From Cellulomonas sp. Leaf395 (GTDB taxonomy: Bacteria; Actinomycetota; Actinomycetes; Actinomycetales; Cellulomonadaceae), in assembly GCF_001424125.1 (NCBI RefSeq), contig NZ_LMQI01000001.1:523688-587687 (forward strand): a DNA stretch of 64,000 nt, given 5' to 3'. Below the pieces are notes generated by a model. The model saw nothing but the letters and a program-made list of their open reading frames with translations, was not told the origin of the DNA and made no database searches. Positions 1 to 64,000 of this stretch are shown piece after piece. The position numbers and the translations under genes are program-made. The stretch's first letter is position 1. Every line of letters begins with the position of its first letter.

Positions 1-285
1 GATCGGCTCACCGCACCGGGCGCAGGTCCCGTACGTGCCGTCGTCGAGCCGCGCGACGGCGTCGTCGACGGACTCGAGGCGTGCGAGCGCGTCGCGGACC
101 AGCGCGTCGACCTGAGCGCGCTCGAACGCGATCGTGGCGCCCTCGGGGTCGTGCTCGTCGTCGGCGTTGCTGTCGCGGGACGCGTCGACGACCGCGCGGT
201 GCTCGCCCTGCAGGGCGGACAGGCGCTGGAGGGTCACGGCACGGAGCTCCTCGAGCCTCGCGCGGGAGGTGGCGTCGGCGGTCAT
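1..285 (-). CDS. DksA/TraR-family C4 zinc-finger protein (3' end outside window)
   Basis: Reading leftwards from ATG at 285, 95 codons run open to the window edge, so the C-terminus is missing. The N-terminal half is predicted coiled-coil rich in Arg, Glu and Ala. The visible end has YGTCARCGEPI, the first CxxC half of a DksA/TraR C4 zinc finger; the second CxxC would lie beyond the edge. Proteins of this family bind the RNA polymerase secondary channel or act as small zinc regulators. In actinobacteria most are uncharacterised, so a ppGpp-linked role is only family inference. The gene is divergent from the cold-shock gene. Confidence 0.8.
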   Translation of the reverse strand, partial: MTADATSRARLEELRAVTLQRLSALQGEHRAVVDASRDSNADDEHDPEGATIAFERAQVDALVRDALARLESVDDAVARLDDGTYGTCARCGEPI

Positions 286-410
286 CACCGGGAGAACGCC
301 CGGGCTGCCCACAGCCTTCCCGTCCAGGTACGAGCTGGCGGGGATATTCACGGGCAGTGCCCGGTAACCTGGTGGTCAGTACGTCCTTCTTCTCATGAAC
401 GGGGTTCACC

Positions 411-794
411 GTGCCTACCGGCAAGGTCAAGTGGTTCGACACCGAGCGCGGCTTCGGGTTCATCGCCGGCGACGACGGCGGCGAGGTCTTCCTGCACGCG
501 TCGGCTCTGCCGGAGGGCGTCAACGCGCCGAAGCCCGGCGCCAAGGTCGACTACGGCGTCGCCGACGGCCGCCGCGGTCCGCAGGCCCTGTCGGTCAAGC
601 TGCTGGACCCCGTGCCCTCTGTCGCGAAGGCCGCGCGCAAGCCCGCCGACGACATGGCCGTCATCATCGAGGACCTCATCAAGGTCCTCGACCGCGTCGG
701 CAACGACCTGCGTCGTGGCCGCTACCCCGAGAAGGCACGTGGGGTTCAGTACGCCGCCCTGCTGCGAGCCGTCGCGGACGACATCGAGGCCTGA
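411..794 (+). CDS. Cold-shock domain protein with C-terminal extension
   Basis: The first 67 residues are a cold-shock (OB-fold) domain with KVKWFDTERGFGFIA (RNP1-type GFGFI) and VFLHAS (RNP2-like), so it should bind single-stranded RNA or DNA as a chaperone. The remaining 60 residues form a charged, probably helical extension not found in the 67-70 aa E. coli CspA type but common in actinobacterial homologues. The GTG at 411 is chosen because the CSD begins immediately (M-P-T-G-K-V-K-W). The DUF3027 gene starts 2 nt after its stop, so the two are probably cotranscribed. Confidence 0.93.
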   Translation: MPTGKVKWFDTERGFGFIAGDDGGEVFLHASALPEGVNAPKPGAKVDYGVADGRRGPQALSVKLLDPVPSVAKAARKPADDMAVIIEDLIKVLDRVGNDLRRGRYPEKARGVQYAALLRAVADDIEA

Positions 795-796
795 GC

Positions 797-1804
797 ATGC
801 CTGCAGCAACGAAGGATGCGGTCCTCGGATCGGCCGTCGACCTGGCCCGCGAGGTCGCCGTCGGCCTTGCCGAGGACCCCTCCGACGTCGGCGAGTACCT
901 CGGTCTGGTCGTCGAGGGTGAGCGGCTGGTGTCCCACCGGTTCGCGTCGACCGCCCGCGGCTACCGCGGCTGGGAGTGGACCGTCACGGTCGCCCGCGTG
1001 CCGCGCGGCCGCACCGCCACCGTCTGCGAGGCTGAGCTGCTGCCCGGTCCCGACGCGGTGCTCGGTCGGGCGTGGCTGCCGTGGTCGGAGCGCATCCGAC
1101 CGGGCGACATCGGTCCCGGCGACGTGCTGCCCTTCAAGGCCGACGACCCGCGTCTCGAGCCCGGCTGGACCCCGACGGGGGACCCCGAGCTCGACGACGT
1201 CGCGATCGACGAGCTCGCGCTGGCCCGCGTGCGGGTGCTGTCGCCGGAGGGTCGCGACGAGGCCGCCGAGCGCTGGTACCGCGGTCCGCACGGTCCGACG
1301 AGCGCGGGGTCGCTCGCCTCGGCCGCCGCGTGCGGGAGCTGCGGGTTCCTGGTGCCGCTGCAGGGGTCGCTCGGCACCGTCTTCGGTGTCTGCGCCAACC
1401 AGTGGTCGCCCGACGACGGCGTCGTCGTCAGCGTCGACCACGGCTGCGGCGCCCACTCCGAGACCGCCGCGGAGGCCCCGCCGACCGACTGGCCGGCCGC
1501 CGACCCGCTGATCGACGAGCTCAGCCTCGAGCTGGTCCAGCTGGCACAGCCTGCCGCGGACGTCCAGCCGGAGTCGGGCCTGGCCGACGAGGCTCCGGCG
1601 GACGAGGTCGCGGCGGACGAGATCGCGACCGACGAGGCTCAGGCTCCGACGGACGAGGTCGCGACGGTCGAGGTGCCGGCAGAGGTCACCGTCACCGACG
1701 AGGACCCCGGCGCGTCCGACGCCGAGGCCACCACAGACACATCGGACGGCACCCCCTCCGACACCGCCGACGAGTCGCCGGCGCGCCCCCACCCGGAGCC
1801 GTGA
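797..1804 (+). CDS. DUF3027 family protein
   Basis: A 335-aa actinobacterial protein of unknown function. Residues 1-225 match the DUF3027 pattern, with a putative zinc site formed by C179-x2-C182, C199 and C217-x2-H220 (CGSCGFLV and DHGCGAHS). The last 100 residues are a low-complexity acidic tail of repeated A/T-D-E units (ADEAPADEVAADE), likely disordered. ATG at 797 follows the cold-shock stop directly. The stop codon overlaps the next gene's GTG (GTGA), implying translational coupling to the sacsin-like ATPase. No catalytic role can be assigned. Confidence 0.88.
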   Translation: MPAATKDAVLGSAVDLAREVAVGLAEDPSDVGEYLGLVVEGERLVSHRFASTARGYRGWEWTVTVARVPRGRTATVCEAELLPGPDAVLGRAWLPWSERIRPGDIGPGDVLPFKADDPRLEPGWTPTGDPELDDVAIDELALARVRVLSPEGRDEAAERWYRGPHGPTSAGSLASAAACGSCGFLVPLQGSLGTVFGVCANQWSPDDGVVVSVDHGCGAHSETAAEAPPTDWPAADPLIDELSLELVQLAQPAADVQPESGLADEAPADEVAADEIATDEAQAPTDEVATVEVPAEVTVTDEDPGASDAEATTDTSDGTPSDTADESPARPHPEP

Positions 1805-4800
1805 CCGTCGACGCCTTCGGGACGGCTGCCCTGCGCGCGGCCGTCCTGGGGGCGTGGCGGGTCTCCCCGGCTCGGTTGCGGGAGGACGCCAACACGGAGG
1901 AGGACCACGCCCGCGGCTACTACCGCGACCGTGTGATTGTCGAGCTCGCGCAGAACGCCGCGGACGCGGCCACCCGCGCGGGGGTGCCGGGTCGCCTGCT
2001 CCTGCGGCTGGCGCGCACGGAGGGCGACCGGCTGGTTCTGGTCGCCGCGAACACGGGTGCACCCCTGGACACGGACGGCGTCGCGTCGCTGGTGTCGATG
2101 CGCGCGTCGGCCAAACGGGACGACCGCCGCGCGGTCGGCCGGTTCGGGGTGGGGTTCGCCGCGGTGCGGTCGGTGTCCGACGAGATCTCCGTGCTGTCCA
2201 CCTCGGGCGGTCTGCGGTTCAGCGTGGCCGATACGGCGGAGCTGCTCGCGGAGGCTGCGGAGACCAACCCTGCGCTGGCCGACGAGGTGCGCCGCCGCGA
2301 CCGGTCCCTGCCGGCGCTCCGGCTCCCGTTCCCCGCGGAGGGCACCCCGCCGAGCGGGTACGACACTGCCGTGGTGCTGGAGCTGCGGGACGAGGTCGCG
2401 GCCGACGAGGTCCGCTCGCTCCTGCACGACGTGGGCGACCCGCTGCTGCTCGCCCTGCCGGGCCTGGTCGAGATCGTGCTCGACGACGACACCGGCCCGG
2501 TCCGGCGCCTGGCGGACGTCGCGGAGCGCTGGACGGTCGCGACGGGGGAGGGCGAGCTGCCCCTGGCGCTCATGGCGGACCGCCCGGTGGAGGAGCGTTC
2601 CGCCCGGGCGTGGCGGGTCACGTGGGCGCTCCCGCGCGACGGTGCGGAGCTGGCTCGCGCGGAGCATGTGGTGCACGCGCCGACGCCGACCGACGAACCG
2701 TGCACGGTGCCCGCCCTGCTCGTCGCGACCTTTCCGCTGGACCCCTCCCGCCGGCACGTCGCGCAGGGCCCGCTCACCGAGGCGGTGCTGGACCATGCGG
2801 CCGACGTCTACTCGCGCCTGGCACACGACCGCGCGGCCGCAGGTCAGGACGCGCTCGCGCTCGTCCCGATGGGGCTCGCCGCGGGCGCGCTCGACGCGAC
2901 GTTGCGGGACCGCATCGTCGACCGCCTGACCCGCACGCCGTTGCTCGTCCCCGCCGCGCCCGACGACGACAGCGTTCTCGTCGTCCCCGAGCGGGCCGTG
3001 GCTCTGGCCGGCTCCTCGGTGCACGACGCCGGTGCGCTGGTCGCCCTGGGCAGGCGCGTCGCGGCCCTGGTGGTCCTGCCGGCCGGGCGCGAGTCGCAGG
3101 CGCGGGCGGTCGGCGTCGAGATCCGCTCGCTGGCCGACGTGGTCGAGGATCTCCCGACGGTCGGCGACGGCGGCTGGTTCGAGCTCTACGACGCCCTCGC
3201 GCTCCTGGCCGCCGACCCGCAGTCGCGCGAGGCACTCGGGGCCGTCCCGGTCCCGCTGGCCGACGGTCGTGTGGTGCGGGGTGCGCGCGGCACCGTCGTG
3301 CTGGACCCCGACCTCGTGGCGCGCGTGGGCGAGCGGACGTTGGAGACGCTGGGCCGCTGGGGCGTCCGCGTGGTCGACCCCGCAGCGGCGCACCCCGTGC
3401 TGGAGCGGCTGGGTGCGCAGTCCCTCGACGCCGTGGGAGTGCTCGCCCAGGACACCGTCCGACGTGCCGTCCTCGACCTCGCCGACGACGACAGTGAGAC
3501 CGACGACGTCGTCGACACGCTCCTCGCCCTCGTCGGCGCCGCGGACGGCAGCCCGCTGCCGAGCGACGCGCTGCCCTGGCTCGGCCTCCTCCCGCTCCCG
3601 GCCGCCGACGGGGACCGCACCCCCGCGGACAGCCTGGTCCTGCCCGGCTCGCCCGCGGCGCAGCTGCTCGACGACCGGGTGCTGGGCACCGTGTCCGCCG
3701 ACGCGGTGGACCGGTGGGGTGCGCAGACCCTCACCGCGGTCGGGGTGCGTGCTGACCTGGTCCTGGTCCGAGTCCCGGACGTCCTCGCGGACCCAGCCTC
3801 GCTGCGGGACGGCGCGACGGACTCGGCGACGCTGGCCGCACAGTCGCTGGACGGCTGGGACGAGTACCTCACGCACCTGGGAGAGCGGCTCGGCGGCGGG
3901 ACGTACGTGGGGGAGGTCGTGGCCGTCGCGGACCTGGACGCGGTCGACCCGGAGGCGTGGCCGAGGGTGCTCGGTCGCATCGCGGGGGACCCGGATCTGC
4001 GTCGCGCGCTCGTCGACCCGGTGCGCGGCGAGTCGTCGGCCGTCGCGCCCTCGTACACGTCGTGGTGGCTGCGCGAGCGGTCGGAGCTGGGCCTCGGCCG
4101 GCCGTTCGCCGTCGGGGACCGGCTGGGCGCGCTCCTTCCCGCCGCGCCGGACGCCGTCGCCCCCCTGGACGCCTCGGTGCAGCGCGCGCTCGGCGGGGTG
4201 GCCTCGCTGGAGGAGCTGGACGGCACCGGGTGGACGCAGCTGCTCGACGGGTGGGGCCCGATCGGGGTGTCGGTCGACCCGGAGCTCGCCGTCGCCGTGT
4301 GGCGGTCGATGGCTCCCGACGAGCCGCCGGAGCGGCTGCCCGCGATCGTGGGACCCGGTCGCGTGGCCGTCGTGCACGCCGAGGACGCCGCCGTCGCGGA
4401 CCACCCGATGTGGTACCAGCGCACCGACGTCGCCGCGCTCGTGCCCGGCACGGAGGCCACCGCCGCACTCCTCGACCTCCCGATCGCCGGCGACCTGGCC
4501 GACGGTGCGGTGACGCCGGGTGGCGAGGTCGACGACGTCCCCGCCGGCGTGCGCACCCTGCTCCCGGACGCTCCGACGACGTGGGTGCAGCACGACGACC
4601 TGCTGGTCGACGGCGCACCCGTCGACTGGTGGGTCGAGGACTCCGTCGTGCACGCCGTGCACCTCGCCGGCCTCGCGGCGGGGCTCGCGCAGGCGGCCGG
4701 CCGGTGGGACCTGCGCTACGCGGTGGAGGTCCTGCTCACGGCTCCGGACCGGGCTGCGGAGATCGCGCTGGACGTGGTCGAGGGGAGCCGCCCCGACGGG

Positions 4801-4830
4801 AGACTGTCCGATCCGTCCGGAACCAGATAG
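1801..4830 (+). CDS. Sacsin/HSP90-type ATPase domain protein
   Basis: A 1009-aa protein with an N-terminal GHKL/HSP90-like ATP-binding fold of the sacsin type. The N-box is VIVELAQNAADA (E48, N52, D55) and the G-box is GRFGVGF (113-119). The remaining 850 residues are leucine/valine-rich with no recognised enzyme motif. Family members are thought to be chaperone-like; function in actinobacteria is unknown. The GTG at 1801 is selected because it overlaps the DUF3027 stop by 4 nt and precedes the conserved N-terminus; the open frame extends further upstream only as a shadow of DUF3027. Cold-shock, DUF3027 and this ATPase form one apparent operon. Confidence 0.87.
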   Translation: MTVDAFGTAALRAAVLGAWRVSPARLREDANTEEDHARGYYRDRVIVELAQNAADAATRAGVPGRLLLRLARTEGDRLVLVAANTGAPLDTDGVASLVSMRASAKRDDRRAVGRFGVGFAAVRSVSDEISVLSTSGGLRFSVADTAELLAEAAETNPALADEVRRRDRSLPALRLPFPAEGTPPSGYDTAVVLELRDEVAADEVRSLLHDVGDPLLLALPGLVEIVLDDDTGPVRRLADVAERWTVATGEGELPLALMADRPVEERSARAWRVTWALPRDGAELARAEHVVHAPTPTDEPCTVPALLVATFPLDPSRRHVAQGPLTEAVLDHAADVYSRLAHDRAAAGQDALALVPMGLAAGALDATLRDRIVDRLTRTPLLVPAAPDDDSVLVVPERAVALAGSSVHDAGALVALGRRVAALVVLPAGRESQARAVGVEIRSLADVVEDLPTVGDGGWFELYDALALLAADPQSREALGAVPVPLADGRVVRGARGTVVLDPDLVARVGERTLETLGRWGVRVVDPAAAHPVLERLGAQSLDAVGVLAQDTVRRAVLDLADDDSETDDVVDTLLALVGAADGSPLPSDALPWLGLLPLPAADGDRTPADSLVLPGSPAAQLLDDRVLGTVSADAVDRWGAQTLTAVGVRADLVLVRVPDVLADPASLRDGATDSATLAAQSLDGWDEYLTHLGERLGGGTYVGEVVAVADLDAVDPEAWPRVLGRIAGDPDLRRALVDPVRGESSAVAPSYTSWWLRERSELGLGRPFAVGDRLGALLPAAPDAVAPLDASVQRALGGVASLEELDGTGWTQLLDGWGPIGVSVDPELAVAVWRSMAPDEPPERLPAIVGPGRVAVVHAEDAAVADHPMWYQRTDVAALVPGTEATAALLDLPIAGDLADGAVTPGGEVDDVPAGVRTLLPDAPTTWVQHDDLLVDGAPVDWWVEDSVVHAVHLAGLAAGLAQAAGRWDLRYAVEVLLTAPDRAAEIALDVVEGSRPDGRLSDPSGTR

Positions 4831-4839
4831 CGTCCGGAC

Positions 4840-5496
4840 GTGCACCCGTTCCCCGCCGTCCCGGACAGCCGCCCAAGTCGGCGCACGGTGCGGGCGTCGA
4901 AGCCTCGGCGGCACTGGCCCCGCAGGGCTTCCCTTGCGCTGGTCTGCACGTTCGTCCTGGTCGCGGTCCCGTTGGCACTGAGTCCGACCACCGACCAGCC
5001 CCACATCCCCGACGCCTTCGAGCTGGCCGCCTCGCGCGACGGCGACGTCTCTTCTCGGTCGGGTGGCCGGACGTCGGGCTCCCCGACGGCCGCAGCGCCG
5101 GTCGCGTCGGAACCCGCCTCCGACCCGGTGGACGCCGGGCCGACGATGGTCGAGGAGATCGTCACCCGCACCAACGAGGAGCGAGCCGCGGCCGGCCTGC
5201 CGGCGCTGGCCGTCTCCGAGTGCGCCGCGCAGCAGGCGGTCGCCCGCACGGCGCTCCTGGCCGCCGAGGACCGGTTCGAGCACGACCCCCTCGAACCGGT
5301 GCTCGAGGCCTGCGCGGTCCGTGCCGTGGGCGAGAACCTGGCCCTCGGCTACCCGACCGCCCTGGCTGTGGTCGCCGGCTGGATGGGGTCCGAGGGCCAC
5401 CGCAACAACATCCTCAGCGCGAAGTACACGCAGATCGGCGTCGGCTGCACCGAGGGACCTCGCGGCATCCTGTGCGCTCAGGTGTTCGTGGCCTGA
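4840..5496 (+). CDS. Secreted CAP/SCP-PR1 domain protein
   Basis: 218 aa: basic N-terminus (RRHWPRRAS), one hydrophobic segment at about 33-47 (LALVCTFVLVAVPLAL) acting as signal or anchor, a Pro/Ser/Ala linker, then a CAP domain from about residue 105. The domain has the usual helix start (VEEIVTRTNEERAAAGLPAL), GENLALGYP and WMGSEGHRNNIL. Bacterial CAP proteins are extracellular with largely unknown function. GTG start 9 nt after the preceding stop. A second CAP protein is encoded at 21047-22228. Confidence 0.9.
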   Translation: MHPFPAVPDSRPSRRTVRASKPRRHWPRRASLALVCTFVLVAVPLALSPTTDQPHIPDAFELAASRDGDVSSRSGGRTSGSPTAAAPVASEPASDPVDAGPTMVEEIVTRTNEERAAAGLPALAVSECAAQQAVARTALLAAEDRFEHDPLEPVLEACAVRAVGENLALGYPTALAVVAGWMGSEGHRNNILSAKYTQIGVGCTEGPRGILCAQVFVA

Positions 5497-5512
5497 GCGC
5501 GGTGCCGCGGCG

Positions 5513-5758
5513 TCAGTGCCGGCGGACGCTGTGGCGTCGTGCCCAGCCCATGCCGAGCAGCCCGAGCACCACCCCGGTCGCGCAGACCCACGCGGGCGTC
5601 CACGACGCGTCGTCGCCGGCCCACGCCAGCACCACGGCGACCACGAACGCGACCGCCCAGACGCCCGTGCCGACAAGCATCACCCGTCCCAGGTCGACGT
5701 CCACCGGGGGCGGTGGGGTCCTGGTCGGGTGCAGCAGCCTGGCGATCAACGAGGGCAC
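5513..5758 (-). CDS. DUF2530 small membrane protein
   Basis: 81 aa with two transmembrane helices (about 27-46 and 56-71) separated by a short loop, a Pro-rich N-terminus (TPPPPVDVDLGRV) and a basic tail (RRHSVRRH). The length and layout fit the actinobacterial DUF2530 family, whose function is unknown. It is convergent with the CAP gene and lies 16 nt from it. Confidence 0.8.
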   Translation of the reverse strand: MPSLIARLLHPTRTPPPPVDVDLGRVMLVGTGVWAVAFVVAVVLAWAGDDASWTPAWVCATGVVLGLLGMGWARRHSVRRH

Positions 5759-5851
5759 CGGAAGAGCCTAGTTGTCCTCACCCGGAGTGGCGTTCGACAC
5801 CCGTGATCGTGCCGTCAGACGGATGAAACATCGGTCTGCAACACTGCGCGC

Positions 5852-7351
5852 ATGTCTTCGACCCCCACCACGCAGACGGAACGTCCTGCGCCCCCGACGA
5901 ACGCTGTCGACCGCTACTTCAAGATCACCGAGCGCGGCTCGACCATCGGTACCGAGATCCGTGGTGGTCTCGTCACCTTCTTCACGATGAGCTACATCAT
6001 CGTGCTCAACCCGTTGATCATCGGCACCGTCCGCTCCGGTGACGGTCTGTTCCTCGGCGGGGGCGACGTCCCGAACCTGACGGCCGTCGCGGCGACCACC
6101 GCGCTCGTCGCCGGCGTGCTCACCATCCTCATGGGCGTCGTCGCCAACTTCCCGCTGGCGCTCGCCGCGGGGCTCGGCCTGAACGCCGTCGTCGCCTACT
6201 CGGTCGCTGCGCTGCCCGACATGTCGTGGCAGGACGCCATGGGCATCGTCGTGCTCGAGGGCCTGATCATCCTGCTCCTGGTGCTCACCGGGTTCCGGGC
6301 CGCGGTGTTCCGCGCGGTCCCCGGGGAGCTGAAGACGGCGATCAGCGTAGGCATCGGCCTGTTCATCGCGTTCATCGGCCTGGTCGACGCCGGCTTCGTG
6401 CGGATCCCCGCCAGCATGGCCACACCAGTGGAGCTGGGCATCGGCGGCTCGCTGGGCAGCTGGCCGCTCCTGGTGTTCGTGTTCGGGCTCATGCTCGCGA
6501 TCGTCCTGATGGTCCGCAAGGTCAAGGGCGCCATCCTGATCGCGATCGTCTCGGCCACCGTGCTGGCGTTCGTCATCGAGCTCGTCGGCAACATCGGCTC
6601 GCAGAAGGACGAGACAGGTGCCGTGGTCAACCCGGGCGGCTGGGCGCTGGGCAACCCGCACTGGCCGGACGGCGGGATCTTCGCGACGCCCGACTTCTCG
6701 CTCGTCGGCCAGTTCTCGCTGTTCGGCTCCATCGAGTCCATCGGGGTCGTCGCCGTCCTGCTGCTCGTGTTCTCGCTCCTGCTCGCCGACTTCTTCGACA
6801 CGATGGGCACGATGGTCGCCGTCGGCAGCGAGGCGAAGCTGCTGGACAAGGACGGCAACCCGATCGGCACGCAGAAGATCCTCGTCGTCGACTCGATCGC
6901 GGCGGCCGCCGGTGGTGCGGGCAGCGTCTCGTCGAACACCAGCTACATCGAGTCCGCGTCGGGCGTCGGTGACGGTGCTCGCACCGGTCTCGCCTCGGTC
7001 GTGACCGGCATCGCGTTCCTCCTGGCCACGTTCCTGGCCCCGCTCGTCTCCATGGTCCCGTTCGAGGCGGCCACCCCGGCGCTCATCGTGGTCGGCTTCC
7101 TCATGGTCACGCAGATCGCGGGCATCGACTGGCGGAACTGGGAGCTCGCCATCCCGGCGTTCCTCACCATCATCCTCATGCCGTTCACGTACTCGATCAC
7201 CGCCGGCATCGGCGCAGGCATCATCACCTTCGTCGTCATCAAGCTGGCCCTCGGCAAGGTCCGCGACATCCACGCGTTCATGTGGATCGCGTCGGCGATG
7301 TTCCTCGTCTACTTCCTCATCGGCCCGATCAAGAGCGCGCTCGGCATCTAG
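5852..7351 (+). CDS. NCS2-family nucleobase permease (AzgA/PbuG type)
   Basis: A 499-aa polytopic membrane protein. The N-terminal RYFKITERGSTIGTEIRGG leads into the first helix (FFTMSYIIVLNPLI), and LGLNAVVAYSV and ADFFDTMGTMVAVGS are typical of the AzgA/PbuG branch of NCS2 transporters. These carry out proton-coupled uptake of hypoxanthine, guanine or adenine. The substrate cannot be fixed from sequence. No purine riboswitch is apparent in the 93 bases upstream. A strong hairpin follows the stop. Confidence 0.9.
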   Translation: MSSTPTTQTERPAPPTNAVDRYFKITERGSTIGTEIRGGLVTFFTMSYIIVLNPLIIGTVRSGDGLFLGGGDVPNLTAVAATTALVAGVLTILMGVVANFPLALAAGLGLNAVVAYSVAALPDMSWQDAMGIVVLEGLIILLLVLTGFRAAVFRAVPGELKTAISVGIGLFIAFIGLVDAGFVRIPASMATPVELGIGGSLGSWPLLVFVFGLMLAIVLMVRKVKGAILIAIVSATVLAFVIELVGNIGSQKDETGAVVNPGGWALGNPHWPDGGIFATPDFSLVGQFSLFGSIESIGVVAVLLLVFSLLLADFFDTMGTMVAVGSEAKLLDKDGNPIGTQKILVVDSIAAAAGGAGSVSSNTSYIESASGVGDGARTGLASVVTGIAFLLATFLAPLVSMVPFEAATPALIVVGFLMVTQIAGIDWRNWELAIPAFLTIILMPFTYSITAGIGAGIITFVVIKLALGKVRDIHAFMWIASAMFLVYFLIGPIKSALGI

Positions 7352-7357
7352 TCCCGC

Positions 7358-7399
7358 ACACGACGGAGGCCGGGTCCCGAGGAGGCCCGGCCTCTCGTG
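7358..7399. terminator. Bidirectional hairpin terminator
   Basis: Inverted repeat with the core arms GAGGCCGGG (7366-7374) and CCCGGCCTC (7386-7394), extended by cacga/tcgtg flanks. It sits between the convergent permease and phosphatase genes and could serve both. There is no long U-run, as is usual in high-GC actinobacteria. Confidence 0.7.
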
Positions 7400-7406
7400 C
7401 GCCCGG

Positions 7407-8033
7407 TCAGCGGCGGGCGGCGGCGATGATCGTCTCGACGGCCGGCAGGAGCTGCCCGAACGACGTCTGGTACAGCGCGGCACCGCCGCCGTACGGGTCG
7501 ACGACGTCGTCGTCGACCGGCCGGTGCGCCATGAGCCCGCGCCTGCTCGCAGCCAGGGGGACGAGCGCCCGCAGCCGGTCCGCCGTGGTCGCGTTGGCGC
7601 CGGGCAGCGTTGCCGGGTCGATGCTGGCGACGAGCCGCGCCAGCTCCCGCAGCGTGAACGTGCGCCGCACGGCCGCCGGGACCATCTCCACGATCGCGGA
7701 GCGGTGGCGGCGGGTCAGCGCGAGGACGAGGTCCGCCTCCGCGACCAGCTCGGGGACCAGCTGCCGTGCCTCGAAGCCCTGCGGGTCGACACCCAGCCCG
7801 GCCACCAGCGCGGCCATCTCGTCGGTCATCGGGCAGCCCGCCACGGCCCCGGTCCCGGCCGACCCGACTTCGATCGCCGGCGTCAGCCCGCCGACGGACT
7901 CGCGCCCGCGGTACGCCGCGCCCAGACCGGCAGCCAGCAGCCGCTCCGCCGCCGGCGACCGGCAGATGTTGCCGGTGCAGACGACGAGCACGCGGAACGG
8001 CTCGGGGGGGTCTGTGGGGCTCACGGGGTCCAT
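7407..8033 (-). CDS. Low-molecular-weight protein tyrosine phosphatase family protein
   Basis: 208 aa. The phosphatase P-loop C-x5-R is CTGNICRS (about residues 17-24), preceded by FRVLVV, and the general-acid Asp is in DDDVVDPYGG near the C-terminus. Such enzymes (Wzb/Etp type, or arsenate-reductase-like relatives) dephosphorylate tyrosine kinases that control polysaccharide export, which would fit the divergent UDP-glucose dehydrogenase gene next door. The C-terminal half is longer than the classic 150-aa enzymes. ATG at 8033 is used because sequence further upstream is not conserved-looking and would overlap the intergenic promoter region. Confidence 0.85.
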   Translation of the reverse strand: MDPVSPTDPPEPFRVLVVCTGNICRSPAAERLLAAGLGAAYRGRESVGGLTPAIEVGSAGTGAVAGCPMTDEMAALVAGLGVDPQGFEARQLVPELVAEADLVLALTRRHRSAIVEMVPAAVRRTFTLRELARLVASIDPATLPGANATTADRLRALVPLAASRRGLMAHRPVDDDVVDPYGGGAALYQTSFGQLLPAVETIIAAARR

Positions 8034-8223
8034 CTTGGGGTCGGCGGGCGCGAACCATGCGTCGGTTGACCCGATCGGCGCATCGTTTCCACCCGGGGGT
8101 GCTTCCGCTCGGCGGTCCGGAACCGCGGGGCAGGGTGACCAGGTATCACCCGCACAAGGCCGGAAATGTCGCGTTCCCGACGATAGAGTCGGCGCCTTCT
8201 GACCCCACTTGGAGTGATGTCTC

Positions 8224-9549
8224 GTGCGCCTCTCAGTCATCGGTTGCGGATACCTCGGCGCCGTCCACGCCGCCAGCATGGCGCAGCTCGGGCACGACGT
8301 GATCGGCATCGACGTCGACGAGTACAAGGTGGAGTCCCTGCGCGCGGGCCGGGCTCCGTTCTACGAGCCGGGGCTCCCGGAGCTGCTGACCGAGGTCGGT
8401 GCGACGGGTCGGCTGACGTTCAGCACGGACATCGCGGATGCCGCCGGGGCGGACGTCCACTTCATCTGCGTGGGTACGCCGCAGGTGCACGGCGAGTTCC
8501 GGGCGGACCTGCGCTACGTGAACTCGGCGGTCGAGGCGCTGCTGCCTCATCTGCGTTCCGGCGACGTCGTCGCAGGAAAGTCCACCGTGCCGGTGGGTAC
8601 CGCTGAGGCGATCGCCGAGGCGATCGAGGCGACGGGCGCGGTCCTTGTGTGGAACCCGGAGTTCCTCCGTGAGGGCTTCGCCGTCGAGGACACCCTGCAC
8701 CCTGACCGACTCGTCTACGGCTTGCCGACGGACGACGACGGCGAGCCGACAGCCGACGGCAGCAAGGCTCGCTCGGTGCTCGACGAGGTCTACGCCACGC
8801 CGCTCTCCGAGGACATCCCGCTCGTCGTCACCGACTATGCGACGGCCCAGCTGGTCAAGGTGGCAGCGAACTCGTTCCTCGCCACGAAGATCTCGTTCAT
8901 CAACGCGATGGCGGAGCTGTGTGAGTCGACCGGGGCAGATGTCACCCGGCTGGCGGACGCGATCGGCTATGACGCGAGAATCGGTCGCAGGTTCCTGAAC
9001 GCAGGGCTCGGGTTCGGCGGCGGGTGCCTGCCCAAGGACATCCGAGCCTTCATGGCTCGAGCGGGGGAGCTCGGCGTCAGCGACGCGCTGTCCTTCCTGC
9101 GCGAGGTCGACTCCATCAACATGCGCCGCCGGGTGCGGATGGTCGACCTGGCCCGCGAGGTGTGCCACGGCTCGATCGTCGGGCGTCGCGTCGCTGTCCT
9201 CGGTGCGTCGTTCAAGCCCGACTCCGACGACGTCCGTGACTCCCCGGCGCTCTCCGTGGCGGCGCAGCTGCAGCTGCAGGGCGCCCACGTCACCGTCACA
9301 GACCCCCAGGCCATCGCCAACGCACGGGCGAAGTGGCCGGACCTACACTTCGCCGAGACCGCGCTCGAGGCCGCCAGGGATGCCGACGTCGTCCTTCTGG
9401 CTACCGAGTGGGCCGAGTACCGCGAGATCGATCCGGACGACCTCGCGTCGGTCGTGGCGCACCGCCGGATCCTCGATGGCCGCAACGTGCTGCAGCCTGC
9501 CCGCTGGCGCGCCGCGGGCTGGACCTATCGGGCGCTCGGTCGGCCCTGA
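8224..9549 (+). CDS. ugd: UDP-glucose 6-dehydrogenase
   Basis: 441 aa. N-terminal NAD-binding Rossmann motif GCGYLGAVHAA, central dimer helix, and the catalytic cysteine in GLGFGGGCLPKD (about 260-271). KSTVPVGT is also characteristic. It oxidises UDP-glucose twice to UDP-glucuronate for cell-surface polysaccharide synthesis. It starts with GTG. It stands alone, but the divergent protein-tyrosine phosphatase suggests a link to envelope glycans. Its 3' end overlaps the convergent VanZ gene by 25 nt. Confidence 0.93.
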   Translation: MRLSVIGCGYLGAVHAASMAQLGHDVIGIDVDEYKVESLRAGRAPFYEPGLPELLTEVGATGRLTFSTDIADAAGADVHFICVGTPQVHGEFRADLRYVNSAVEALLPHLRSGDVVAGKSTVPVGTAEAIAEAIEATGAVLVWNPEFLREGFAVEDTLHPDRLVYGLPTDDDGEPTADGSKARSVLDEVYATPLSEDIPLVVTDYATAQLVKVAANSFLATKISFINAMAELCESTGADVTRLADAIGYDARIGRRFLNAGLGFGGGCLPKDIRAFMARAGELGVSDALSFLREVDSINMRRRVRMVDLAREVCHGSIVGRRVAVLGASFKPDSDDVRDSPALSVAAQLQLQGAHVTVTDPQAIANARAKWPDLHFAETALEAARDADVVLLATEWAEYREIDPDDLASVVAHRRILDGRNVLQPARWRAAGWTYRALGRP

Positions 9550-10034
9550 CGGGGCGACTTGTCTCCGCGCTCTGACGGCGTCGCGACAGGGTCTTCCTGC
9601 CTGCCGGCAGCTGAGGTGGGCTCGCGCGTGCGCGACGAGGCGAGAACCACCGCGACCCCGACGGCCGTCCCCAGCGTGTTGGCGACGAGATCGCGCACGT
9701 CGGCCACCCGGAGGGGGAGGAACAGCAGCTGCGCGACCTCGATGGCCAGCGAGGTGGCCAGGCCCAGCGCGACGACCGCCCACGGCGGCCGGCGGGGCTG
9801 GAGCAGGCTGACGAGAACCCCGAACGGCACGAACAGCGCGATGTTGGCGACGAACTCGGTGACGCTGTAGGTCAGGGCGATCCCGTGGTCGTCGAGCCAG
9901 CCCAGGATGGTGCGGACCAGGTCGAACCCGTCGTTGTCAGAGAGCTCGGGCCAGAGGGTCACGCGGGCCAGGCCGACGAGGTAGACGCCGAGAAGCACGC
10001 GAGTCACCGTCCGTGCCCGCCCGCTCACCGCCAT
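9525..10034 (-). CDS. VanZ-like membrane protein
   Basis: 169 aa. Helices at about 8-22, 48-65, 75-95 and 105-125, with the VanZ-family features ARVTLWPE, NIALFVPFGVL and SLAIEVAQLLFLPLRVADVRD. VanZ-type proteins are integral membrane proteins loosely tied to glycopeptide (teicoplanin) tolerance; their mechanism is unknown. ATG 10034 is preferred over an in-frame ATG at 10082, which would run through the MarR operator. The stop codon lies inside the end of ugd. Confidence 0.85.
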   Translation of the reverse strand: MAVSGRARTVTRVLLGVYLVGLARVTLWPELSDNDGFDLVRTILGWLDDHGIALTYSVTEFVANIALFVPFGVLVSLLQPRRPPWAVVALGLATSLAIEVAQLLFLPLRVADVRDLVANTLGTAVGVAVVLASSRTREPTSAAGRQEDPVATPSERGDKSPRQGRPSAR

Positions 10035-10071
10035 GCGCGCCAGGGTAGGCGACGGCGGACGGGGCGAAGTG

Positions 10072-10090
10072 TCATTACGCAAGGTAATGA
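10072..10090. promoter_or_regulatory. Palindromic operator upstream of the marR gene
   Basis: Perfect inverted repeat TCATTAC-n5-GTAATGA centred 25 nt before the MarR start, in the divergent gap to the VanZ gene. MarR proteins usually bind such 16-20 bp AT-rich palindromes and autoregulate, so this is the likely operator for the MarR-MFS operon and possibly VanZ. Confidence 0.75.
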
Positions 10091-10105
10091 TCTAGAGTAA
10101 GAACC

Positions 10106-10528
10106 ATGCCGTCCTCCCGTGACCTCGCCGGCGAGCTCCGCATCGCCATCGGCCGCGCCTCGAGAAGGATCCGGGCGGAGCGGGGCAAGGCCGGGCTGAC
10201 AGACCCGCAGTTCACGGTCCTCGCCTGGCTCACCAAGGACGGCCCGCTGACGCCGGGCCAGCTGGCCGAGCTCGAGCGCATCCAGCCGCCGAGCATGACC
10301 CGGACGGTCAACAGCCTGGTGGAGCTGGGCCTCGTCGCGAAGGCGGAGCACCCGACGGACGGCCGGCAGGTCGTCGTCAGCCTGACGGACGCCGGTGTCG
10401 CGGAGGTCGACGAGACCCGCCGCCGTCGGGACGCGTGGCTGGCGGAACGGCTCCGGGAGATGACCCAGGACGAGCGCACGCTGCTCGCCGACGCCGCCGA
10501 GCTGCTGCGGAGGATCGCCGCTTCATGA
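10106..10528 (+). CDS. MarR-family transcriptional regulator
   Basis: 140 aa, standard MarR length. A winged helix-turn-helix spans about 35-95 (LTPGQLAELERIQPPSMTRT, then wing KAEHPTDGRQVVVSLTDAG), flanked by dimerisation helices. Its stop overlaps the MFS start (ATGA), so it probably represses its own operon and de-represses an exporter on ligand binding. The palindrome at 10072-10090 is the expected site. Confidence 0.92.
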   Translation: MPSSRDLAGELRIAIGRASRRIRAERGKAGLTDPQFTVLAWLTKDGPLTPGQLAELERIQPPSMTRTVNSLVELGLVAKAEHPTDGRQVVVSLTDAGVAEVDETRRRRDAWLAERLREMTQDERTLLADAAELLRRIAAS

Positions 10529-11853
10529 GTCCCACGTTCTCCTCGCTGAAGTTCCGGAACTACCGGCTGTGGTTCGCCGGGGCGCTGGTGGCGAACGTGG
10601 GCACCTGGATGCAGCGCGTCGCGCAGGACTGGCTGGTCCTGACCGAGCTGACCGACGAGTCCGGTGTGGCGGTCGGCATCACGACGGCCCTGCAGTTCGC
10701 GCCGGTGCTCCTGCTGTCCCCGTACGCGGGCCTGCTGGCGGACCGGGTCGACCGGCGCAAGCTCTTGATCGCCACGCAGGTGGGCCAGGGGGTGCTCGCC
10801 GCCCTGCTCGGCATCCTGGTCCTGAGCGGGCACGCGCAGCTGTGGCAGGTCTACGTGTTCGCGCTCGCTCTTGGGTGCGTCACGGCCATCGACGGACCGG
10901 TCCGGCAGACCTTCGTGGCGGAGCTGGTCCCCCAGAGCAAGCTGTCGAACGCGGTCGGCCTGAACAGCGCGTCGTTCAACGCCGCCCGTCTGGTCGGGCC
11001 GGCTGTGGCCGGACTGCTCATCGCCGCCGTCGGCACCGGCTGGGTGTTCCTCATCAACGCGGTGACGTTCTTCGCGACGATCTTCTCGCTGACCCGGATG
11101 AGGCAGTCCGAGCTGAACCCGATGCCGAGCACCCCTCGCGCCAAGGGTCAGCTGCGCGAGGGCATCGCTTACGTCCGGGGTCGCAGCGACATCCTCGTGA
11201 TCATGGTCGTCGTCGGTGTCGTGTCCACGTTCGGCCTCAACTTCCAGCTGACCAGCGCCATGATGGCGCGCAGCGAGTTCGGCATGGGGGCGGGGGAGTA
11301 CGGGATCCTCGGCTCGGTGCTGGCCATCGGGTCGCTGACCGGGGCGCTGCTCGCCGCGCGACGGGAACGACCCCGTGTCCGCCTGGTCATCGGCGCCGCG
11401 TTCGGGTTCGGCATCGCGACCGGCGTCATGGCGCTCATGCCGACGTACCTTGCGTTCGCGATCGCCTGCATCCCCGTCGGGTTCGCGTCGCTGACCATGA
11501 TGACTGCTGCCAACGCGACCATCCAGATGAGCACCGACCCCGTGGTACGAGGCCGGGTGATGGCGCTGTACATGATGGTGTTCCTGGGCGCGAACCCCGT
11601 CGGATCGCCCATCGTCGGCTGGATCGGGCAGGCGTACGGCCCGCGCTGGGCCATCGGCATCGGGTCGATCTCCGCCCTGCTCGTCGCCACCGGAGCGGCA
11701 CTGTGGGCGTGGAGGAAGTGGGACGTCACCGTGCGCTACCACGTGCGCACGCGACCCCACCTCGAGGTGCTCCACCCGGCGCTCCCGGACCGTGCAGACA
11801 TCGCGTCCCGGCTCGGTGCACAGGAGGCCGCGGACCGCCAGACGGCGGCCTGA
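10525..11853 (+). CDS. MFS transporter (EntS/MFS_3 type)
   Basis: 442 aa with about 12 hydrophobic helices. FRNYRLWFAGALVANVGTWM and GLLADRVDRRK (loop 2-3 signature) place it in the exporter-like MFS_3 group that includes enterobactin exporter EntS. Translationally coupled to marR by a 4-nt overlap, which suggests drug or metabolite efflux induced by its substrate. The last 45 residues are cytosolic and hydrophilic. Confidence 0.9.
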   Translation: MSPTFSSLKFRNYRLWFAGALVANVGTWMQRVAQDWLVLTELTDESGVAVGITTALQFAPVLLLSPYAGLLADRVDRRKLLIATQVGQGVLAALLGILVLSGHAQLWQVYVFALALGCVTAIDGPVRQTFVAELVPQSKLSNAVGLNSASFNAARLVGPAVAGLLIAAVGTGWVFLINAVTFFATIFSLTRMRQSELNPMPSTPRAKGQLREGIAYVRGRSDILVIMVVVGVVSTFGLNFQLTSAMMARSEFGMGAGEYGILGSVLAIGSLTGALLAARRERPRVRLVIGAAFGFGIATGVMALMPTYLAFAIACIPVGFASLTMMTAANATIQMSTDPVVRGRVMALYMMVFLGANPVGSPIVGWIGQAYGPRWAIGIGSISALLVATGAALWAWRKWDVTVRYHVRTRPHLEVLHPALPDRADIASRLGAQEAADRQTAA

Positions 11854-11934
11854 CGCGGCCGACCGGGTGGATGCCCGGGTGAAGACCGCCGCGGACCATG
11901 TCGCCCCGGATGTCCGGGATGTCACCATCATCCG

Positions 11935-13752
11935 ATGAGTGCCACCGTCGACGAGCCGCGCGCCCCTGAGGCGCACGAGCCCCTCGACGAGCCGTCCGGC
12001 ATCCCCCGCCCGCCGCGCCGGATCGCGCGCCGTATCGCGTTCGGTGTCCTGGCCTTCTTCGTCCTGCTGGTCGTCGCGACCGGCTGGCTGGCGTACCGCG
12101 GGTACCAGGCCGGGACTGCGCTGCTGTCGGCGAAGGACGTCGTGCTGGACCTGCGCGGTGACGTCGACGGCGCAGACGTGCAGCAGATCGAGGCACGGCT
12201 GCCACAGGTCCAGGCCGATCTCGCCGCAGCCCGTGCGGCGACCGGTGACCCCGTGTGGCGCGCGGCGGAGCACCTGCCGTGGCTGGGGGCGAACCTCGAA
12301 GCCGTCCGCGTCGTGTCCTGGTCGCTGGACGACGTGGTGCGCGACGCGCTGCCGGCGATCGGTCGGATCGACGCCGTCCTGCGCGCCCAGGAGACACCTG
12401 GCACCGACGGCCGGATCGACCTGGCACCCCTCGTGGACGCAGCACCGGACATCGTCGCGGCCGCAGCGAGCGCCCACAGCGCGCAAGCGGCGGTGGCCGC
12501 GATCGACACGAACGCCTTGGTGACTCCGCTCGCGGGACCGGTCGGCCAGGTGCAGGACGAGCTGGCCCACGTCACAGGTGCGCTGGACGCCGGCGCCCAA
12601 GTGGCGTCACTCCTGCCGCCGATGCTGGGCGCAGACGGTCCGCGGACGTACCTGCTGGTCTCGCTCAACTCGGCGGAACTGCGCAGCGCGGGAGGGATCG
12701 CGGGCGCCTTCGCGATCCTGCGCGCCGACGACGGTGCCCTGGAGCTGACCGAGCAGCGCACCACCCTCGACCTGGTCGGCACCGACGCCTCGATCCTCCC
12801 GCTCACCGACGAAGAGCTGCGGGTCGACACCGACCGCCTCGGGCGGTGGGTGCAGAACGCCGTGATGACCCCGGACTTCCCGCGCAGCGCCGAGCTGTTG
12901 TCCGCGCGGTGGGAGCGGGACATCGGTACGCGTGTGGACGGGGTGATCGCCACCGACCCCGTCGCCGCGTCCTACCTCCTGGGTGCGACCGGCCCCGTCG
13001 TCGAGCCGGGAGGTGCACAGATCACCGCGGCGAACGTCGTGCAGGTGCTGCTCAGGGACGCGTACACCACCTACGGTGACGATTCCGCGTCGGGAGATGC
13101 GTTCTACACCGCTGTGGCGGCGACCGTCTTCCGGGCGGTCAGCTCGGGTCAGGGCGACTCGCGCGGCATCGTCGACGCGCTGGCGCGTGCGGGGGCCGAG
13201 GGTCGCGTGCGGATGTGGTCGGCGCACCCGCAGGAGCAGGAGCGGCTCGAGGGCACGAGCGTGGGCGCGGCGTTCCTGACGGGACCGTTCCCCGACGCGA
13301 CGGGCGTGTTCCTCAACGACGGATCCGCCGGCAAGCTCGGCTACTACCTCACGACGACGGTGACCGTTGAGGACCTGAGGTGCACGGGCAGTGACCCGAC
13401 CGCGACCGTCCGCCTCGACCTCGCCTATGACCCGCCCGCTGACCTGTCCTCCCTGCCGGAGTACGTGACCGGCACGGCGGACACCGGTCTGCCCGTCGGC
13501 GTCCTGTCGACGAACGTCAGCGTGTACGCACCGATCGGTGCCGTGCTGGAGAACCTCCGCCTGGGCGAGAGCTACGTCTCCGGGATCACGGCCACCATGG
13601 CGGGGCGCGACGTCCAGATCGTGACGTCGAACATGGCGCCTGGCGCGGCGGAGACGTACCGCGTCGAGGTTCCCGTCCGCGACGGGACGGTCTCGGTGTG
13701 GACCACGCCCACGCTTACGAGCCCCGGACTGATCACCGCGACCTGCCCGTAG
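11935..13752 (+). CDS. DUF4012 domain membrane-anchored protein
   Basis: 605 aa: a short cytosolic N-terminus, one TM helix at about 35-52 (FGVLAFFVLLVVATGWLAYR), then a large extracellular part. RTYLLVSLNSAELRSAGGIAGAF is the core DUF4012 signature. The family is widespread in actinobacteria and often found near surface polysaccharide genes, but its function is unknown. ATG start. Transcribed in the same direction as the surface protein that follows 119 nt later. Confidence 0.87.
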   Translation: MSATVDEPRAPEAHEPLDEPSGIPRPPRRIARRIAFGVLAFFVLLVVATGWLAYRGYQAGTALLSAKDVVLDLRGDVDGADVQQIEARLPQVQADLAAARAATGDPVWRAAEHLPWLGANLEAVRVVSWSLDDVVRDALPAIGRIDAVLRAQETPGTDGRIDLAPLVDAAPDIVAAAASAHSAQAAVAAIDTNALVTPLAGPVGQVQDELAHVTGALDAGAQVASLLPPMLGADGPRTYLLVSLNSAELRSAGGIAGAFAILRADDGALELTEQRTTLDLVGTDASILPLTDEELRVDTDRLGRWVQNAVMTPDFPRSAELLSARWERDIGTRVDGVIATDPVAASYLLGATGPVVEPGGAQITAANVVQVLLRDAYTTYGDDSASGDAFYTAVAATVFRAVSSGQGDSRGIVDALARAGAEGRVRMWSAHPQEQERLEGTSVGAAFLTGPFPDATGVFLNDGSAGKLGYYLTTTVTVEDLRCTGSDPTATVRLDLAYDPPADLSSLPEYVTGTADTGLPVGVLSTNVSVYAPIGAVLENLRLGESYVSGITATMAGRDVQIVTSNMAPGAAETYRVEVPVRDGTVSVWTTPTLTSPGLITATCP

Positions 13753-13871
13753 CGCTGCCACCGACGAATTGTCCGAAACCGGACGAAATCACCCGTAATG
13801 CGACGTCCGATGCGACCGTGTGGGGTCCACAATAAGGACCGATATGTCCGATTATCGATAGGGGCGTCACC

Positions 13872-14612
13872 ATGGTCAGGCTGGTACGGGGCGCGGTCGT
13901 CGCGTTCGTCGCTGTCCTTGTCGCGATCCTCGGCGCCGGCCCGGCGTCGGCGGCGTTGACCCCGAGCCCGGGCCCGACCGTCGCTCCCGTCGGGTGCCAG
14001 AACCCCACCGACACGTACGGTGCGCCGCAGATATGCCAGTTCTCTGTCAGCACCGTGGCACCGGTGTGCGACAACGACGTCCCGTACCTCACGTACAACG
14101 TCGCGTCCGCCGCCCCCGCTGCGACGGTGAACATCACCTGGATCAACCCCGGTGGCGACGACGTCGTCTACGCCGACCAGGGGCTCAGCGGTGAGGTGCT
14201 CTGGCCTGGTGCGGTGCCCGGCCCTGGCGGCAAGGGCGTCGACTGGCCCGGCTGGCAGCAGCTGCCCGACGGCACCTGGGTCGAGGGCGACGAGTTCGAC
14301 TGGGTCCGCCCCAGCGTGCAGGTGCAGTTCCAGTCAGGCGACGCCGAGGCGACCGTCACGGTGGGCTACCCGCCGTCGACCCCCACCTGCCTCACGAGCC
14401 CGCCCGACACCGAGGTGCTGGTTAACAACCCCGTGACCCCGACGACGACCACCGTGGTGCTCGCGGACCCGGGTTCCACCTCGACGGCCGTGCTCTCGGC
14501 CACCGGTTCCGAGGTCCAGCCTTTGCTGATGGCCGGTGCAGCACTGGTCCTGATCGGTGGAGTGACCGTCGCGCTCGTCTCAATCGCTCGCCGCCGCCGC
14601 ACGACGGCCTGA
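13872..14612 (+). CDS. Secreted surface protein with sortase-type C-terminal anchor
   Basis: 246 aa. Signal peptide at 1-29 (VVAFVAVLVAILGAGPASA, cleavage after ASA), followed by a beta-rich region with four cysteines. The C-terminus is a Thr-rich stalk, LSATGSE, a hydrophobic helix and RRRRTTA. This order (LxxTG, helix, basic tail) is that of sortase substrates, and LSATG is close to the LAXTG motif used by actinobacterial class E sortases. No sortase gene lies in the window. The middle domain is unrecognised. An inverted repeat, GTCCG-n4-CGGAC (13771-13784), lies in the upstream gap. Confidence 0.78.
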   Translation: MVRLVRGAVVAFVAVLVAILGAGPASAALTPSPGPTVAPVGCQNPTDTYGAPQICQFSVSTVAPVCDNDVPYLTYNVASAAPAATVNITWINPGGDDVVYADQGLSGEVLWPGAVPGPGGKGVDWPGWQQLPDGTWVEGDEFDWVRPSVQVQFQSGDAEATVTVGYPPSTPTCLTSPPDTEVLVNNPVTPTTTTVVLADPGSTSTAVLSATGSEVQPLLMAGAALVLIGGVTVALVSIARRRRTTA

Positions 14613-14628
14613 CCAGGTCACCCAATAA

Positions 14629-14661
14629 CGCCCGCCCCTGCGCTGACCGCGGGGGCGGGCG
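14629..14661. terminator. Bidirectional hairpin terminator
   Basis: Perfect 10-bp stem CGCCCGCCCC (14629-14638) and GGGGCGGGCG (14652-14661), 17 nt after the surface-protein stop and 8 nt from the convergent serC stop. Confidence 0.75.
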
Positions 14662-14668
14662 CTGGCTG

Positions 14669-16631
<1,963 letters not shown>

Positions 16632-16837
16632 GCCCTGTTCGGATCCTCCGGGACGCCCCGCATGCTCGATGGGAGGCGTCAAGAGTGATCGACCGTGATC
16701 TTCGTCGCATTCCTCAGGGGTGCTTGGTGCGCGCGCTCCCACGCCTGTGGCCAGCGTCTTTGCAGGTCATCCCAGCGATGCCGGCGTCGGGGCAGGACGA
16801 GCGTCCAACAAGAGGCGAACTCCTCGTGACCAGAACG

Positions 16838-16866
16838 TGACAATCGCGGCGACCGTCCTGTACGTT
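16838..16866 (+). promoter_or_regulatory. Candidate promoter for the riboswitch leader
   Basis: TGACAA (16838-16843), a 17-bp spacer and TACGTT (16861-16866) fit a vegetative-type promoter about 65 nt before the riboswitch. The 205 nt between ideR and this point hold no gene that I can support. Confidence 0.4.
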
Positions 16867-16930
16867 CGACCTGCTTCCCCGGAACCCTCCTCCAGGAAAG
16901 CCCTCGAGCGGAACGCCTAACCCTGCCGCC

Positions 16931-17084
16931 GCCACGAGGTCCGCACTGACCGCCGGCAGGGGCGGGGGACCCAATTGCGGGCACCGGAAGTTCGGTGTCC
17001 TTGGGGTGAAGCCGGAGAACCGATCTCGATCGGGGACACGGCCGGGTGTTCTCCCACCCGAACCCGACAGCTGACCTCGTAGGC
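16931..17084 (+). promoter_or_regulatory. c-di-AMP riboswitch (ydaO/yuaA class)
   Basis: The conserved core of this class is present in order: GGGGGACCCAA, a small hairpin, GGGGTGAA, a variable arm, CCCGAACCCGACAGCTGACC, and the closing CTCGTAGGC. The outer stem pairs gccacgaggt (16931-16940) with acctcgtaggc (17074-17084). In actinobacteria this riboswitch normally turns off cell-wall hydrolase genes (Rpf, NlpC/P60) when c-di-AMP is bound, and the gene downstream here is NlpC/P60. The ribosome binding site AGGAG (17088-17092) lies just after the final stem. Confidence 0.92.
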
Positions 17085-17101
17085 ATCAGGAGAGGCATCG
17101 C

Positions 17102-17893
17102 GTGACCGTGAGCACCACTCGCGCCCGCCACCGTGCGGCGCGCCGTCCTTCGACGCCACTGACCGAGCTCGCTTCGGCTGCCTCGGACCAGATGGGAACC
17201 GTCGGACGCCGTACTGCTGTCGTCGTCGGAACCTCGGGACTCGTCGTCTCGATGCTCGGCTCGACCGCGAGCGCCGCCACCGGTGGTGACGCCGGAGCCC
17301 TGCCTGCCGTCGACACCGCTGCGCTGACCGCCTCGGCGCGCGCCGTCCTGAACACGTCGCCGGTGGTGACCGCCCCGGTCGACGCCGCCTGGACGTTCGA
17401 CGCCCCGGTCGTGACGGCCGTGACGCCGCCCCCGCCCCCGCCGCCGCCGGTGGTCAAGCCCAAGCCTGCCGCCTCGCGCACCGCTGCCCGCGCAGCGACC
17501 ACCACCACCACCACAGCCGCCGCGGCAGAGGCCCCCCGGGCCGCCGTCCCGTCGTCGGTCAACGGCAACGCCGTCCTCGAGATCGCGGCCCGCTACGTCG
17601 GCACCCCGTACGTCTCCGGCGGAACCACTCCGGCCGGCTTCGACTGCTCCGGCTTCACGAGCTACGTCTACGCCCAGCTCGGGATCACGCTGCCGCGCAC
17701 CTCGAGCGGTCAGAAGGCTGCCGGCACCATCGTCTCGCGGGCGGACGCGCAGCCCGGTGACCTGATCTGGAGCCCCGGTCACATCTCGATCTACGCCGGT
17801 GGCAACCAGCAGATCGACTCGCCCCGCCCGGGCAAGACGGTCCAGTTCCGCGAGATCTGGCAGAGCTCTCCTGTCTTCATCCGGATCGGCTGA
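17102..17893 (+). CDS. Secreted NlpC/P60 peptidoglycan hydrolase
   Basis: 263 aa. N-terminal basic segment, hydrophobic export signal at about 38-58 (AVVVGTSGLVVSMLGSTASA), a long Pro/Ala/Thr linker with an eight-proline run, and a C-terminal NlpC/P60 domain. The catalytic Cys is in GFDCSGFTSYVYAQ, His in SPGHISIYAG and the third polar residue follows near IDSPRPG. It should cleave the gamma-D-Glu-diaminopimelate (or equivalent) bond in stem peptides. GTG at 17102 is set by AGGAG 10 nt upstream. Controlled by the c-di-AMP riboswitch in its leader. Confidence 0.93.
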   Translation: MTVSTTRARHRAARRPSTPLTELASAASDQMGTVGRRTAVVVGTSGLVVSMLGSTASAATGGDAGALPAVDTAALTASARAVLNTSPVVTAPVDAAWTFDAPVVTAVTPPPPPPPPVVKPKPAASRTAARAATTTTTTAAAAEAPRAAVPSSVNGNAVLEIAARYVGTPYVSGGTTPAGFDCSGFTSYVYAQLGITLPRTSSGQKAAGTIVSRADAQPGDLIWSPGHISIYAGGNQQIDSPRPGKTVQFREIWQSSPVFIRIG

Positions 17894-17907
17894 CCCCAGC
17901 CCTCCGC

Positions 17908-17947
17908 CGACGAGGCCCCGACGACACCTGTCGCCGGGGCCTCGTCG
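17908..17947 (+). terminator. Strong hairpin terminator
   Basis: Perfect 13-bp stem CGACGAGGCCCCG (17908-17920) and CGGGGCCTCGTCG (17935-17947), 15 nt after the NlpC/P60 stop. Confidence 0.8.
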
Positions 17948-18071
17948 CGTTCCGGCACCTGGTGCGGCCCTCCGGCGGGGGCGGCGCGTACTCTGGCCGT
18001 GCACCACGCTGTTGCTTCGCTTCGCCGGGCCGGCAGCCAGCCGGTCCGACCCCCGAGGTCGGGAGAACGCC

Positions 18072-18647
18072 GTGCTCATGAATGCGTCGAAGCTGTCCAC
18101 CGAGGCCGTCGGTGGGGCAGTGTCCGAGGTCGGCTCACCAGGGCTGATCGCGTCCGGAGCACGCACCCTGCTGCTCAACGCCAGCATGGAGCCGCTGTGC
18201 ATCGTGAGCCTGCGGCGTGCCGTGGTGCTCGTGATGACCGGCAAGGCCACCGTGCTGGAGACCGACGGCCGCGTGCTGCACTCCGAGCACGTGTCCGTGC
18301 CCCTGCCCGCCGTCCTGTGCCTGACGCGCTACGTCCACGTCCCCGTGCGTCGCCCCGTGCCGCCCACGCGCCGCACGGTGCTGCAGCGGGACGACCACCG
18401 GTGCGCGTACTGCGGCGGCGGGGCGGACACCGTGGACCACGTGAACCCGCGCTCGCGCGGGGGTCGGCACGAGTGGACCAACGTCGTCGCCGCCTGCGTC
18501 CGGTGCAACCACCGCAAGGCCGACCGGCTCCTGCACGAGATCGGCTGGGAGCTGCCGTTCGTCCCGCGACCGCCCCGGTGGTCGGTGGCGTTCGGGACCA
18601 CGTCCGTCCGCTCCGAGCCGCTGTGGTCCCCGTACGTGGCGGTCTGA
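18072..18647 (+). CDS. HNH endonuclease family protein
   Basis: 191 aa. The N-terminal half (TLLLNASMEPLCIVSLRRAV) is a conserved region in actinobacterial HNH proteins. The nuclease core has zinc CxxC pairs and the HNH signature: CAYCGGG, VDHVNPRSRGG, HEWTNVVAAC and CNHRKADRLL. It may be a housekeeping nuclease; no restriction methyltransferase is nearby. GTG at 18072 is chosen for its 6-nt spacing to GGGAG; ATG at 18078 is an alternative. Confidence 0.87.
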   Translation: MLMNASKLSTEAVGGAVSEVGSPGLIASGARTLLLNASMEPLCIVSLRRAVVLVMTGKATVLETDGRVLHSEHVSVPLPAVLCLTRYVHVPVRRPVPPTRRTVLQRDDHRCAYCGGGADTVDHVNPRSRGGRHEWTNVVAACVRCNHRKADRLLHEIGWELPFVPRPPRWSVAFGTTSVRSEPLWSPYVAV

Positions 18648-18783
18648 GCCGCTTCATCCTCTGGTCTACGTCAACGACCCGCCAACATATGGCAACATTC
18701 CGGTAGCCCGACGTCGCAAGCGGCCGTCGAAGGGGGACACTGGAACGAGCGCACGGCGGGCTCGGTTGAGCACGGAGGCTCGG

Positions 18784-19722
18784 ATGACGCGTGACGATGT
18801 GGTCCTCGTCGGGGTGGACGGCTCGGCGGCGAGCCTGCACGCCCTCGACTGGGCGGCGGCGCAGGCCCGCACCCACGGGTGGGCGGTCCGGCTGGTCTGC
18901 AGCTACTCGCTCCCGTCGTTCACGGCAGCCTCGCTCGACGGCGGGTACGCCGCCCTGGACGACACCGCGATCCAGGAGGGCGCCAAGGCGGTGCTCGCCG
19001 AGGCGACGCAGCGGGTGTCCTCGATGGGGGTCCCCGTCAGCGCCAAGGTGCTCACGGGCGACGCCGCGGGGGTCCTCGTCGATATGTCGCACTCCGTCCG
19101 GCTCGCGGTCGTCGGGACGCGGGGTCGCGGCGGGTTCGCCGACCGGCTGCTGGGCACCGTGTCGTCGGCCCTGCCCGCGCACGCGTACTGCCCGACCGTC
19201 GTCGTCCCCCTGCGGGAGGCCGGCAGGGCGCTACCCGACGACACGCCGATCCCCCCTCCCCGTCCCGTGCAGCGCATCGTCGTGGGCGTCGACGGCTCCC
19301 CCCAGGCGGAGCGCGCGCTGCGGTACGCCATCGGGGAGGCCCGGGCGTGGGGTGCGTCGCTGACCGCGGTGGCTGGGGTGCCCGTCGGGTCGATGTCGGG
19401 CGTCCTCGCGTGGCTCCCGGCCGCGGTTGACCACGAACAGGTGCTGCGGGACGTCACCGAGGGGCTGAACGTCGTCGTCGACCGTGCCCTCGCCGACGTC
19501 CCGGACCTGGTCGTGCGGCGGATCGCGCTCGACGGCACGGGCGCGGAGCTGCTCACGGAGTTCTCGGTCGCCACCGACCTGATCGTCGTCGGCTCCCGCG
19601 GCCGCGGCGGCTTCGCCGGCCTGCTGCTGGGCTCCACCAGCCAGGCCGTCCTGCACCACTCCGACTGCCCTGTCATGGTGGTCACCAACCGGTGCGCCAC
19701 CACGGAGGCCGTCGCCGGGTAG
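18784..19722 (+). CDS. Tandem universal stress protein
   Basis: 312 aa with two UspA domains. Both have the Val-Gly-Val-Asp-Gly-Ser start (GVDGSAASLHALDWA; GVDGSPQAERALRY) and the ATP-binding G-x2-G-x9-G-S/T loop (GTRGRGGFADRLLGT; GSRGRGGFAGLLLGS). Actinobacterial double-domain Usps respond to hypoxia, stationary phase or acid. ATG 18784 is supported by GGAGG 5 nt upstream; a TTG 18 nt earlier is less likely. The upstream region has an imperfect palindrome, GCCAacataTGGC. Confidence 0.9.
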   Translation: MTRDDVVLVGVDGSAASLHALDWAAAQARTHGWAVRLVCSYSLPSFTAASLDGGYAALDDTAIQEGAKAVLAEATQRVSSMGVPVSAKVLTGDAAGVLVDMSHSVRLAVVGTRGRGGFADRLLGTVSSALPAHAYCPTVVVPLREAGRALPDDTPIPPPRPVQRIVVGVDGSPQAERALRYAIGEARAWGASLTAVAGVPVGSMSGVLAWLPAAVDHEQVLRDVTEGLNVVVDRALADVPDLVVRRIALDGTGAELLTEFSVATDLIVVGSRGRGGFAGLLLGSTSQAVLHHSDCPVMVVTNRCATTEAVAG

Positions 19723-19880
19723 AGCGTGCACGGGGGCATGGCTCGGCAGGCGGGCCTCCGCCGCGGTCGACCGCTGACGGAGCGCGCCGTCAGGCACTCG
19801 TCAGCGAGCCGCAGGACAGGTCAGGAGCATGACGCAACCCGTTGGTCGAGGCGTCGACCGGCACGACGAAGGAGTGGCAC

Positions 19881-20342
19881 ATGGCTCTCCCGATGCGGGT
19901 CCTGTGGCCCGTGGCCAAGAAGCTGGCGGGGCAGATCTCGGTGCTCGTCGCGACCAACCCGGACGTCCAGAGGCGCCTGACCGACGCCGGCAAGAAGATC
20001 GTCGAGGTGCAGAAGGCCAGGACTCCTGAGGCCAAGATCGCCAAGGCGATGGACGCCGTGCGGGAGCAGGCGCGGGCGGTGCTGGACGCCGAGGGCTCGG
20101 AGTCCGTCGTCTCGGTCCAGGCGGCCAGCTGGAAGCAGCGCGCCGACCAGGTCGAGCGCGCTCTCCAGATCCTTCAGCACCAGCCGCGCAAGGCCCGGAA
20201 GACTCAGCTCGACCGGATCGCCGCGATGTCCGACTCGCTCCTGGCCGAGGTGTTCACGTCGCTCATCGACGACGTCGCGGCGGAATCATCCGGTGACCTG
20301 GAGCTGGGTGACACGAGTGACCAGCGCCGCGAGCTGACCTGA
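19881..20342 (+). CDS. Conserved hypothetical helical protein
   Basis: 153 aa, no family recognised. It starts ALPMRVLWPVAKKLAGQ and is then almost entirely amphipathic helix with charged heptad-like stretches (AKKIVEVQKARTPEAK, ERALQILQHQPRKARKTQL), suggesting a coiled coil; no membrane segment is seen. ATG at 19881 has GGAG 7 nt upstream. It follows the Usp gene in the same direction after 158 nt. Confidence 0.7.
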   Translation: MALPMRVLWPVAKKLAGQISVLVATNPDVQRRLTDAGKKIVEVQKARTPEAKIAKAMDAVREQARAVLDAEGSESVVSVQAASWKQRADQVERALQILQHQPRKARKTQLDRIAAMSDSLLAEVFTSLIDDVAAESSGDLELGDTSDQRRELT

Positions 20343-20371
20343 CGCGGCCCCGGAGCCCGTGCTGTCCGCAC

Positions 20372-20857
20372 TCAGCCCTCGGGCGCCGGGGGGACGTCCG
20401 GGCGGCGGACGAGGGCCGAGAGCACGACGGTCGAGCGCGTCCGGGCGACGAACGGTTCCGCGGCGAGTCTCTCGACCACCCGCTCCAGGTGCCGCATGTC
20501 GCGAGCGCGCACCTGCACCATGAGGTCGACGTCCCCGGTCACGGTGCTCGCGGCCACGACCTCGGGGTAGTGCTCCACCGCCGCGCGCATGGTCGCCGGG
20601 CTGGTGGAACCCTGGCAGAACAGCTCGACGAACGCCTCGGTCTGCCACCCCATCGCGGCCGGATCCAGCCGGACCGTGAAGCCGCGGATGACCCCCCGCT
20701 CGCGCAGCCGGTCGACGCGCCGTTTCACGGCCGGCGCCGAGAGCGACACGTGTTCTCCCACCTGCGCGAACGTCGCCCGGGCATCGAGCGCGAGGACGCG
20801 AAGGATCGCGGTGTCGAGGGCGTCGAGCCCGGAGTCGTCGGTCACGTCCCTCATCAT
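20372..20857 (-). CDS. Lrp/AsnC-family transcriptional regulator
   Basis: 161 aa. HTH at about 10-55 (LDALDTAILRVLALDARATF; LSAPAVKRRVDRLRERGVI), then the RAM ligand-binding domain with VVAASTVTGDVDLMVQVRARDM. Such regulators sense amino acids and act as octamers. It lies 1.5 kb from the ddaH-rocD arginine operon and may regulate it, but the CAP gene intervenes. Convergent with the preceding hypothetical gene. Confidence 0.9.
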   Translation of the reverse strand: MMRDVTDDSGLDALDTAILRVLALDARATFAQVGEHVSLSAPAVKRRVDRLRERGVIRGFTVRLDPAAMGWQTEAFVELFCQGSTSPATMRAAVEHYPEVVAASTVTGDVDLMVQVRARDMRHLERVVERLAAEPFVARTRSTVVLSALVRRPDVPPAPEG

Positions 20858-21046
20858 CGCGGACCCCGTCGCGCCCGCCCGGGCGACTCGCGCGGATTTG
20901 GAGTGGTTCCGGGGTAGATGGCACTGTGTGCACGCAATAGGCCGAACGGGTGAATAAACAAATGCGGCATCTTGCCTCAAGGTGGACGCCGCGCGACCCG
21001 ATAACGAAGGAGGCCCCAAGCACCGGGGTCTGACGAGGGAGGTTGC

Positions 21047-22228
21047 GTGGTCAAGGAGACGAAGAAGCGGCTCGATCTGGTCCCGAACCAGCGGCCGCCG
21101 GTCATTGAACCGGCCCCGGTGATCGCGGACGCTCCCGCCGTTGTCGACGTCCCCCAGCCTCGTGCCGCACCCTCCCCCCTGGTCGAGCCCCAGCCCGTTC
21201 CCGCCGTCCCGCGAACGATGGGGGTCCGGCGGACGGTCTGGGTCGGGCTCGCCGCAGGCGTCGTGATCGCGGTCGCGGCGGGCGGTGCCGTCTACGCCAC
21301 CGAGGAGCGGGCACAGGAGGCCGAGGCCGACGCGCTCGCGGCGGGGTCACGCGTGGACGAGCACGTGCTCGCTGTGTCCCGCGACGCGGTCGCGGAGCGC
21401 AGCACGGACGCCGTCGTCGCCCAGGCGGCGTACCTGGACAGCCGCGCCGACGCGACGACCACGGCGCAGGCCGCCGTCGACCACGCGACCTCCACCCTCG
21501 CTGCCGTCCCGAACGCGGGCGACGCACCCCGAGCAGCCCTCGCAGGTGCGTCCGGTGCCGTCGGTGCCGCGCTGGCCGCTCCCGACGTCAGCCTGCGGTC
21601 GTTGCGATCGCTCGTCGCCGGCGTCGCCGCACCCGAGAAGGCCGCCGTCGACGCGCAGGGCGCGTGGCAGGTCGCCGAGAACGCCCGCATCGCCGCCGAG
21701 CAGGGCGCTGCGGCAGCCGCCGCGGAGGCCGCCCGTGCTGCGCGCTCCACCGCCACCAGGACCCCGGCCCGGTCCACGGCCCGCTCGACCGTCCCCAGGG
21801 CGTCGTCGGGCACCACCTCGTCGGGCACCACCACCGCGCCCGTCCCGTCGAGCGGCAGCGGCGTCCCGTCCGGCGGAAAGGTGTGCAGCGGCTCGGGCGG
21901 TTCCGGTGCGGGCGAGTCGAGCGTCTCCGCGATCGGTTCCGCGATCAACGCCTACCGCTCGTCGCTCGGCCTCCCGCAGCTGTCGATCTCCCGCAGCGGC
22001 AGCCTCGTGTCGCACGCGATCAACATGGCCAACTCCGGGGGCATCTGGCACTCCGGCGGCGACAACATCGTGGCCTGCGTGAGCAGCGGCTCGGCGTCCG
22101 CGATGGTCTCCGCGTGGTCGAACTCCCCCGGCCACGACGCGCAGATGCGCCGCACCGACGTGTCCAGCATGGGGGTCGGCGGTGCAAGCCTGAACGGCTG
22201 GCTCTTCGGCGCAGTGAAGTTCAGCTAG
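21047..22228 (+). CDS. Membrane-anchored CAP domain protein
   Basis: 393 aa. Cytosolic Pro-rich N-terminus (1-62), one TM helix at about 66-85 (VWVGLAAGVVIAVAAGGAVY), an Ala-rich helical region (85-230), a Ser/Thr/Gly-rich linker, and a C-terminal CAP domain from about 293 (INAYRSSLGLPQLSIS; HSGGDNIVACV; WSNSPGHDAQM). Compared with the CAP protein at 4840 the topology is type II. GTG start; GGGAGG lies 8 nt upstream. Function unknown. Confidence 0.87.
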   Translation: MVKETKKRLDLVPNQRPPVIEPAPVIADAPAVVDVPQPRAAPSPLVEPQPVPAVPRTMGVRRTVWVGLAAGVVIAVAAGGAVYATEERAQEAEADALAAGSRVDEHVLAVSRDAVAERSTDAVVAQAAYLDSRADATTTAQAAVDHATSTLAAVPNAGDAPRAALAGASGAVGAALAAPDVSLRSLRSLVAGVAAPEKAAVDAQGAWQVAENARIAAEQGAAAAAAEAARAARSTATRTPARSTARSTVPRASSGTTSSGTTTAPVPSSGSGVPSGGKVCSGSGGSGAGESSVSAIGSAINAYRSSLGLPQLSISRSGSLVSHAINMANSGGIWHSGGDNIVACVSSGSASAMVSAWSNSPGHDAQMRRTDVSSMGVGGASLNGWLFGAVKFS

Positions 22229-22235
22229 CCCCTAC

Positions 22236-22318
22236 CGTCCGCAGATTCGGTCGCCGAGGCGCGCGATTGTGCGGACGCAACCCGGCTGCACTGCGCGACG
22301 TCCGCCGATTCGGTCGTC
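22236..22318. repeat. Imperfect 20-bp direct repeat pair
   Basis: CGTCCGCAGATTCGGTCGCC (22236-22255) recurs as a copy with two mismatches at 22299-22318, 63 bp later, in the gap between the convergent CAP and rocD genes. It could be a remnant of an intergenic repeat family or tandem regulatory sites. Confidence 0.5.
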
Positions 22319-22354
22319 CGGGCGCTCGGAGTGCCGACGTTCCGGCGGGGCGGG

Positions 22355-23560
22355 TCAGCGGAGGGCGTCGGTGAGGCGGTCCGTGGCCAGGTCGAGGTCC
22401 TCCACCGTGATGGTCAGCGGGGGAGCGAGGCGGATGGTGCTGCCGTGGGTGTCCTTGGCCAGCACGCCGCGGGCCAGCAGGCGCTCGCAGAGCTGACGGC
22501 CGGTCACCGGCGGTCTGACGTCGAGGCCGGCCCACAGGCCCACGCGGCGCGACGAGGTGAGCAGACCCTTGTCGACGAGCGCGTCGAGACGGGCGCCCCA
22601 GTGCAGGCCGAGTGTGGTGGCGCGCGCCTGCAGCTCGCCGGTCTCCAGGAGGCCGATGACCGCGAGGCCCACCGCGCACGCGAGCGGGTTGCCGCCGAAC
22701 GTGGAGCCGTGTGTGCCGGGGGTGAGGACGCCGAGGACGTCGGCGCGACCGACGACGGCGGACACGGGCAGGACCCCGCCGCCCAGGGCCTTGCCCAGGG
22801 TGACCAGGTCGGGCCGCACCCCCCAGAGCTCCGACGCGAGTGTGGTGCCGGTGCGGCCGAGGCCGGACTGGATCTCGTCGGCGATGAGCAGCACGTCACG
22901 CTCGGTGCAGAGGGCTCGCACGGCCGGTAGGTAGGACTCGGGCGGGATGACGACGCCCTGCTCGCCCTGGATGGGCTCCAGGAGGACGGCGACGGTGGTC
23001 TCGTCGACGGCGTCGGCAAGGGCCTGGGCGTCGCCGTACGGGACCACGCGGAAGCCGGGCGTGTACGGGCCGAAGCCGCGACGCGCGTCGGGGTCGGTGG
23101 AGAACGACACGATGGTCGTCGTGCGGCCGTGGAAGTTGCCGTCGGCCACGACGATCGTCGCGCGGTCCGCGGGGACGCCCTTGACGTCGTACCCCCACTT
23201 GCGGGCGGCCTTGATCGCGGTCTCGACGGCCTCGGCCCCCGTGTTCATCGGCAGCACCATGGGCGGGCCCGCGACGAGGGGGCCGACGAGGGCTGCGAGG
23301 CGGGCCGCGAACGGCTCGAGCAGCTCGTGGTCGAACGCGCGGGACGTGAGCGTCAGCTTGTCGATCTGCGCGTGCGCCGCCGCGGTCAGCACCGGGTGCC
23401 GGTGGCCGAAGTTCAGCGCCGAGTACCCGGAGAGCAGGTCCAGATAGCGTCGGCCCTCGTCGTCGGTCACCCACGAGCCGAGCCCGTCGACCAGGGTGAC
23501 CGGGAGCGGGTGGTAGTTGGGCGCGAGCACCGATGCGGTGCCCACGGGGGCGAGAGTCAT
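22355..23560 (-). CDS. rocD: Ornithine aminotransferase
   Basis: 401 aa, class III PLP aminotransferase. The substrate-pocket start is LSGYSALNFGHRHP, the cofactor loop NTGAEAVETAIKAARKW, the Asp-Glu pair LLIADEIQSGLGRTG and the PLP-lysine LGKALGGGVLPVSA. It converts ornithine and 2-oxoglutarate to glutamate semialdehyde and glutamate. The start overlaps the stop of the upstream DDAH-family gene by 4 nt, so both enzymes form a two-gene arginine-to-glutamate catabolic operon. Confidence 0.93.
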   Translation of the reverse strand: MTLAPVGTASVLAPNYHPLPVTLVDGLGSWVTDDEGRRYLDLLSGYSALNFGHRHPVLTAAAHAQIDKLTLTSRAFDHELLEPFAARLAALVGPLVAGPPMVLPMNTGAEAVETAIKAARKWGYDVKGVPADRATIVVADGNFHGRTTTIVSFSTDPDARRGFGPYTPGFRVVPYGDAQALADAVDETTVAVLLEPIQGEQGVVIPPESYLPAVRALCTERDVLLIADEIQSGLGRTGTTLASELWGVRPDLVTLGKALGGGVLPVSAVVGRADVLGVLTPGTHGSTFGGNPLACAVGLAVIGLLETGELQARATTLGLHWGARLDALVDKGLLTSSRRVGLWAGLDVRPPVTGRQLCERLLARGVLAKDTHGSTIRLAPPLTITVEDLDLATDRLTDALR

Positions 23561-24402
23561 CGTCCGGAGCCGGATGCGGGGCGGATCTCCAGCGTGCAGC
23601 ACTTGGCGCCGCCGCCGCCCTTGAGCAGCTCGCTGGTGTCCACCGGGATGGGGTTGTAGCCGCGCTCGCCGATCGCTGCGGCCAGGTCGACAGCCCCCGG
23701 GGCGACGACGACGTTCAGGCCGTCGGAGACCGCGTTGAGGCCGAGGGCGACCGCGTCGCGCTCCGTGGCCTCGACCGCGTCCGGGAAGAGCTGGCGCAGC
23801 ACGGCGCGCGAGCCGGCCGAGAACGCCGGGGGGAAGTACGCGATCTGCGGGTCGGCCGGGTCGCTCGACAGCACGGCCAGCGCGGTGTCCAGGTGGTAGT
23901 AGTGCGGGCTGACCAGGTCGAGCGAGATGACCGGGCGGCCGAACAGCTCCTGGAGCTCGGCGTGCGCGGCGCGGTCGGTGCGGAAGCCGGTGCCGGCCAG
24001 GACCAGGTCGCCGACGACGAGCAGGTCGCCCTCGCCCTCGTTGGTCTCGCCGGCGGTGTGCGTGACGTAGCCGCGGTCGGCGAACCACTTCTGGTAGGCG
24101 GGCCCCTCGGGCTGGCGCTCGGCGTAGCGGAACTTCGCGGAGTAGACGACCCCGTCCAGGACGGTCGCGCCGTTCGCGGCGTAGACCATGTCCGGCAGGC
24201 CGGGGATCGGCTCGATCGTCTCGACGGTGTGGCCGAGGTCCAGGTACACGTCGCGCAGCGTGCGCCACTGGCGGACCGCCAGGTCGGCGTCGGTGTGCTT
24301 GGTCTTGTCCATCCACGGGTTGATCTCGTAGGACACCGTGTAGTGGACGGGCTCGCACATCAGGTAACGGCGATCGGTACGTCCGGGGGCGGTCGGGGTC
24401 AT
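23557..24402 (-). CDS. DDAH/amidinotransferase-fold arginine hydrolase
   Basis: 281 aa of the guanidine-modifying superfamily (dimethylargininase, arginine deiminase, arginine dihydrolase). Typical elements: NPWMDKTKHTD, DMVYAANGATV, GEGDLLVVGD, the catalytic His in YYHLDTALAVL, and the catalytic Cys at the C-terminus in GGGGAKCCTLEIRP. Coupling to rocD suggests it feeds ornithine, or citrulline, from arginine. Usually annotated dimethylargininase (ddaH). The Asn in AANG may align with the Asn that distinguishes cyanobacterial arginine dihydrolases, but this was not checked by alignment. Confidence 0.85.
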   Translation of the reverse strand: MTPTAPGRTDRRYLMCEPVHYTVSYEINPWMDKTKHTDADLAVRQWRTLRDVYLDLGHTVETIEPIPGLPDMVYAANGATVLDGVVYSAKFRYAERQPEGPAYQKWFADRGYVTHTAGETNEGEGDLLVVGDLVLAGTGFRTDRAAHAELQELFGRPVISLDLVSPHYYHLDTALAVLSSDPADPQIAYFPPAFSAGSRAVLRQLFPDAVEATERDAVALGLNAVSDGLNVVVAPGAVDLAAAIGERGYNPIPVDTSELLKGGGGAKCCTLEIRPASGSGR

Positions 24403-24471
24403 GAAGGCTCCTCGTGGCGTGTCGTTGCCACAAGGCTACGAGTCGGTACGGCCCGGGCCGTTCATCTCGGA

Positions 24472-24532
24472 TTGCGTGCTGGGCCGCAATCTGTTGCGCA
24501 GTCAGCGGTTTCGGAGGCGATCTGTTGCGCGA
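24472..24532. promoter_or_regulatory. Repeat-rich promoter region of the arginine operon
   Basis: Upstream of ddaH are a palindrome ATTGCG-n8-CGCAAT (24471-24490) and two direct copies of GCRATCTGTTGCGC (24487-24500 and 24518-24531). The second copy lies in the last codons of the SRPBCC gene. The clustering suggests operator sites for a regulator, plausibly of Lrp/AsnC type since such sites are often multiple and TTGCG-like, though the protein is not established. Confidence 0.5.
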
Positions 24533-24999
24533 GCATCCTGGCGAGCGCGCATCAGTGCGTATCGCACCATCGCGCCGAGGAACGGTGAGACCAGTGCGCC
24601 GGTGAGTCGCCGGGGGAGGGGGCCCGCCAGGTAGACGTCCTCGCTCCAGAACACCCGGCTCGACGACGGCCCGGCGGCGACGACGACGATGCTCGCGTGC
24701 CCCTTGAGCACGTGCCCGGTCTTGGTGAACGTGGCGACGCCCGGCTCCGCGCCGGCGGGCGGGTCGTAGCGGTCGATGGTCATCACGTCGGCGAGACCGG
24801 GGAACCCGCGCCGCGCGAACGGCCCCGACACCGCCGTCACCCTGGCGCCCACGCGCGCTGGTCCGTCGAGCGACACCCGGGTGAGCGGGATCCAGCGCTC
24901 GTGGTTGCGCAGGTCGGCCACCAGCTCCCACGCCGTCGCGGCATCGACCGGGAAGGACCGGACCACGGCGTCGATCGGGATGCTCGTCACGCGGCCCAT
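24502..24999 (-). CDS. SRPBCC-fold (polyketide cyclase-like) protein
   Basis: 165 aa. The START/SRPBCC helix-grip pattern is visible in VVRSFPVDAATAWELVADLR, a Gly-rich turn region and a C-terminal helix (LVSPFLGAMVRYALMRARQ). Proteins of this fold bind hydrophobic ligands; the ligand is unknown. ATG at 24999 chosen, GTG at 24990 possible. Divergent from the aldo/keto reductase gene. Confidence 0.82.
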   Translation of the reverse strand: MGRVTSIPIDAVVRSFPVDAATAWELVADLRNHERWIPLTRVSLDGPARVGARVTAVSGPFARRGFPGLADVMTIDRYDPPAGAEPGVATFTKTGHVLKGHASIVVVAAGPSSSRVFWSEDVYLAGPLPRRLTGALVSPFLGAMVRYALMRARQDARATDRLRNR

Positions 25000-25025
25000 C
25001 GTCCGCGCGGGTAGCGTCCCTGTCC

Positions 25026-26015
25026 ATGGATAGCAGGCTGCTGGGCAGGACAGGTCGGTCGGTCGGGGTCGTGGGGCTGGGGTGCTGGCAGCTCGGTGCG
25101 GACTGGGGGTCGGTGTCCGACGAGGCGGCGCTGGAGGTCCTGGGCGCCGCGGTCGACTCCGGCGTGACGTTCCTGGACACCGCTGACGTGTACGGCGACG
25201 GCCGCTCCGAGAAGCTCATCGGCTCGTTCCTGGCCGCCCGCGGCCCGAACCACGGCATCACGGTCGCCACGAAGATGGGTCGCCGCGCGGACCCGCACGT
25301 CGCCGACGCGTACACGTTGTCCTGGTTCCGCGCCTGGACCGACCGCTCGCGCGAGAACCTCGACGTCGAGACCCTCGACCTGGTGCAGCTGCACTGCCCG
25401 CCGTCGGAGGTGTACCGCCGGGAGTCCACGTACGACGCGCTCGACGTGCTCGTCGACGAGGGCCGCATCGCCGCCTACGGGGTGTCCGTGGAGACCGTCG
25501 ACGAGGCTCTCGAGGCGATCATCCGGCCGCACGTCGCCACCGTGCAGATCATCCTCAACGTGTTCCGGCGCAAGCCGCTCGAGCAGGTGCTGCCCCTGGC
25601 GGCGGCCGAGGGCGTCGGGATCATCGCGCGCGTGCCGCTGGCGTCGGGCCTGCTGTCCGGGAAGTACGACGAGCACACGCAGTTCGCAGCCGACGACCAC
25701 CGGTCCTACAACCGCTCCGGGCAGTCCTTCGACGTGGGCGAGACGTTCGCCGGCGTGCCGTTCGAGGTCGGCGTCGCCGCCGCCCGCGAGGTCGCCGACC
25801 TCACCCCGGCTGGCGCCACGACGGCCCAGCTCGCACTGCGGTGGATCATCGACCAGCCCGGGGTGTCCGTCGTCATCCCCGGCGCACGCTCCGCGGTCCA
25901 GGCCGTCGCCAACGCGCAGGCGGCGTCGCTGCCATCGGTCGACGAGGAGACGCTCGACGGGCTGCGCGGCGTGTACGACGGGCGGATCCGCCAGCACGTG
26001 CACGCCCGCTGGTAG
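25026..26015 (+). CDS. Aldo/keto reductase
   Basis: 329 aa, one TIM barrel. The catalytic tetrad is recognisable: Asp and Tyr in DTADVYGDGRSE, Lys in VATKMG, His in LVQLHCP. NADPH site near VIPGARSAVQA. It reduces aldehydes or ketones; the physiological substrate is unknown. Its stop is 3 nt from the convergent gene's stop. Confidence 0.92.
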   Translation: MDSRLLGRTGRSVGVVGLGCWQLGADWGSVSDEAALEVLGAAVDSGVTFLDTADVYGDGRSEKLIGSFLAARGPNHGITVATKMGRRADPHVADAYTLSWFRAWTDRSRENLDVETLDLVQLHCPPSEVYRRESTYDALDVLVDEGRIAAYGVSVETVDEALEAIIRPHVATVQIILNVFRRKPLEQVLPLAAAEGVGIIARVPLASGLLSGKYDEHTQFAADDHRSYNRSGQSFDVGETFAGVPFEVGVAAAREVADLTPAGATTAQLALRWIIDQPGVSVVIPGARSAVQAVANAQAASLPSVDEETLDGLRGVYDGRIRQHVHARW

Positions 26016-26018
26016 CCG

Positions 26019-26771
26019 CTAGGAGGCGCTCTTCCGGGACCCGATCCCCTTGAACCGGCCCGCGAGGCGCTTCTGCTCCGTGGCCGGCGGGACCACGGGT
26101 CCATCGTCCGAGCCGCCGATCTCGATGACCCGCGGGAACGTCAGCGGCGGCGGTCCGAACGCCCGGCGCGCGCCGTCGATCACGTTCTTGCCCAGGGCGC
26201 GCGCCCCCGCGACACCGATGACCAGGCCGATCCCGAACGGGATGATGCGCCCGACTGCCAGGCCGGTCTGCTTGGTGACCTGCGTGCGCACGAAGCGCCG
26301 GGTCATCGTCGTGTTCACCTTGCGGACCGTCGCCATCGGCATCCGCGTGAGCAGTGCCCGGGCGACACTGACGCTGGTCAGCTCCGCACTGTCCGTGACG
26401 ATCTTGGCGCCGGTGTCACCCAGGATCGTGGTCAGCAGGAGCGCGCGACGGCGGTCCGTGTCCTCGACCTCGATGCCGTGCACGCTCGCCACCGCCAGCG
26501 CGAACGCGGCCGACGCCCCGAAGAACGTGGCGATGTCGCTGGCCGTGAGTGCCAGTGCGACCCCCGTCCCGACCGCCGGAGCCGCCGCCGTCGCACCCAC
26601 CGCACCGCCGGTGCTCTGCACCACCAGCAGGTACTCCTTCTCCAGGAGGCGCACCAGCTGCTCGGGGCTCGCGTCCGGGTGCCGGCGCCGCAACGAGCTG
26701 ACGTGGGCGTGGATGGTGGTGGACGGGATGGTGACGGCCCTCGCGAGGGCCGCTTCGACGACGCCGGCCAT
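26019..26771 (-). CDS. Conserved hypothetical membrane-associated protein (EcsC-like?)
   Basis: 250 aa. A Gly/Ala-rich hydrophobic stretch at about 53-80 (STGGAVGATAAAPAVGTGVA) and another at 175-195 (IIPFGIGLVIGVAGARAL) surround basic helices, a layout reminiscent of EcsC-family proteins, but this is a weak match by eye. Its start overlaps the OsmC stop (TGATG), so the two are cotranscribed. Confidence 0.6.
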   Translation of the reverse strand: MAGVVEAALARAVTIPSTTIHAHVSSLRRRHPDASPEQLVRLLEKEYLLVVQSTGGAVGATAAAPAVGTGVALALTASDIATFFGASAAFALAVASVHGIEVEDTDRRRALLLTTILGDTGAKIVTDSAELTSVSVARALLTRMPMATVRKVNTTMTRRFVRTQVTKQTGLAVGRIIPFGIGLVIGVAGARALGKNVIDGARRAFGPPPLTFPRVIEIGGSDDGPVVPPATEQKRLAGRFKGIGSRKSAS

Positions 26772-27229
26772 CAGCGCTCCCCGGTGACCGTCAGCTGCAC
26801 CTGCGCGCCCGCGTCGAGGGTGCGGCCGACCGTGCAGTGCGAGTCGATGGCTCGGTGCACGACAGTGATCAGGCGCTCGCGGGCCTCGGCGTCCAGCGAG
26901 CTCAGGTCCACCACCAGCTCCTCGGCGATCGCGGGGTAGCGGTCCTCGTCCGGGTGGGCCATGCCCGACACCTTGATGACCACGTCGACGTCGTCGCCCA
27001 GGCGGTGCGCCAGCTTGGAGTCGGCGGACAGACCGCTGCAGCCGGCCAGCGCGATCTTCAGGAGCTCACCCGGGCTGAACACGCCGTCGACCTCGGCGCC
27101 GCCGATGCTCACCTCGGCGCCCCGCGAGTTGCGGCCGGTATAGAGGCGCTTGCCTGTGCGCTCCACCCACAGCTCGGTGCCGCCCGCGTTCTTGGTGATG
27201 TCGGGCACTGTCGTCTGCTCCGTCGTCAT
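26771..27229 (-). CDS. OsmC-family peroxiredoxin-like protein
   Basis: 152 aa with the two redox cysteines of OsmC/Ohr proteins: LAGCSGLSAD (about 64) and SHCTVGRTL (about 132). Members reduce organic hydroperoxides. The sequence resembles the general OsmC/YhfA subgroup more than Ohr. First gene of a two-gene unit with the membrane protein downstream. Confidence 0.9.
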   Translation of the reverse strand: MTTEQTTVPDITKNAGGTELWVERTGKRLYTGRNSRGAEVSIGGAEVDGVFSPGELLKIALAGCSGLSADSKLAHRLGDDVDVVIKVSGMAHPDEDRYPAIAEELVVDLSSLDAEARERLITVVHRAIDSHCTVGRTLDAGAQVQLTVTGER

Positions 27230-27374
27230 CCCGCGATCCTGCCACGGGGCGCGGCAGGTCTCTCGTCGGGTCGCGCCTCACCCCGGTCCATCCGCACCGT
27301 CGCTAGCGTGTTCGCCAAGGCCGGGGTCCACTCGCGCGTGGGGCTGTCGGCGGGTCTTCGCTGAGGGGGTTGGC

Positions 27375-27563
27375 ATGACGTCGAAAAGCTCAGCCGGCGG
27401 TGCGGCCGGGGGTGGCGCGGTCTACGGCATCGGCTTCTTCGGCGCCGCGATCTACTACTTCTCCGCGGGGGACACCTTCTGGGACTTCGCCCTCGCGATC
27501 CCGAAGGCGCTCGTCTGGCCCGCGATCCTCGTGTTCGAGGCGCTCAAGAGCTTCTACGGGTGA
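27375..27563 (+). CDS. Small two-helix membrane protein
   Basis: 62 aa. A Gly-rich start (GGAAGGGAVYGIGFFGAAIYY) forms one hydrophobic segment and LAIPKALVWPAILVFEAL a second. It is a plausible small gene in a 140-nt-plus gap with ATG and GGGGG 9 nt upstream; no family is recognised. Convergent with the flavoprotein gene. Confidence 0.65.
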   Translation: MTSKSSAGGAAGGGAVYGIGFFGAAIYYFSAGDTFWDFALAIPKALVWPAILVFEALKSFYG

Positions 27564-27572
27564 CCTCGTCGC

Positions 27573-28895
27573 TCACGCCGGAGGGATGTTCTGGTTGAGC
27601 CGGAAGGCGTTGTCGGGGTCCCAGGCCGACTTCAGCGCCTGGAGGCGCGCGTACGTGGCGGCTCCGTAGGCCCGGTGCACACCCGCAGCCCCCTCCGCCC
27701 CGAGCGCGTTGACGTACACCCCGACGCTCCAGGGCTCGATCGTCGCGGCGAGTCGTCGGCACGTCGCAGCGTGGCGCTCGTCGTCCGCCGGGTCCTCCCA
27801 CTTGGCGCCCACGTCGTACTCGAACCGCGTGTCGCGGTGCGCGAATGCCGTCGCCCCCGGGTCGACGTCCGCGATGGCGCCGCCGTACGCGACGAGGCTC
27901 GCCGCCCCCACGTCCGCCTCCGCGTGGGCGAGGAACGCCTCGAGCGCCGCGTCGGGCAGCTCCCGGACGTAGTGGCTCTTGGCGTAGCGGCGGAAGCCGT
28001 GCCCCGCGCCGACGTCCGACTGCCGCTGCAGGTCGACATAGCTGATCGGCGCGACCCGTCGGGCCAGGGCGGCGCCGAGGCCGTCGAGCCGCGCGACCAC
28101 CGGTGCGGCGTCGTCGGGCGGGCCGACCCAGACGAACCCCAGCGTGAGCGGACCCCCGGCGCGCACCTCGGCGATGAGGGTCGCGCGCCTCGGTGCGTCG
28201 TCGGCCCACGCCAGCCACGTCCGGAGCGCATCGAGGCCGCGCGCGGGGTCGAGGTCCACCTCGGCGACCAGGGCCTTCGTGCCGACGTCGTGCAGCGTGA
28301 GGTCGAAACGCGTGACGACGCCGAAGTTGCCGCCGCCGCCGCGCAGCCCCCAGAACAGGTCGGGGTGCTCGTCGGCCGTCGCACGGACGAGCTCGCCGTC
28401 GGCGGTCACCACCTCGTACCCCAGCGCGTTGTCGCAGGTGAGGCCGAGCTCCCGGCCGAGCCAGCCGACGCCGCCACCGAGGGCCAGCCCGCCGATGCCC
28501 GTGTGCGACACGATCCCCGCCGTCGTCGCCAACCCGTACGGCTGCGAGGCCGCGTCGAGCGACCCCAGCAGGGCCCCGCCCTGCACCTGCGCCGTGCTGG
28601 CTCCCGGGTCGACGTCGACGCCCCGCATCCGGGACAGGTCGATCATCAGCCCGCCGTCGGGCACCGCCCATCCCGGGGCGCTGTGCCCGCCGCCTCGCAC
28701 ACCGAGCGGCAGACCGAGCTCGCGCGCGACCCGGACCGCGGCACGCACGTCGTCGGTGCCGGCGCACCGGACGACGTACGCCGGCCGACGGTCGACGGTG
28801 CCGTTCCAGACAGTACGCGCGACGTCGTAGTCGGGTGAGTCGGGCACGAGGACCTCGCCCTCGAACCTGCCGGGCAGCACTCCGCCTGTGGGCAT
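27573..28895 (-). CDS. FAD-linked oxidoreductase, berberine-bridge type
   Basis: 440 aa. FAD-binding PCMH domain with the covalent-flavin His in GVRGGGHSAPGW, and GIGGLALGGGVGWLGRE and GLRGGGGNFGVVTRFDL; the C-terminal BBE motif region ends AFRLNQNIPP. Relatives oxidise sugars, alkaloids or nicotine. The position where bicovalent enzymes have a CxxVG cysteine reads VSHTG, so only monocovalent (8-alpha-histidyl) flavin attachment is expected. ATG at 28895 is preferred to the one at 28931 because homology starts there. Confidence 0.9.
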   Translation of the reverse strand: MPTGGVLPGRFEGEVLVPDSPDYDVARTVWNGTVDRRPAYVVRCAGTDDVRAAVRVARELGLPLGVRGGGHSAPGWAVPDGGLMIDLSRMRGVDVDPGASTAQVQGGALLGSLDAASQPYGLATTAGIVSHTGIGGLALGGGVGWLGRELGLTCDNALGYEVVTADGELVRATADEHPDLFWGLRGGGGNFGVVTRFDLTLHDVGTKALVAEVDLDPARGLDALRTWLAWADDAPRRATLIAEVRAGGPLTLGFVWVGPPDDAAPVVARLDGLGAALARRVAPISYVDLQRQSDVGAGHGFRRYAKSHYVRELPDAALEAFLAHAEADVGAASLVAYGGAIADVDPGATAFAHRDTRFEYDVGAKWEDPADDERHAATCRRLAATIEPWSVGVYVNALGAEGAAGVHRAYGAATYARLQALKSAWDPDNAFRLNQNIPPA

Positions 28896-29044
28896 GCAAC
28901 GACTCTGGCGGCTACCGTGCGGGTCTGCCAAGGGAATAGAACGGTCACGTGCCTGCCGGGTTGGGGCCGTGCGTCGGCCCGATGACCGGCCTCGGCCCGT
29001 TCGCGTCCGCGTTGGGTAGGATCTGCGCGTTCCCCGTGGATCGC

Positions 29045-29117
29045 GCGCCTGTAGCTCAGGGGATAGAGCACCGCTCTCCTAAAGCGGGTGTCGGCAGTTC
29101 GAATCTGCCCAGGCGCA
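29045..29117 (+). tRNA. tRNA-Arg (CCU anticodon)
   Basis: A complete 73-nt cloverleaf: acceptor GCGCCTG/CAGGCGC, D stem GCTC/GAGC, anticodon stem CCGCT/AGCGG with loop CTCCTAA (anticodon CCT, reads AGG), T stem GGCAG/CTGCC with TTCGAAT, discriminator A; the CCA is not encoded. This tRNA is a frequent integration site for actinobacterial elements, in keeping with the recombinase stub 2 kb downstream. Confidence 0.97.
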
Positions 29118-29449
29118 CAGTGTGTTGTGGCAGGTCAGGGCGATCTTGCGTACGACGGGTGCCGTCGGTGCGACCGCAATGTCCGGTTCGTGGTCAGCAT
29201 GTGGTCAGCAGTTCTCCCGGCCCACACCCCGGAACTCGGGTCGCCACGCAGAACTGTTGAGGCGTGGCCGCGCCCCCCAACTTGCGTCTCGAGGCTCTTG
29301 CCACGGCTGAGGACTGCAGGCCCAGGCCGCGGTGACACGGAAGCCCGCGGTGACACGGAAGCCCGCCGCAGTTCGCCCGCGCGACCGGGCAGTACTGCCG
29401 GGCTGCGGGACGACCGACGAGCATCGCCCCGCAGCGCCGCGTCAGTCGA
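29118..29449. other. Gene-free stretch downstream of tRNA-Arg with short tandem repeats
   Basis: No coding frame is convincing here. It holds two copies of GTGGTCAGCA (29190-29199 and 29201-29210) and an exact tandem 18-bp repeat (29328-29345 and 29346-29363, CGCGGTGACACGGAAGCC). The position next to a tRNA and a decaying recombinase suggests attachment-site debris. Confidence 0.5.
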
Positions 29450-30907
29450 TTACGGGTGCTGGACGAGCAGTTCGCCGGCTCCGGTGGCGTGCTTGCCGTG
29501 CCACTTGACGTCCGCATACGTGGTCAGCGGTGTGTAGGGGTACTCCTCTGCCGGGTCCCATCGGACGTCGTTGCTGAACCCGGCCAGGGCCCAGACGGGC
29601 GCCGTGGTCCCGTTCGCCTCGGCCTCGGCGAGGGCCGCCTGCTGGTTGTGCGAGTAGGCCGCTGCGGCGAGGGCTTCCACATCGACCGGCCGGGCGTTGA
29701 ACCAGGAGCCGGAGTCCGCGAACTCGGTGCCGTTCCAGTGGGCGACGATGATCGACTCGTCGGCGCCCGGGCCGGTGTACTCGAAGGCGTTGCCCTCTGA
29801 GATGACGCTCGAGTCGTGGCCGAAACCGAGAAAGTACGCGTGCCCGCCGTTAGCGGTAGACCTGATCGGCGAGATGGGGTCGTTGACGTCGGCGACGTAC
29901 AGGTTGTTCAGCACGTGCACATTGCCGAACCTCACGCGAGGCGACCGCTGCGAGGTGCCCTCGAAGAGGTTCCCCGCGATCGTGACGCGCAGACGTCCTG
30001 CGTCGGTGTCGGCGTTGCCGTCGCCGGAGCCGAGCAGCATCGTCTTGTCGTGGGCGAGGAAGCGGCTGTTAGTGATGGTGACGAAGTCCGTCCCGTCCTT
30101 CATGTCGAACAGGCCGTCGTGGCGGTTGGCGGGCTTGCCGTTGGGGCCCGTCGGCGCGGCGCTGTCGGGGTAGGCGCCGTCGGTGAAGGTGACGTGGTCG
30201 ACCCAGATGTTGTGAGCGGTGACCGACGACATCGCGTCGAAGCGAGCGTTCCACGAGCCCTCCTCGCCGTCCCACGGATCCCAGGAGGAGAACCAGTCGA
30301 CGGGCGCCTCGATGGTGAGGTTGCGGATCACGATGTCGCTGTCGACGTGCAGCATCACATTGGTGGCGTCCAAGCCGGCGTCGGTGCCCAGGCCGAGCAC
30401 CGTGGTGTTGCTCGGGATCTTGATCTCCTGCTGCCGCTTCAAATTGTTGCTGCCGGTCGTACGCAGCCGGCGCGTCTGGCCGCAGTAGTCATGCGTCTGA
30501 TCGCTCCAGCCCTGATCCGTGAAGCACGACAGGTACTGCTCAATGTCGTAGCCCGGCGCGTAGTCCTGCTCGCCCAGCAGTCGGCCGTCGGCCGCCTCAT
30601 TGCCGTGAATCGTCCCCTGCACATAGACGATCTTCGGCTCGTCAGGAGCGCCCCGGTTGTCGAGTGCGGCGAGCAGCTCCGCGCGGTTGGAGACGACATA
30701 GGTGCTCTCCGGCGCCGCACCGGCGCCACCGTCAGTCCCCCCGTTGGCCGTTGCCCAGCCCACGCTCGCGGCCTCGTGGGGGCCGGCGACCGGTGTGTGG
30801 TTGCCAATGCCCGCCGCCGGGGCGGCGGTGGCCGCCGGAAGGGCAATCGTGGCGGCCAGTGCCAGAGAGGCGATCCGTGCGCGGTGGGGTGCGTGTCGTC
30901 GGTGCAT
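29450..30907 (-). CDS. Secreted pectate lyase (PL1-type beta-helix)
   Basis: 485 aa. Tat/Sec-like signal (HRARIASLALAATIALPAAT), then a right-handed beta-helix with PL1 features: IKIPSNTTVLGLGTDAGL, DIVIRNLTI, NIWVDHVTFTDG (WiDH-like), HDGLFDMKDGTDFVTITNS, RSPRVRFGNVHVLNNLY. It cleaves polygalacturonate by beta-elimination with Ca2+. ATG 30907 has GGAG 7 nt upstream. It is the first gene beyond tRNA-Arg. A LacI-type palindrome lies 54 nt upstream of its start. Confidence 0.9.
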   Translation of the reverse strand: MHRRHAPHRARIASLALAATIALPAATAAPAAGIGNHTPVAGPHEAASVGWATANGGTDGGAGAAPESTYVVSNRAELLAALDNRGAPDEPKIVYVQGTIHGNEAADGRLLGEQDYAPGYDIEQYLSCFTDQGWSDQTHDYCGQTRRLRTTGSNNLKRQQEIKIPSNTTVLGLGTDAGLDATNVMLHVDSDIVIRNLTIEAPVDWFSSWDPWDGEEGSWNARFDAMSSVTAHNIWVDHVTFTDGAYPDSAAPTGPNGKPANRHDGLFDMKDGTDFVTITNSRFLAHDKTMLLGSGDGNADTDAGRLRVTIAGNLFEGTSQRSPRVRFGNVHVLNNLYVADVNDPISPIRSTANGGHAYFLGFGHDSSVISEGNAFEYTGPGADESIIVAHWNGTEFADSGSWFNARPVDVEALAAAAYSHNQQAALAEAEANGTTAPVWALAGFSNDVRWDPAEEYPYTPLTTYADVKWHGKHATGAGELLVQHP

Positions 30908-30958
30908 GAGGTGACTCCATCGTCGGGGGACATGAACCATGGGACGCCATCGTCCCGG

Positions 30959-30971
30959 AGAAAGCGCTTAC
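30959..30971. promoter_or_regulatory. LacI-type operator candidate for pectate lyase
   Basis: AAGCGCTT (30962-30969) within GAGAAAGCGCTTAC, 52-62 nt before the pectate lyase start. The central CG flanked by symmetric A/T and G/C resembles operators of LacI-family sugar regulators. Confidence 0.5.
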
Positions 30972-31106
30972 CGTTGTGAGTGGGGGCCACGCTACTTGCA
31001 CGGGGCACCTCGATGTCAATGCCCGGCGCGTTGCGCTGCGAGTGGCCCAGCACTGTTGTGGCGGACCGACCTGTGCCGTGTCGTATGGCTGGAAAGTGCT
31101 CGTGAC

Positions 31107-31420
31107 CTAGCCAGAACCTCGCTGTCTGTCAGGGCTTGCGTCGTGATCCGGAAACATGGGCATCCGCTCCATTGCTACCCACGGCGCCTCGGAGAACAGG
31201 TGGCCGTACAGGTCCATCGTCATCGTCGCGGTGGCGTGGCCGAGGATCATCTGGACCGCCTTCACATCGGCGCCGGCGGCGATGAGGAGCGAGGCGGCGG
31301 TGTGGCGGAGGTCGTGAATCGTCGTGCCGGCCAGGCCGACTGACTGCGTGGTCTCGGTCCAGCGGGATCGGACCCGGAAATTGGTGTTGTCCAGATCGCG
31401 CCCGTCGGGCCGGAGGGTCA
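31107..31420 (-). pseudogene. Tyrosine recombinase (phage-type integrase) C-terminal fragment
   Basis: Reading leftwards there is an open frame without a start codon that encodes about 104 residues of an integrase catalytic domain: LRPDGRDLDNTNFRVRSRW, the conserved HDLRHTAASLLIAAGAD (catalytic His and Arg), MILGHATATMTMDLYGHLF (second His and nucleophile Tyr), ending at TAG 31107-31109. A stop at 31518-31520 and lack of upstream homology show the N-terminal domain and the first catalytic Arg are gone. It is the stub of an element that probably entered at tRNA-Arg. Confidence 0.85.
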
Positions 31421-32076
31421 GCCAGTATCGTCGGTCTTTACCGCCGGAAATACCCGTGTGAAACAGCCCCCGGGCGGTACGTCGAGCGGCGGCGGCTGAA
31501 GGGCCGGGTACGCCTGATCAGGCTCGCTCGGCCACAAGACCTCAACCGTCTCGGCCGCAGCTCGAAGTGCTTCGGCATCCACAGTGAGACTCGACTCGTC
31601 CACGCCGAGGTTGGGTCGGCGTAGTCGAGCACCCGGGCTCCGGGCGGCGGCGCTGGGGTCAACCACAGGGTGCTCGACCACTCGCGACCTCCACCACCGC
31701 CCCAGTGCTTGAGCACCAGTTGGTCTACTGCCGGCCTGTTGTTCCAGCTGTAGCGCCCGGCTACGGCGGCGACACGTCCACCGACGAATCCCGCTCCGGC
31801 GAACGGTCCCACGTCGACTGTCGAGTGCATGCGATCGTCGGGGCCGGGATCGATACGACACCGGACCGCCAGGTCGATCTGGAGTCCGGTGGTGTAGCGA
31901 GAAAGTCCTACGAGGAGGATCTCCACATCTGCGGACCGCCCGATGAGGGTGCTCAAGCCCAGAGCGGAGGGGATCCCATTGTCCGGCGGTCCGGACCGGA
32001 ACCTTGCCTGGGCGACGTCGTGCGCGTCGTCGGAGAAGGCCAGGGCCGAATGCATGACCTTGACCCTCGTCCGCAT
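31418..32076 (-). pseudogene. Conserved actinobacterial hypothetical gene with a frameshift
   Basis: Two overlapping frames together look like one protein. The first part (GLSTLIGRSADVEILLVGLS, LQIDLAVRCR, GGRVAAVAGRYS, HWGGGGGREWSSTLWLTPAP, ARVLDYADP) continues in another frame as NLGVDESSLTVDAEALRAAA and VEVLWPSEP. The shift lies near 31615-31625, where one inserted base would restore a continuous reading. The pattern (Gly run, W-LTPLPPPG, WP at the end) recalls a common unnamed actinobacterial family. Its 3' end abuts the integrase stub. A sequencing error could also explain it. Confidence 0.6.
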
Positions 32077-32199
32077 CCGTCAGCTGGTCAACGGCTTTCG
32101 TCGTGACCACTGGTCCGCTGGCAAGCAGGATCGACCTCTCCCGAGGAGCGCGCCGTTCCCTACCGCGTGAAGCACGGCCCACCTCTATCGTCCGTGCGC

Positions 32200-32634
32200 A
32201 TGGGAACGAACCGGCTGGTGGCCGTGCTGGCCAGCGCCGCACTCACGCTCGTGTTCGCAGGAGGATGTGCTGCCACCGCCGAGTCAAGCGACTCGACCCC
32301 GGCGACCACCGCATCGGCATCCGAATGCCCCGACAAACCACACCGGCCCGTCAGCGCTGACGAGGCAGCGTCATGTGTCTACCGGGCGTGGGTCTCCGGC
32401 GACGACAACGTGGTGCTGGCCTACGGTGATCGCGGCGTGCTTGATCCACTCCCGACCGTCATGGCCGACCCACAGATGACGTCGGACGGGTGCTCGGCTC
32501 CCGCTGGAGCGGACGAGGCCATCGTGTGCACGTGGTCTGGCGACTTCCAGGACGGCCCAGTCGCGATTCACATGCAGGTCACAGGGAATGCCTCGGACGG
32601 CTACCGCGTCACCAAGATCGATGTCGAGCACTGA
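32200..32634 (+). CDS. Small secreted lipoprotein, hypothetical
   Basis: 144 aa. Signal LVAVLASAALTLVFAGGC ends in a lipobox-like AGGC, followed by a Ser/Thr/Ala linker and a compact domain with four Cys (ECPDK, AASCVYRAWVSGDD, DGCSAPAG, IVCTWSG). No family recognised. ATG 32200; no clear Shine-Dalgarno. First of three small envelope genes with no assigned function. Confidence 0.65.
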   Translation: MGTNRLVAVLASAALTLVFAGGCAATAESSDSTPATTASASECPDKPHRPVSADEAASCVYRAWVSGDDNVVLAYGDRGVLDPLPTVMADPQMTSDGCSAPAGADEAIVCTWSGDFQDGPVAIHMQVTGNASDGYRVTKIDVEH

Positions 32635-32889
32635 CCCTGGCTCGGGCCTCACATAGCCGGTCACGAGGCGACGGACCGCCGGGTCGATGCGCGGGAGGCG
32701 GTGGCCGTCTTCTTGACCGTTGTCCCGCTTCGGTGGACGGTGGTCCGAGACACCTCGCCGCGCGGAGGACCCGTCCCGAGTCGGGGCCACCACCTTGCTG
32801 ACGCGACCCGAACAAGCGCTCACGGAGCCGTCCGCTCGACCGTGACGCACACGGAGTGCTGAGTGCGGTACGGCCGCGGGGGAAGTCCG

Positions 32890-33312
32890 ATGGTGGCGAA
32901 GCGATCCGCAGAGCGGAACCGGGCGGTGAGGATGGCCGACGTCGGGCTCATCGAACCCCCCGACCCGTCGGCCGCGCCTCTCGAACAGCGTCGTCGGCGT
33001 CGCGGGACGGCGTGGCTCTGGTCGGCAGCACTCGTCGGTGCGGCGGCCGTCGTGATCGTCACCTCGGGCCGGCTGGGCCTCACCACTAGGCCCGACGTGC
33101 CGGACGGCGCGACCGACACGGCGAGCATGCTGCCGGTCCCCGAAGGGGAGGGAGGTAGTTCCAACGTCCCTCCGACAATCCCGCCCAGCACGCTCGCAGG
33201 AGACTACGTGCTCGCACAGGACTACGTGCTCGCACTGGAGTCGGTCGGTGAGGGCGACCACGTCATCGTTCTGTTCGGGAGGGCCTCCGACCCGGCCGCG
33301 TCGCGCGGCTAG
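32890..33312 (+). CDS. Hypothetical single-pass membrane protein
   Basis: 140 aa. Cytosolic basic N-terminus (EQRRRRRGTAW), TM helix at about 43-58 (WSAALVGAAAVVIVTSG), then an extracellular Pro/Thr stretch. An exact duplication of DYVLA (coding GDYVLAQDYVLALES) comes from an 18-bp tandem repeat near 33204-33237. ATG 32890 chosen for GGGGGAAG upstream; GTG 32863 is equally well placed. It may form an operon with the next gene, which is 74 nt away. Confidence 0.6.
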   Translation: MVAKRSAERNRAVRMADVGLIEPPDPSAAPLEQRRRRRGTAWLWSAALVGAAAVVIVTSGRLGLTTRPDVPDGATDTASMLPVPEGEGGSSNVPPTIPPSTLAGDYVLAQDYVLALESVGEGDHVIVLFGRASDPAASRG

Positions 33313-33386
33313 AAGGGCGCCGCGCCACTGACCGGTCCAGGGCCAGAGCAGTCCGCCCGGCTGACCCGAACCGAAAGGACACGCAG

Positions 33387-34028
33387 ATGGACGAGCCGAC
33401 AGGCCCGATGAACGGCCGTGAGCACGATCCGACAGCGCCCGATGCCATGGGCGGCCTGCCCCCAACCGAGGGCGGACGAGCCGCGGCAGCAAGCGGGGCA
33501 GCGAATCCGTCGCACGCTGCGGCGCTCGAAACCACGCCACGAGATCCACACAACGGGCGTGTCCGACGTGTCCTGCCATGGGGCATCGCCGCGGTTGCGG
33601 TGCTGGTGGCGGCCATCGCCGTCGGTGTCCTCGTCGTCAACGAGTCGAGCGAGCCCGAACCGGTAGCACAGCTCACGCCGCAGGCCGATCCCGACCAAGG
33701 GGCCATTCCTCTCGACGACGAGGCCGCCACGACCATGGGCGGCGTGACGGACGCCGACTTCGTCTCCTACGGCTCCTACGGCGAGCTGCAAGTCTGGAGC
33801 ACGACGACGCCGGAGGCGAAGCCGTGCCTCGCGATAGTCGCGGAGAATCGCATCATCATGGTCCGCTGCTCAGCACCGTCGCTCGACCCCGTCGCCGATC
33901 TTGACTTCCCGCCCGACATGTTCCCACCGGCGCCGTCCGGTGAGCCGACCTCACATGTCCGGTTCGTGCTCCACGATGAGCTCGTCGACGTGTACCTGGC
34001 ACCGAATCCTGAGGGCGGGTTCTACTGA
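33387..34028 (+). CDS. Hypothetical single-pass membrane protein
   Basis: 213 aa: hydrophilic N-terminus, a TM helix at about 65-86 (GIAAVAVLVAAIAVGVLVVN), and an extracellular domain with two Cys (KPCLAIVAENRIIMVRCSA), ending in a short DVYLAPNPEGGFY. Similar size and layout to the preceding protein. AGGA 8 nt before ATG supports the start. No family recognised. Confidence 0.68.
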   Translation: MDEPTGPMNGREHDPTAPDAMGGLPPTEGGRAAAASGAANPSHAAALETTPRDPHNGRVRRVLPWGIAAVAVLVAAIAVGVLVVNESSEPEPVAQLTPQADPDQGAIPLDDEAATTMGGVTDADFVSYGSYGELQVWSTTTPEAKPCLAIVAENRIIMVRCSAPSLDPVADLDFPPDMFPPAPSGEPTSHVRFVLHDELVDVYLAPNPEGGFY

Positions 34029-34090
34029 CACCAGTCGCGTGCAACGCGGAACTCGGTACGCACACCACGCACCGGGGGCGTTGGTCGGAG

Positions 34091-34327
34091 TTGTCTCTCC
34101 TGGGCTCGCGCCGCTGGTCTGAACACGAAGCGGAAGTCACGACAGCGCAATGCCGCGTCCAGCGGCAGTTGATACACCACGTCCGCTCGGTGGCGCTCGG
34201 CGTGGACGGTGACGGTTGTGTGGCCGTCGTTCTGCGCATCGACCGAGGTCTCCGGGTGGCGAACGCGGCGTGGATCCAGGAGTTGCCCTCACTCGGCGTG
34301 GTCAGCACGAACGCCGATGGCGCGTGA
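34091..34327 (+). CDS. Possible C-terminal gene fragment
   Basis: A TTG-started frame of 78 codons reading QLIHHVRSVALGVDGDGC and RIDRGLRVANAAWIQELPSL has a protein-like composition, and its stop codon falls inside a strong terminator hairpin. It may be the tail of a lost gene. No homology is recognised; it could equally be chance. Confidence 0.25.
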   Translation: MSLLGSRRWSEHEAEVTTAQCRVQRQLIHHVRSVALGVDGDGCVAVVLRIDRGLRVANAAWIQELPSLGVVSTNADGA

Positions 34328-34352
34328 GCCTCTGGGCCCACGCGCCATCGGC
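34313..34352. terminator. Strong bidirectional hairpin
   Basis: Perfect 14-bp stem GCCGATGGCGCGTG (34313-34326) and CACGCGCCATCGGC (34339-34352) with a 12-nt loop, 17 nt beyond the xylanase stop (34370). It probably ends xylanase transcription and marks the border of the accessory stretch. Confidence 0.8.
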
Positions 34353-34369
34353 GACTCAGCGGAGCCGTC

Positions 34370-35527
34370 TTACCTGTTCAGGCCCGGCGCCGTGCGCGGG
34401 GACTTGCCGGGGGTGGCGTCGGTGAGGCTCTCGAGAAGTGCGTAGTACGCGGGCTTCTTCTCGAACTCCTCGGTCATGATCGTCGCGTAGCCCTCGGGGA
34501 AGACGCCCGGGACCCAGGAGTGCCCGTCGTCGAAGCCCCAGACCGTGAAGCTCGTGCACGCGGGCACGTTGAGGCACGCCACCAGCATCGCGTCGTAGCG
34601 CTCGGCCTGGAGCGCGATCTGCTCGGCGGTCGGCTCCCCGTCCTCGCCGAGCGGCATGCGGACGTCGGCCTCGGTGATGGCGACCTTCAGCCCGAGCGCT
34701 GCGAACCGCTCGAAGTTCTCCTGGATCGACTCGTCGAAGCCGTACATGAGGCTCAGGTGACCCTGAGCGCCGAAGCCGTCGATCGGCACGCCGTCGGCGA
34801 GCAGCTCCTGCACCAGGGCGTAGTAGGCGTCCGTCTTGTTGTTGATGCCTTCGGCGTTGTAGTCGTTGAGGAAGAGCAGCGCCTCGGGGTCCGCCGCGTC
34901 CGCCCACCGGAAGGCGTCACCGATGAGGGCGACCGGGTCCTCGGCGCACGCCTTGAGGAAGGGGTTGGCCTCGGTGCGCAGGCGCACACCGCCGGTGTCC
35001 CAGTCGTCCTGGAAGATCTCGTTGGCCACGTCCCACTCGTAGATCTGGCCGGCGTAGCGGCTGACGACGGTGGTGATGTGCTCTTCGAGGACGGCGCGTG
35101 CCTCCTCGCAGGTCCAGGTGGCGCTGGCGTCGACCACCCACTGCGGGTTCTGGCTGTGCCAGAGCAGCGTGTGCCCGCGGACCTCCATGTTGTTGGCCTC
35201 CGCGAACGCGACGACGGCGTCTGCCCCCGAGAAGTCGTACACGCCGGGCTCCGGGTGGATCTCAGCCCACTTCATGTCGTTCTCGGGGGTCACCGAGTTG
35301 AACTCGGCGGCGAGGATGCGCTGGAACTCGGTGGGGTTCTTGCGGTCGTAGTCGAGGAGCTCGTTCTGGCCCCAGACGGCGCTGCCGATCTTGAGATCAC
35401 GCGGGGCCTCGGAGCGCAGGGTCTCCTCTGGGGGCGCGGCCTGGGCGAGGGGGGCCGAGAGCGCGAGGACGGCGAGTGCCGAGGTCGCGACGGCAGCGAC
35501 CCGCCTCATGGTTGTTGGATGGGACAT
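34370..35527 (-). CDS. GH10 endo-1,4-beta-xylanase, secreted
   Basis: 385 aa: signal peptide (AAVATSALAVLALSAPLAQA), then a single GH10 TIM barrel. GSAVWGQNELLD, FNSVTPENDMKWAEIHP and VRGHTLLWHSQNP are substrate-cleft motifs; the acid/base Glu is in WDVANEIF and the nucleophile Glu in KVAITEADVRMP. No carbohydrate-binding module follows. It hydrolyses internal xylan bonds outside the cell. RBS GGAGAGG is 9 nt upstream. A LacI-like operator lies 70-87 nt upstream of the start. Confidence 0.94.
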   Translation of the reverse strand: MSHPTTMRRVAAVATSALAVLALSAPLAQAAPPEETLRSEAPRDLKIGSAVWGQNELLDYDRKNPTEFQRILAAEFNSVTPENDMKWAEIHPEPGVYDFSGADAVVAFAEANNMEVRGHTLLWHSQNPQWVVDASATWTCEEARAVLEEHITTVVSRYAGQIYEWDVANEIFQDDWDTGGVRLRTEANPFLKACAEDPVALIGDAFRWADAADPEALLFLNDYNAEGINNKTDAYYALVQELLADGVPIDGFGAQGHLSLMYGFDESIQENFERFAALGLKVAITEADVRMPLGEDGEPTAEQIALQAERYDAMLVACLNVPACTSFTVWGFDDGHSWVPGVFPEGYATIMTEEFEKKPAYYALLESLTDATPGKSPRTAPGLNR

Positions 35528-36103
35528 CGTTGTTCCTCTCCGAAACGGGTGCCGACGGCTTTTGCCCAGCCATCGACTACCGGATCCGAGAACGGTAACG
35601 ATGTCGATAACGTTTTAGCAATAGTTTGCGGTGCTTGCGCTGCACGGTTCCTCCCGCGTGTGATCGCCGACTCGGCGGACCACACGCGCGTGCTCGCTCA
35701 GCAACTGCGGGGGGCACCACGTCACCACCAGGACTGCACCGGCGGGTCCGTCGGTGAACGCTGCCTCTCATCCTCACCACCGCATCTCCGCACCGACCGG
35801 CTGCCGCAGCATCTAGTGCGGCGAGTCAGACCGCCACCGTCCGTCCGGGGCGAGGTGAGCGGCGGTAGGCTCCGAGTGCTCCGGCGATCACGCTGGGAAT
35901 GACCGTGCCCCGCGGTGTCCACGAGGAAGCCGGGCGGCGTGTCACTGTCGGTGCCGACCTGCGTGCGCCGCAGGCTGCACGGTGACCCGGTCCGAGCGCC
36001 CCGGCTCGGGCTTTCCTGTGGCCTGGGTCGGTGGCCCGACGCTCGACGGGTCCGCGGTGCACGCGCTGCGCCAGTCGCGGCGCGGATGTGCGAAGGAGGA
36101 GAT
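35528..36103. other. 576-nt divergent intergenic region
   Basis: Between the xylanase and SNF2 helicase genes. Apart from the operator at 35597-35614 I see no supported coding frame; the frames present are short and repetitive in composition. The helicase start is set by AAGGAGG at 36094-36100. Confidence 0.6.
35597..35614. promoter_or_regulatory. LacI-type operator candidate for xylanase
   Basis: AACGATGTCGATAACGTT is an imperfect palindrome (14 of 18 positions symmetric) centred about 78 nt before the xylanase start, with the central CG typical of LacI-family sites. A LacI-family gene is encoded at 39666-40670. Confidence 0.5.
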
Positions 36104-38251
36104 GTGGCACGAGCAGGCCAACGCGGGTCCGGTCGTGCGCGCACCGAGCCCGGCGCACAGAGCCGACGCGCCCCGCGCCCGACCGCGCAGGGGATCGTCC
36201 CGGTGCTCGCCGAGGTGGCCCGGGACGTCGACAAGGCCGTGCAGCGACCGCCGACGCGCCCGGGGGTGCGGACGAAGTTCCAGGTCGTGGCGCTGCTCGT
36301 GCGCGAGGAGCGGGCGCGGGTGAAGGCCGACAGCGGCCTGACCGAGTCGCGGCGGGGCGAGCAGCTCAAGCGGCTCGACGGGGTGGCGACGATGCTTGCC
36401 AGGACTGCTGCCCGGGACACGACGCTGTTGGAGCTCCTCGCCGACGATGCCCGCGTCTCCGACGCTGCTCGCTCCTACAAGGCGACCCTGATGCGCGCCG
36501 GTGGGCTGGAGCCGCCCGAGGAGCCAGCCCCCGCAGCACCGGTCGTGCCCGCGCCCGGCGCCAGCAGCCAGGTGGTCCCTCGGTCGGTGATCTCGCGCCA
36601 GCTGGCGAACCCGTTCCTGGCCCCGGACTTCGCGGCCGCGGCCGAGCGGACCGCCGCGCAGGCCCGCCGACTGGCCGGCTGGGAGCTGCTCGAGCCGCTC
36701 TTCCGGTCCTTCGAGCGGGCCGCCGACGGCGCGCCCGCCTGCATGCCGCTGCCCGAGGCGCGCCCCGTACCGGTTCCCCCTGGTCGGGAGCTGATGCCGC
36801 ACCAGGCCGGGGTCGTCGAGGCGACGGCCCGCGGGCATCGCACCTTCCTGCTGGCCGACGAGCCCGGTCTGGGGAAGACCGCCCAGGCCCTGCTCGCCGC
36901 CCGGGCGGCCGACGCCTACCCGCTGCTGGTCGTGGTGCCCAACGTGGTGAAGACGAACTGGGCGCACGAGGTGGAGCTGTGGACGCCGTCGCGCCGGGCC
37001 ACGGTGGTCCACGGCGATGGCGACCGGATGGACGGGTTCGCGGACGTCGTGATCGTGAACTACGAGCTCCTGGACCGGCACGTCGGCTGGCTCGGCGACC
37101 ACGGCTTCCGCGGCATGGTCGTCGACGAGGCGCACTTCATCAAGAACAAGACCTCGCAGCGTTCCCAGCACGTCCTCGCGCTCTCCGAGCGGATCCGCGC
37201 CCGTGTTGCCCGGCCACTGCTGATGGCGCTGACCGGCACCCCGCTGATCAACGACATCGAGGACTTCCGCGCGATCTGGCAGTTCCTCGGCTGGATCGAC
37301 GACGGGAAGCCGCTCGGACCGCTGATGACGTCCCTCGAGAACACCGGGCTCACCCCGGCCGACGTGGGGTTCTACGCGGCAGCTCGGTCCAGCGTGATCG
37401 ACATGGGCATCGTGCGGCGTCGCAAGGTCGACGTGGTCGCCGACATCCCCGCCCGCCGGGTGGCGGATCTGCCGGTCGAGCTCGACGGCGCTGCCGGTCG
37501 CTCGATCCGCGCCGCCGAGGCCGCGCTCGCCAGCGAGCTGGTCAGGCGTTACCGGTCCGCCGTCGAGTTCCGCGGTGACGGGGCTGAGGTGGTGGACGGG
37601 ATCGATCACGACCTCGTCCGCCGGGTGGCGGCGGCGGAGCTCAAGGACTCGAGCTCGAAGGCCGGGGGCGAGAACGTCTTCACGATGGTCCGTCGGATCG
37701 GCCAGGCGAAGGCAGGGTTGGCCGCCGACTACGCCGCGCAGCTCGCCCGCAACGTCGGCAAGGTCGTGTTCTTCGCGAAGCACGTCGACGTGATGGACCA
37801 GGCCGAGCAGACCTTCGCCGACCGTGGCATCCGCTACGCCTCGATCCGCGGCGACCAGACGCCCCGGGTGCGCCAGAAGAACATCGCCGCGTTCGTCGAC
37901 GACCCTGAGGTGGCGATCGTCGTGTGCTCGCTCACCGCCGCCGGGGTGGGGCTCAACCTTCAGGTCGCCTCCAACCTGGTGCTGGCGGAGCTGTCCTGGA
38001 CCCACGCCGAGCAGACGCAGGCCATCGACCGGATCCACCGGATCGGCCAGGACGAGCCCGTCACCGCGTGGCGGATCATCGCCGCGCAGACCATCGACGC
38101 CCGGATCGCCGAGCTGATCGACAGCAAGTCGGGGCTGGCCGCCCGGGCACTCGACGGGGCGGGGGACGAAGACGTCTCGTCCACGGACGTGCAGCTCGAC
38201 GCCCTGGTCGGCCTGCTGACCGACGCGCTCACCGCGGAGGGCGTGGGCTGA
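36104..38251 (+). CDS. SNF2-family helicase/ATPase
   Basis: 715 aa. N-terminal 220 residues are poorly conserved. The ATPase has motif I DEPGLGKTAQALL, motif II VVDEAHFIKN, motif III LTGTPL, and motif VI RIHRIGQDEPV, with the helicase C domain from about 515 (GKVVFFAKHVDVMDQ). This is the SNF2/SMARCAL1-like arrangement for DNA translocation or remodelling. Start GTG 36104 follows AAGGAGG with 4-nt spacing; the frame extends 63 codons upstream without conserved sequence. Not near a methyltransferase or nuclease, so a defence role is not indicated. Confidence 0.88.
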   Translation: MARAGQRGSGRARTEPGAQSRRAPRPTAQGIVPVLAEVARDVDKAVQRPPTRPGVRTKFQVVALLVREERARVKADSGLTESRRGEQLKRLDGVATMLARTAARDTTLLELLADDARVSDAARSYKATLMRAGGLEPPEEPAPAAPVVPAPGASSQVVPRSVISRQLANPFLAPDFAAAAERTAAQARRLAGWELLEPLFRSFERAADGAPACMPLPEARPVPVPPGRELMPHQAGVVEATARGHRTFLLADEPGLGKTAQALLAARAADAYPLLVVVPNVVKTNWAHEVELWTPSRRATVVHGDGDRMDGFADVVIVNYELLDRHVGWLGDHGFRGMVVDEAHFIKNKTSQRSQHVLALSERIRARVARPLLMALTGTPLINDIEDFRAIWQFLGWIDDGKPLGPLMTSLENTGLTPADVGFYAAARSSVIDMGIVRRRKVDVVADIPARRVADLPVELDGAAGRSIRAAEAALASELVRRYRSAVEFRGDGAEVVDGIDHDLVRRVAAAELKDSSSKAGGENVFTMVRRIGQAKAGLAADYAAQLARNVGKVVFFAKHVDVMDQAEQTFADRGIRYASIRGDQTPRVRQKNIAAFVDDPEVAIVVCSLTAAGVGLNLQVASNLVLAELSWTHAEQTQAIDRIHRIGQDEPVTAWRIIAAQTIDARIAELIDSKSGLAARALDGAGDEDVSSTDVQLDALVGLLTDALTAEGVG

Positions 38252-38267
38252 GCCACCAGGTCGTTGG

Positions 38268-39002
38268 TCAGCCCGCGAGGCTGCCGAGCCAGCTCTGCCA
38301 CGCCTCGGTCTCGGCCGACCGGTCGCGGTCGTCGAAGTACTGCGCGGCCGCGGCGACCATGCCGTTGTAGCCGTGGATCAGCAGGTACATCGCGTCGTCG
38401 GTACGCATGCCCACGGTGCTGGGCGAGAACGCGAACTCGACGGTGCCGTCGACCGGCTCGATCCCGGGGACACTGAGCCGCGCCGCCTGACCGTCCGCCG
38501 CGTCCGCGCCGGCGCCGACCGCGGCGGTCATGGCTGCCCAGGAGTCCGTGGTGATCGGTCCGAACAGGAACACCGAGTCCGTCGTGGTGCGCGGTGCGAA
38601 GTGCTCGAGGTAGGCGGCGAGCTTCTTCATGTGGGCTCGGTCGCCGATGGTCAGTCCGTTGTACTCGGCCTCCCAGTCGTCGCCGAGGAGGCCGCTGTGC
38701 ACGACGCGCACCGCGGCGCCGCCGCCGTCCTGCGCCTCGATGAGCCACTCGTAGGCCGTGAAGGTGCCGTCCGGGTCGGTGTCCGACTGCCATGCGTAGC
38801 GGTGACCGGGCTCCCACGCCGAGATGGTGCCGGTGGACACCTGGCCGAACATCTCGAACGTGACGGTCTTGTTGGCGCTGTCGATCTCGGTGCGCCCCAT
38901 GAGCCAGGAGTCGACTCCCGGCCCGGTCGCGATGGCCTCCCACACCTCGTCGGGTGTGGCGGAGACGGTGAACTCGTCGCGAAGCTCGAAGGGATGCGTC
39001 AT
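38268..39002 (-). CDS. AHSA1/SRPBCC-domain protein
   Basis: 244 aa. The N-terminal AHSA1 fold starts LRDEFTVSATPDEVWEAIAT and includes VRVVHSGLL; a second half lacks a recognised domain. The start overlaps the ArsR-type regulator stop (4 nt), a frequent ArsR-AHSA1 pairing in actinobacteria whose ligand is unknown. Confidence 0.85.
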   Translation of the reverse strand: MTHPFELRDEFTVSATPDEVWEAIATGPGVDSWLMGRTEIDSANKTVTFEMFGQVSTGTISAWEPGHRYAWQSDTDPDGTFTAYEWLIEAQDGGGAAVRVVHSGLLGDDWEAEYNGLTIGDRAHMKKLAAYLEHFAPRTTTDSVFLFGPITTDSWAAMTAAVGAGADAADGQAARLSVPGIEPVDGTVEFAFSPSTVGMRTDDAMYLLIHGYNGMVAAAAQYFDDRDRSAETEAWQSWLGSLAG

Positions 39003-39604
39003 GACTGCTGCTCCTCTGCTGGCGGGTCGGCGTCCTCGGTGATGCTCGGGTGCACCGCGATGATCACGCGGTGGGACCGACCGGTGTCTGTGTGGTACTT
39101 GCTGATCAGGCCTGTGAGTGCGTCGGTGAGCTCACCGACGAATGCGGCGCGGTCGGACGGCGTCGCGAACTGGACCTCGGCATCGAGCCCGAAGGTGGCG
39201 AGCGGCTTGCGGGCCCGCGCTGCGCCGTTGATGAGAGCGCCCGTCTCCCGGACGAGCCGCGCGGCGAGCGCGAGCAACCAGCGTGCGGACAGCCCGTCGG
39301 GCGACCGGGCCGGGTCGGGTGCGACCGCGGCGAGCGCGGCCGGGGAGATGACGTACGCCGCTGCGGAGGCCCGCACGACCCGTTCGGTCATGTTGCCCCT
39401 GCGACGCTCCTCGACCAGCTCGACCAGGCCGTGCTGCTCGAGGAGCCTGACGTGGTAGTTGACCTTCTGCCGGGCAAGCCCGAGCCGTGCCGCGAGGGTG
39501 GTCGCGGTCTGTGGCTCGGCCAGCTCCGCGAGCATCCGGGCCCGGATCGGGTCGAGCGAGACCTCAGCGGCTGCGGCTTCCTCGATCACTTCGACATCGT
39601 GCAT
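38999..39604 (-). CDS. ArsR-type winged-helix regulator
   Basis: 201 aa. The wHTH is at about 15-85 (DPIRARMLAELAEPQTATTL; LGLARQKVNYHVRLLEQHGL; wing VEERRRGNMTERV). The extra C-terminal domain exceeds the classic 110-aa ArsR length. Regulates the downstream AHSA1 gene with it in one operon. A perfect palindrome 37-52 nt upstream of its start is the likely autoregulatory site. Confidence 0.88.
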   Translation of the reverse strand: MHDVEVIEEAAAAEVSLDPIRARMLAELAEPQTATTLAARLGLARQKVNYHVRLLEQHGLVELVEERRRGNMTERVVRASAAAYVISPAALAAVAPDPARSPDGLSARWLLALAARLVRETGALINGAARARKPLATFGLDAEVQFATPSDRAAFVGELTDALTGLISKYHTDTGRSHRVIIAVHPSITEDADPPAEEQQS

Positions 39605-39640
39605 GGGAACGACCGTCCCACGGACAATTCTCCGTGTCAA

Positions 39641-39656
39641 GACAACAATTGTTGTC
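39641..39656. promoter_or_regulatory. Perfect palindrome, operator of the ArsR-type operon
   Basis: GACAACAATTGTTGTC is a perfect 16-bp palindrome, AT-rich in a GC-rich region, located between the ArsR-type start (39604) and the LacI stop (39666). Confidence 0.78.
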
Positions 39657-39665
39657 GGACAACCA

Positions 39666-40670
39666 TCACCGCGTCGAACCACGCTCCACCAGGCTGACGG
39701 GTGTCACCAGGTGCTCCGCCTCGCCGTGGTCGCCGCGCATCCGCCGTTCGAGCAGCCGCACGGCCTGTGCGACGAGCCAGTCGTTGCTCGGGTCGATGGT
39801 GGTCAGCTCCGGCCACACGTGCTCGCCGATCTCGAGGTTGTCGAACCCGATGACCTGCACGTCCTGCGGAACCCGGAGTCCGAGGTCCCGCAGGCCGGCG
39901 ATCACGCCGATGGCGGACTGGTCGGTGATCGCGAACACGGCGTCGAGCTCCAGGCCGTTGGAGACGGCATCGCGGATCGTCTTCCTGCTCGGGGCCATCT
40001 CGAGGTCGCCGGGGTCGAGGATCAACAACCGGTCGTCGGCCGTACGCCCGACGGCCTCGTGGGCGGCGCGCCAGCCCTGGGTGCGCTGGTCCTGCATGCC
40101 GCCGTCGGACGGTGCGGCGGTGCCTCCGAAGAGGGCGACGGACCGGGCGCCGCGGGCGAGCAGGTGCGCGGTGGCGAGCCGGGCGCCTTCGACGTTGCCG
40201 AGCTGGATCTGGTCGAACTGTGGTGGCATGGGCTTCTCGCCGAGCAGGACGAGGGGCAGGTCGGGTTGCAGGCGGTCGACGTCGGCGTACTGGAGCCCGA
40301 CGGCGCTGAGCAGTACGCCGTCGTACATCTGGAGTCGTGCCTGGGACAGCGCGGTGAGCTCGCCCTCCTTGCTCGCGCCGCTCTGCTCGATGACGAGGTG
40401 GCGGCCGGTGGCGCGCAGTGCAGTGGTGAACGCGGCGGCGAGCTCGCCGAAGTAGGGGTGGTCGGCGCGGGGGACGACGAGCGCGACGGTCCCGCTGGTG
40501 CCGGAGCGCAGGCGGCGGGCGGTCAGGTTGACCTCGTATCCGAGGTCGTCGATGGCGCGCAGGACCCGTTCGCGGGTGGCGGCGCCGACCCGGGGGACAC
40601 CGTTGATGACGTTGGACACGGTCATCACGGACACGCCGGACGCTCGGGCCACGTCCTTGAGCGTCGTCAT
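39666..40670 (-). CDS. LacI-family transcriptional regulator
   Basis: 334 aa. N-terminal HTH plus hinge (TLKDVARASGVSVMTVSNVI; RVLRAIDDLGYEVNLTARRL) and a periplasmic-binding-type effector domain with GVLLSAVGLQYADVDR, VIGFDNLEIGEHVWPELTTI. Divergent from a sugar ABC importer/GH51 locus, so it most likely represses that locus and is released by an arabino-oligosaccharide or arabinose. Operator-like sites lie between. Confidence 0.92.
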   Translation of the reverse strand: MTTLKDVARASGVSVMTVSNVINGVPRVGAATRERVLRAIDDLGYEVNLTARRLRSGTSGTVALVVPRADHPYFGELAAAFTTALRATGRHLVIEQSGASKEGELTALSQARLQMYDGVLLSAVGLQYADVDRLQPDLPLVLLGEKPMPPQFDQIQLGNVEGARLATAHLLARGARSVALFGGTAAPSDGGMQDQRTQGWRAAHEAVGRTADDRLLILDPGDLEMAPSRKTIRDAVSNGLELDAVFAITDQSAIGVIAGLRDLGLRVPQDVQVIGFDNLEIGEHVWPELTTIDPSNDWLVAQAVRLLERRMRGDHGEAEHLVTPVSLVERGSTR

Positions 40671-40771
40671 CGCGCTTCTCCTCTCACCATGTGAGCGTTA
40701 ACAAACTGGTCGCGCTCCCACTCTTGACGCTACGGGAGAGCAGCGTGCACAGTCGTCGTCACACGGCGTGG

Positions 40772-40785
40772 TGTATCGATAAACA
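40772..40785. promoter_or_regulatory. LacI operator candidate of the arabinoside locus
   Basis: TGTATCGATAAACA, a near-perfect palindrome around ATCGAT, 45-58 nt before the binding-protein start in the 159-nt divergent gap. A GTTAAC palindrome occurs near 40696 beside the LacI start. Confidence 0.6.
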
Positions 40786-40829
40786 CACCGTAGACCACGC
40801 GCACTTCTCGGTATCGAAGGAGCACTGCA

Positions 40830-42083
40830 ATGAAGCGACGCTCACGTCCCACAGCGCTGGCCGCGTTCGCAGCGGCCGCTCTGCTCGCCCTCACCGCGTG
40901 CAGCGGCTCCGAGGATGGCGCTGACGCCGACGGCAAGACGACCCTCACGTTCCTGTCCTGGACGGGCGAGGAGCAGATGGAGCAGGTCATCGACGCCTTC
41001 GAGGAGGCCCACCCGGAGATCGCGGTCGAGACCTCCTACTCGCCGCCGGTCGCCGAGTACATCCAGGCGCTGCAGACCCGGGTCCTGTCTGGCACCGCTC
41101 CGGACGTGTTCCTCATCGCGGCGGAGAACAAGACGAACCTCATCGACGGTGAGCACGTCGTCGACATCTCGGGCGAGGACTTCGTCGAGAACGTCGCGCC
41201 GTTCAACCTCGAGACGTACGGCCGCGACGGCGCCTACTACGGCCTGTCGCTGTCGTCGTGGGCCGCAGGGTATCTCTACAACAAGGAGCTGCTGGCCGAG
41301 GTCGGGTACGACGCGGTGCCCGAGACCTGGGACGAGTTCCTCGAGATGTGCGCCAAGCTCCAGGACGCGGGAATCACGCCGTTCCTCGAGAGCGTCGACC
41401 AGATGCCCACCACCATCTCGGCGTGGATCGGGGCGAAGAACGACGGCATGGACCCGTCGCTCGACGACCAGATCTTCTCCGGGGAGTCGACGTTCGCCGA
41501 GCAGTGGATGCCCGAGCTCGAGGAGTACAACCGGGTCTTCGAGGAAGGGCTCATGTCTCCGGACGTGGTCGGGCTCGACGGCGACCAGGTGCGCGACGAG
41601 TTCGCCAACGAGCGCGTCGCGGTCATCAACGGTGGGCCCTGGTACATCGGCGCCCTGCGCGAGGCGAACCCCGACCTCGACTTCGAGTTCTCGCTAGTTC
41701 CCGCGGTCGACGGCGGCACCCCGTTCGCGGCCGGCGCCGCCTCGCCGGGCTACGCCATCAACTCGAAGGCCGACGAGGACAAGCAGGAGGCGGCCAAGAC
41801 GTTCTTGCGCTGGCTCGCCACACCCGAGGCCGTCGAGCTGTTCCAGAGCCTGACCAACGACGTGACGGTGACCAGCGACTTCGAGCCGCCCGTCGACCCC
41901 GCGTTCGAGCCGATGGTGCCGTCGATCCGCGAAGGCAAGCTGTACCTGCCGATGATCGCCTGGCAGCGGGCCGAGGACGTGCTCAACGTCGAGGCCGTCG
42001 CGCAGATCCAGCGCATGATCCGCGGCGAGATCGAACCCGAGCAGGTCGCCGAGGCCCTCGACACGAAGCTCGCCGCCTCCTGA
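40830..42083 (+). CDS. Sugar ABC transporter substrate-binding lipoprotein
   Basis: 417 aa, family-1 extracellular solute-binding protein. Lipoprotein signal AAFAAAALLALTACSG with lipobox LTAC. TLTFLSWTGEEQMEQVI is the usual start, and the central AGYLYNKELLAEVGYDAVPE and DEFANERVAVINGGPWY are family motifs. Captures oligosaccharides, likely arabinosides given the adjacent GH51. First gene of a four-gene transport/hydrolysis unit. Confidence 0.92.
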   Translation: MKRRSRPTALAAFAAAALLALTACSGSEDGADADGKTTLTFLSWTGEEQMEQVIDAFEEAHPEIAVETSYSPPVAEYIQALQTRVLSGTAPDVFLIAAENKTNLIDGEHVVDISGEDFVENVAPFNLETYGRDGAYYGLSLSSWAAGYLYNKELLAEVGYDAVPETWDEFLEMCAKLQDAGITPFLESVDQMPTTISAWIGAKNDGMDPSLDDQIFSGESTFAEQWMPELEEYNRVFEEGLMSPDVVGLDGDQVRDEFANERVAVINGGPWYIGALREANPDLDFEFSLVPAVDGGTPFAAGAASPGYAINSKADEDKQEAAKTFLRWLATPEAVELFQSLTNDVTVTSDFEPPVDPAFEPMVPSIREGKLYLPMIAWQRAEDVLNVEAVAQIQRMIRGEIEPEQVAEALDTKLAAS

Positions 42084-42144
42084 CGACCTCGCGTGCTCGG
42101 CGGTGCGCACGCCCGCACCGCCGAGCACGCCGAGAGGAGATCTC

Positions 42145-43098
42145 GTGACCACGCTCAGCACCCGTCCCACAGCAGGCCTGCGCACGTCCGGCACCCGAGC
42201 CTGGCTCAGCCGTCCCTCCGGGGGCTGGCGTCAGTCCGCCGCGAACAAGGCTTTTCTCCTGCCGGCCATCGCCGTGTTCGTCTTCCTGTTCATCATCCCG
42301 CTGGGCCAGACGCTCTGGTGGAGCTTCACCGACTTCACCGGGTACAGCCCCGAGGCGGCCTTCGTCGGCCTCGCCAACTACCGCGTGATCGTCACCGACC
42401 CGTCGATGCTGGCGGGCCTCGCGTTCACGTTGCTGTTCGGCGTGGGCACGACGCTGCTCATCACGCTGCTGGCCATCCCGCTCGCGGTACAGCTGAACAA
42501 GGCGTTCCGCGGACGCAACCTGGTCCGCTCCATCTGGTTCTTCCCGGCGATCCCGTCGATGGCGATCCTCGGCCTCGTGTGGCGGTACATCCTGTCGCCG
42601 CTGGAGTCGGGCGCGCTCAACACGGTGCTCGGGAAGGTCGGTCTGGGGCCGGTGAGCTGGCTGTCCGACCCCACGCTCGCGCGCCTCTCCGTCATCCTGG
42701 TCGGCGTGTGGGCGGCTACGGGCTGGCACGCGGTCCTCTACACGGCGTACCTGCAGTCGATCCCGCAGGAGTACTACGAGGTGGCCCGCATCGACGGCGC
42801 GACGCCGCGGCAGCAGTTCTTCGGCATCACCCTGCCGCTGCTCACCCCGGCGATCGTCATCAGCACCTTCCTGCTCATGACGGGCGGCCTGAAGGTGTTC
42901 GACCTGCCCTACACGCTCACCACCGGCGGACCCGGATTCTCGACGTACACGATCACGCAGTCGATCGTCGTCTCCGGCGTAGGCCAGGGCCGCTACGGCC
43001 TCGCCTCCGCGCTCGCGGTCATGTTCACGCTCGCGGTCGCCGCCCTGTCCTTCGGTCAGCTGTGGCTGACCCGGCTCGTGGAGAAGAGGTTCGCATGA
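42145..43098 (+). CDS. Sugar ABC transporter permease (MalF type)
   Basis: 317 aa, six helices. The binding-protein-dependent permease EAA loop is EYYEVARIDGATPRQQFFGI. GTG 42145 is set by GAGAGGAGA 6 nt upstream. Its stop overlaps the next permease start (ATGA). The ATPase is absent from the locus, so it likely shares a MsiK-type ATPase encoded elsewhere, as in many actinobacterial sugar importers. Confidence 0.92.
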   Translation: MTTLSTRPTAGLRTSGTRAWLSRPSGGWRQSAANKAFLLPAIAVFVFLFIIPLGQTLWWSFTDFTGYSPEAAFVGLANYRVIVTDPSMLAGLAFTLLFGVGTTLLITLLAIPLAVQLNKAFRGRNLVRSIWFFPAIPSMAILGLVWRYILSPLESGALNTVLGKVGLGPVSWLSDPTLARLSVILVGVWAATGWHAVLYTAYLQSIPQEYYEVARIDGATPRQQFFGITLPLLTPAIVISTFLLMTGGLKVFDLPYTLTTGGPGFSTYTITQSIVVSGVGQGRYGLASALAVMFTLAVAALSFGQLWLTRLVEKRFA

Positions 43099-43919
43099 CC
43101 GTCCCCGCCTGGCGCCGTGCTGCCCTCAGCGTCGCGATGATCCTGCTCGCGTGCCTGATCGCCGTCCCGCTCTACTACGTCGTCGTCAACACGTTCAAGA
43201 CGCAGGGCGAGATGGTGGCGTCGCCGCTGTCCCTGCCGACGTCGCCCGTGCTCGACAACTACCGCGAGGTGCTCAGCGACCCGCGGATGTACCGGTCGTT
43301 CGCCAACACCCTGTACGTCACCGTGGTCTCCGTGGTGCTCCAGCTGCTGGTCGGGGCGCTCGCGGCGTACGCGATGGTGGTGCGCACGTCGCGCCTCAAC
43401 CGCATCCTGGCCAACCTGCTGCTCATCGGCTTCGTGGTCCCGGGCCAGTCCACGCTCATCCCGCTCTACCGGACGCTGGTCGGCTTCGAGCTGGTCGACA
43501 CCCTCAACGGCCTGGTCGTCATGTACCTGGGCGGCGCCATCTTCTGCTACTTCCTGGTCCAGGGGTACATGCGCACGCTGCCGTTCGAGGTCATCGAGGC
43601 GGCGCGCATCGACGGCGCGCACGACTGGCAGATCTTCTGGCACGTCGTGCTGCCGCTCATCAAGCCGATCCTGGTGACCGTCGGCATCTTCCAGTCGATG
43701 TGGGTCTGGAACGACTTCCTGCTGCCGACCGTCTTCATCTCCAGCCCCGACAAGCGGACCGTCGTGCTGCAGGTGTACAACGCCGTCACCGAGTTCACGA
43801 CGAACTGGCCCATGTTCATGACCGTCTCAGTCATCGCGCTGGTCCCGATGATCATCTTCTTCGTCGCGACCCAGCGGCACATCGCCAGCGGGCTGCTCGC
43901 CGGCAGCGTCAAGGGCTGA
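43095..43919 (+). CDS. Sugar ABC transporter permease (MalG type)
   Basis: 274 aa, six helices; EAA loop [20 protein letters not shown]. Partners the MalF-type permease; the two are translationally coupled. The C-terminus [14 protein letters not shown] is typical of the family. GH51 starts 30 nt downstream. Confidence 0.92.
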
Positions 43920-43949
43920 GCCCGCCCCACCCACCGAGGAGACATACCT

Positions 43950-45476
43950 GTGCCCGACGCCCTGACCGCCGTCATCGACCTCGACCTGCCCGGCCCGACC
44001 ATCAGCCGGCACATCTACGGCCACTTCGCCGAGCACCTGGGCCGCTGCATCTACGGCGGCTTCTGGGTGGGCGAGGACTCGCCCGTCCCGAACGTGCGCG
44101 GCATCCGCACCGACGTCGTGGAGGCTCTGCGCGCCCTGCGCATCCCGAACCTGCGCTGGCCGGGCGGCTGCTTCGCCGACGACTACCACTGGAAGGACGG
44201 CATCGGGCCGCGCGACGAGCGCCCCCGGATGGTCAACTCCCACTGGGGCGACGTCGTCGAGGACAACGCGTTCGGCACCCACGAGTTCATGGACCTGTGC
44301 GAGCTGCTGGGGGCCGAGGCGTACGTCAACGGCAACGTGGGCTCAGGGACCGTGCGCGAGATGAGCGAGTGGGTGGAGTACCTGACGCGCGGCGACGACT
44401 CGCCCATGGCCGCGCTGCGTCGGGCGAACGGTCGGGACGAGCCGTGGAAGGTGCCGTTCTTCGGGATCGGCAACGAGCCGTGGGGGTGCGGCGGCAACAT
44501 GGCCGCCGAGCACTACGCGCACCTGGCCCGCCAGTACGGCACCTACGTGCGCGACCACGGCGGCAACCACGTGACGCGCATCGCCGCCGGGGCGAACAGC
44601 GACGACTACGCGTGGACCGAGGCGCTCATGAAGGCCGTCTCCTGGCTGGGCTGCGCGCGGGACCCGCGCGGCTTCTTCCAGGCGATCTCGCTGCACTACT
44701 ACACGATCAACGGTTCGTGGGAGGACAAGGGCGACGCCGCCCGGTTCGACACCGACGACTGGTACGTGACGATGCTCCGGGCCTGGCGGATGGAGGAGAT
44801 CCTGCGCGGGCACGCCGCGGTCATGGACGCCTACGACGCCGAGAAGCGCATCGGCCTCGTCGTCGACGAGTGGGGCACGTGGTGGAACGTGGAGGAGGGG
44901 ACCAACCCCGGCTTCCTGTACCAGCAGAACACCCTGCGGGACGCGCTGGTGGCGAGCGTCCACCTGGACACGTTCCACCGGTTCGCCGACCGGGTCGTCA
45001 TGGCCAACATCGCGCAGACCGTCAACGTGCTGCAGGCGATGATCCTCACCGACCCCGAGTCCGGCGCGCTCGTGCTGACCCCGAGCTATCACGTGTTCGA
45101 GATGAACACGGGGCACCACGACGCGTCCGTCCTGACCGTGCACCTGCGTGGAGACGTCCCCACCAGGGAGGTCGAGGGGACTCCCCTCCCGCTGTTGTCG
45201 GCGTCCGCGTCGACCACCGGTGACACCGCGCTCGTCTCGTTGTCCAACCTCGACGCCGACGAGCCGCTGACCCTCGTCCTGGACCTGCGCGGCCGCGAGG
45301 TCATGGGCAGCTCCGCCCGCCTGCTCACCGCGGCGACCCTCCAGACGCACAACACCCCCGAGCGCCCGGAGGCGGTCACGCCGGTGACGTTCGACGGCGT
45401 CCGCACTCACCCGCGGGGCCTGGAGGTGGAGCTGCCGCCGCACTCGTACGTGACCGTGTCACTCGCGCTGGGCTGA
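43950..45476 (+). CDS. abfA: Alpha-L-arabinofuranosidase (GH51)
   Basis: 508 aa, cytosolic (no signal). GH51 pattern: [20 protein letters not shown] at the start, acid/base Glu in [12 protein letters not shown], nucleophile Glu in [12 protein letters not shown], and the C-terminal beta-sandwich ([11 protein letters not shown]). It removes arabinofuranosyl units from arabinan or arabinoxylan oligosaccharides brought in by the importer just upstream. GTG start. It is probably the last gene of the operon. Confidence 0.95.
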
Positions 45477-45505
45477 ACCCGTCGGGTCGGTGGCGCGCGC
45501 GTCGA

Positions 45506-45832
45506 TCAGACCAGGAACGGTCGCACCTCGACCCGACGGTTGCACGCTTTCGACCCGTCGGCCATCAGCGCGAGCGCGACGTCGAGGTCGGGTGCGTCGA
45601 TGATCCAGAAGCCGGCGACGTGCTCCTTCGACTCGACGAAGGGCCCGTCGGTGAAGATCGGCTCCTCGCCTCGGGCGTCGATGACCGTCGCCGACTCGGG
45701 CGCGGCGAGGCCGCCGGCGAACACCCAGTGGCCACCCGTCCGCAGCCGCTCGTTGAAAGCATCGATCGCCACCATCTCCTCGGGCGTCCCGGAGTTGGTC
45801 CGGTCGTCGATCACGGAAACCAGGTACTGCAT
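45506..45832 (-). CDS. YCII-domain (DGPF-type) protein
   Basis: 108 aa with the YCII fold signature: QYLVSVIDDRTNSGTPEEM and the TDGPFVESKEHVAGFWIID motif. Members are small proteins of unknown enzymatic role, common in actinobacteria. The next gene, a dihydrofolate reductase-like protein, starts upstream in the same orientation. Confidence 0.87.
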   Translation of the reverse strand: MQYLVSVIDDRTNSGTPEEMVAIDAFNERLRTGGHWVFAGGLAAPESATVIDARGEEPIFTDGPFVESKEHVAGFWIIDAPDLDVALALMADGSKACNRRVEVRPFLV

Positions 45833-45855
45833 GGCACACCTCCAAGGTCGTGTTG

Positions 45856-46455
45856 CTACGCGTACTGCGGGCGGCCGGAGGGCCGGTAGGTCTGGGCCAG
45901 GATGCCCGTCGGGAACCTGCGCGACTCCAGCAGGTCGAGCGCGAAGTCCTTGCCCTCGGCGGGGAACAGCCGCGTGCCCGCGCCGACGATCACGGGGCAG
46001 ACGATCAGGGTCATCTCGTCGACGAGCTCGTGCTCGAGCAGCCAGCGGATCAGCTGCCCGCTCCCGTGCACCTGCAGCTCGCCACCGGGCCTGGCCTTCA
46101 GCTCGCGGATCGCCGTCTCGAGATCTCCGGACAGCACGGTCGTGCCCGCCCACGCCGGGTCTGTGATCGTGGTCGAGGCGACGAACTTCGGGCGCGAGCT
46201 CAGCGCGCGGACGAACGGGTTGTCGAGGTCGTCCCGCACCCCCCAGTACCCCGCGAAGAGCTCGTAGGTCCGCCGTCCGAACAGGAACGCGTCGGCGCGC
46301 AGGTAGCAGTCGCCGATGTAGTCGGTCGACTCCTCGTCGGCCAGTGGCAGCGCCCACCCGCCCCGGTCGAACCCGGGGTCGATCGTCGAGTTGTTCCCAC
46401 CGTTCGCCTGCATCACCCCGTCGACGGTGATCTGGGTGTTGGTGATCAGCTTCAT
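45856..46455 (-). CDS. Dihydrofolate reductase/RibD-family protein
   Basis: 199 aa. The N-terminus TQITVDGVMQANGG, the LFGRRTYELFAGYW turn and HGSGQLIRWLLEHELVDEMT with VGAGTRLF match the RibD C-terminal/DHFR-like family. Real substrate unknown; probably an NADPH reductase. Separated from the YCII gene by 23 nt, so the two may be cotranscribed. Confidence 0.88.
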   Translation of the reverse strand: MKLITNTQITVDGVMQANGGNNSTIDPGFDRGGWALPLADEESTDYIGDCYLRADAFLFGRRTYELFAGYWGVRDDLDNPFVRALSSRPKFVASTTITDPAWAGTTVLSGDLETAIRELKARPGGELQVHGSGQLIRWLLEHELVDEMTLIVCPVIVGAGTRLFPAEGKDFALDLLESRRFPTGILAQTYRPSGRPQYA

Positions 46456-46521
46456 GATCGTCGCCCTTCTCTCACCCGTACGACGAACGGCGCTGCCCCG
46501 ATCCGACAGATCACCAGAATC

Positions 46522-47622
46522 TCAGTCCAGCTCGCGGGCGAACCGCCGCACGCGCTCTGCCATCGCTGCGGGAACCTCGGCGACCGCGAAGTGGCCGCCC
46601 TCGGGCAACCGCTCGAACACGCGGAGGTCCCGGTAGAACCGCCGTGCGACCGACTCGGGATTGTCGTGCTCGTGCCGCTGGACGAAGACGGCGGCCGGCA
46701 CCTCGACCGGCGGGATGACCGCATCGGCCCCGTCGTAGGCCGTCCGGAACGAGCTGCCGATGCTCTGCGTCGCCCAGTACAGGGTGGCCTCGGTGAGGAT
46801 CCGCTCGCGCGAGATGCGGCGCTCTACGGCCGCCGGGTCGCCCGCAGGGGTGTCACTCCACTCGACGAGCTTCTCGGTGATCCACGCGAGCAGGCCGGCG
46901 GGGGAGTCGTTCAGCGCGGCGGCGAGGGTGTCGGGCCTGGTGCTCTGGACGTGGGCGTAGCCGGCCTGCTCGTACCAGCCGGCCGCCATGCGGTCGTAGA
47001 ACGCGCGCTCGGTCGGGTCGGTCGTCGACTCCCGTTCCTCCTGCGACAGGAAGTGCGCGTGCGTGACGACGATCCCGGCGACGGCGTCGGGGTGCGTCGC
47101 GGCCACGAGGTCGCTCACGTTCGCGGTGAGGTCCTCGCCGTAGGTGAGGTAGCTGGAGTAGCCGAGCACGTCCGTCATGAGCGCGTGCACGAGCCCGGCG
47201 AGCCGCTGCTCGGTGGGCGGGCCGTCGAGCGGTGGCGAGAACGCGAAACCCGGCAGGCTGACGACGACGACGTCGAAGTCTGGCAGCAGGTCCGCGAAGT
47301 CCAGCTGCAGCGCGAACGTGTGCGGCCAGCCGTGCATCACGACGATCGCCCTGGCACCGGGGGTCGCGGAACGCTGATGGACGACGTGCAGCGTGGCACC
47401 GTCGACGTCAGCGAGGAACTGCGGGTGCCCGTTGAGCCAGGCCTCACGAGCGCGCCAGTCGAACGTCTGCCACGACGCGACGAGGTCCCTCAGGTACGCC
47501 GCGGTCATGCCCGACGCCGGCCGTCGAGGCGAGTCGTCGAGGGTGCGCGTGCGCGCGAGTCGGTCGCGCAGGTCGTCGAGGACCGGCTGCGGGACGTCGA
47601 CGGCAAACGGGCGGAGGGTCAT
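46522..47622 (-). CDS. Epoxide hydrolase-type alpha/beta hydrolase
   Basis: 366 aa. N-terminal epoxide hydrolase domain (TLRPFAVDVPQPVLDDLRDR) and alpha/beta core with oxyanion HGWPHTF, Asp nucleophile in LTYGEDLTANVSD, and the catalytic His in LPEGGHFAVAE. Related to EPHX-like enzymes of actinobacteria. ATG at 47622 chosen as the point where the conserved N-terminus starts. Confidence 0.9.
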   Translation of the reverse strand: MTLRPFAVDVPQPVLDDLRDRLARTRTLDDSPRRPASGMTAAYLRDLVASWQTFDWRAREAWLNGHPQFLADVDGATLHVVHQRSATPGARAIVVMHGWPHTFALQLDFADLLPDFDVVVVSLPGFAFSPPLDGPPTEQRLAGLVHALMTDVLGYSSYLTYGEDLTANVSDLVAATHPDAVAGIVVTHAHFLSQEERESTTDPTERAFYDRMAAGWYEQAGYAHVQSTRPDTLAAALNDSPAGLLAWITEKLVEWSDTPAGDPAAVERRISRERILTEATLYWATQSIGSSFRTAYDGADAVIPPVEVPAAVFVQRHEHDNPESVARRFYRDLRVFERLPEGGHFAVAEVPAAMAERVRRFARELD

Positions 47623-47737
47623 CGAGTCACCGTACGAGCGCCCTCCGACATCCCGGCGGCCTGTGCGGGTCGACAACGCGGGAGGGCTTCAGAACAATCG
47701 AGGCAGTGCCGCGCGGGACCGCTCGATGAGGAGAGCC

Positions 47738-48493
47738 ATGGCAGCCTTCACCCGGTCGGACGACCTGCAGGGTGCGACGTTCGTCGGAGCGAATCTGCGG
47801 GGTGCGCGATTCGTCGAGTCCGACCTGTCCGGCGTGGTGATGCGCGGGGTCGAGGTGGCAGACGCGGACATCGACGCGCCGTGGCTCCCCGACGCGGACT
47901 TCTTCCGTGTCAACGGGGTCGACGTCATCCCGTTCGTCGAGGCCGAGCTGGACCGACGCTTCCCCGGCAGGGCGCAGCGGCGCGCGGCCGATCCGGACGG
48001 CCTGCGCGCGGCGTGGGCGGTGCTGGAGCGGACCTGGGCGGCGACGCTCGAACGGGTCTCTGCGATGCCCGTCGGCACCGTCGACGTCTCGGTGGACGGG
48101 GAGTGGTCGTTCGCGCAGACGCTGCGGCACCTGGTCCTCGCCACGGACACGTGGTTGGGGAAGGCGATCCTGCGGCTCGAGCAGCCGTTCCACCCGCTCG
48201 GTCAGCTGGACTCCGGGACCTCCGGCGACGGCAAGGACCTGACGGTCTTCACGACGGGGACGCCGACGTACGGCGAGGTCCTGGAGGCGCGGGCCGGTCG
48301 GGTCGCGATGGTGCGGGACCTCCTCGCGGACGTCACGGCCGACGAGCTCGACGCGGTCCGCGCGAACCCGCACGCCCCGCAGAATCCGGAGACCGTCCGC
48401 TCCTGCCTGCACGTGATCCTCGAGGAGGAGTGGGAGCACCACCGCTTCGCCGTCCGCGACCTCGACACGATCGCAGTCGCGTCCGACGAGTGA
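47738..48493 (+). CDS. DinB-like protein with N-terminal pentapeptide repeats
   Basis: 251 aa. The first 50 residues carry pentapeptide-like units (LQGATFVGANLRGARFVESD). The remainder is a DinB/YfiT four-helix bundle: WSFAQTLRHLVLATDTWLGK with H as one metal ligand and EEEWEHHRFAVRDLD with two more. Related to thiol S-transferases (bacillithiol or mycothiol). The fusion order is known in actinobacteria; the function is unassigned. GAGGAGAG precedes ATG. Confidence 0.83.
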   Translation: MAAFTRSDDLQGATFVGANLRGARFVESDLSGVVMRGVEVADADIDAPWLPDADFFRVNGVDVIPFVEAELDRRFPGRAQRRAADPDGLRAAWAVLERTWAATLERVSAMPVGTVDVSVDGEWSFAQTLRHLVLATDTWLGKAILRLEQPFHPLGQLDSGTSGDGKDLTVFTTGTPTYGEVLEARAGRVAMVRDLLADVTADELDAVRANPHAPQNPETVRSCLHVILEEEWEHHRFAVRDLDTIAVASDE

Positions 48494-48594
48494 GCCGATC
48501 ACCCGCCCCCGGTGTATCTGTCGCTCTCGCCCTCGTCCCCTTCCAGGAAACGCGCGTCGCCATGGCGCACGAGTCTCGAAGGGAAGGCACTCTC

Positions 48595-49281
48595 ATGGCA
48601 CTCGGAACGCAGCTCTCGCCCACGCAGACGCTCGTCACGTTCTGCCTGTGGGCACGTCGCCACGGCTACTCCGTCGGTGAGATGCACGGGTTCTCGGCGG
48701 TCCACCCGGTCCACGCGGCCGGCTCGTGGCACTTCGACACCGATGGCGAGTTCGGCAAGGCCGCAGACATCAACAAGAACGGTCCCGACGAGCGCGACCG
48801 GCTCATCGAGGCGCTGAACCGGGCGCAGGAGCTCGGGCTCGGGGTGATCTACGCGCGGGACGGCGTCGCGGGGGTCAGCGGCTCGCACAAGAACCACCTG
48901 CACGTGGACGTCGGCCCGTTCGGCCACCTGGGTGTCGCGTCGTTCCAGCCGACGGGTGGCGGGGACGTGCTGACCGAGGCCGTGCAACGTGCGGTGCACG
49001 CGGGTCCGGACCAGGTGTGGGGCACGGACACCGACCAGCGCGTCGAGGCCGTCAAGGCCGCGAGCAACCTGATGGGTGTGGGGTTCCCCCACGGGATCGC
49101 GTTCACGCAGCGGGTGGTCGGCGTCCCCGACGACGGAGTGTGGGGAACGGAGTCCCGGCGCGCGCACGACCAGGTCACCGCCGCGATCCAGCGGGCGATC
49201 GGTCGGCCGGCGAACGGGATCTGGGACGACGCGATGGTCGCGGCGTACAACCACGCTCGCGACCTGCGCAACCGCCCCTGA
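48595..49281 (+). CDS. M15-like peptidase domain protein with C-terminal repeats
   Basis: 228 aa. N-terminal half resembles the D,D/L,D-carboxypeptidase fold: SWHFDTDGEFGKAADIN supplies His and Asp and HKNHLHVDVG another His, as for zinc in M15. The C-terminal half has two repeats containing QVWGTDTDQRVEAV and GVWGTESRRAHDQV. No signal peptide is evident, so a lysin released by another route or an intracellular enzyme are both possible. ATG 48595 chosen; an in-frame ATG at 48561 is an alternative. Confidence 0.7.
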   Translation: MALGTQLSPTQTLVTFCLWARRHGYSVGEMHGFSAVHPVHAAGSWHFDTDGEFGKAADINKNGPDERDRLIEALNRAQELGLGVIYARDGVAGVSGSHKNHLHVDVGPFGHLGVASFQPTGGGDVLTEAVQRAVHAGPDQVWGTDTDQRVEAVKAASNLMGVGFPHGIAFTQRVVGVPDDGVWGTESRRAHDQVTAAIQRAIGRPANGIWDDAMVAAYNHARDLRNRP

Positions 49282-49287
49282 CCAGCG

Positions 49288-49677
49288 TCAGCCCGGGAGC
49301 AGCCCGCCGTCGAACGTCCGGGCGTCGCCCTCGAACGGTCGCAGGGAGTCCGGCGCGGGAAACGGCAGCACAAAACTGGCCGTCACCACGTCCACGGCAC
49401 CGAAGTCGTCGACCTTGACCACGACGCGCTCGGGCGTCACCTCGACGATGCGGACGCGCTCGCGGGTGCCGTCCGGCAGGTCCAGCTGGTACAGATCGGA
49501 CAACCAGTGCAGGCCGCGCTCCTCGAGCGCCTCTTCCGCGGCGAGCCAGTCGACGGTGTCCGTCACCTCGCGCCCCAGGGCGTCGTGGGCGACGAAGCCG
49601 TCGGCTTCCGGTCGGATCCATCCGAGGCGCTCGCGGTCCCCGGGGCGGCGGTGCTCGATCCAGCTCTCCGGGGGCAT
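49288..49677 (-). CDS. Conserved hypothetical protein
   Basis: 129 aa. Starts PPESWIEHRRPGDRERLGW. Mixed acidic/aromatic composition with VRIVEVTPERVVVKVDDFGA; no family recognised. Convergent with the M15-like gene and 31 nt from the methyltransferase upstream, in one likely operon with it. Confidence 0.7.
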   Translation of the reverse strand: MPPESWIEHRRPGDRERLGWIRPEADGFVAHDALGREVTDTVDWLAAEEALEERGLHWLSDLYQLDLPDGTRERVRIVEVTPERVVVKVDDFGAVDVVTASFVLPFPAPDSLRPFEGDARTFDGGLLPG

Positions 49678-49708
49678 CGGCCGATCGTAGCGAGCGGCTG
49701 TCGGGCGG

Positions 49709-50476
49709 TCAGGGGCGGGTGGCCACCCACAGCTCCTCGGCGGGCCACCGGCGCGCCCAGTGTGCGGAGACGATCTCGTAGAAGGCGTGGTCACCTCCGT
49801 CGGGCGGTGCGTACAGCTCGTGCAGGGCCTCGACGACGAACCCGGACCCGCGCAGCAGCCGGACCCAGTCCCCGTGCGACGGGTGGAACTCCACCCCGCC
49901 GCCCGGCCACTGCACCTTGTAGGCCTCGCGCTGCCCGCGCAGCAGCTGCTCCTCCGCGACGCCCTCGTCCTCCGGCACGCAGAGGGCCGACAGGTGGCTG
50001 TTGGTAAGGAACACGAGCCGTCCGCCGGGCCGCAGGAGGCGCGCAGCCTCGGGGAGCCAGAGCGCGGGGTCGCACCAGGCGGCGGCGCCGTGCTCGCTGA
50101 CGACGAGGTCGGCGCACCCGTCGGCCAGCGGGACCCGCTGCGCGTCGCCCTGGACCAGCGGGAAGACCGGACCGTGCTGCTGCTGGAGCCGCCGGGCGGT
50201 GGCCAGCTGCTCGCCCGAGAGGTCCACCGCCACGGTGCGGGCACCGGCGTGGGTGAGCCAGGCGGAGAAGTACGCCGTGCCGCTCGCCAGCTCCACCACG
50301 TCGAGGCCGCGGACGTCCCCGAGGACGCCGAGCTCACGCTCCGGGACCGCGAACAGCCCCCACACCGGCTCTGGCCGGAGCCACAGCTGCTCGGCCGCGG
50401 AGTCGGTGAAGCGCTCGTTCATGACGGCCCACAGCGCCCGGTTCAGCGCGGTCTCACCTGCTCGGCTGTCGGACAC
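49709..50476 (-). CDS. SAM-dependent methyltransferase
   Basis: 255 aa, class I. Motif I is DVVELASGTAYFSAWL, motif II-like VAVDLSGEQLATAR, then ADLVVSEHGAAAWCDP and RLLRPGGRLVFLT. Substrate unknown. It lies upstream of the hypothetical gene and is divergent from the SHOCT cluster. Confidence 0.88.
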   Translation of the reverse strand: MSDSRAGETALNRALWAVMNERFTDSAAEQLWLRPEPVWGLFAVPERELGVLGDVRGLDVVELASGTAYFSAWLTHAGARTVAVDLSGEQLATARRLQQQHGPVFPLVQGDAQRVPLADGCADLVVSEHGAAAWCDPALWLPEAARLLRPGGRLVFLTNSHLSALCVPEDEGVAEEQLLRGQREAYKVQWPGGGVEFHPSHGDWVRLLRGSGFVVEALHELYAPPDGGDHAFYEIVSAHWARRWPAEELWVATRP

Positions 50477-50683
50477 GCCCCGACTCTAGGGGAGCGGTGC
50501 CCCCGGTCCGGGGACCATCGGCGCAGCCGCAACTGTCCGACGCGCGGCAAGTTGCGCCCCGTGAACCTCCTGATATGCCACGATCACGCGAGACGACCGG
50601 CGGGTCGACGCCGAGGACCACGAGACGATCCGGGTCCTGCACTTCCCACCCAGCCGCAAGGACGCCGACGAGGAGATGTACTC

Positions 50684-50989
50684 ATGCCCGGACTGATCCG
50701 AGGAGTTGCCCGCACCGCGGTCGTGGCGGGAACCGCCACCGCCGTCTCCAACCGCGTCTCGCGCCGGCAGGCCGGTCGGTGGGCGGCGCAGGGGGAGAGC
50801 GCGCAGCAGGCACCGCCCGCTCCCGTCTACGCCGCTCCGCCACCGCCGCCCCCGGCGCCGCCGGCCCCGGCCGCCGACGTGGACGCACAGCTCGCCCAGC
50901 TCGCGCAGCTCGGGGCGCTGCGGGACCAGGGCGTCCTCAGCGACGCGGAGTTCGAGCTGCAGAAGTTCCGGATCCTCAGCGGTCAGTAG
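50684..50989 (+). CDS. SHOCT-domain small protein
   Basis: 101 aa. A Gly/Ala-rich start without a clear TM, a Pro-rich linker (PPPPPPAPPAPA) and a C-terminal SHOCT helix pair (LAQLGALRDQGVLSDAEFEL). SHOCT domains are thought to mediate oligomerisation. First of three small genes in a row (50684-51866). ATG 50684 with GAGGAG upstream. Confidence 0.88.
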   Translation: MPGLIRGVARTAVVAGTATAVSNRVSRRQAGRWAAQGESAQQAPPAPVYAAPPPPPPAPPAPAADVDAQLAQLAQLGALRDQGVLSDAEFELQKFRILSGQ

Positions 50990-51019
50990 TCCCGCCATCA
51001 GCACAGGAAGGACATCGCC

Positions 51020-51412
51020 ATGAGCGAGAACCGCAGTGGTCTGGCAGTCGGTCTGAGCGTCTTCGCCGGGACCCTCCTGGTCCTGGTCGGCGTCCTGCAC
51101 GCCGTCCAGGGCCTCGTCGCCCTGTTCAACGACACGTTCTACGTCGTCGGCCAGGAATGGACCTTCTCCTTCGACGTCACCACCTGGGGCTGGATCCACC
51201 TGCTGCTCGGCGTGCTCGTGGCGTTCGCAGGATTCTTCATCTTCCGCGGGGCGGTCTGGGCACGCACCGTCGGTGTCGCGGTCGCCGTGCTGAGCGCGAT
51301 CGTCAACTTCGCCTGGCTCCCGTACTACCCCGTGTGGGGACTCGTCGTCATCGCGCTGGACGTCTTCGTAATCTGGGCGTTGACCGCCCACGGGCGCGAC
51401 ATCGTCGCATGA
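51020..51412 (+). CDS. DUF7144-type four-helix membrane protein
   Basis: 130 aa, four TM helices; WTFSFDVTTWGWIHLLLG and SAIVNFAWLPYYPVW recall the actinobacterial DUF7144 family. Function unknown. It sits between two SHOCT proteins and 30 nt from the first, which suggests a joint operon. Confidence 0.82.
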   Translation: MSENRSGLAVGLSVFAGTLLVLVGVLHAVQGLVALFNDTFYVVGQEWTFSFDVTTWGWIHLLLGVLVAFAGFFIFRGAVWARTVGVAVAVLSAIVNFAWLPYYPVWGLVVIALDVFVIWALTAHGRDIVA

Positions 51413-51488
51413 GCGGCCAGACTCTGGGGTGCAGCAGCGCCCGTCAATCCGTCGCGCCGACTAGGGCGCGCAATCGAGAGAAGGTTCG

Positions 51489-51866
51489 ATGAACACGCTC
51501 GGGCAGTGGATCTGGCTCATGTTCTGGTGGTTCTTGTTCTTCGCCTACCTGATCATCCTGTTCCAGATCGTCAGCGACCTGTTCCGCGACCGTGAGGTGG
51601 GCGGGTGGGCCAAGGCCGGCTGGCTCATCGGACTGGTGTTCTTCCCGTTCCTCATCGCGTTGATCTACATCATCGCGCGTGGTGACGGCATGGCTCACCG
51701 TCAGACCAAGGCCGCGTACAACGCCCGCGTCGAGACGGACAACTACATCCGTGCGACGGCGAGCAGTTCGCCAGCGTCCGACATCACCGCAGCCAAGGCG
51801 CTGCTGGACTCCGGTGCCATCGACGAGGCCGAGTTCGCCTCGCTGAAGGCCAAGGCTCTGGCGTGA
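51489..51866 (+). CDS. PLDc_N-like membrane protein with SHOCT tail
   Basis: 125 aa: two TM helices in the N-terminal half (IWLMFWWFLFFAYLIILFQI; WLIGLVFFPFLIALIYIIAR), then a cytosolic tail ending in a SHOCT motif (ITAAKALLDSGAIDEAEFAS). This is the usual SHOCT/PLD-nuclease-N type. Ends the three-gene cluster; a strong hairpin follows. Confidence 0.86.
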   Translation: MNTLGQWIWLMFWWFLFFAYLIILFQIVSDLFRDREVGGWAKAGWLIGLVFFPFLIALIYIIARGDGMAHRQTKAAYNARVETDNYIRATASSSPASDITAAKALLDSGAIDEAEFASLKAKALA

Positions 51867-51884
51867 TGCGCGCCTGACGACACA

Positions 51885-51925
51885 CGACTGCGGCCCGGTG
51901 CACTGCGTGCGCCGGGCCGCAGTCG
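51885..51925 (+). terminator. Strong hairpin terminator
   Basis: 14-bp perfect stem CGACTGCGGCCCGG (51885-51898) and CCGGGCCGCAGTCG (51912-51925) 18 nt after the SHOCT stop. Confidence 0.8.
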
Positions 51926-51995
51926 CGTCCGCGTTGGGCCATCCGGGGGACACGTCCGACGCCCCGCCGCGTTGCCGCTACGCTTCGCGATCACC

Positions 51996-54473
51996 ATGGC
52001 AGCAACGACGCTCCTGAATCGTCCCGCGGTCCGCGCGTCCGCGTCCGCTGCGGCGGTCGTCCTCGTCATTGTCGGGGCGCTCGCGCTGCTCGACCCCTCC
52101 GGTGGGCTGCTCGCGCCGGTCGGCGGGCACGGGCTGCCGATCCTCGGTACCGGAGCGGTCTACCGCTGGGCTCCGCTGGTGATCGGGCTGCCTGTCCTGC
52201 TCGTCGCGACGGCCGCGCCGGTCTACGCGCTCTCCCGCCGCGGCCGGACCTTCGTGGTCGCCTGGGCCGCGACCGTCGGCGCCTTCGCGGTGGCCGCCGC
52301 AGCGACCGGGTTCGCCGCCGCGCTGCCGCTGGTCGGTCCGCACCTCTCGTTCTGGTCGGCGCTGCAGCACGCCGTCACCACCAGCGGCTGGGCCGGCGCC
52401 AAGGGCCTGGTCGTCGGTCCGCTCGTCGCGGTGGCGGCTGCCCTCGCCCACAGGTTCGGGTCACGGGCCACGACGGACGACACCTCGGAACCGGACCGGG
52501 ACGCCGTGGGTGTCGCGGTCGCGGTCGTGCTCGTGGTCTCGGTGCTCGCCGCGGTGGGGTTCGCGGCCACCGCGTGGCGCGGTGGGCCGGTCGGCTACGC
52601 GTTCGCCGGGCCGCTGGTCGCGCCGACCGCCGCTACGGGGGTGCTGGGCACGCTGGCGGGGATCGCCGTGTTCGTCGGCGCCTTCGCGCTGGTCGTCCGA
52701 TGGCTGACCGGGCGGGTGGTCGCCGCGGTCTGGCTCGCGGCCGTCGTGGCGGGACTGGCCCTCGGGATCGTCGGCGCGGTCATCGCGGCGGGGACGTCCC
52801 GCCTCCCCGATGCCGGACCGGACAGCTGGTGGATCGCCACCACCCTGATCAGCCTGACCACGGGCATCGGCTACGGCGTCGCGGTCGGTCTGGTCGCGAC
52901 GACGGTCACCGCTGTCGCGTGGCGCTGGCGGTCCCGGCTGCCGCAGGCGCCGCACCCGCGGTCCCGGCTCGTCGTCGGCGCAGCGGTGGCGGTCCTCCTG
53001 CTCGCGCTCCCGGTCCTGGTCGGGGCTCCGGCCGCGGCCGGACCGCAGGAGACCGCACCGGTCGCGCCCACCGGCGGCATGGAACCTCTGACGGTCCTGC
53101 CCGCTCCGGAACCCGGCGGACTGCCGATCATCGGCGACGTGACCGGCCGGCAGGTCGTCCTGCGCGGCGTCAACGTCAACCAGCTCATCGACTACCACCT
53201 GCGCGACCCCGAGGTCCCGGCGACGCAGCCGCTCACCGACGACGACTTCGCCGCCATCGCCGCGATGGGCTTCAACGTCGTCCGCCTCGGCATGTCCTGG
53301 TCCCGGCTGGAGCCGACCCGGGGCGACCTCGACGAGGACTACCTCGACCAGGTCCGCGCCGCGGTGGCCTCCGCCGAGGAGCACGGCCTCTACACGGTGC
53401 TCGACCTGCACCAGGACGCGTGGGGCAACGCACTGGCGCGGCCCGAGCAGCAGTGCGACGGCGGCACGTCGGCCACCACCGGGTGGGACGGGGCACCCGC
53501 GTGGGCGACGATCACCGACGGCACCCTGCACTGCCAGTTCCTGGCCCGCGACCTCGCGCCCGCGGTGGCGACGGCGTTCGGCAACTTCTACACGGACCGG
53601 GACGGCATCCAGACAGCGCTCGTGCGGACGTGGGCGACGGTGGCGGGCGCCTTCGCGGACGAGGCGGCCGTGGCCGGGTACGACCTGCTGAACGAGCCGG
53701 GCATCGGCGCGATCCCGCCGACCACCTCCGGTCTGCTGCTCGGGCGCTACTACGACGCGGCGCTCACCGCGATCCGTGAGGCCGAGACGACAGCCGACGG
53801 CTTCCACCACCTGGCATTCTTCGAGCCGAGCGTCCTGTGGTCCGGGCTGGCGTTCGACGTGACGCCGCCACCGGGGTTCACCGACGACCGGCTCCTCGTG
53901 TTCGCGCCGCACCCGTACAGCGAGTCGATCACGATGGAGCAGGCCTTCGGACTGACCATCGCCTCGATCGAGCGGAACCTCACCGTGTCCGCCCGTGCGG
54001 CCGCGTCGTACGGGGCGGCGCTGTGGGTGGGGGAGTGGGGCTGGTTCGGGAACCCGGCCATCGACGGGGCCAAGGTCGACCGCTTCGTGGACGCGCAGAA
54101 CCGGCTCGGCATCGGCGGAGCGTTCTGGGTGTGGCGGCAGGGCTGCGGGTCGCCGGAGACGGGGTCGGACGCGACCTCGTCGGGAAACCTCGTCTCGGTC
54201 GACTGCGCGACCGGTGAGCTGAGCCCTCCGCCCGAGGGATACGCGACGCCCCTGTCCCGGGCGTACCCGAGGGATACGCGACGCCCCTGTCCCGGGCGTA
54301 CCCGAGGGCGTTCCCCGGTCGGCTGGACTCGTTGGCGTCCGAGCCGAGCGGTCGGGACCTCACGTTCTCTGCGACCGTCGACGAGGACGGCGCCAGCTGC
54401 CCGATCGACGTCTGGTTCCCGGGCGACGCGACGCCGCACGTCAGCTCGACGGGCATCGACGACGTGGAGTTGA
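51996..54473 (+). CDS. Nine-TM membrane segment fused to GH5 endoglycoceramidase-like hydrolase (C-terminus frameshifted)
   Basis: Residues 1-350 contain about nine TM helices with no known transporter motif. From about 365 a GH5 catalytic domain follows: LRGVNVNQLIDYH, DLHQDAWGN, the acid/base Glu in YDLLNEPGIG and the nucleophile Glu in WVGEWGWFGNP. These resemble endoglycoceramidase-type GH5. After residue 746 an exact 35-bp tandem duplication (54234-54303) shifts the frame, so the last residues (from RDTRRP on) are junk up to 54473. With one repeat copy the protein would run on as YPRAFPGRLDSLASEPSG and end at 54550 with a beta-sandwich. ATG at 51996 chosen; TTG at 51972 is an alternative. 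Confidence 0.8.
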   Translation: MAATTLLNRPAVRASASAAAVVLVIVGALALLDPSGGLLAPVGGHGLPILGTGAVYRWAPLVIGLPVLLVATAAPVYALSRRGRTFVVAWAATVGAFAVAAAATGFAAALPLVGPHLSFWSALQHAVTTSGWAGAKGLVVGPLVAVAAALAHRFGSRATTDDTSEPDRDAVGVAVAVVLVVSVLAAVGFAATAWRGGPVGYAFAGPLVAPTAATGVLGTLAGIAVFVGAFALVVRWLTGRVVAAVWLAAVVAGLALGIVGAVIAAGTSRLPDAGPDSWWIATTLISLTTGIGYGVAVGLVATTVTAVAWRWRSRLPQAPHPRSRLVVGAAVAVLLLALPVLVGAPAAAGPQETAPVAPTGGMEPLTVLPAPEPGGLPIIGDVTGRQVVLRGVNVNQLIDYHLRDPEVPATQPLTDDDFAAIAAMGFNVVRLGMSWSRLEPTRGDLDEDYLDQVRAAVASAEEHGLYTVLDLHQDAWGNALARPEQQCDGGTSATTGWDGAPAWATITDGTLHCQFLARDLAPAVATAFGNFYTDRDGIQTALVRTWATVAGAFADEAAVAGYDLLNEPGIGAIPPTTSGLLLGRYYDAALTAIREAETTADGFHHLAFFEPSVLWSGLAFDVTPPPGFTDDRLLVFAPHPYSESITMEQAFGLTIASIERNLTVSARAAASYGAALWVGEWGWFGNPAIDGAKVDRFVDAQNRLGIGGAFWVWRQGCGSPETGSDATSSGNLVSVDCATGELSPPPEGYATPLSRAYPRDTRRPCPGRTRGRSPVGWTRWRPSRAVGTSRSLRPSTRTAPAARSTSGSRATRRRTSARRASTTWS
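54234..54303. repeat. Exact 35-bp tandem duplication
   Basis: Copies at 54234-54268 and 54269-54303 are identical. 35 is not a multiple of 3, so the duplication moves the reading frame by two. The copy boundary begins on a codon of the original frame (54234). A 6-bp partial third copy (GAGGGC versus GAGGGA) follows at 54304. Confidence 0.95.
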
Positions 54474-54550
54474 CCGAGGTGCCCGGCGGCTGGCAGATCA
54501 GCGGGTGCGCGGCGGGCACGTACTCCCTGTCCGTCTCGTCCTCGCCGTGA
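54304..54550 (+). pseudogene. Displaced C-terminal domain of the GH5 protein
   Basis: In the frame that would follow one copy of the 35-bp repeat, this reads ...LASEPSGRDLTFSATVDEDG, SCPIDVWFPGDATPHVSS, and ends CAAGTYSLSVSSSP at TGA 54548-54550. This is the beta-sandwich domain that follows the barrel in endoglycoceramidase-like GH5 enzymes (Glyco_hydro_5_C-like). It is not translated from the present frame unless the ribosome slips or the duplication is lost. Confidence 0.8.
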
Positions 54551-54646
54551 TCGTGTCCGCGATGTCCGACCCCTCCTGATCCTCGCCGCAACTTCGTCGG
54601 CAACGTCACGCCCCACTGCCCGAAAAGGGCTTCGTCGACGGCGGGT

Positions 54647-54666
54647 CGTATCGATACGATCGATTC
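54647..54666. promoter_or_regulatory. TetR operator candidate upstream of the MATE gene
   Basis: CGTATCGATACG (perfect 12-bp palindrome, 54647-54658) extended by ATCGATTC. TATCG-n4-GATCGATTC here matches TATCG-n3-GATCGATTC (reverse strand) in the TetR/MFS gap, implying one regulator. Confidence 0.6.
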
Positions 54667-54733
54667 ACGACGCGACCCGGCACCACCGATCACCGCGGAC
54701 GTCCCACCCGCTCTCCAGTCCCAAGGTCTCGCT

Positions 54734-56179
54734 GTGCCCAAGGTCCTCACCGCCGGTCGTCCCTGGCGTGTCATCCTCCTGTTCGCCGTCCCCCTGCTCG
54801 TCGGCAACGTCGTCCAGCAGCTCTACCAAGCGGCCGACGCCGTCGTCGTCGGTCGCGTGCTCGGCGTGGACTCGCTCGCCGCGGTCGGCGCCACGGGCGC
54901 CCTGCTCTTCCTCCTGCTCGGCTTCGCATGGGGAATGACGAACGGCTTCGCGATCCCGACCGCGCAGGCGTTCGGCGCCGGCGACCACGCGGCCGTGCGC
55001 CGGTCGGTCGCGGCCGGGACGGTGCTGTCGGGCGCGACGAGCGCGGTCCTGACCGTGGCGGCGCCGCTGCTGGCGGCTCCGGCGCTGCGGCTGCTCAAGA
55101 CGCCCGAGGAGCTGCTCCCGGAGGCGACGACCTTCGCGGTCATCAGCTTCCTGGGCGCCAGCACGATGATGTTCTTCAACTTCCTCTCGGCGATCATCCG
55201 GGCGATCGGTGACTCGCGCACGCCCCTGGTCTTCCTGACCATCAGCTGCGTCCTGAACGTCGTCCTGGTGGTGGTCGCCGTCGCCGGTCTCGGCATGGGC
55301 GTGGCCGGCGCAGCGGTGTCGACGGTCCTGTCGCAGGGCGTGTCGGTCGCGCTGTGCCTGGCGTTCGTGCGGCGCCGCGTCCCGGTGCTGCACGTGCACC
55401 GCGACGAGTGGCGCGTGAGCGGGGTCGACCTGCGTCGCCATCTGCGTCTCGGACTGCCGATGGGGTTCCAGGCGGCGATCATCGCGATCGGCACCCTCGC
55501 CGTGCAGGTCCGGCTGAACGAGCTCGGGTCCGACGCGGTCGCCGCGTACACCACCGCGGTCCGGGTTGACGGTCTGGCCGTCGCGCTGCTGGCGTCCCTC
55601 GGGCTCGCGGTGTCCATGTTCGTCGCGCAGAACCTCGGCGGCGGGCGGCCGGACCGCATCCGCCGCGGCGTCCTGCAGGCCATGGGTCTGTCGGTCGCGG
55701 GCTCGCTGGTCCTCGGTGTCGTGCTCGTCACCGGCGGGTCCACGCTCGTCGGCCTCTTCGTCGGCGACGGCGAGGAGCGCGTGGTCGAGATGGCCGCGCA
55801 CTACCTGCTGGTCAACGGCGCGCTGTACGTCGTGCTGGGCGTGCTGTTCGTGCTCCGCGGCTCGCTCCAGGGCCTCGGCCAGACCGCCGTCCCGACGCTG
55901 ACCGGCGTGATCGAGCTGATCTGCCGGGTCGGCGCAGCAGCCGTGCTCGGTGCGGCCTACGGGTACAGCGGCGTGGTGTGGGGCAACCCGCTCGCGTGGA
56001 TCGGGGCGGTCGTCCTGCTGGTGCCCGCCTATGTGGTGGCGTCGCGGCGGCTCGCGCTGCAGCCGGTGAGCGAGCCTGTGGTCCCGGAGGTGATCGCGCG
56101 GCGGCGGATCACGAGGCTGCGGCACCGCGGACCGTCGGCCCGCAAGCCCGTGCGGCGGTCGCGCGTCCCGTCGGCCTGA
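54734..56179 (+). CDS. MATE-family multidrug efflux transporter
   Basis: 481 aa with about 12 helices. PLLVGNVVQQLYQAADAVVVG and the second-half repeat LGLPMGFQAAIIAIGTLAVQ fit the two MATE half-repeats (DinF/NorM branch). Proton- or sodium-driven export of cationic drugs. GTG start. Its stop abuts the convergent TetR stop (56180). Confidence 0.9.
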   Translation: MPKVLTAGRPWRVILLFAVPLLVGNVVQQLYQAADAVVVGRVLGVDSLAAVGATGALLFLLLGFAWGMTNGFAIPTAQAFGAGDHAAVRRSVAAGTVLSGATSAVLTVAAPLLAAPALRLLKTPEELLPEATTFAVISFLGASTMMFFNFLSAIIRAIGDSRTPLVFLTISCVLNVVLVVVAVAGLGMGVAGAAVSTVLSQGVSVALCLAFVRRRVPVLHVHRDEWRVSGVDLRRHLRLGLPMGFQAAIIAIGTLAVQVRLNELGSDAVAAYTTAVRVDGLAVALLASLGLAVSMFVAQNLGGGRPDRIRRGVLQAMGLSVAGSLVLGVVLVTGGSTLVGLFVGDGEERVVEMAAHYLLVNGALYVVLGVLFVLRGSLQGLGQTAVPTLTGVIELICRVGAAAVLGAAYGYSGVVWGNPLAWIGAVVLLVPAYVVASRRLALQPVSEPVVPEVIARRRITRLRHRGPSARKPVRRSRVPSA

Positions 56180-56791
56180 TCAGGCGCCGGTGGCCAGCGG
56201 CAGGATCACGGTGTCGATCATCCGCACCACGAACTCATCGTCGACGTGCTGGCCGGCGACCATCTTGCGGTAGGAGATCATCGCGGGCGCCACGGCCGCC
56301 ACCATGTCGAGGTCGATGTCCGCGCGGAGCTCTCCGCGGGCCTGGGCACGTTCGAGGATCTCCCGCATCAGCGCGACGCGTGAGCGCACGAACTGCTCCT
56401 GGAAGACGGCGGCGACCTCGGGGTTCTCGCGGACCGCGGACATGAGCCCGGCCATGAGCTCGCTCTGGTCCGAGCTCTTGCGGCCGAAGCGGACGGACAG
56501 CAGATCGCCGCGCAGCGTTCCGGTGTCGGGCACGTCGCCGATCGACATCGGGCTCCCGGGACCACAGACGACGGCGTCGACCGTGAGCTGCACCTTGGAC
56601 GCCCACCGGCGGTAGACGGTGGCCTTGCCGGCCCCGGCGCGCTCCGCGACGGCGTCCATCGTCATGCCGTCGTAGCCGCGCTCCGCCAGCAGCTCGCGCG
56701 CCGCGGCGAGGATCGCGTCGTCCTTGGAGTCGTCCCGGCGCCGACCGGGTCGACGCGCGACCGGGGCCTGCGTCGCCTCCACGTTGCTCAT
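56180..56791 (-). CDS. TetR-family transcriptional regulator
   Basis: 203 aa. N-terminal HTH (DDAILAAARELLAERGYDGM; MDAVAERAGAGKATVYRRWA) and C-terminal ligand domain with RSRVALMREILERAQARGEL. Divergent from the DHA2-type MFS exporter and convergent with the MATE exporter; shared operator sites suggest it represses both. ATG at 56791; the open frame further upstream runs through the operator. Confidence 0.92.
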   Translation of the reverse strand: MSNVEATQAPVARRPGRRRDDSKDDAILAAARELLAERGYDGMTMDAVAERAGAGKATVYRRWASKVQLTVDAVVCGPGSPMSIGDVPDTGTLRGDLLSVRFGRKSSDQSELMAGLMSAVRENPEVAAVFQEQFVRSRVALMREILERAQARGELRADIDLDMVAAVAPAMISYRKMVAGQHVDDEFVVRMIDTVILPLATGA

Positions 56792-56827
56792 GCCTGCCTC
56801 TCGCCGGCTCCCTCGTCGGAGCCACAC

Positions 56828-56856
56828 CGTATCTCGAATCGATCTAACGATACTCG
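56828..56856. promoter_or_regulatory. TetR operator candidate in the TetR/MFS divergent gap
   Basis: CGTATC...GATAC flanks a GAATCGATC core (56836-56844) that is the exact reverse complement of GATCGATTC at 54658-54666. It lies between the divergent tetR and MFS starts. Confidence 0.6.
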
Positions 56857-56925
56857 AGGGTTCCGGAACTGCCCAGTTCTGTATTAGTGTCGATCCACCG
56901 ACCACGACGTCCCAGGAGCAGCTTC

Positions 56926-58419
56926 ATGTCCTCCCCCACGCAGGCCCCGCCGGAGAGTCAGCACCGCTGGCTCGTCCTGGCCACGGTCGCCCTCGCCCAG
57001 CTGATGGTGGTCCTCGATGCGACCATCGTGAACATCGCGCTGCCCTCCGCCCAGGCGGAGCTCGGGTTCAGCGACAACGACCGCCAGTGGGTGGTCACCG
57101 CCTACGCGCTGGCCTTCGGCAGCCTGCTGCTCCTCGGCGGCCGCCTCTCCGACATGTTCGGCCGCCGCCGCATGTTCCTCATCGGCCTCGTCGGCTTCGC
57201 GGTCGCCTCGGCGCTGGGCGGCGCCGCGCAGACGTTCGAGCTGCTCGTCGGCGCACGCGCCCTGCAGGGCGTGTTCGCCGCGGTCCTCGCCCCGGCGGCG
57301 CTGTCCGTGCTGACCACCACGTTCACCAACCCCAAGGAGCGCGCCCGGGCGTTCGGCGTGTTCGGCGCCATCGCCGGCATGGGCGGCGCCATCGGCCTGC
57401 TGCTGGGCGGCTACCTCACCGAGAACTTCGACTGGCGCTGGAACCTCTACGTCAACGTGGTGATCGCCCTGATCGCGTTCGTCGCCGGCACGGTGCTGCT
57501 GTCCCGGGTGGACACCAAGCACGACACCCAGATCGACGTGCCCGGCGTCCTGCTCGTCTCGACGGGCCTGTTCGCGCTGGTGCTCGGCTTCTCCCAGGCC
57601 GAGCCCCAGGGCTGGGACTCCCCGGCCGTGTGGGGCTCGTTGGCCGCGAGCCTCGTGCTCCTGGTCGGCTTCGTCCTGCGGCAGCGGACCGCGGAGCACC
57701 CGCTGCTGCCCCTCTCGATCGTCCGTGATCGCGACCGCGGAGCCGGGTTCCTGTCGATCCTCGTCGCCGGCACCGGCATGTTCGGCGTCTTCCTGTTCCT
57801 CACCTACTACCTGCAGCTGACGCTCGGGTACGGGCCGATGCAGACCGGGACCGCCTTCCTGCCGATGGTGCTCTTCATCGTCATCACCGCGCAGGTCCAG
57901 ACCAACATCCTGGTCCCGCGTTTCGGCCCGAAGGTCGTGGTGCCGGCCGGGATGGTGGTCGGGGCGCTCGCGATGCTCTGGTTCACCACGCTCGAGGTGG
58001 ACAGCAGCTACAGGCTGGTGCTCGTCGGCCTCGTCGGCATGGGGATCGCGATGGGCTCGATCATGCCCGCGTCGTTCCAGATCGCCACGCTCGGTGTCCC
58101 ACCCCGCCAGGCCGGCGCCGCGTCCGCGATGGTCTCCACCAGCCAGCAGGTCGGCGGAGCGATCGGCACCGCGGTCCTGAACACCCTCGCGGCGACGGCG
58201 GCCACCGCCTACGTCGCCGACCATGCACCCGCGACGCCCGAGGTGATCGCCGCCGGAGCGGTGCACAGCTTCTCGGTCGCCTACACCTGGTCGGCGGGGA
58301 TCTTCCTGCTCGGTGCCGTCGTCGCCGCGTCGCTGTTCCGCACCCGTCGGGATCGCGACGCCCGGCTGGCCGACGCAGCGCGGGCGACGCGCGACGAGGC
58401 TCCGGCGCTCGCCCACTGA
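56926..58419 (+). CDS. DHA2-type MFS multidrug exporter (EmrB/QacA)
   Basis: 497 aa, 14 helices predicted. LMVVLDATIVNIALPSAQ, GGRLSDMFGRRRMFLIG and GLLLGGYLTENFDWRWNLY are DHA2 motifs. Exports lipophilic drugs. ATG 56926 is set by AGGAG 8 nt upstream. Divergent from tetR, which probably controls it. Confidence 0.92.
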   Translation: MSSPTQAPPESQHRWLVLATVALAQLMVVLDATIVNIALPSAQAELGFSDNDRQWVVTAYALAFGSLLLLGGRLSDMFGRRRMFLIGLVGFAVASALGGAAQTFELLVGARALQGVFAAVLAPAALSVLTTTFTNPKERARAFGVFGAIAGMGGAIGLLLGGYLTENFDWRWNLYVNVVIALIAFVAGTVLLSRVDTKHDTQIDVPGVLLVSTGLFALVLGFSQAEPQGWDSPAVWGSLAASLVLLVGFVLRQRTAEHPLLPLSIVRDRDRGAGFLSILVAGTGMFGVFLFLTYYLQLTLGYGPMQTGTAFLPMVLFIVITAQVQTNILVPRFGPKVVVPAGMVVGALAMLWFTTLEVDSSYRLVLVGLVGMGIAMGSIMPASFQIATLGVPPRQAGAASAMVSTSQQVGGAIGTAVLNTLAATAATAYVADHAPATPEVIAAGAVHSFSVAYTWSAGIFLLGAVVAASLFRTRRDRDARLADAARATRDEAPALAH

Positions 58420-58483
58420 CCGCCCCGTGCGTCGCCGGCGTCCTCCGCTACCGGTGCCCCTCCGCGCTCTCTATCGTGAGAAC

Positions 58484-59794
58484 GTGAATCCGCTGAGCCG
58501 ACGAGTGCGCGACGCCCGGGAGAAGGCCGGGCTGAGCCAGGGGCAGCTCGCGCGGCAGGCAGAGGTGCACCCGACGTACATCTCGCACGTGGAGAACGAC
58601 CGTCGCGGCTTGGGCGAGGACGCGCTCGCCAGGGTGGCCCAGGCGCTCGGTGTCTCGGTGTCCTACCTCCTCGACGGCGAGCAGGCTCCCGACTACCGGT
58701 CCGCGGAGGGTGCCCTCGTCGAGGCTCGTCGGCTGTCGCGCACAGGCGAGGTGCGAGCCGCCGCGGACGTCCTCGCGCAGGTGGACGTGTCGGCTCTGGA
58801 TGTCGACACCGCGGCGCGGGTCGGGCTCGCACACGCCGAGGCCCGCGACCTCGCCGGTGACCTCGAGGGATCGGTCGACGCCCTGGAACGCCTCTGCGCG
58901 CGGCTGATGGACTCGCGCCGGTACCTGCAGGCCGCGTACGCCGCGATGCGGATCGTCATGGCCCTCACCGAGATCGCCGACCTGCACCGCGCCGTGACCC
59001 GCGGGGAGCACCTGCTGGCCCAGCTCCCGGCCTCCGCCGCGGGCAGCGACGAGGTGGTCCGGCTCGAGTCCACCATCATCTGGGCGTACGTCGCCCGCGG
59101 CGACGCGACGTACGCGCGGTACCGCGGTCGGCAGCTGCTCGCGCACACCCGACAGCACGGGTCGGCCCGGGCGGTGTCGTCCGTGCACTGGAACCTGGCG
59201 TTCGTCGACGACGCGCTGGGGGATCCTGACGCGGCGCTCGCGCAGCTCGAGTCCGCGATCGCGCTGGCGGGCGCCGACGAGATCGACCGCGACCTGCCCC
59301 GCCTGCGCCTTGACCGGGCGTTCCTGCTCCTCTCCGTCGATCCCCCGCGGGCCGCGGAAGCGCTGGCGGACCTCGATGCCGCGCAGACCGCCCTGGAGGT
59401 CAGCGAGTCACAGATCGAGCTGGCCCGCGCCGACTCCGTCCGGTCCCGCGCCTGGTTGCTCCTCGACGACGCGCCGGCCGCTGCGCGGTACGCCAGCCGG
59501 GCTGTCGAACTGCTGCGGGAAGGCGTGCGTCGCGACTCCGCGTCCGCGCACGAAGCGCTCGGCGACGCGATGCTCGCCCAGCGGGCGCGACCGGAGGCCG
59601 TCAAGGAGTACCGGTCGGCAGCCGAGCTGCTCGACATGATCTCGTCCGGACGGGCCGCCGCAGTGCTCTGGCGTCGCATCGGAGACCGCCTCCGGGTGGC
59701 CGGCGACGAGGACGACCGGGTGGCCGAGGCCTATGGCCGCGCGCTCGCCGCCGCCGGCATCCGTGGAGCGCTGCCCCCGCCGGCGAGGGCCTGA
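58484..59794 (+). CDS. XRE-HTH regulator with TPR domain (RRNPP-like)
   Basis: 436 aa. An XRE helix-turn-helix at about 4-60 (RRVRDAREKAGLSQGQLARQ; HPTYISHVENDRRGLGEDAL) joins 370 residues of helical TPR-like repeats (for example AEARDLAGDLEGSVDALERL, LGDPDAALAQLESAIALAGA). This domain order matches the Rap/NprR/PlcR/Rgg-type (RRNPP) regulators that bind secreted peptides through the TPR. The gene is followed by a 39-codon signal-peptide gene, strengthening that reading. GTG 58484 chosen because the HTH begins 4 residues later. Generic XRE-TPR regulators without peptide partners also exist in actinobacteria. Confidence 0.88.
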   Translation: MNPLSRRVRDAREKAGLSQGQLARQAEVHPTYISHVENDRRGLGEDALARVAQALGVSVSYLLDGEQAPDYRSAEGALVEARRLSRTGEVRAAADVLAQVDVSALDVDTAARVGLAHAEARDLAGDLEGSVDALERLCARLMDSRRYLQAAYAAMRIVMALTEIADLHRAVTRGEHLLAQLPASAAGSDEVVRLESTIIWAYVARGDATYARYRGRQLLAHTRQHGSARAVSSVHWNLAFVDDALGDPDAALAQLESAIALAGADEIDRDLPRLRLDRAFLLLSVDPPRAAEALADLDAAQTALEVSESQIELARADSVRSRAWLLLDDAPAAARYASRAVELLREGVRRDSASAHEALGDAMLAQRARPEAVKEYRSAAELLDMISSGRAAAVLWRRIGDRLRVAGDEDDRVAEAYGRALAAAGIRGALPPPARA

Positions 59795-59860
59795 ACGCCG
59801 TCTACCCCCCTGGTGTCCTGCGTCATTGCGCCCTAGACATGGGCTGGGGACCATTCCAGG

Positions 59861-59881
59861 TGTACCGGAACGTCCGGTGCA
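59861..59881. promoter_or_regulatory. Inverted repeat in front of the small peptide gene
   Basis: TGTACCGGA-ACG-TCCGGTGCA has 9-bp arms with one mismatch and lies 20-40 nt upstream of the peptide start, in the gap after the XRE-TPR gene. It is a candidate operator for that regulator. Confidence 0.55.
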
Positions 59882-59900
59882 CGCTCGGAAAGGTGCCCTC

Positions 59901-60020
59901 ATGAAGAAGCTCAGCATCGTCGTCGTCATCGCCCTCACCGCGTTCGCCGGCGTCGCCGGCGCCACGGCGGCCTCCGGCTCCACCCAGGTCGCCGCACCGT
60001 GCTGCAAGCAGGCGATCTGA
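59901..60020 (+). CDS. 39-aa secreted peptide precursor
   Basis: MKK start, hydrophobic core (LSIVVVIALTAFAGVAGATA), small residues before a signal-peptidase site near ATA-ASG, then a 16-residue tail ASGSTQVAAPCCKQAI ending in vicinal cysteines. ATG 59901 has AAAGG upstream. Such a short exported peptide next to an XRE-TPR regulator resembles Phr, PapR or NprX precursors, which are processed to short signal peptides. No homology was checked. Confidence 0.7.
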   Translation: MKKLSIVVVIALTAFAGVAGATAASGSTQVAAPCCKQAI

Positions 60021-60641
60021 CACACCGGCCGGACGCGACGCCGCACCTGCCCCCGAGGCCCGGCGCCGCGCGAAGGCATGAAGGAGAGCATCGCCTCGTC
60101 TTCCCGCTGCCCTCTGGGCTGCCGGGGGAGCCCTCGCGCCCGCGGCCGACGCCCGTTCGTGGCGCCGCGCTGCACCTCCGGCACCCGAACGTCGGAGCCT
60201 GTGGCGTCCCGCACCCTCGTGCGGCGACGTCCACGTGGTCGACGATCACTCCGGCGTGTCCGTCTGCACGGAGCGGGCGGCCGTGCGCCCGTGATTTCGG
60301 TCGTCCCGGCACCTCCACAAGCGGGCGCGCGTGGACCGCCCGGCTCCGGGTTGGATCGGCCAGGATCAGCCAAGATCCAGGTGATTCTCAGGTTCGAGGA
60401 TTCACCCGGACGGGCAGCCTGGACGTTTGACCAGCACGGCATTCGTGCCGCACACTCGTTCTGACGGTGCGCATCGCCTGCCCCCTGCGCGGTGCGCACC
60501 GTCTTCACGTCCGGAGAGCGGGACGGGTCCCCTGACCCGTCCCGCTCTCCGCGTCTGTGGGGTTGCCTCCCCGCTGTGTACCTCGTCTGCACCGGCGCGC
60601 CATGCCCGTGATCACGCGGCGGCGCGGTTAGCGTTCCCAGG
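60021..60641. other. 620-nt gap with two inverted repeats, no clear gene
   Basis: The frames here lack a codon pattern typical of this genome. It contains perfect inverted repeats GACGGTGCGCA/TGCGCACCGTC (60463-60473 and 60493-60503) and GGAGAGCGGGACGGGTC/GACCCGTCCCGCTCTCC (60513-60550), the latter a strong terminator hairpin. One short frame (60078-60464) is possible but unconvincing. Confidence 0.55.
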
Positions 60642-63600
60642 GTGACCGTCCCCGTGCGCACCTCCGGCCCGGGACCCGACCAGGCTCCTGAGACCGGCGC
60701 AGACCCAGCCGACCGCCCGTTGCTCGTCGAGCCCCCGAGCCCCGCCGAGCTCCTCGAAGGTTCCGTCGCCACCTGGCGGGCCGCCCTCGTCGAGGCCGCC
60801 GGCGGGTCGACGCTCGTCGACGTCGAGCTGCTCGGCGACGCCGCGCTGGACCTGTCGGCCGCCCACCCGTCGGGCATCTCCCAGCTGTACGCCGGCCGCG
60901 AGACCCGGCTGTCCAACCTGGTCCGCGAGGGTGCGGCGCTGTCGACCGCGCGCCGCCGGGCGCGGGCCGTGAGCTCGCGCGCCGCGGTGTACGCCCAGCG
61001 CTACGGGATCGCGCCCACGTCGCTGGCCATCGGCGTGGCCACCTGGACCGAGCGCACCACCCCGGACATCGCCAGCGACGACGTCGCCGCGCTCGCGTCC
61101 GTGACCCGGCAGCGGACGCCGGACGACGAGCAGCTGGCGGACGTCGCGCCCCGGATCGTGCGGGCGCCCGTGCTCCTGCGGCCCGTCACCCTGCACGCCC
61201 GCGGGTCCGGCGAGAGCGACTACGAGCTCGCCCTCGAGCCGTCGCTCGAGGTCAACCCGGTGCTCGCACGGGCCTTGCGGACACGCGGCGCGCTCCTCGA
61301 CCCCGGCGCGGTCGCGCGCGGCACGTTCACGTCCAACGGGTTCGACCCGCGCGGGGCGCTGCACCGGCTCGCCTCCTTGGGCGAGGCCGTCCTCGACGAC
61401 TTCTCGATGAGCGAGCGCGTGGTCGTCGGCACCTTCGTGCACCCCGGCCAGATCCTCGTCGACGACCTGGACAACCTGTCTGGGACGCTCGAGCGCCACG
61501 AGGTGGTCTCCGCGCTCGCGGGGGTCGAGGAGTCCCGTTCCCGCCTGCGGCGGGTCCTGCCCGCCCCGGTCCACGGCGACCGCGACCCCGGCCACGAGCG
61601 CGGCGTCGGCGACCTCGACCCCGCGCAGCAGCACGTCCTCGACGTCGTGGCGACGGGCACGCACCTGTTCGTCGACGCCCCCGCCGGCGCCGACGCTACT
61701 GGGACGCTGGCCGCACTCGTCGCCGACGCGGCCGCCACGGGTCGCACGGTGCTCTACGTGCCGGGACATCGTCGTGCGGCCACGGCGCTCGCGGACCGGC
61801 TCGCCGTCCTGGGTCTCGGTGACCTGCTGCTGGACGTCGCACCGGACGCCGGGTGGCGGTCGGCGATCTCCCGCCGCCTGCTCGGCGCGATGACCCTCGA
61901 GGCGCCCGCGGTCGACGCGGACGGTGTGGCCGCCCTGCGCAGCGAGCTCGTCAGCACGCGCGAGCGCCTGCGGGCGTACGTCGACGCACTGCACGCGGAG
62001 CGCGACCCCTGGGGTGTCTCGGCGTACGACGCCCTCCAGCAGCTGGCCCGTCTCACCTCGACCCGACCGGCGCCGAAGACGACCGTGCGGCTGTCACCCG
62101 ACGTCGCGCGCGTGCTCGACGCGCCGCGCCGCGCCGAGCTCACGTCCGCGCTCGTGCAGGCCGGTGAGCTGGGCGCGTTCCGGGTCCGTCCGACGGACAC
62201 GGCCTGGTACGGGGCGGACCTGCGGACGCGCGCCGACGCCGACAACGCGGTGCGCAGGCTCGAGCGAGTGCTCGACTCGACCCTGCCGGCGCTCGTCGCG
62301 CGGACCGCGCAGGTGGCCGCAGAGACCGGGCTGACGCAGGCGACCACCGTCATCGCGTGGGTGGAGCAGCTGACGATGCTCGACGGCGTCCGGGCGGCGC
62401 TCGACGTGTTCTCCCCGATCGTCTTCGAACGCACCGCCGCCGACCTCGTCGCCGCCACCGCCACCAAGGAGTGGCGTGCCGAGCGCGGCGTCGACATGGG
62501 CTTCTGGCTGCGCCGTCGGCTGCGCAAGCAGTCCAAGGACATGGTCCGTCCCGGCCGGCCCGTCGCGGACCTGCACGCACGGCTGCTCGAGGTGCAGGCG
62601 CAGCGGGAGATCTGGCAGGCGCACTGCCCGTCCGGCGGGTGGCCGCGCCTGCCCGACGGTCTCGAGCACATCGAGGAGGAGTTCGCCGCGGTGCGCGCCG
62701 ACCTCGACGCTCTCGACGAGGTCCTCGCCACGACGCCGGGCGGAGGCGGCCTGTCCAGCCTGCCGTTCGAGGCACTGACCGAGCGCCTGACGCGGCTCAG
62801 GTCCGACACCGACGCCCTCGCGGACCTCCCCGAGCGCACGGGGCTCCTCCACCGCCTCCGCTCCGCAGGGCTGGGCCCGCTCGTCGACGACCTGGCCACC
62901 CGCCGCATCGACCCCGCCCTCGCGCCGGCCGAGCTGGACCTGGCCTGGTGGAGCACGGTGATCGAGCAGATCCTCAGCGAGGACCCGGCGCTCGCCGGGT
63001 ACGACGGCGCCGCGCTCGGTGCGCTGTCCGCGAGCTACGCGACGCTCGATCGCGCCCATGTGAAGAGCCTGTCCGGCCCTGTCCTCGGGGCGGTCGTCGG
63101 GCACGTCTCGCACGCGCTGCGCCAGCACCGCGAGCAGGCCGAGGCGCTTTTCGCCGACCTCATCGAGGAGCGGCTCACGTCGCTGCGGGACACGGTCGTG
63201 CGACACCCTGAGGTCGCCCGTCGGCTGCGACCCGTGATCGCTGCCAGCCCCATGCTGGTCCCACAGGTGTTGCCACCGACGCGCACCGTCGACCTGGTGG
63301 TCATCGACTCCGCGGCGCACCTGCCCGTGGAGGTGGCCCTCGCTGCCGTCGCCCGCGGTCGGCAGGTCGTCGTCGTCGGCGACGCGCGCTGCGCCTCCGG
63401 AAGCGCCGTCCGGGAGCTCGCGGCCGTGCTGCCCTCGGTCGCGCTGCGCGCCGACTCTTCCCGTCGCGACCCGTACCTCACCGCGTTCCTCGCCGCCCAC
63501 GGCTACGCCGGCGTGCTCCGCCCGACGCCTCTGCCCCAGCACCGGCCGCTGGTCAGCCTCGACGTCGTCGACGGCACGGGCATGCCGGACCCGGCGACCG

Positions 63601-64000
63601 GGTCCGTCGAGTCGACGCGTGAGGAGGTCGAGCACGTCGTCGAGCTCGTGCTGACCCACGCGCTGCTGCGGCCCGACGAGTCGCTCGCCGTCATCACCGC
63701 GACCCAGACCCACGCGGAGGCCGTCCGGGAAGCGGTCCTGTCCGAGGTCCGCGGCAACCCCGCGCTCGCCGCCTTCTTCGACTCCGGCCGTGTCGACCCG
63801 TTCGTCGTCACCGACCTGCCCAACGTCGCCGGCCTGCGCCGCGAGGCGATCGTCCTGTCGCTCGGCCTCGGCCGGACCCCGCACCGCCGCGTCCTGCACA
63901 CCTTCGGGCCCATCACCGGACCCGGGGGCGACGCGCTGCTCCTCGACGCTCTCGGCTCCACCCGGCACCGGCTCACCGTCGTCGCGTGCTTCGGGTCCGA
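60642..64000 (+). CDS. Large DNA2/NAM7-type helicase-like protein (3' end outside window)
   Basis: At least 1119 codons open from GTG 60642 to the window edge. Related to the long actinobacterial SF1-type helicases: GLRREAIVLSLGLGRTPHRR and RVLHTFGPITGPGGDALLLD recall the C-terminal helicase region. Walker A reads APAGADATGTL (about 346-356), lacking the usual Lys, and Walker B reads VVIDSAAHLP with Ser where Glu or Asp is expected. The ATPase may be inactive, or the family may differ from canonical helicases. The stop is not seen. Confidence 0.72.
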   Translation, partial: MTVPVRTSGPGPDQAPETGADPADRPLLVEPPSPAELLEGSVATWRAALVEAAGGSTLVDVELLGDAALDLSAAHPSGISQLYAGRETRLSNLVREGAALSTARRRARAVSSRAAVYAQRYGIAPTSLAIGVATWTERTTPDIASDDVAALASVTRQRTPDDEQLADVAPRIVRAPVLLRPVTLHARGSGESDYELALEPSLEVNPVLARALRTRGALLDPGAVARGTFTSNGFDPRGALHRLASLGEAVLDDFSMSERVVVGTFVHPGQILVDDLDNLSGTLERHEVVSALAGVEESRSRLRRVLPAPVHGDRDPGHERGVGDLDPAQQHVLDVVATGTHLFVDAPAGADATGTLAALVADAAATGRTVLYVPGHRRAATALADRLAVLGLGDLLLDVAPDAGWRSAISRRLLGAMTLEAPAVDADGVAALRSELVSTRERLRAYVDALHAERDPWGVSAYDALQQLARLTSTRPAPKTTVRLSPDVARVLDAPRRAELTSALVQAGELGAFRVRPTDTAWYGADLRTRADADNAVRRLERVLDSTLPALVARTAQVAAETGLTQATTVIAWVEQLTMLDGVRAALDVFSPIVFERTAADLVAATATKEWRAERGVDMGFWLRRRLRKQSKDMVRPGRPVADLHARLLEVQAQREIWQAHCPSGGWPRLPDGLEHIEEEFAAVRADLDALDEVLATTPGGGGLSSLPFEALTERLTRLRSDTDALADLPERTGLLHRLRSAGLGPLVDDLATRRIDPALAPAELDLAWWSTVIEQILSEDPALAGYDGAALGALSASYATLDRAHVKSLSGPVLGAVVGHVSHALRQHREQAEALFADLIEERLTSLRDTVVRHPEVARRLRPVIAASPMLVPQVLPPTRTVDLVVIDSAAHLPVEVALAAVARGRQVVVVGDARCASGSAVRELAAVLPSVALRADSSRRDPYLTAFLAAHGYAGVLRPTPLPQHRPLVSLDVVDGTGMPDPATGSVESTREEVEHVVELVLTHALLRPDESLAVITATQTHAEAVREAVLSEVRGNPALAAFFDSGRVDPFVVTDLPNVAGLRREAIVLSLGLGRTPHRRVLHTFGPITGPGGDALLLDALGSTRHRLTVVACFGS

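Follow-up and report, generated by a model that had tools for sequence, protein, structure and literature searches.

A candidate RRNPP-like peptide signalling module with Cys-Cys-tailed precursors in Cellulomonas and other Actinomycetota

The regulator, the peptide gene and the inverted repeat between them

The window (the whole stretch of DNA analysed here, 64,000 nucleotides in length) carries on its forward strand a reading frame that begins with GTG at position 58484, has a stop codon ending at 59794 and is predicted to encode a regulator of 436 amino acids, which we propose to be an intracellular peptide receptor. Profile searches placed a helix-turn-helix domain of the XRE type at residues 4–62 (58493–58669; HTH_31, 2.4e-13; HTH_3, 5.2e-13), which also resembles HipB/HigA-type domains below cut-off; a further match to TPR_MalT was weak (0.002) and under its cut-off. 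An AlphaFold2 model built from a 47-sequence alignment is all-helical (mean pLDDT 91.4, pTM 0.82), and its secondary structure, together with fold comparison, points to a helical TPR superhelix at residues 69–423 (58688–59752). Frame, domain matches and model thus agree with a sequence-only reading of this DNA, which had described a 436-residue XRE regulator with a long TPR domain. The nearest named homologues of the protein are from Cellulomonas.

The same reading had placed a gene for a 39-amino-acid signal-peptide precursor 106 nt downstream on the same strand, and this was borne out: the gene runs from an ATG at 59901 to a stop codon at 60020, with a ribosome-binding site, GGAAAGG (59887–59893), 7 nt before the start codon. 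The translated precursor is MKKLSIVVVIALTAFAGVAGATA/ASGSTQVAAPCCKQAI, where the slash marks the likely signal-peptidase site, and its C-terminus is PCCKQAI. By reading of the frame, it has a KK pair, a hydrophobic core and an A-x-A site, and comparison with other loci shows it to be conserved; it is likely to be a Sec-type precursor, with the cleavage site placed by the A-x-A rule. No Pfam family matched it, and two NCBIfam matches (E 0.093 and 0.098) were both under cut-off. Among 22 aligned precursors the only invariant positions are Met1 and the two Cys residues, 34 and 35 (codons at 60000–60005); the tail therefore does not vary at random, a point picked beforehand as one on which the proposal could fail. 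Five close species retain the peptide frame across an in-frame one-codon indel. Five close species (L005–L009) also have an intact second peptide copy at the place where the window has, at 60080–60234 of the forward strand, a decayed one with 72–74% gapped DNA identity to theirs, from which the ribosome-binding stretch of the intact copies is missing.

A repeat search found an inverted repeat between the two genes, GTGTACCGGA-ACG-TCCGGTGCAC (59860–59882), with 10-nt arms that are 90% complementary and a 3-nt spacer, upstream of the ribosome-binding site of the peptide gene. Its conservation was assessed in 27 fetched loci with orthologues of the regulator (at least 56% identity; type A). With the centre picked for maximal pairing, which put one locus (L016) in another register, a palindrome precedes the first peptide gene in all 27, centred 27–36 nt before the start codon. 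Counting outwards from the centre, pairs 3, 4 and 6 show complementarity in every locus, pair 4 being once T-A for G-C, and pair 7 is G-C 13 times and A-T 10 times. At least seven of nine pairs form in 26/27 loci by comparison with 442/5400 shuffles handled identically. The repeat noted earlier is thus present and conserved with paired changes, and we propose, from the sequence, that it is the operator of the regulator; alternatively, it may form a hairpin in the 5' leader.

A consensus of the putative operator had a single perfect match in its own genome, at this locus, and one match with one mismatch, inside a long open reading frame that we read as a subtilase gene. With up to two mismatches there were 30 + 30 matches against 16 + 20 for the control, and we therefore claim no regulon. 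Rfam at its gathering threshold gave no match across 56000–64000, and promoter and terminator consensus scans of 58380–60650 found nothing. Downstream of the peptide gene and ahead of the next one is a perfect inverted repeat of 18 bp with a 4-nt loop (60512–60551), which we do not call a terminator because it has no run of T.

Pairing of regulators with precursors in the genus and beyond

Related precursors were sought with a filter for short open reading frames that have a K/R-bearing hydrophobic N-terminus and, no more than 14 residues from the end, a Cys-Cys pair (CC). The 64-kb window gave a single hit, the peptide gene above, at each of three hydrophobicity thresholds. As the filter was devised with the window peptide already in view, and start codons were assigned mechanically, it might have gathered chance reading frames; the distance profile serves as the control for this. 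Across the loci then available, the density of such frames was 0.98 per kb up to 100 nt from a regulator and 2.75 per kb at 100–200 nt, by comparison with 0.015 per kb at 1–1.5 kb, where they are 65–180 times rarer than beside it. Given this enrichment, the single hit in 64 kb, a side and strand that are nearly constant within groups and the retention of the peptide frame across species, we regard chance as a scarcely credible explanation.

A regulator match at 1e-20 was found in 68 of 81 genomes of the same genus. Downstream of the regulator, all 27 type-A loci carry one CC precursor or more (with a GTG start at L013), nine have two to five copies, and the precursors of all 26 type-A regulators scored have Pro before and Lys after the pair. 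The gene encoding an MFS protein is a neighbour in 2/27 loci and the next gene in 7/27, window included, so that the constant neighbour of type-A regulators is the peptide. As partners, the MFS and TetR genes upstream were accordingly rejected (2/27 and 0/27, respectively, at 1e-5), although the TetR count says little because the gene would lie beyond the available flank at most loci.

A short hydrophobic reading frame beside an XRE regulator is also a common layout of toxin–antitoxin pairs, and the sub-cut-off HipB/HigA likeness of the DNA-binding domain would suit a pair in which the peptide is a small toxin acting on membranes and the XRE-TPR protein represses it or serves as its antitoxin. 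Against this stand the Sec-like N-termini, the variable tail around a fixed motif, the 350-residue TPR domain of the receptor, the presence of up to five copies per locus and relatives with internal repeats (see below), and we consider it very improbable.

A paralogue family with about 40% identity to the window regulator (type B) is also paired with precursors. These lie upstream of the regulator and end mostly in GCC[KR]; in the genome of the window the type-B regulator is at G000:C5:21387-22667, with an upstream precursor ending in GCCRLIN. A CC precursor accompanies 67 of the 69 type-B-group regulators (none at L223 and L226), and at L171 and L172 one peptide is flanked by two regulators. 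Synteny is fixed, with an EAL-domain gene on the opposite strand to the type-B pair in 67/68 loci and rpsT in 66/68; the former is a hint of cyclic-di-GMP control. In the window's own genome the EAL gene is at 3202–4089 of locus L310 (G000:C5:17000-27000).

These neighbourhoods bear on another explanation, that the gene encodes the precursor of a modified or metal-binding peptide, with Cys ligands, under a pathway regulator. Adjacent Cys residues bind metals well and lend themselves to modification, and the pair would suit such a role. Type A, however, has no constant neighbour among the two genes scored (MFS 2/27, next gene 7/27), type B has an EAL-domain gene and rpsT beside it rather than genes for maturation enzymes, and the tail has no Cys in some relatives; this explanation is accordingly given little credence, and we hold it to be most improbable.

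Beyond the genus, regulators were matched in 39/150 genomes of the family and 13/149 of the order (both at 1e-25), in 73/394 of the class (1e-20) and, with a broader profile, in 41/396 of the phylum (1e-20), each sample including the window's own genome; the module is therefore patchy rather than universal. Before counting, we dropped duplicates (L034–L037, L075), loci with only the helix-turn-helix (L003, L004) and regulators covering fewer than 300 profile positions. A CC-tailed precursor lies within 700 nt of 249/301 regulators, which are not all independent and include some organisms twice. The expectation that homologous regulators have a neighbouring signal-peptide frame therefore holds in type A throughout and in most of this wider set. 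Its companion, that the regulator comes first and the peptide second, holds for type A and need not hold elsewhere, the precursor being upstream in the paralogue family and usually divergent in other families.

By the strict filter the CC rate was 28/29 in the rest of the family and 8/10 in the order. It was 56/84 in the class, where 14 places were left out (13 second copies in family code f35 and one fragment in f44) and where the rate would fall if second copies of f35 were added, as the six fetched have no CC precursor. Among named records it was 64/81, in a scan that favours Trp-Asn regulators because one search pattern contained WNA, and that retained 79 of 101 candidate loci. CC precursors accompany regulators in 14 family codes, and the system is, by these sequence comparisons, one that extends past Cellulomonas. 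Genera with CC precursors in the named scan include Streptomyces, Kitasatospora, Streptacidiphilus, Jiangella, Phytoactinopolyspora, Kineosporia, Kutzneria and Umezawaea. Some related regulators have no precursor at all, and no common palindrome was seen before the precursors of type B (every third regulator), Jiangellaceae or f35.

A single phage match was partial (65% of the query) and in an unannotated record. Sixteen plasmid records matched, 14 of them named Streptomyces; of two opened, one had a CC precursor and one had none by the filter. On a 0.5-Mb linear plasmid of Streptomyces goshikiensis (NZ_CP115937.1; L342, 4083–4590) the regulator is followed by two adjacent hypothetical proteins, the first of which is the CC precursor, and then by a BTAD-domain regulator.

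Precursor tails and the Trp-Asn position of the regulator

Outside the family the tail mostly ends in CC itself (50/56 in the class set, 57/64 in the named set), as in PDWPGMCC of Phytoactinopolyspora, ASGACC and DIPLCC of Streptomyces and GGIWCC of f44; the f44 regulator L145 has 66 and 79% identity to proteins named Candidatus Nanopelagicaceae. In f35, whose genomes are of 7–11 Mb, precursors occupying one and the same divergent position end in CC in some cases and in tails rich in W, P and G (for example YGWGWPG and SPWQWPI) in others, and none was seen beside the Trp-Glu regulators L106, L108 and L109. Precursors of more distant XRE-TPR regulators carry a motif three times, DISWP at L158 and IGNWPDPM at L160 (found again as L313), and in this they resemble multi-copy pheromone precursors. 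The phylum survey added 29 new loci (L313–L341), examined among the places listed. Among L314–L339, in other classes of the phylum, 14/21 loci have a divergent frame of 25–35 residues by a looser filter and 7/21 have none; the tails include PWPK, NWPHH, GWPKH, PWPPCC and FPGCCG, and the case that these are precursors is weaker owing to the looser filter. Repeats and diversifying tails are what would be expected of signal precursors.

Trp236-Asn237 (codons at 59189–59194) are invariant in 47 aligned regulators, and we propose that they form part of the peptide site. A CC precursor was found for 241/261 regulators with Trp-Asn at these positions and for 8/40 without, one of the eight being spurious. 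A Fisher test of Asn against CC over the 301 gives 4e-22, with rows that are related. In a reduced set of 113 representatives (<72% identity), 77 had both Asn and CC, 22 neither, nine Asn only and five CC only; here six contig-edge loci were excluded, the spurious CC call was reset and four loci were set to CC on a relaxed look. On a tree of these representatives about 3.5 independent pairs were concordant, none opposite and 7.5 showed no difference (p 0.125). The link between Asn237 and CC is thus strong by counts, not significant on the tree, and we regard it as suggestive.

Within f35, seven Trp-Asn regulators (including L119 on a second look) and one Trp-Met regulator have CC precursors, and the seven regulators with Gly, Ala or Gln at the Asn position have non-CC ones. 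Exceptions are the f44 regulators with Gln and a CC precursor (L145, L149, L152 and L153), together with L120, L136 and L155. Of the 20 Trp-Asn regulators with no strict CC call, six are at contig ends, two have CC on a relaxed look (L168 and L284), L272 has its CC precursor 913 nt away and L070 has CC 30 residues before the end; for the other ten no CC precursor was found in the available flanking DNA.

A candidate signalling module and its relation to known systems

The locus combines a regulator-then-peptide gene order, a receptor-like domain architecture, pairing that recurs across families, a conserved Cys-Cys tail and a conserved inverted repeat. We consider it probable that the two genes form an RRNPP-like signalling module whose peptide is exported and sensed inside cells; to call the pair 'quorum sensing' would be our interpretation. 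We infer export, import, binding and targets as follows. The precursor would leave via Sec and be cut after AGATA, releasing either a tail roughly 16 residues long or a smaller fragment around PCCK, and an oligopeptide permease would bring the peptide back in; the genome encodes four SBP_bac_5 proteins, which could serve this uptake. The peptide would then dock near Trp236-Asn237 in the groove formed by the TPR superhelix, with the two Cys as the likely recognition core. Its binding would alter the hold of the XRE domain on the palindrome upstream of the peptide gene and so complete a feedback loop. Speculatively, oxidation of the Cys pair outside the cell and its reduction on the inside could mark a re-imported peptide.

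The same observations could be accommodated by a cell-internal sentinel of secretion or thiol stress with no signalling between cells: on failure of Sec export or of disulfide formation, the precursor would stay inside, be bound by the TPR regulator and trigger a response in the same cell. That the invariant part is a potentially redox-active Cys pair fits this, as does a repeat suggesting that the peptide gene is itself regulated, and import is in any case an inferred step of signalling. Tandem copies with varied tails (9/27 type-A loci), Cys-free W/P-rich tails in related modules and repeat-bearing precursors all fit signals better, however, and we judge a sentinel unlikely.

On the signalling interpretation, CC pairs across actinobacteria suggest an undescribed way of peptide signalling. 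With some hesitation we lean towards a phylum-wide superfamily in Actinomycetota, unnoticed so far, of XRE-TPR receptors with exported precursors. In its main class, a Trp-Asn site of the TPR groove would recognise an invariant Cys-Cys core, at the C-terminus or close to it, and thiol redox state might act as a gate on re-import. This class would extend from Cellulomonas and Streptomyces as far as Nanopelagicaceae of the freshwater type, with their small genomes; a second class would have W-P tails, including repeated motifs. If so, the phylum would gain a peptide language with new chemistry, in Streptomyces, many families and small-genome Nanopelagicaceae-like genomes, and candidate genes for the peptides that actinobacterial oligopeptide permeases import. 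Short synthetic peptides make the module directly testable.

Actinobacterial signalling is described as based mainly on enzyme-made small molecules in the introduction of a source whose own screen covered Firmicutes and viruses only (PMC10075063); a 2026 review gives RRNPP systems with Firmicutes examples (PMC13220807). The sequence-only reading had held that such systems are not established in actinobacteria. In keeping with this, the available text on actinobacterial peptide systems describes none, and no RRNPP-type or CC-tailed actinobacterial system was found in the accessible parts of a literature outside which preprints and most subscription journals fall. According to a further source, the oligopeptide ABC transporter BldK of Streptomyces coelicolor imports the oligopeptide BLD261 (PMC11303876). 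This resembles what we propose, in that an extracellular oligopeptide signal is taken up by an actinomycete. We know of no peptide gene or intracellular receptor for BLD261.

The module, known from its genes alone, may be called RRNPP-like by architecture. RRNPP receptors are of 250–500 amino acids with a C-terminal TPR superhelix, as modelled for the window regulator, which also has the N-terminal XRE helix-turn-helix of the PlcR, NprR, Rgg and PrgX type; to our knowledge, Rap proteins of Rap-Phr systems lack a DNA-binding helix-turn-helix. RRNPP systems also have a neighbouring gene whose 10–100-aa propeptide leaves through Sec, and the 39-residue frame next to the window regulator is a candidate for that role. 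In Streptococcus, Rgg/ComR receptors of the XRE type stand beside very short, often divergent peptide genes for SHP and ComS, which are not known to carry a classical Sec signal for their export. The ComR helix-turn-helix was matched to the window regulator by profile, but those systems have no Cys-Cys core, unlike the module here. PlcR was matched by profile across both helix-turn-helix and TPR regions, with unrelated TPR proteins ranking above it in fold comparison. PlcR-PapR and NprR-NprX of Bacillus are RRNPP systems whose receptors carry an XRE domain, as in the window regulator, which may share common descent with them. By comparison with these pairs, the module described here is found in actinomycete hosts, places its precursor downstream, upstream or divergently, has up to five precursors in tandem and carries a Cys-Cys tail.
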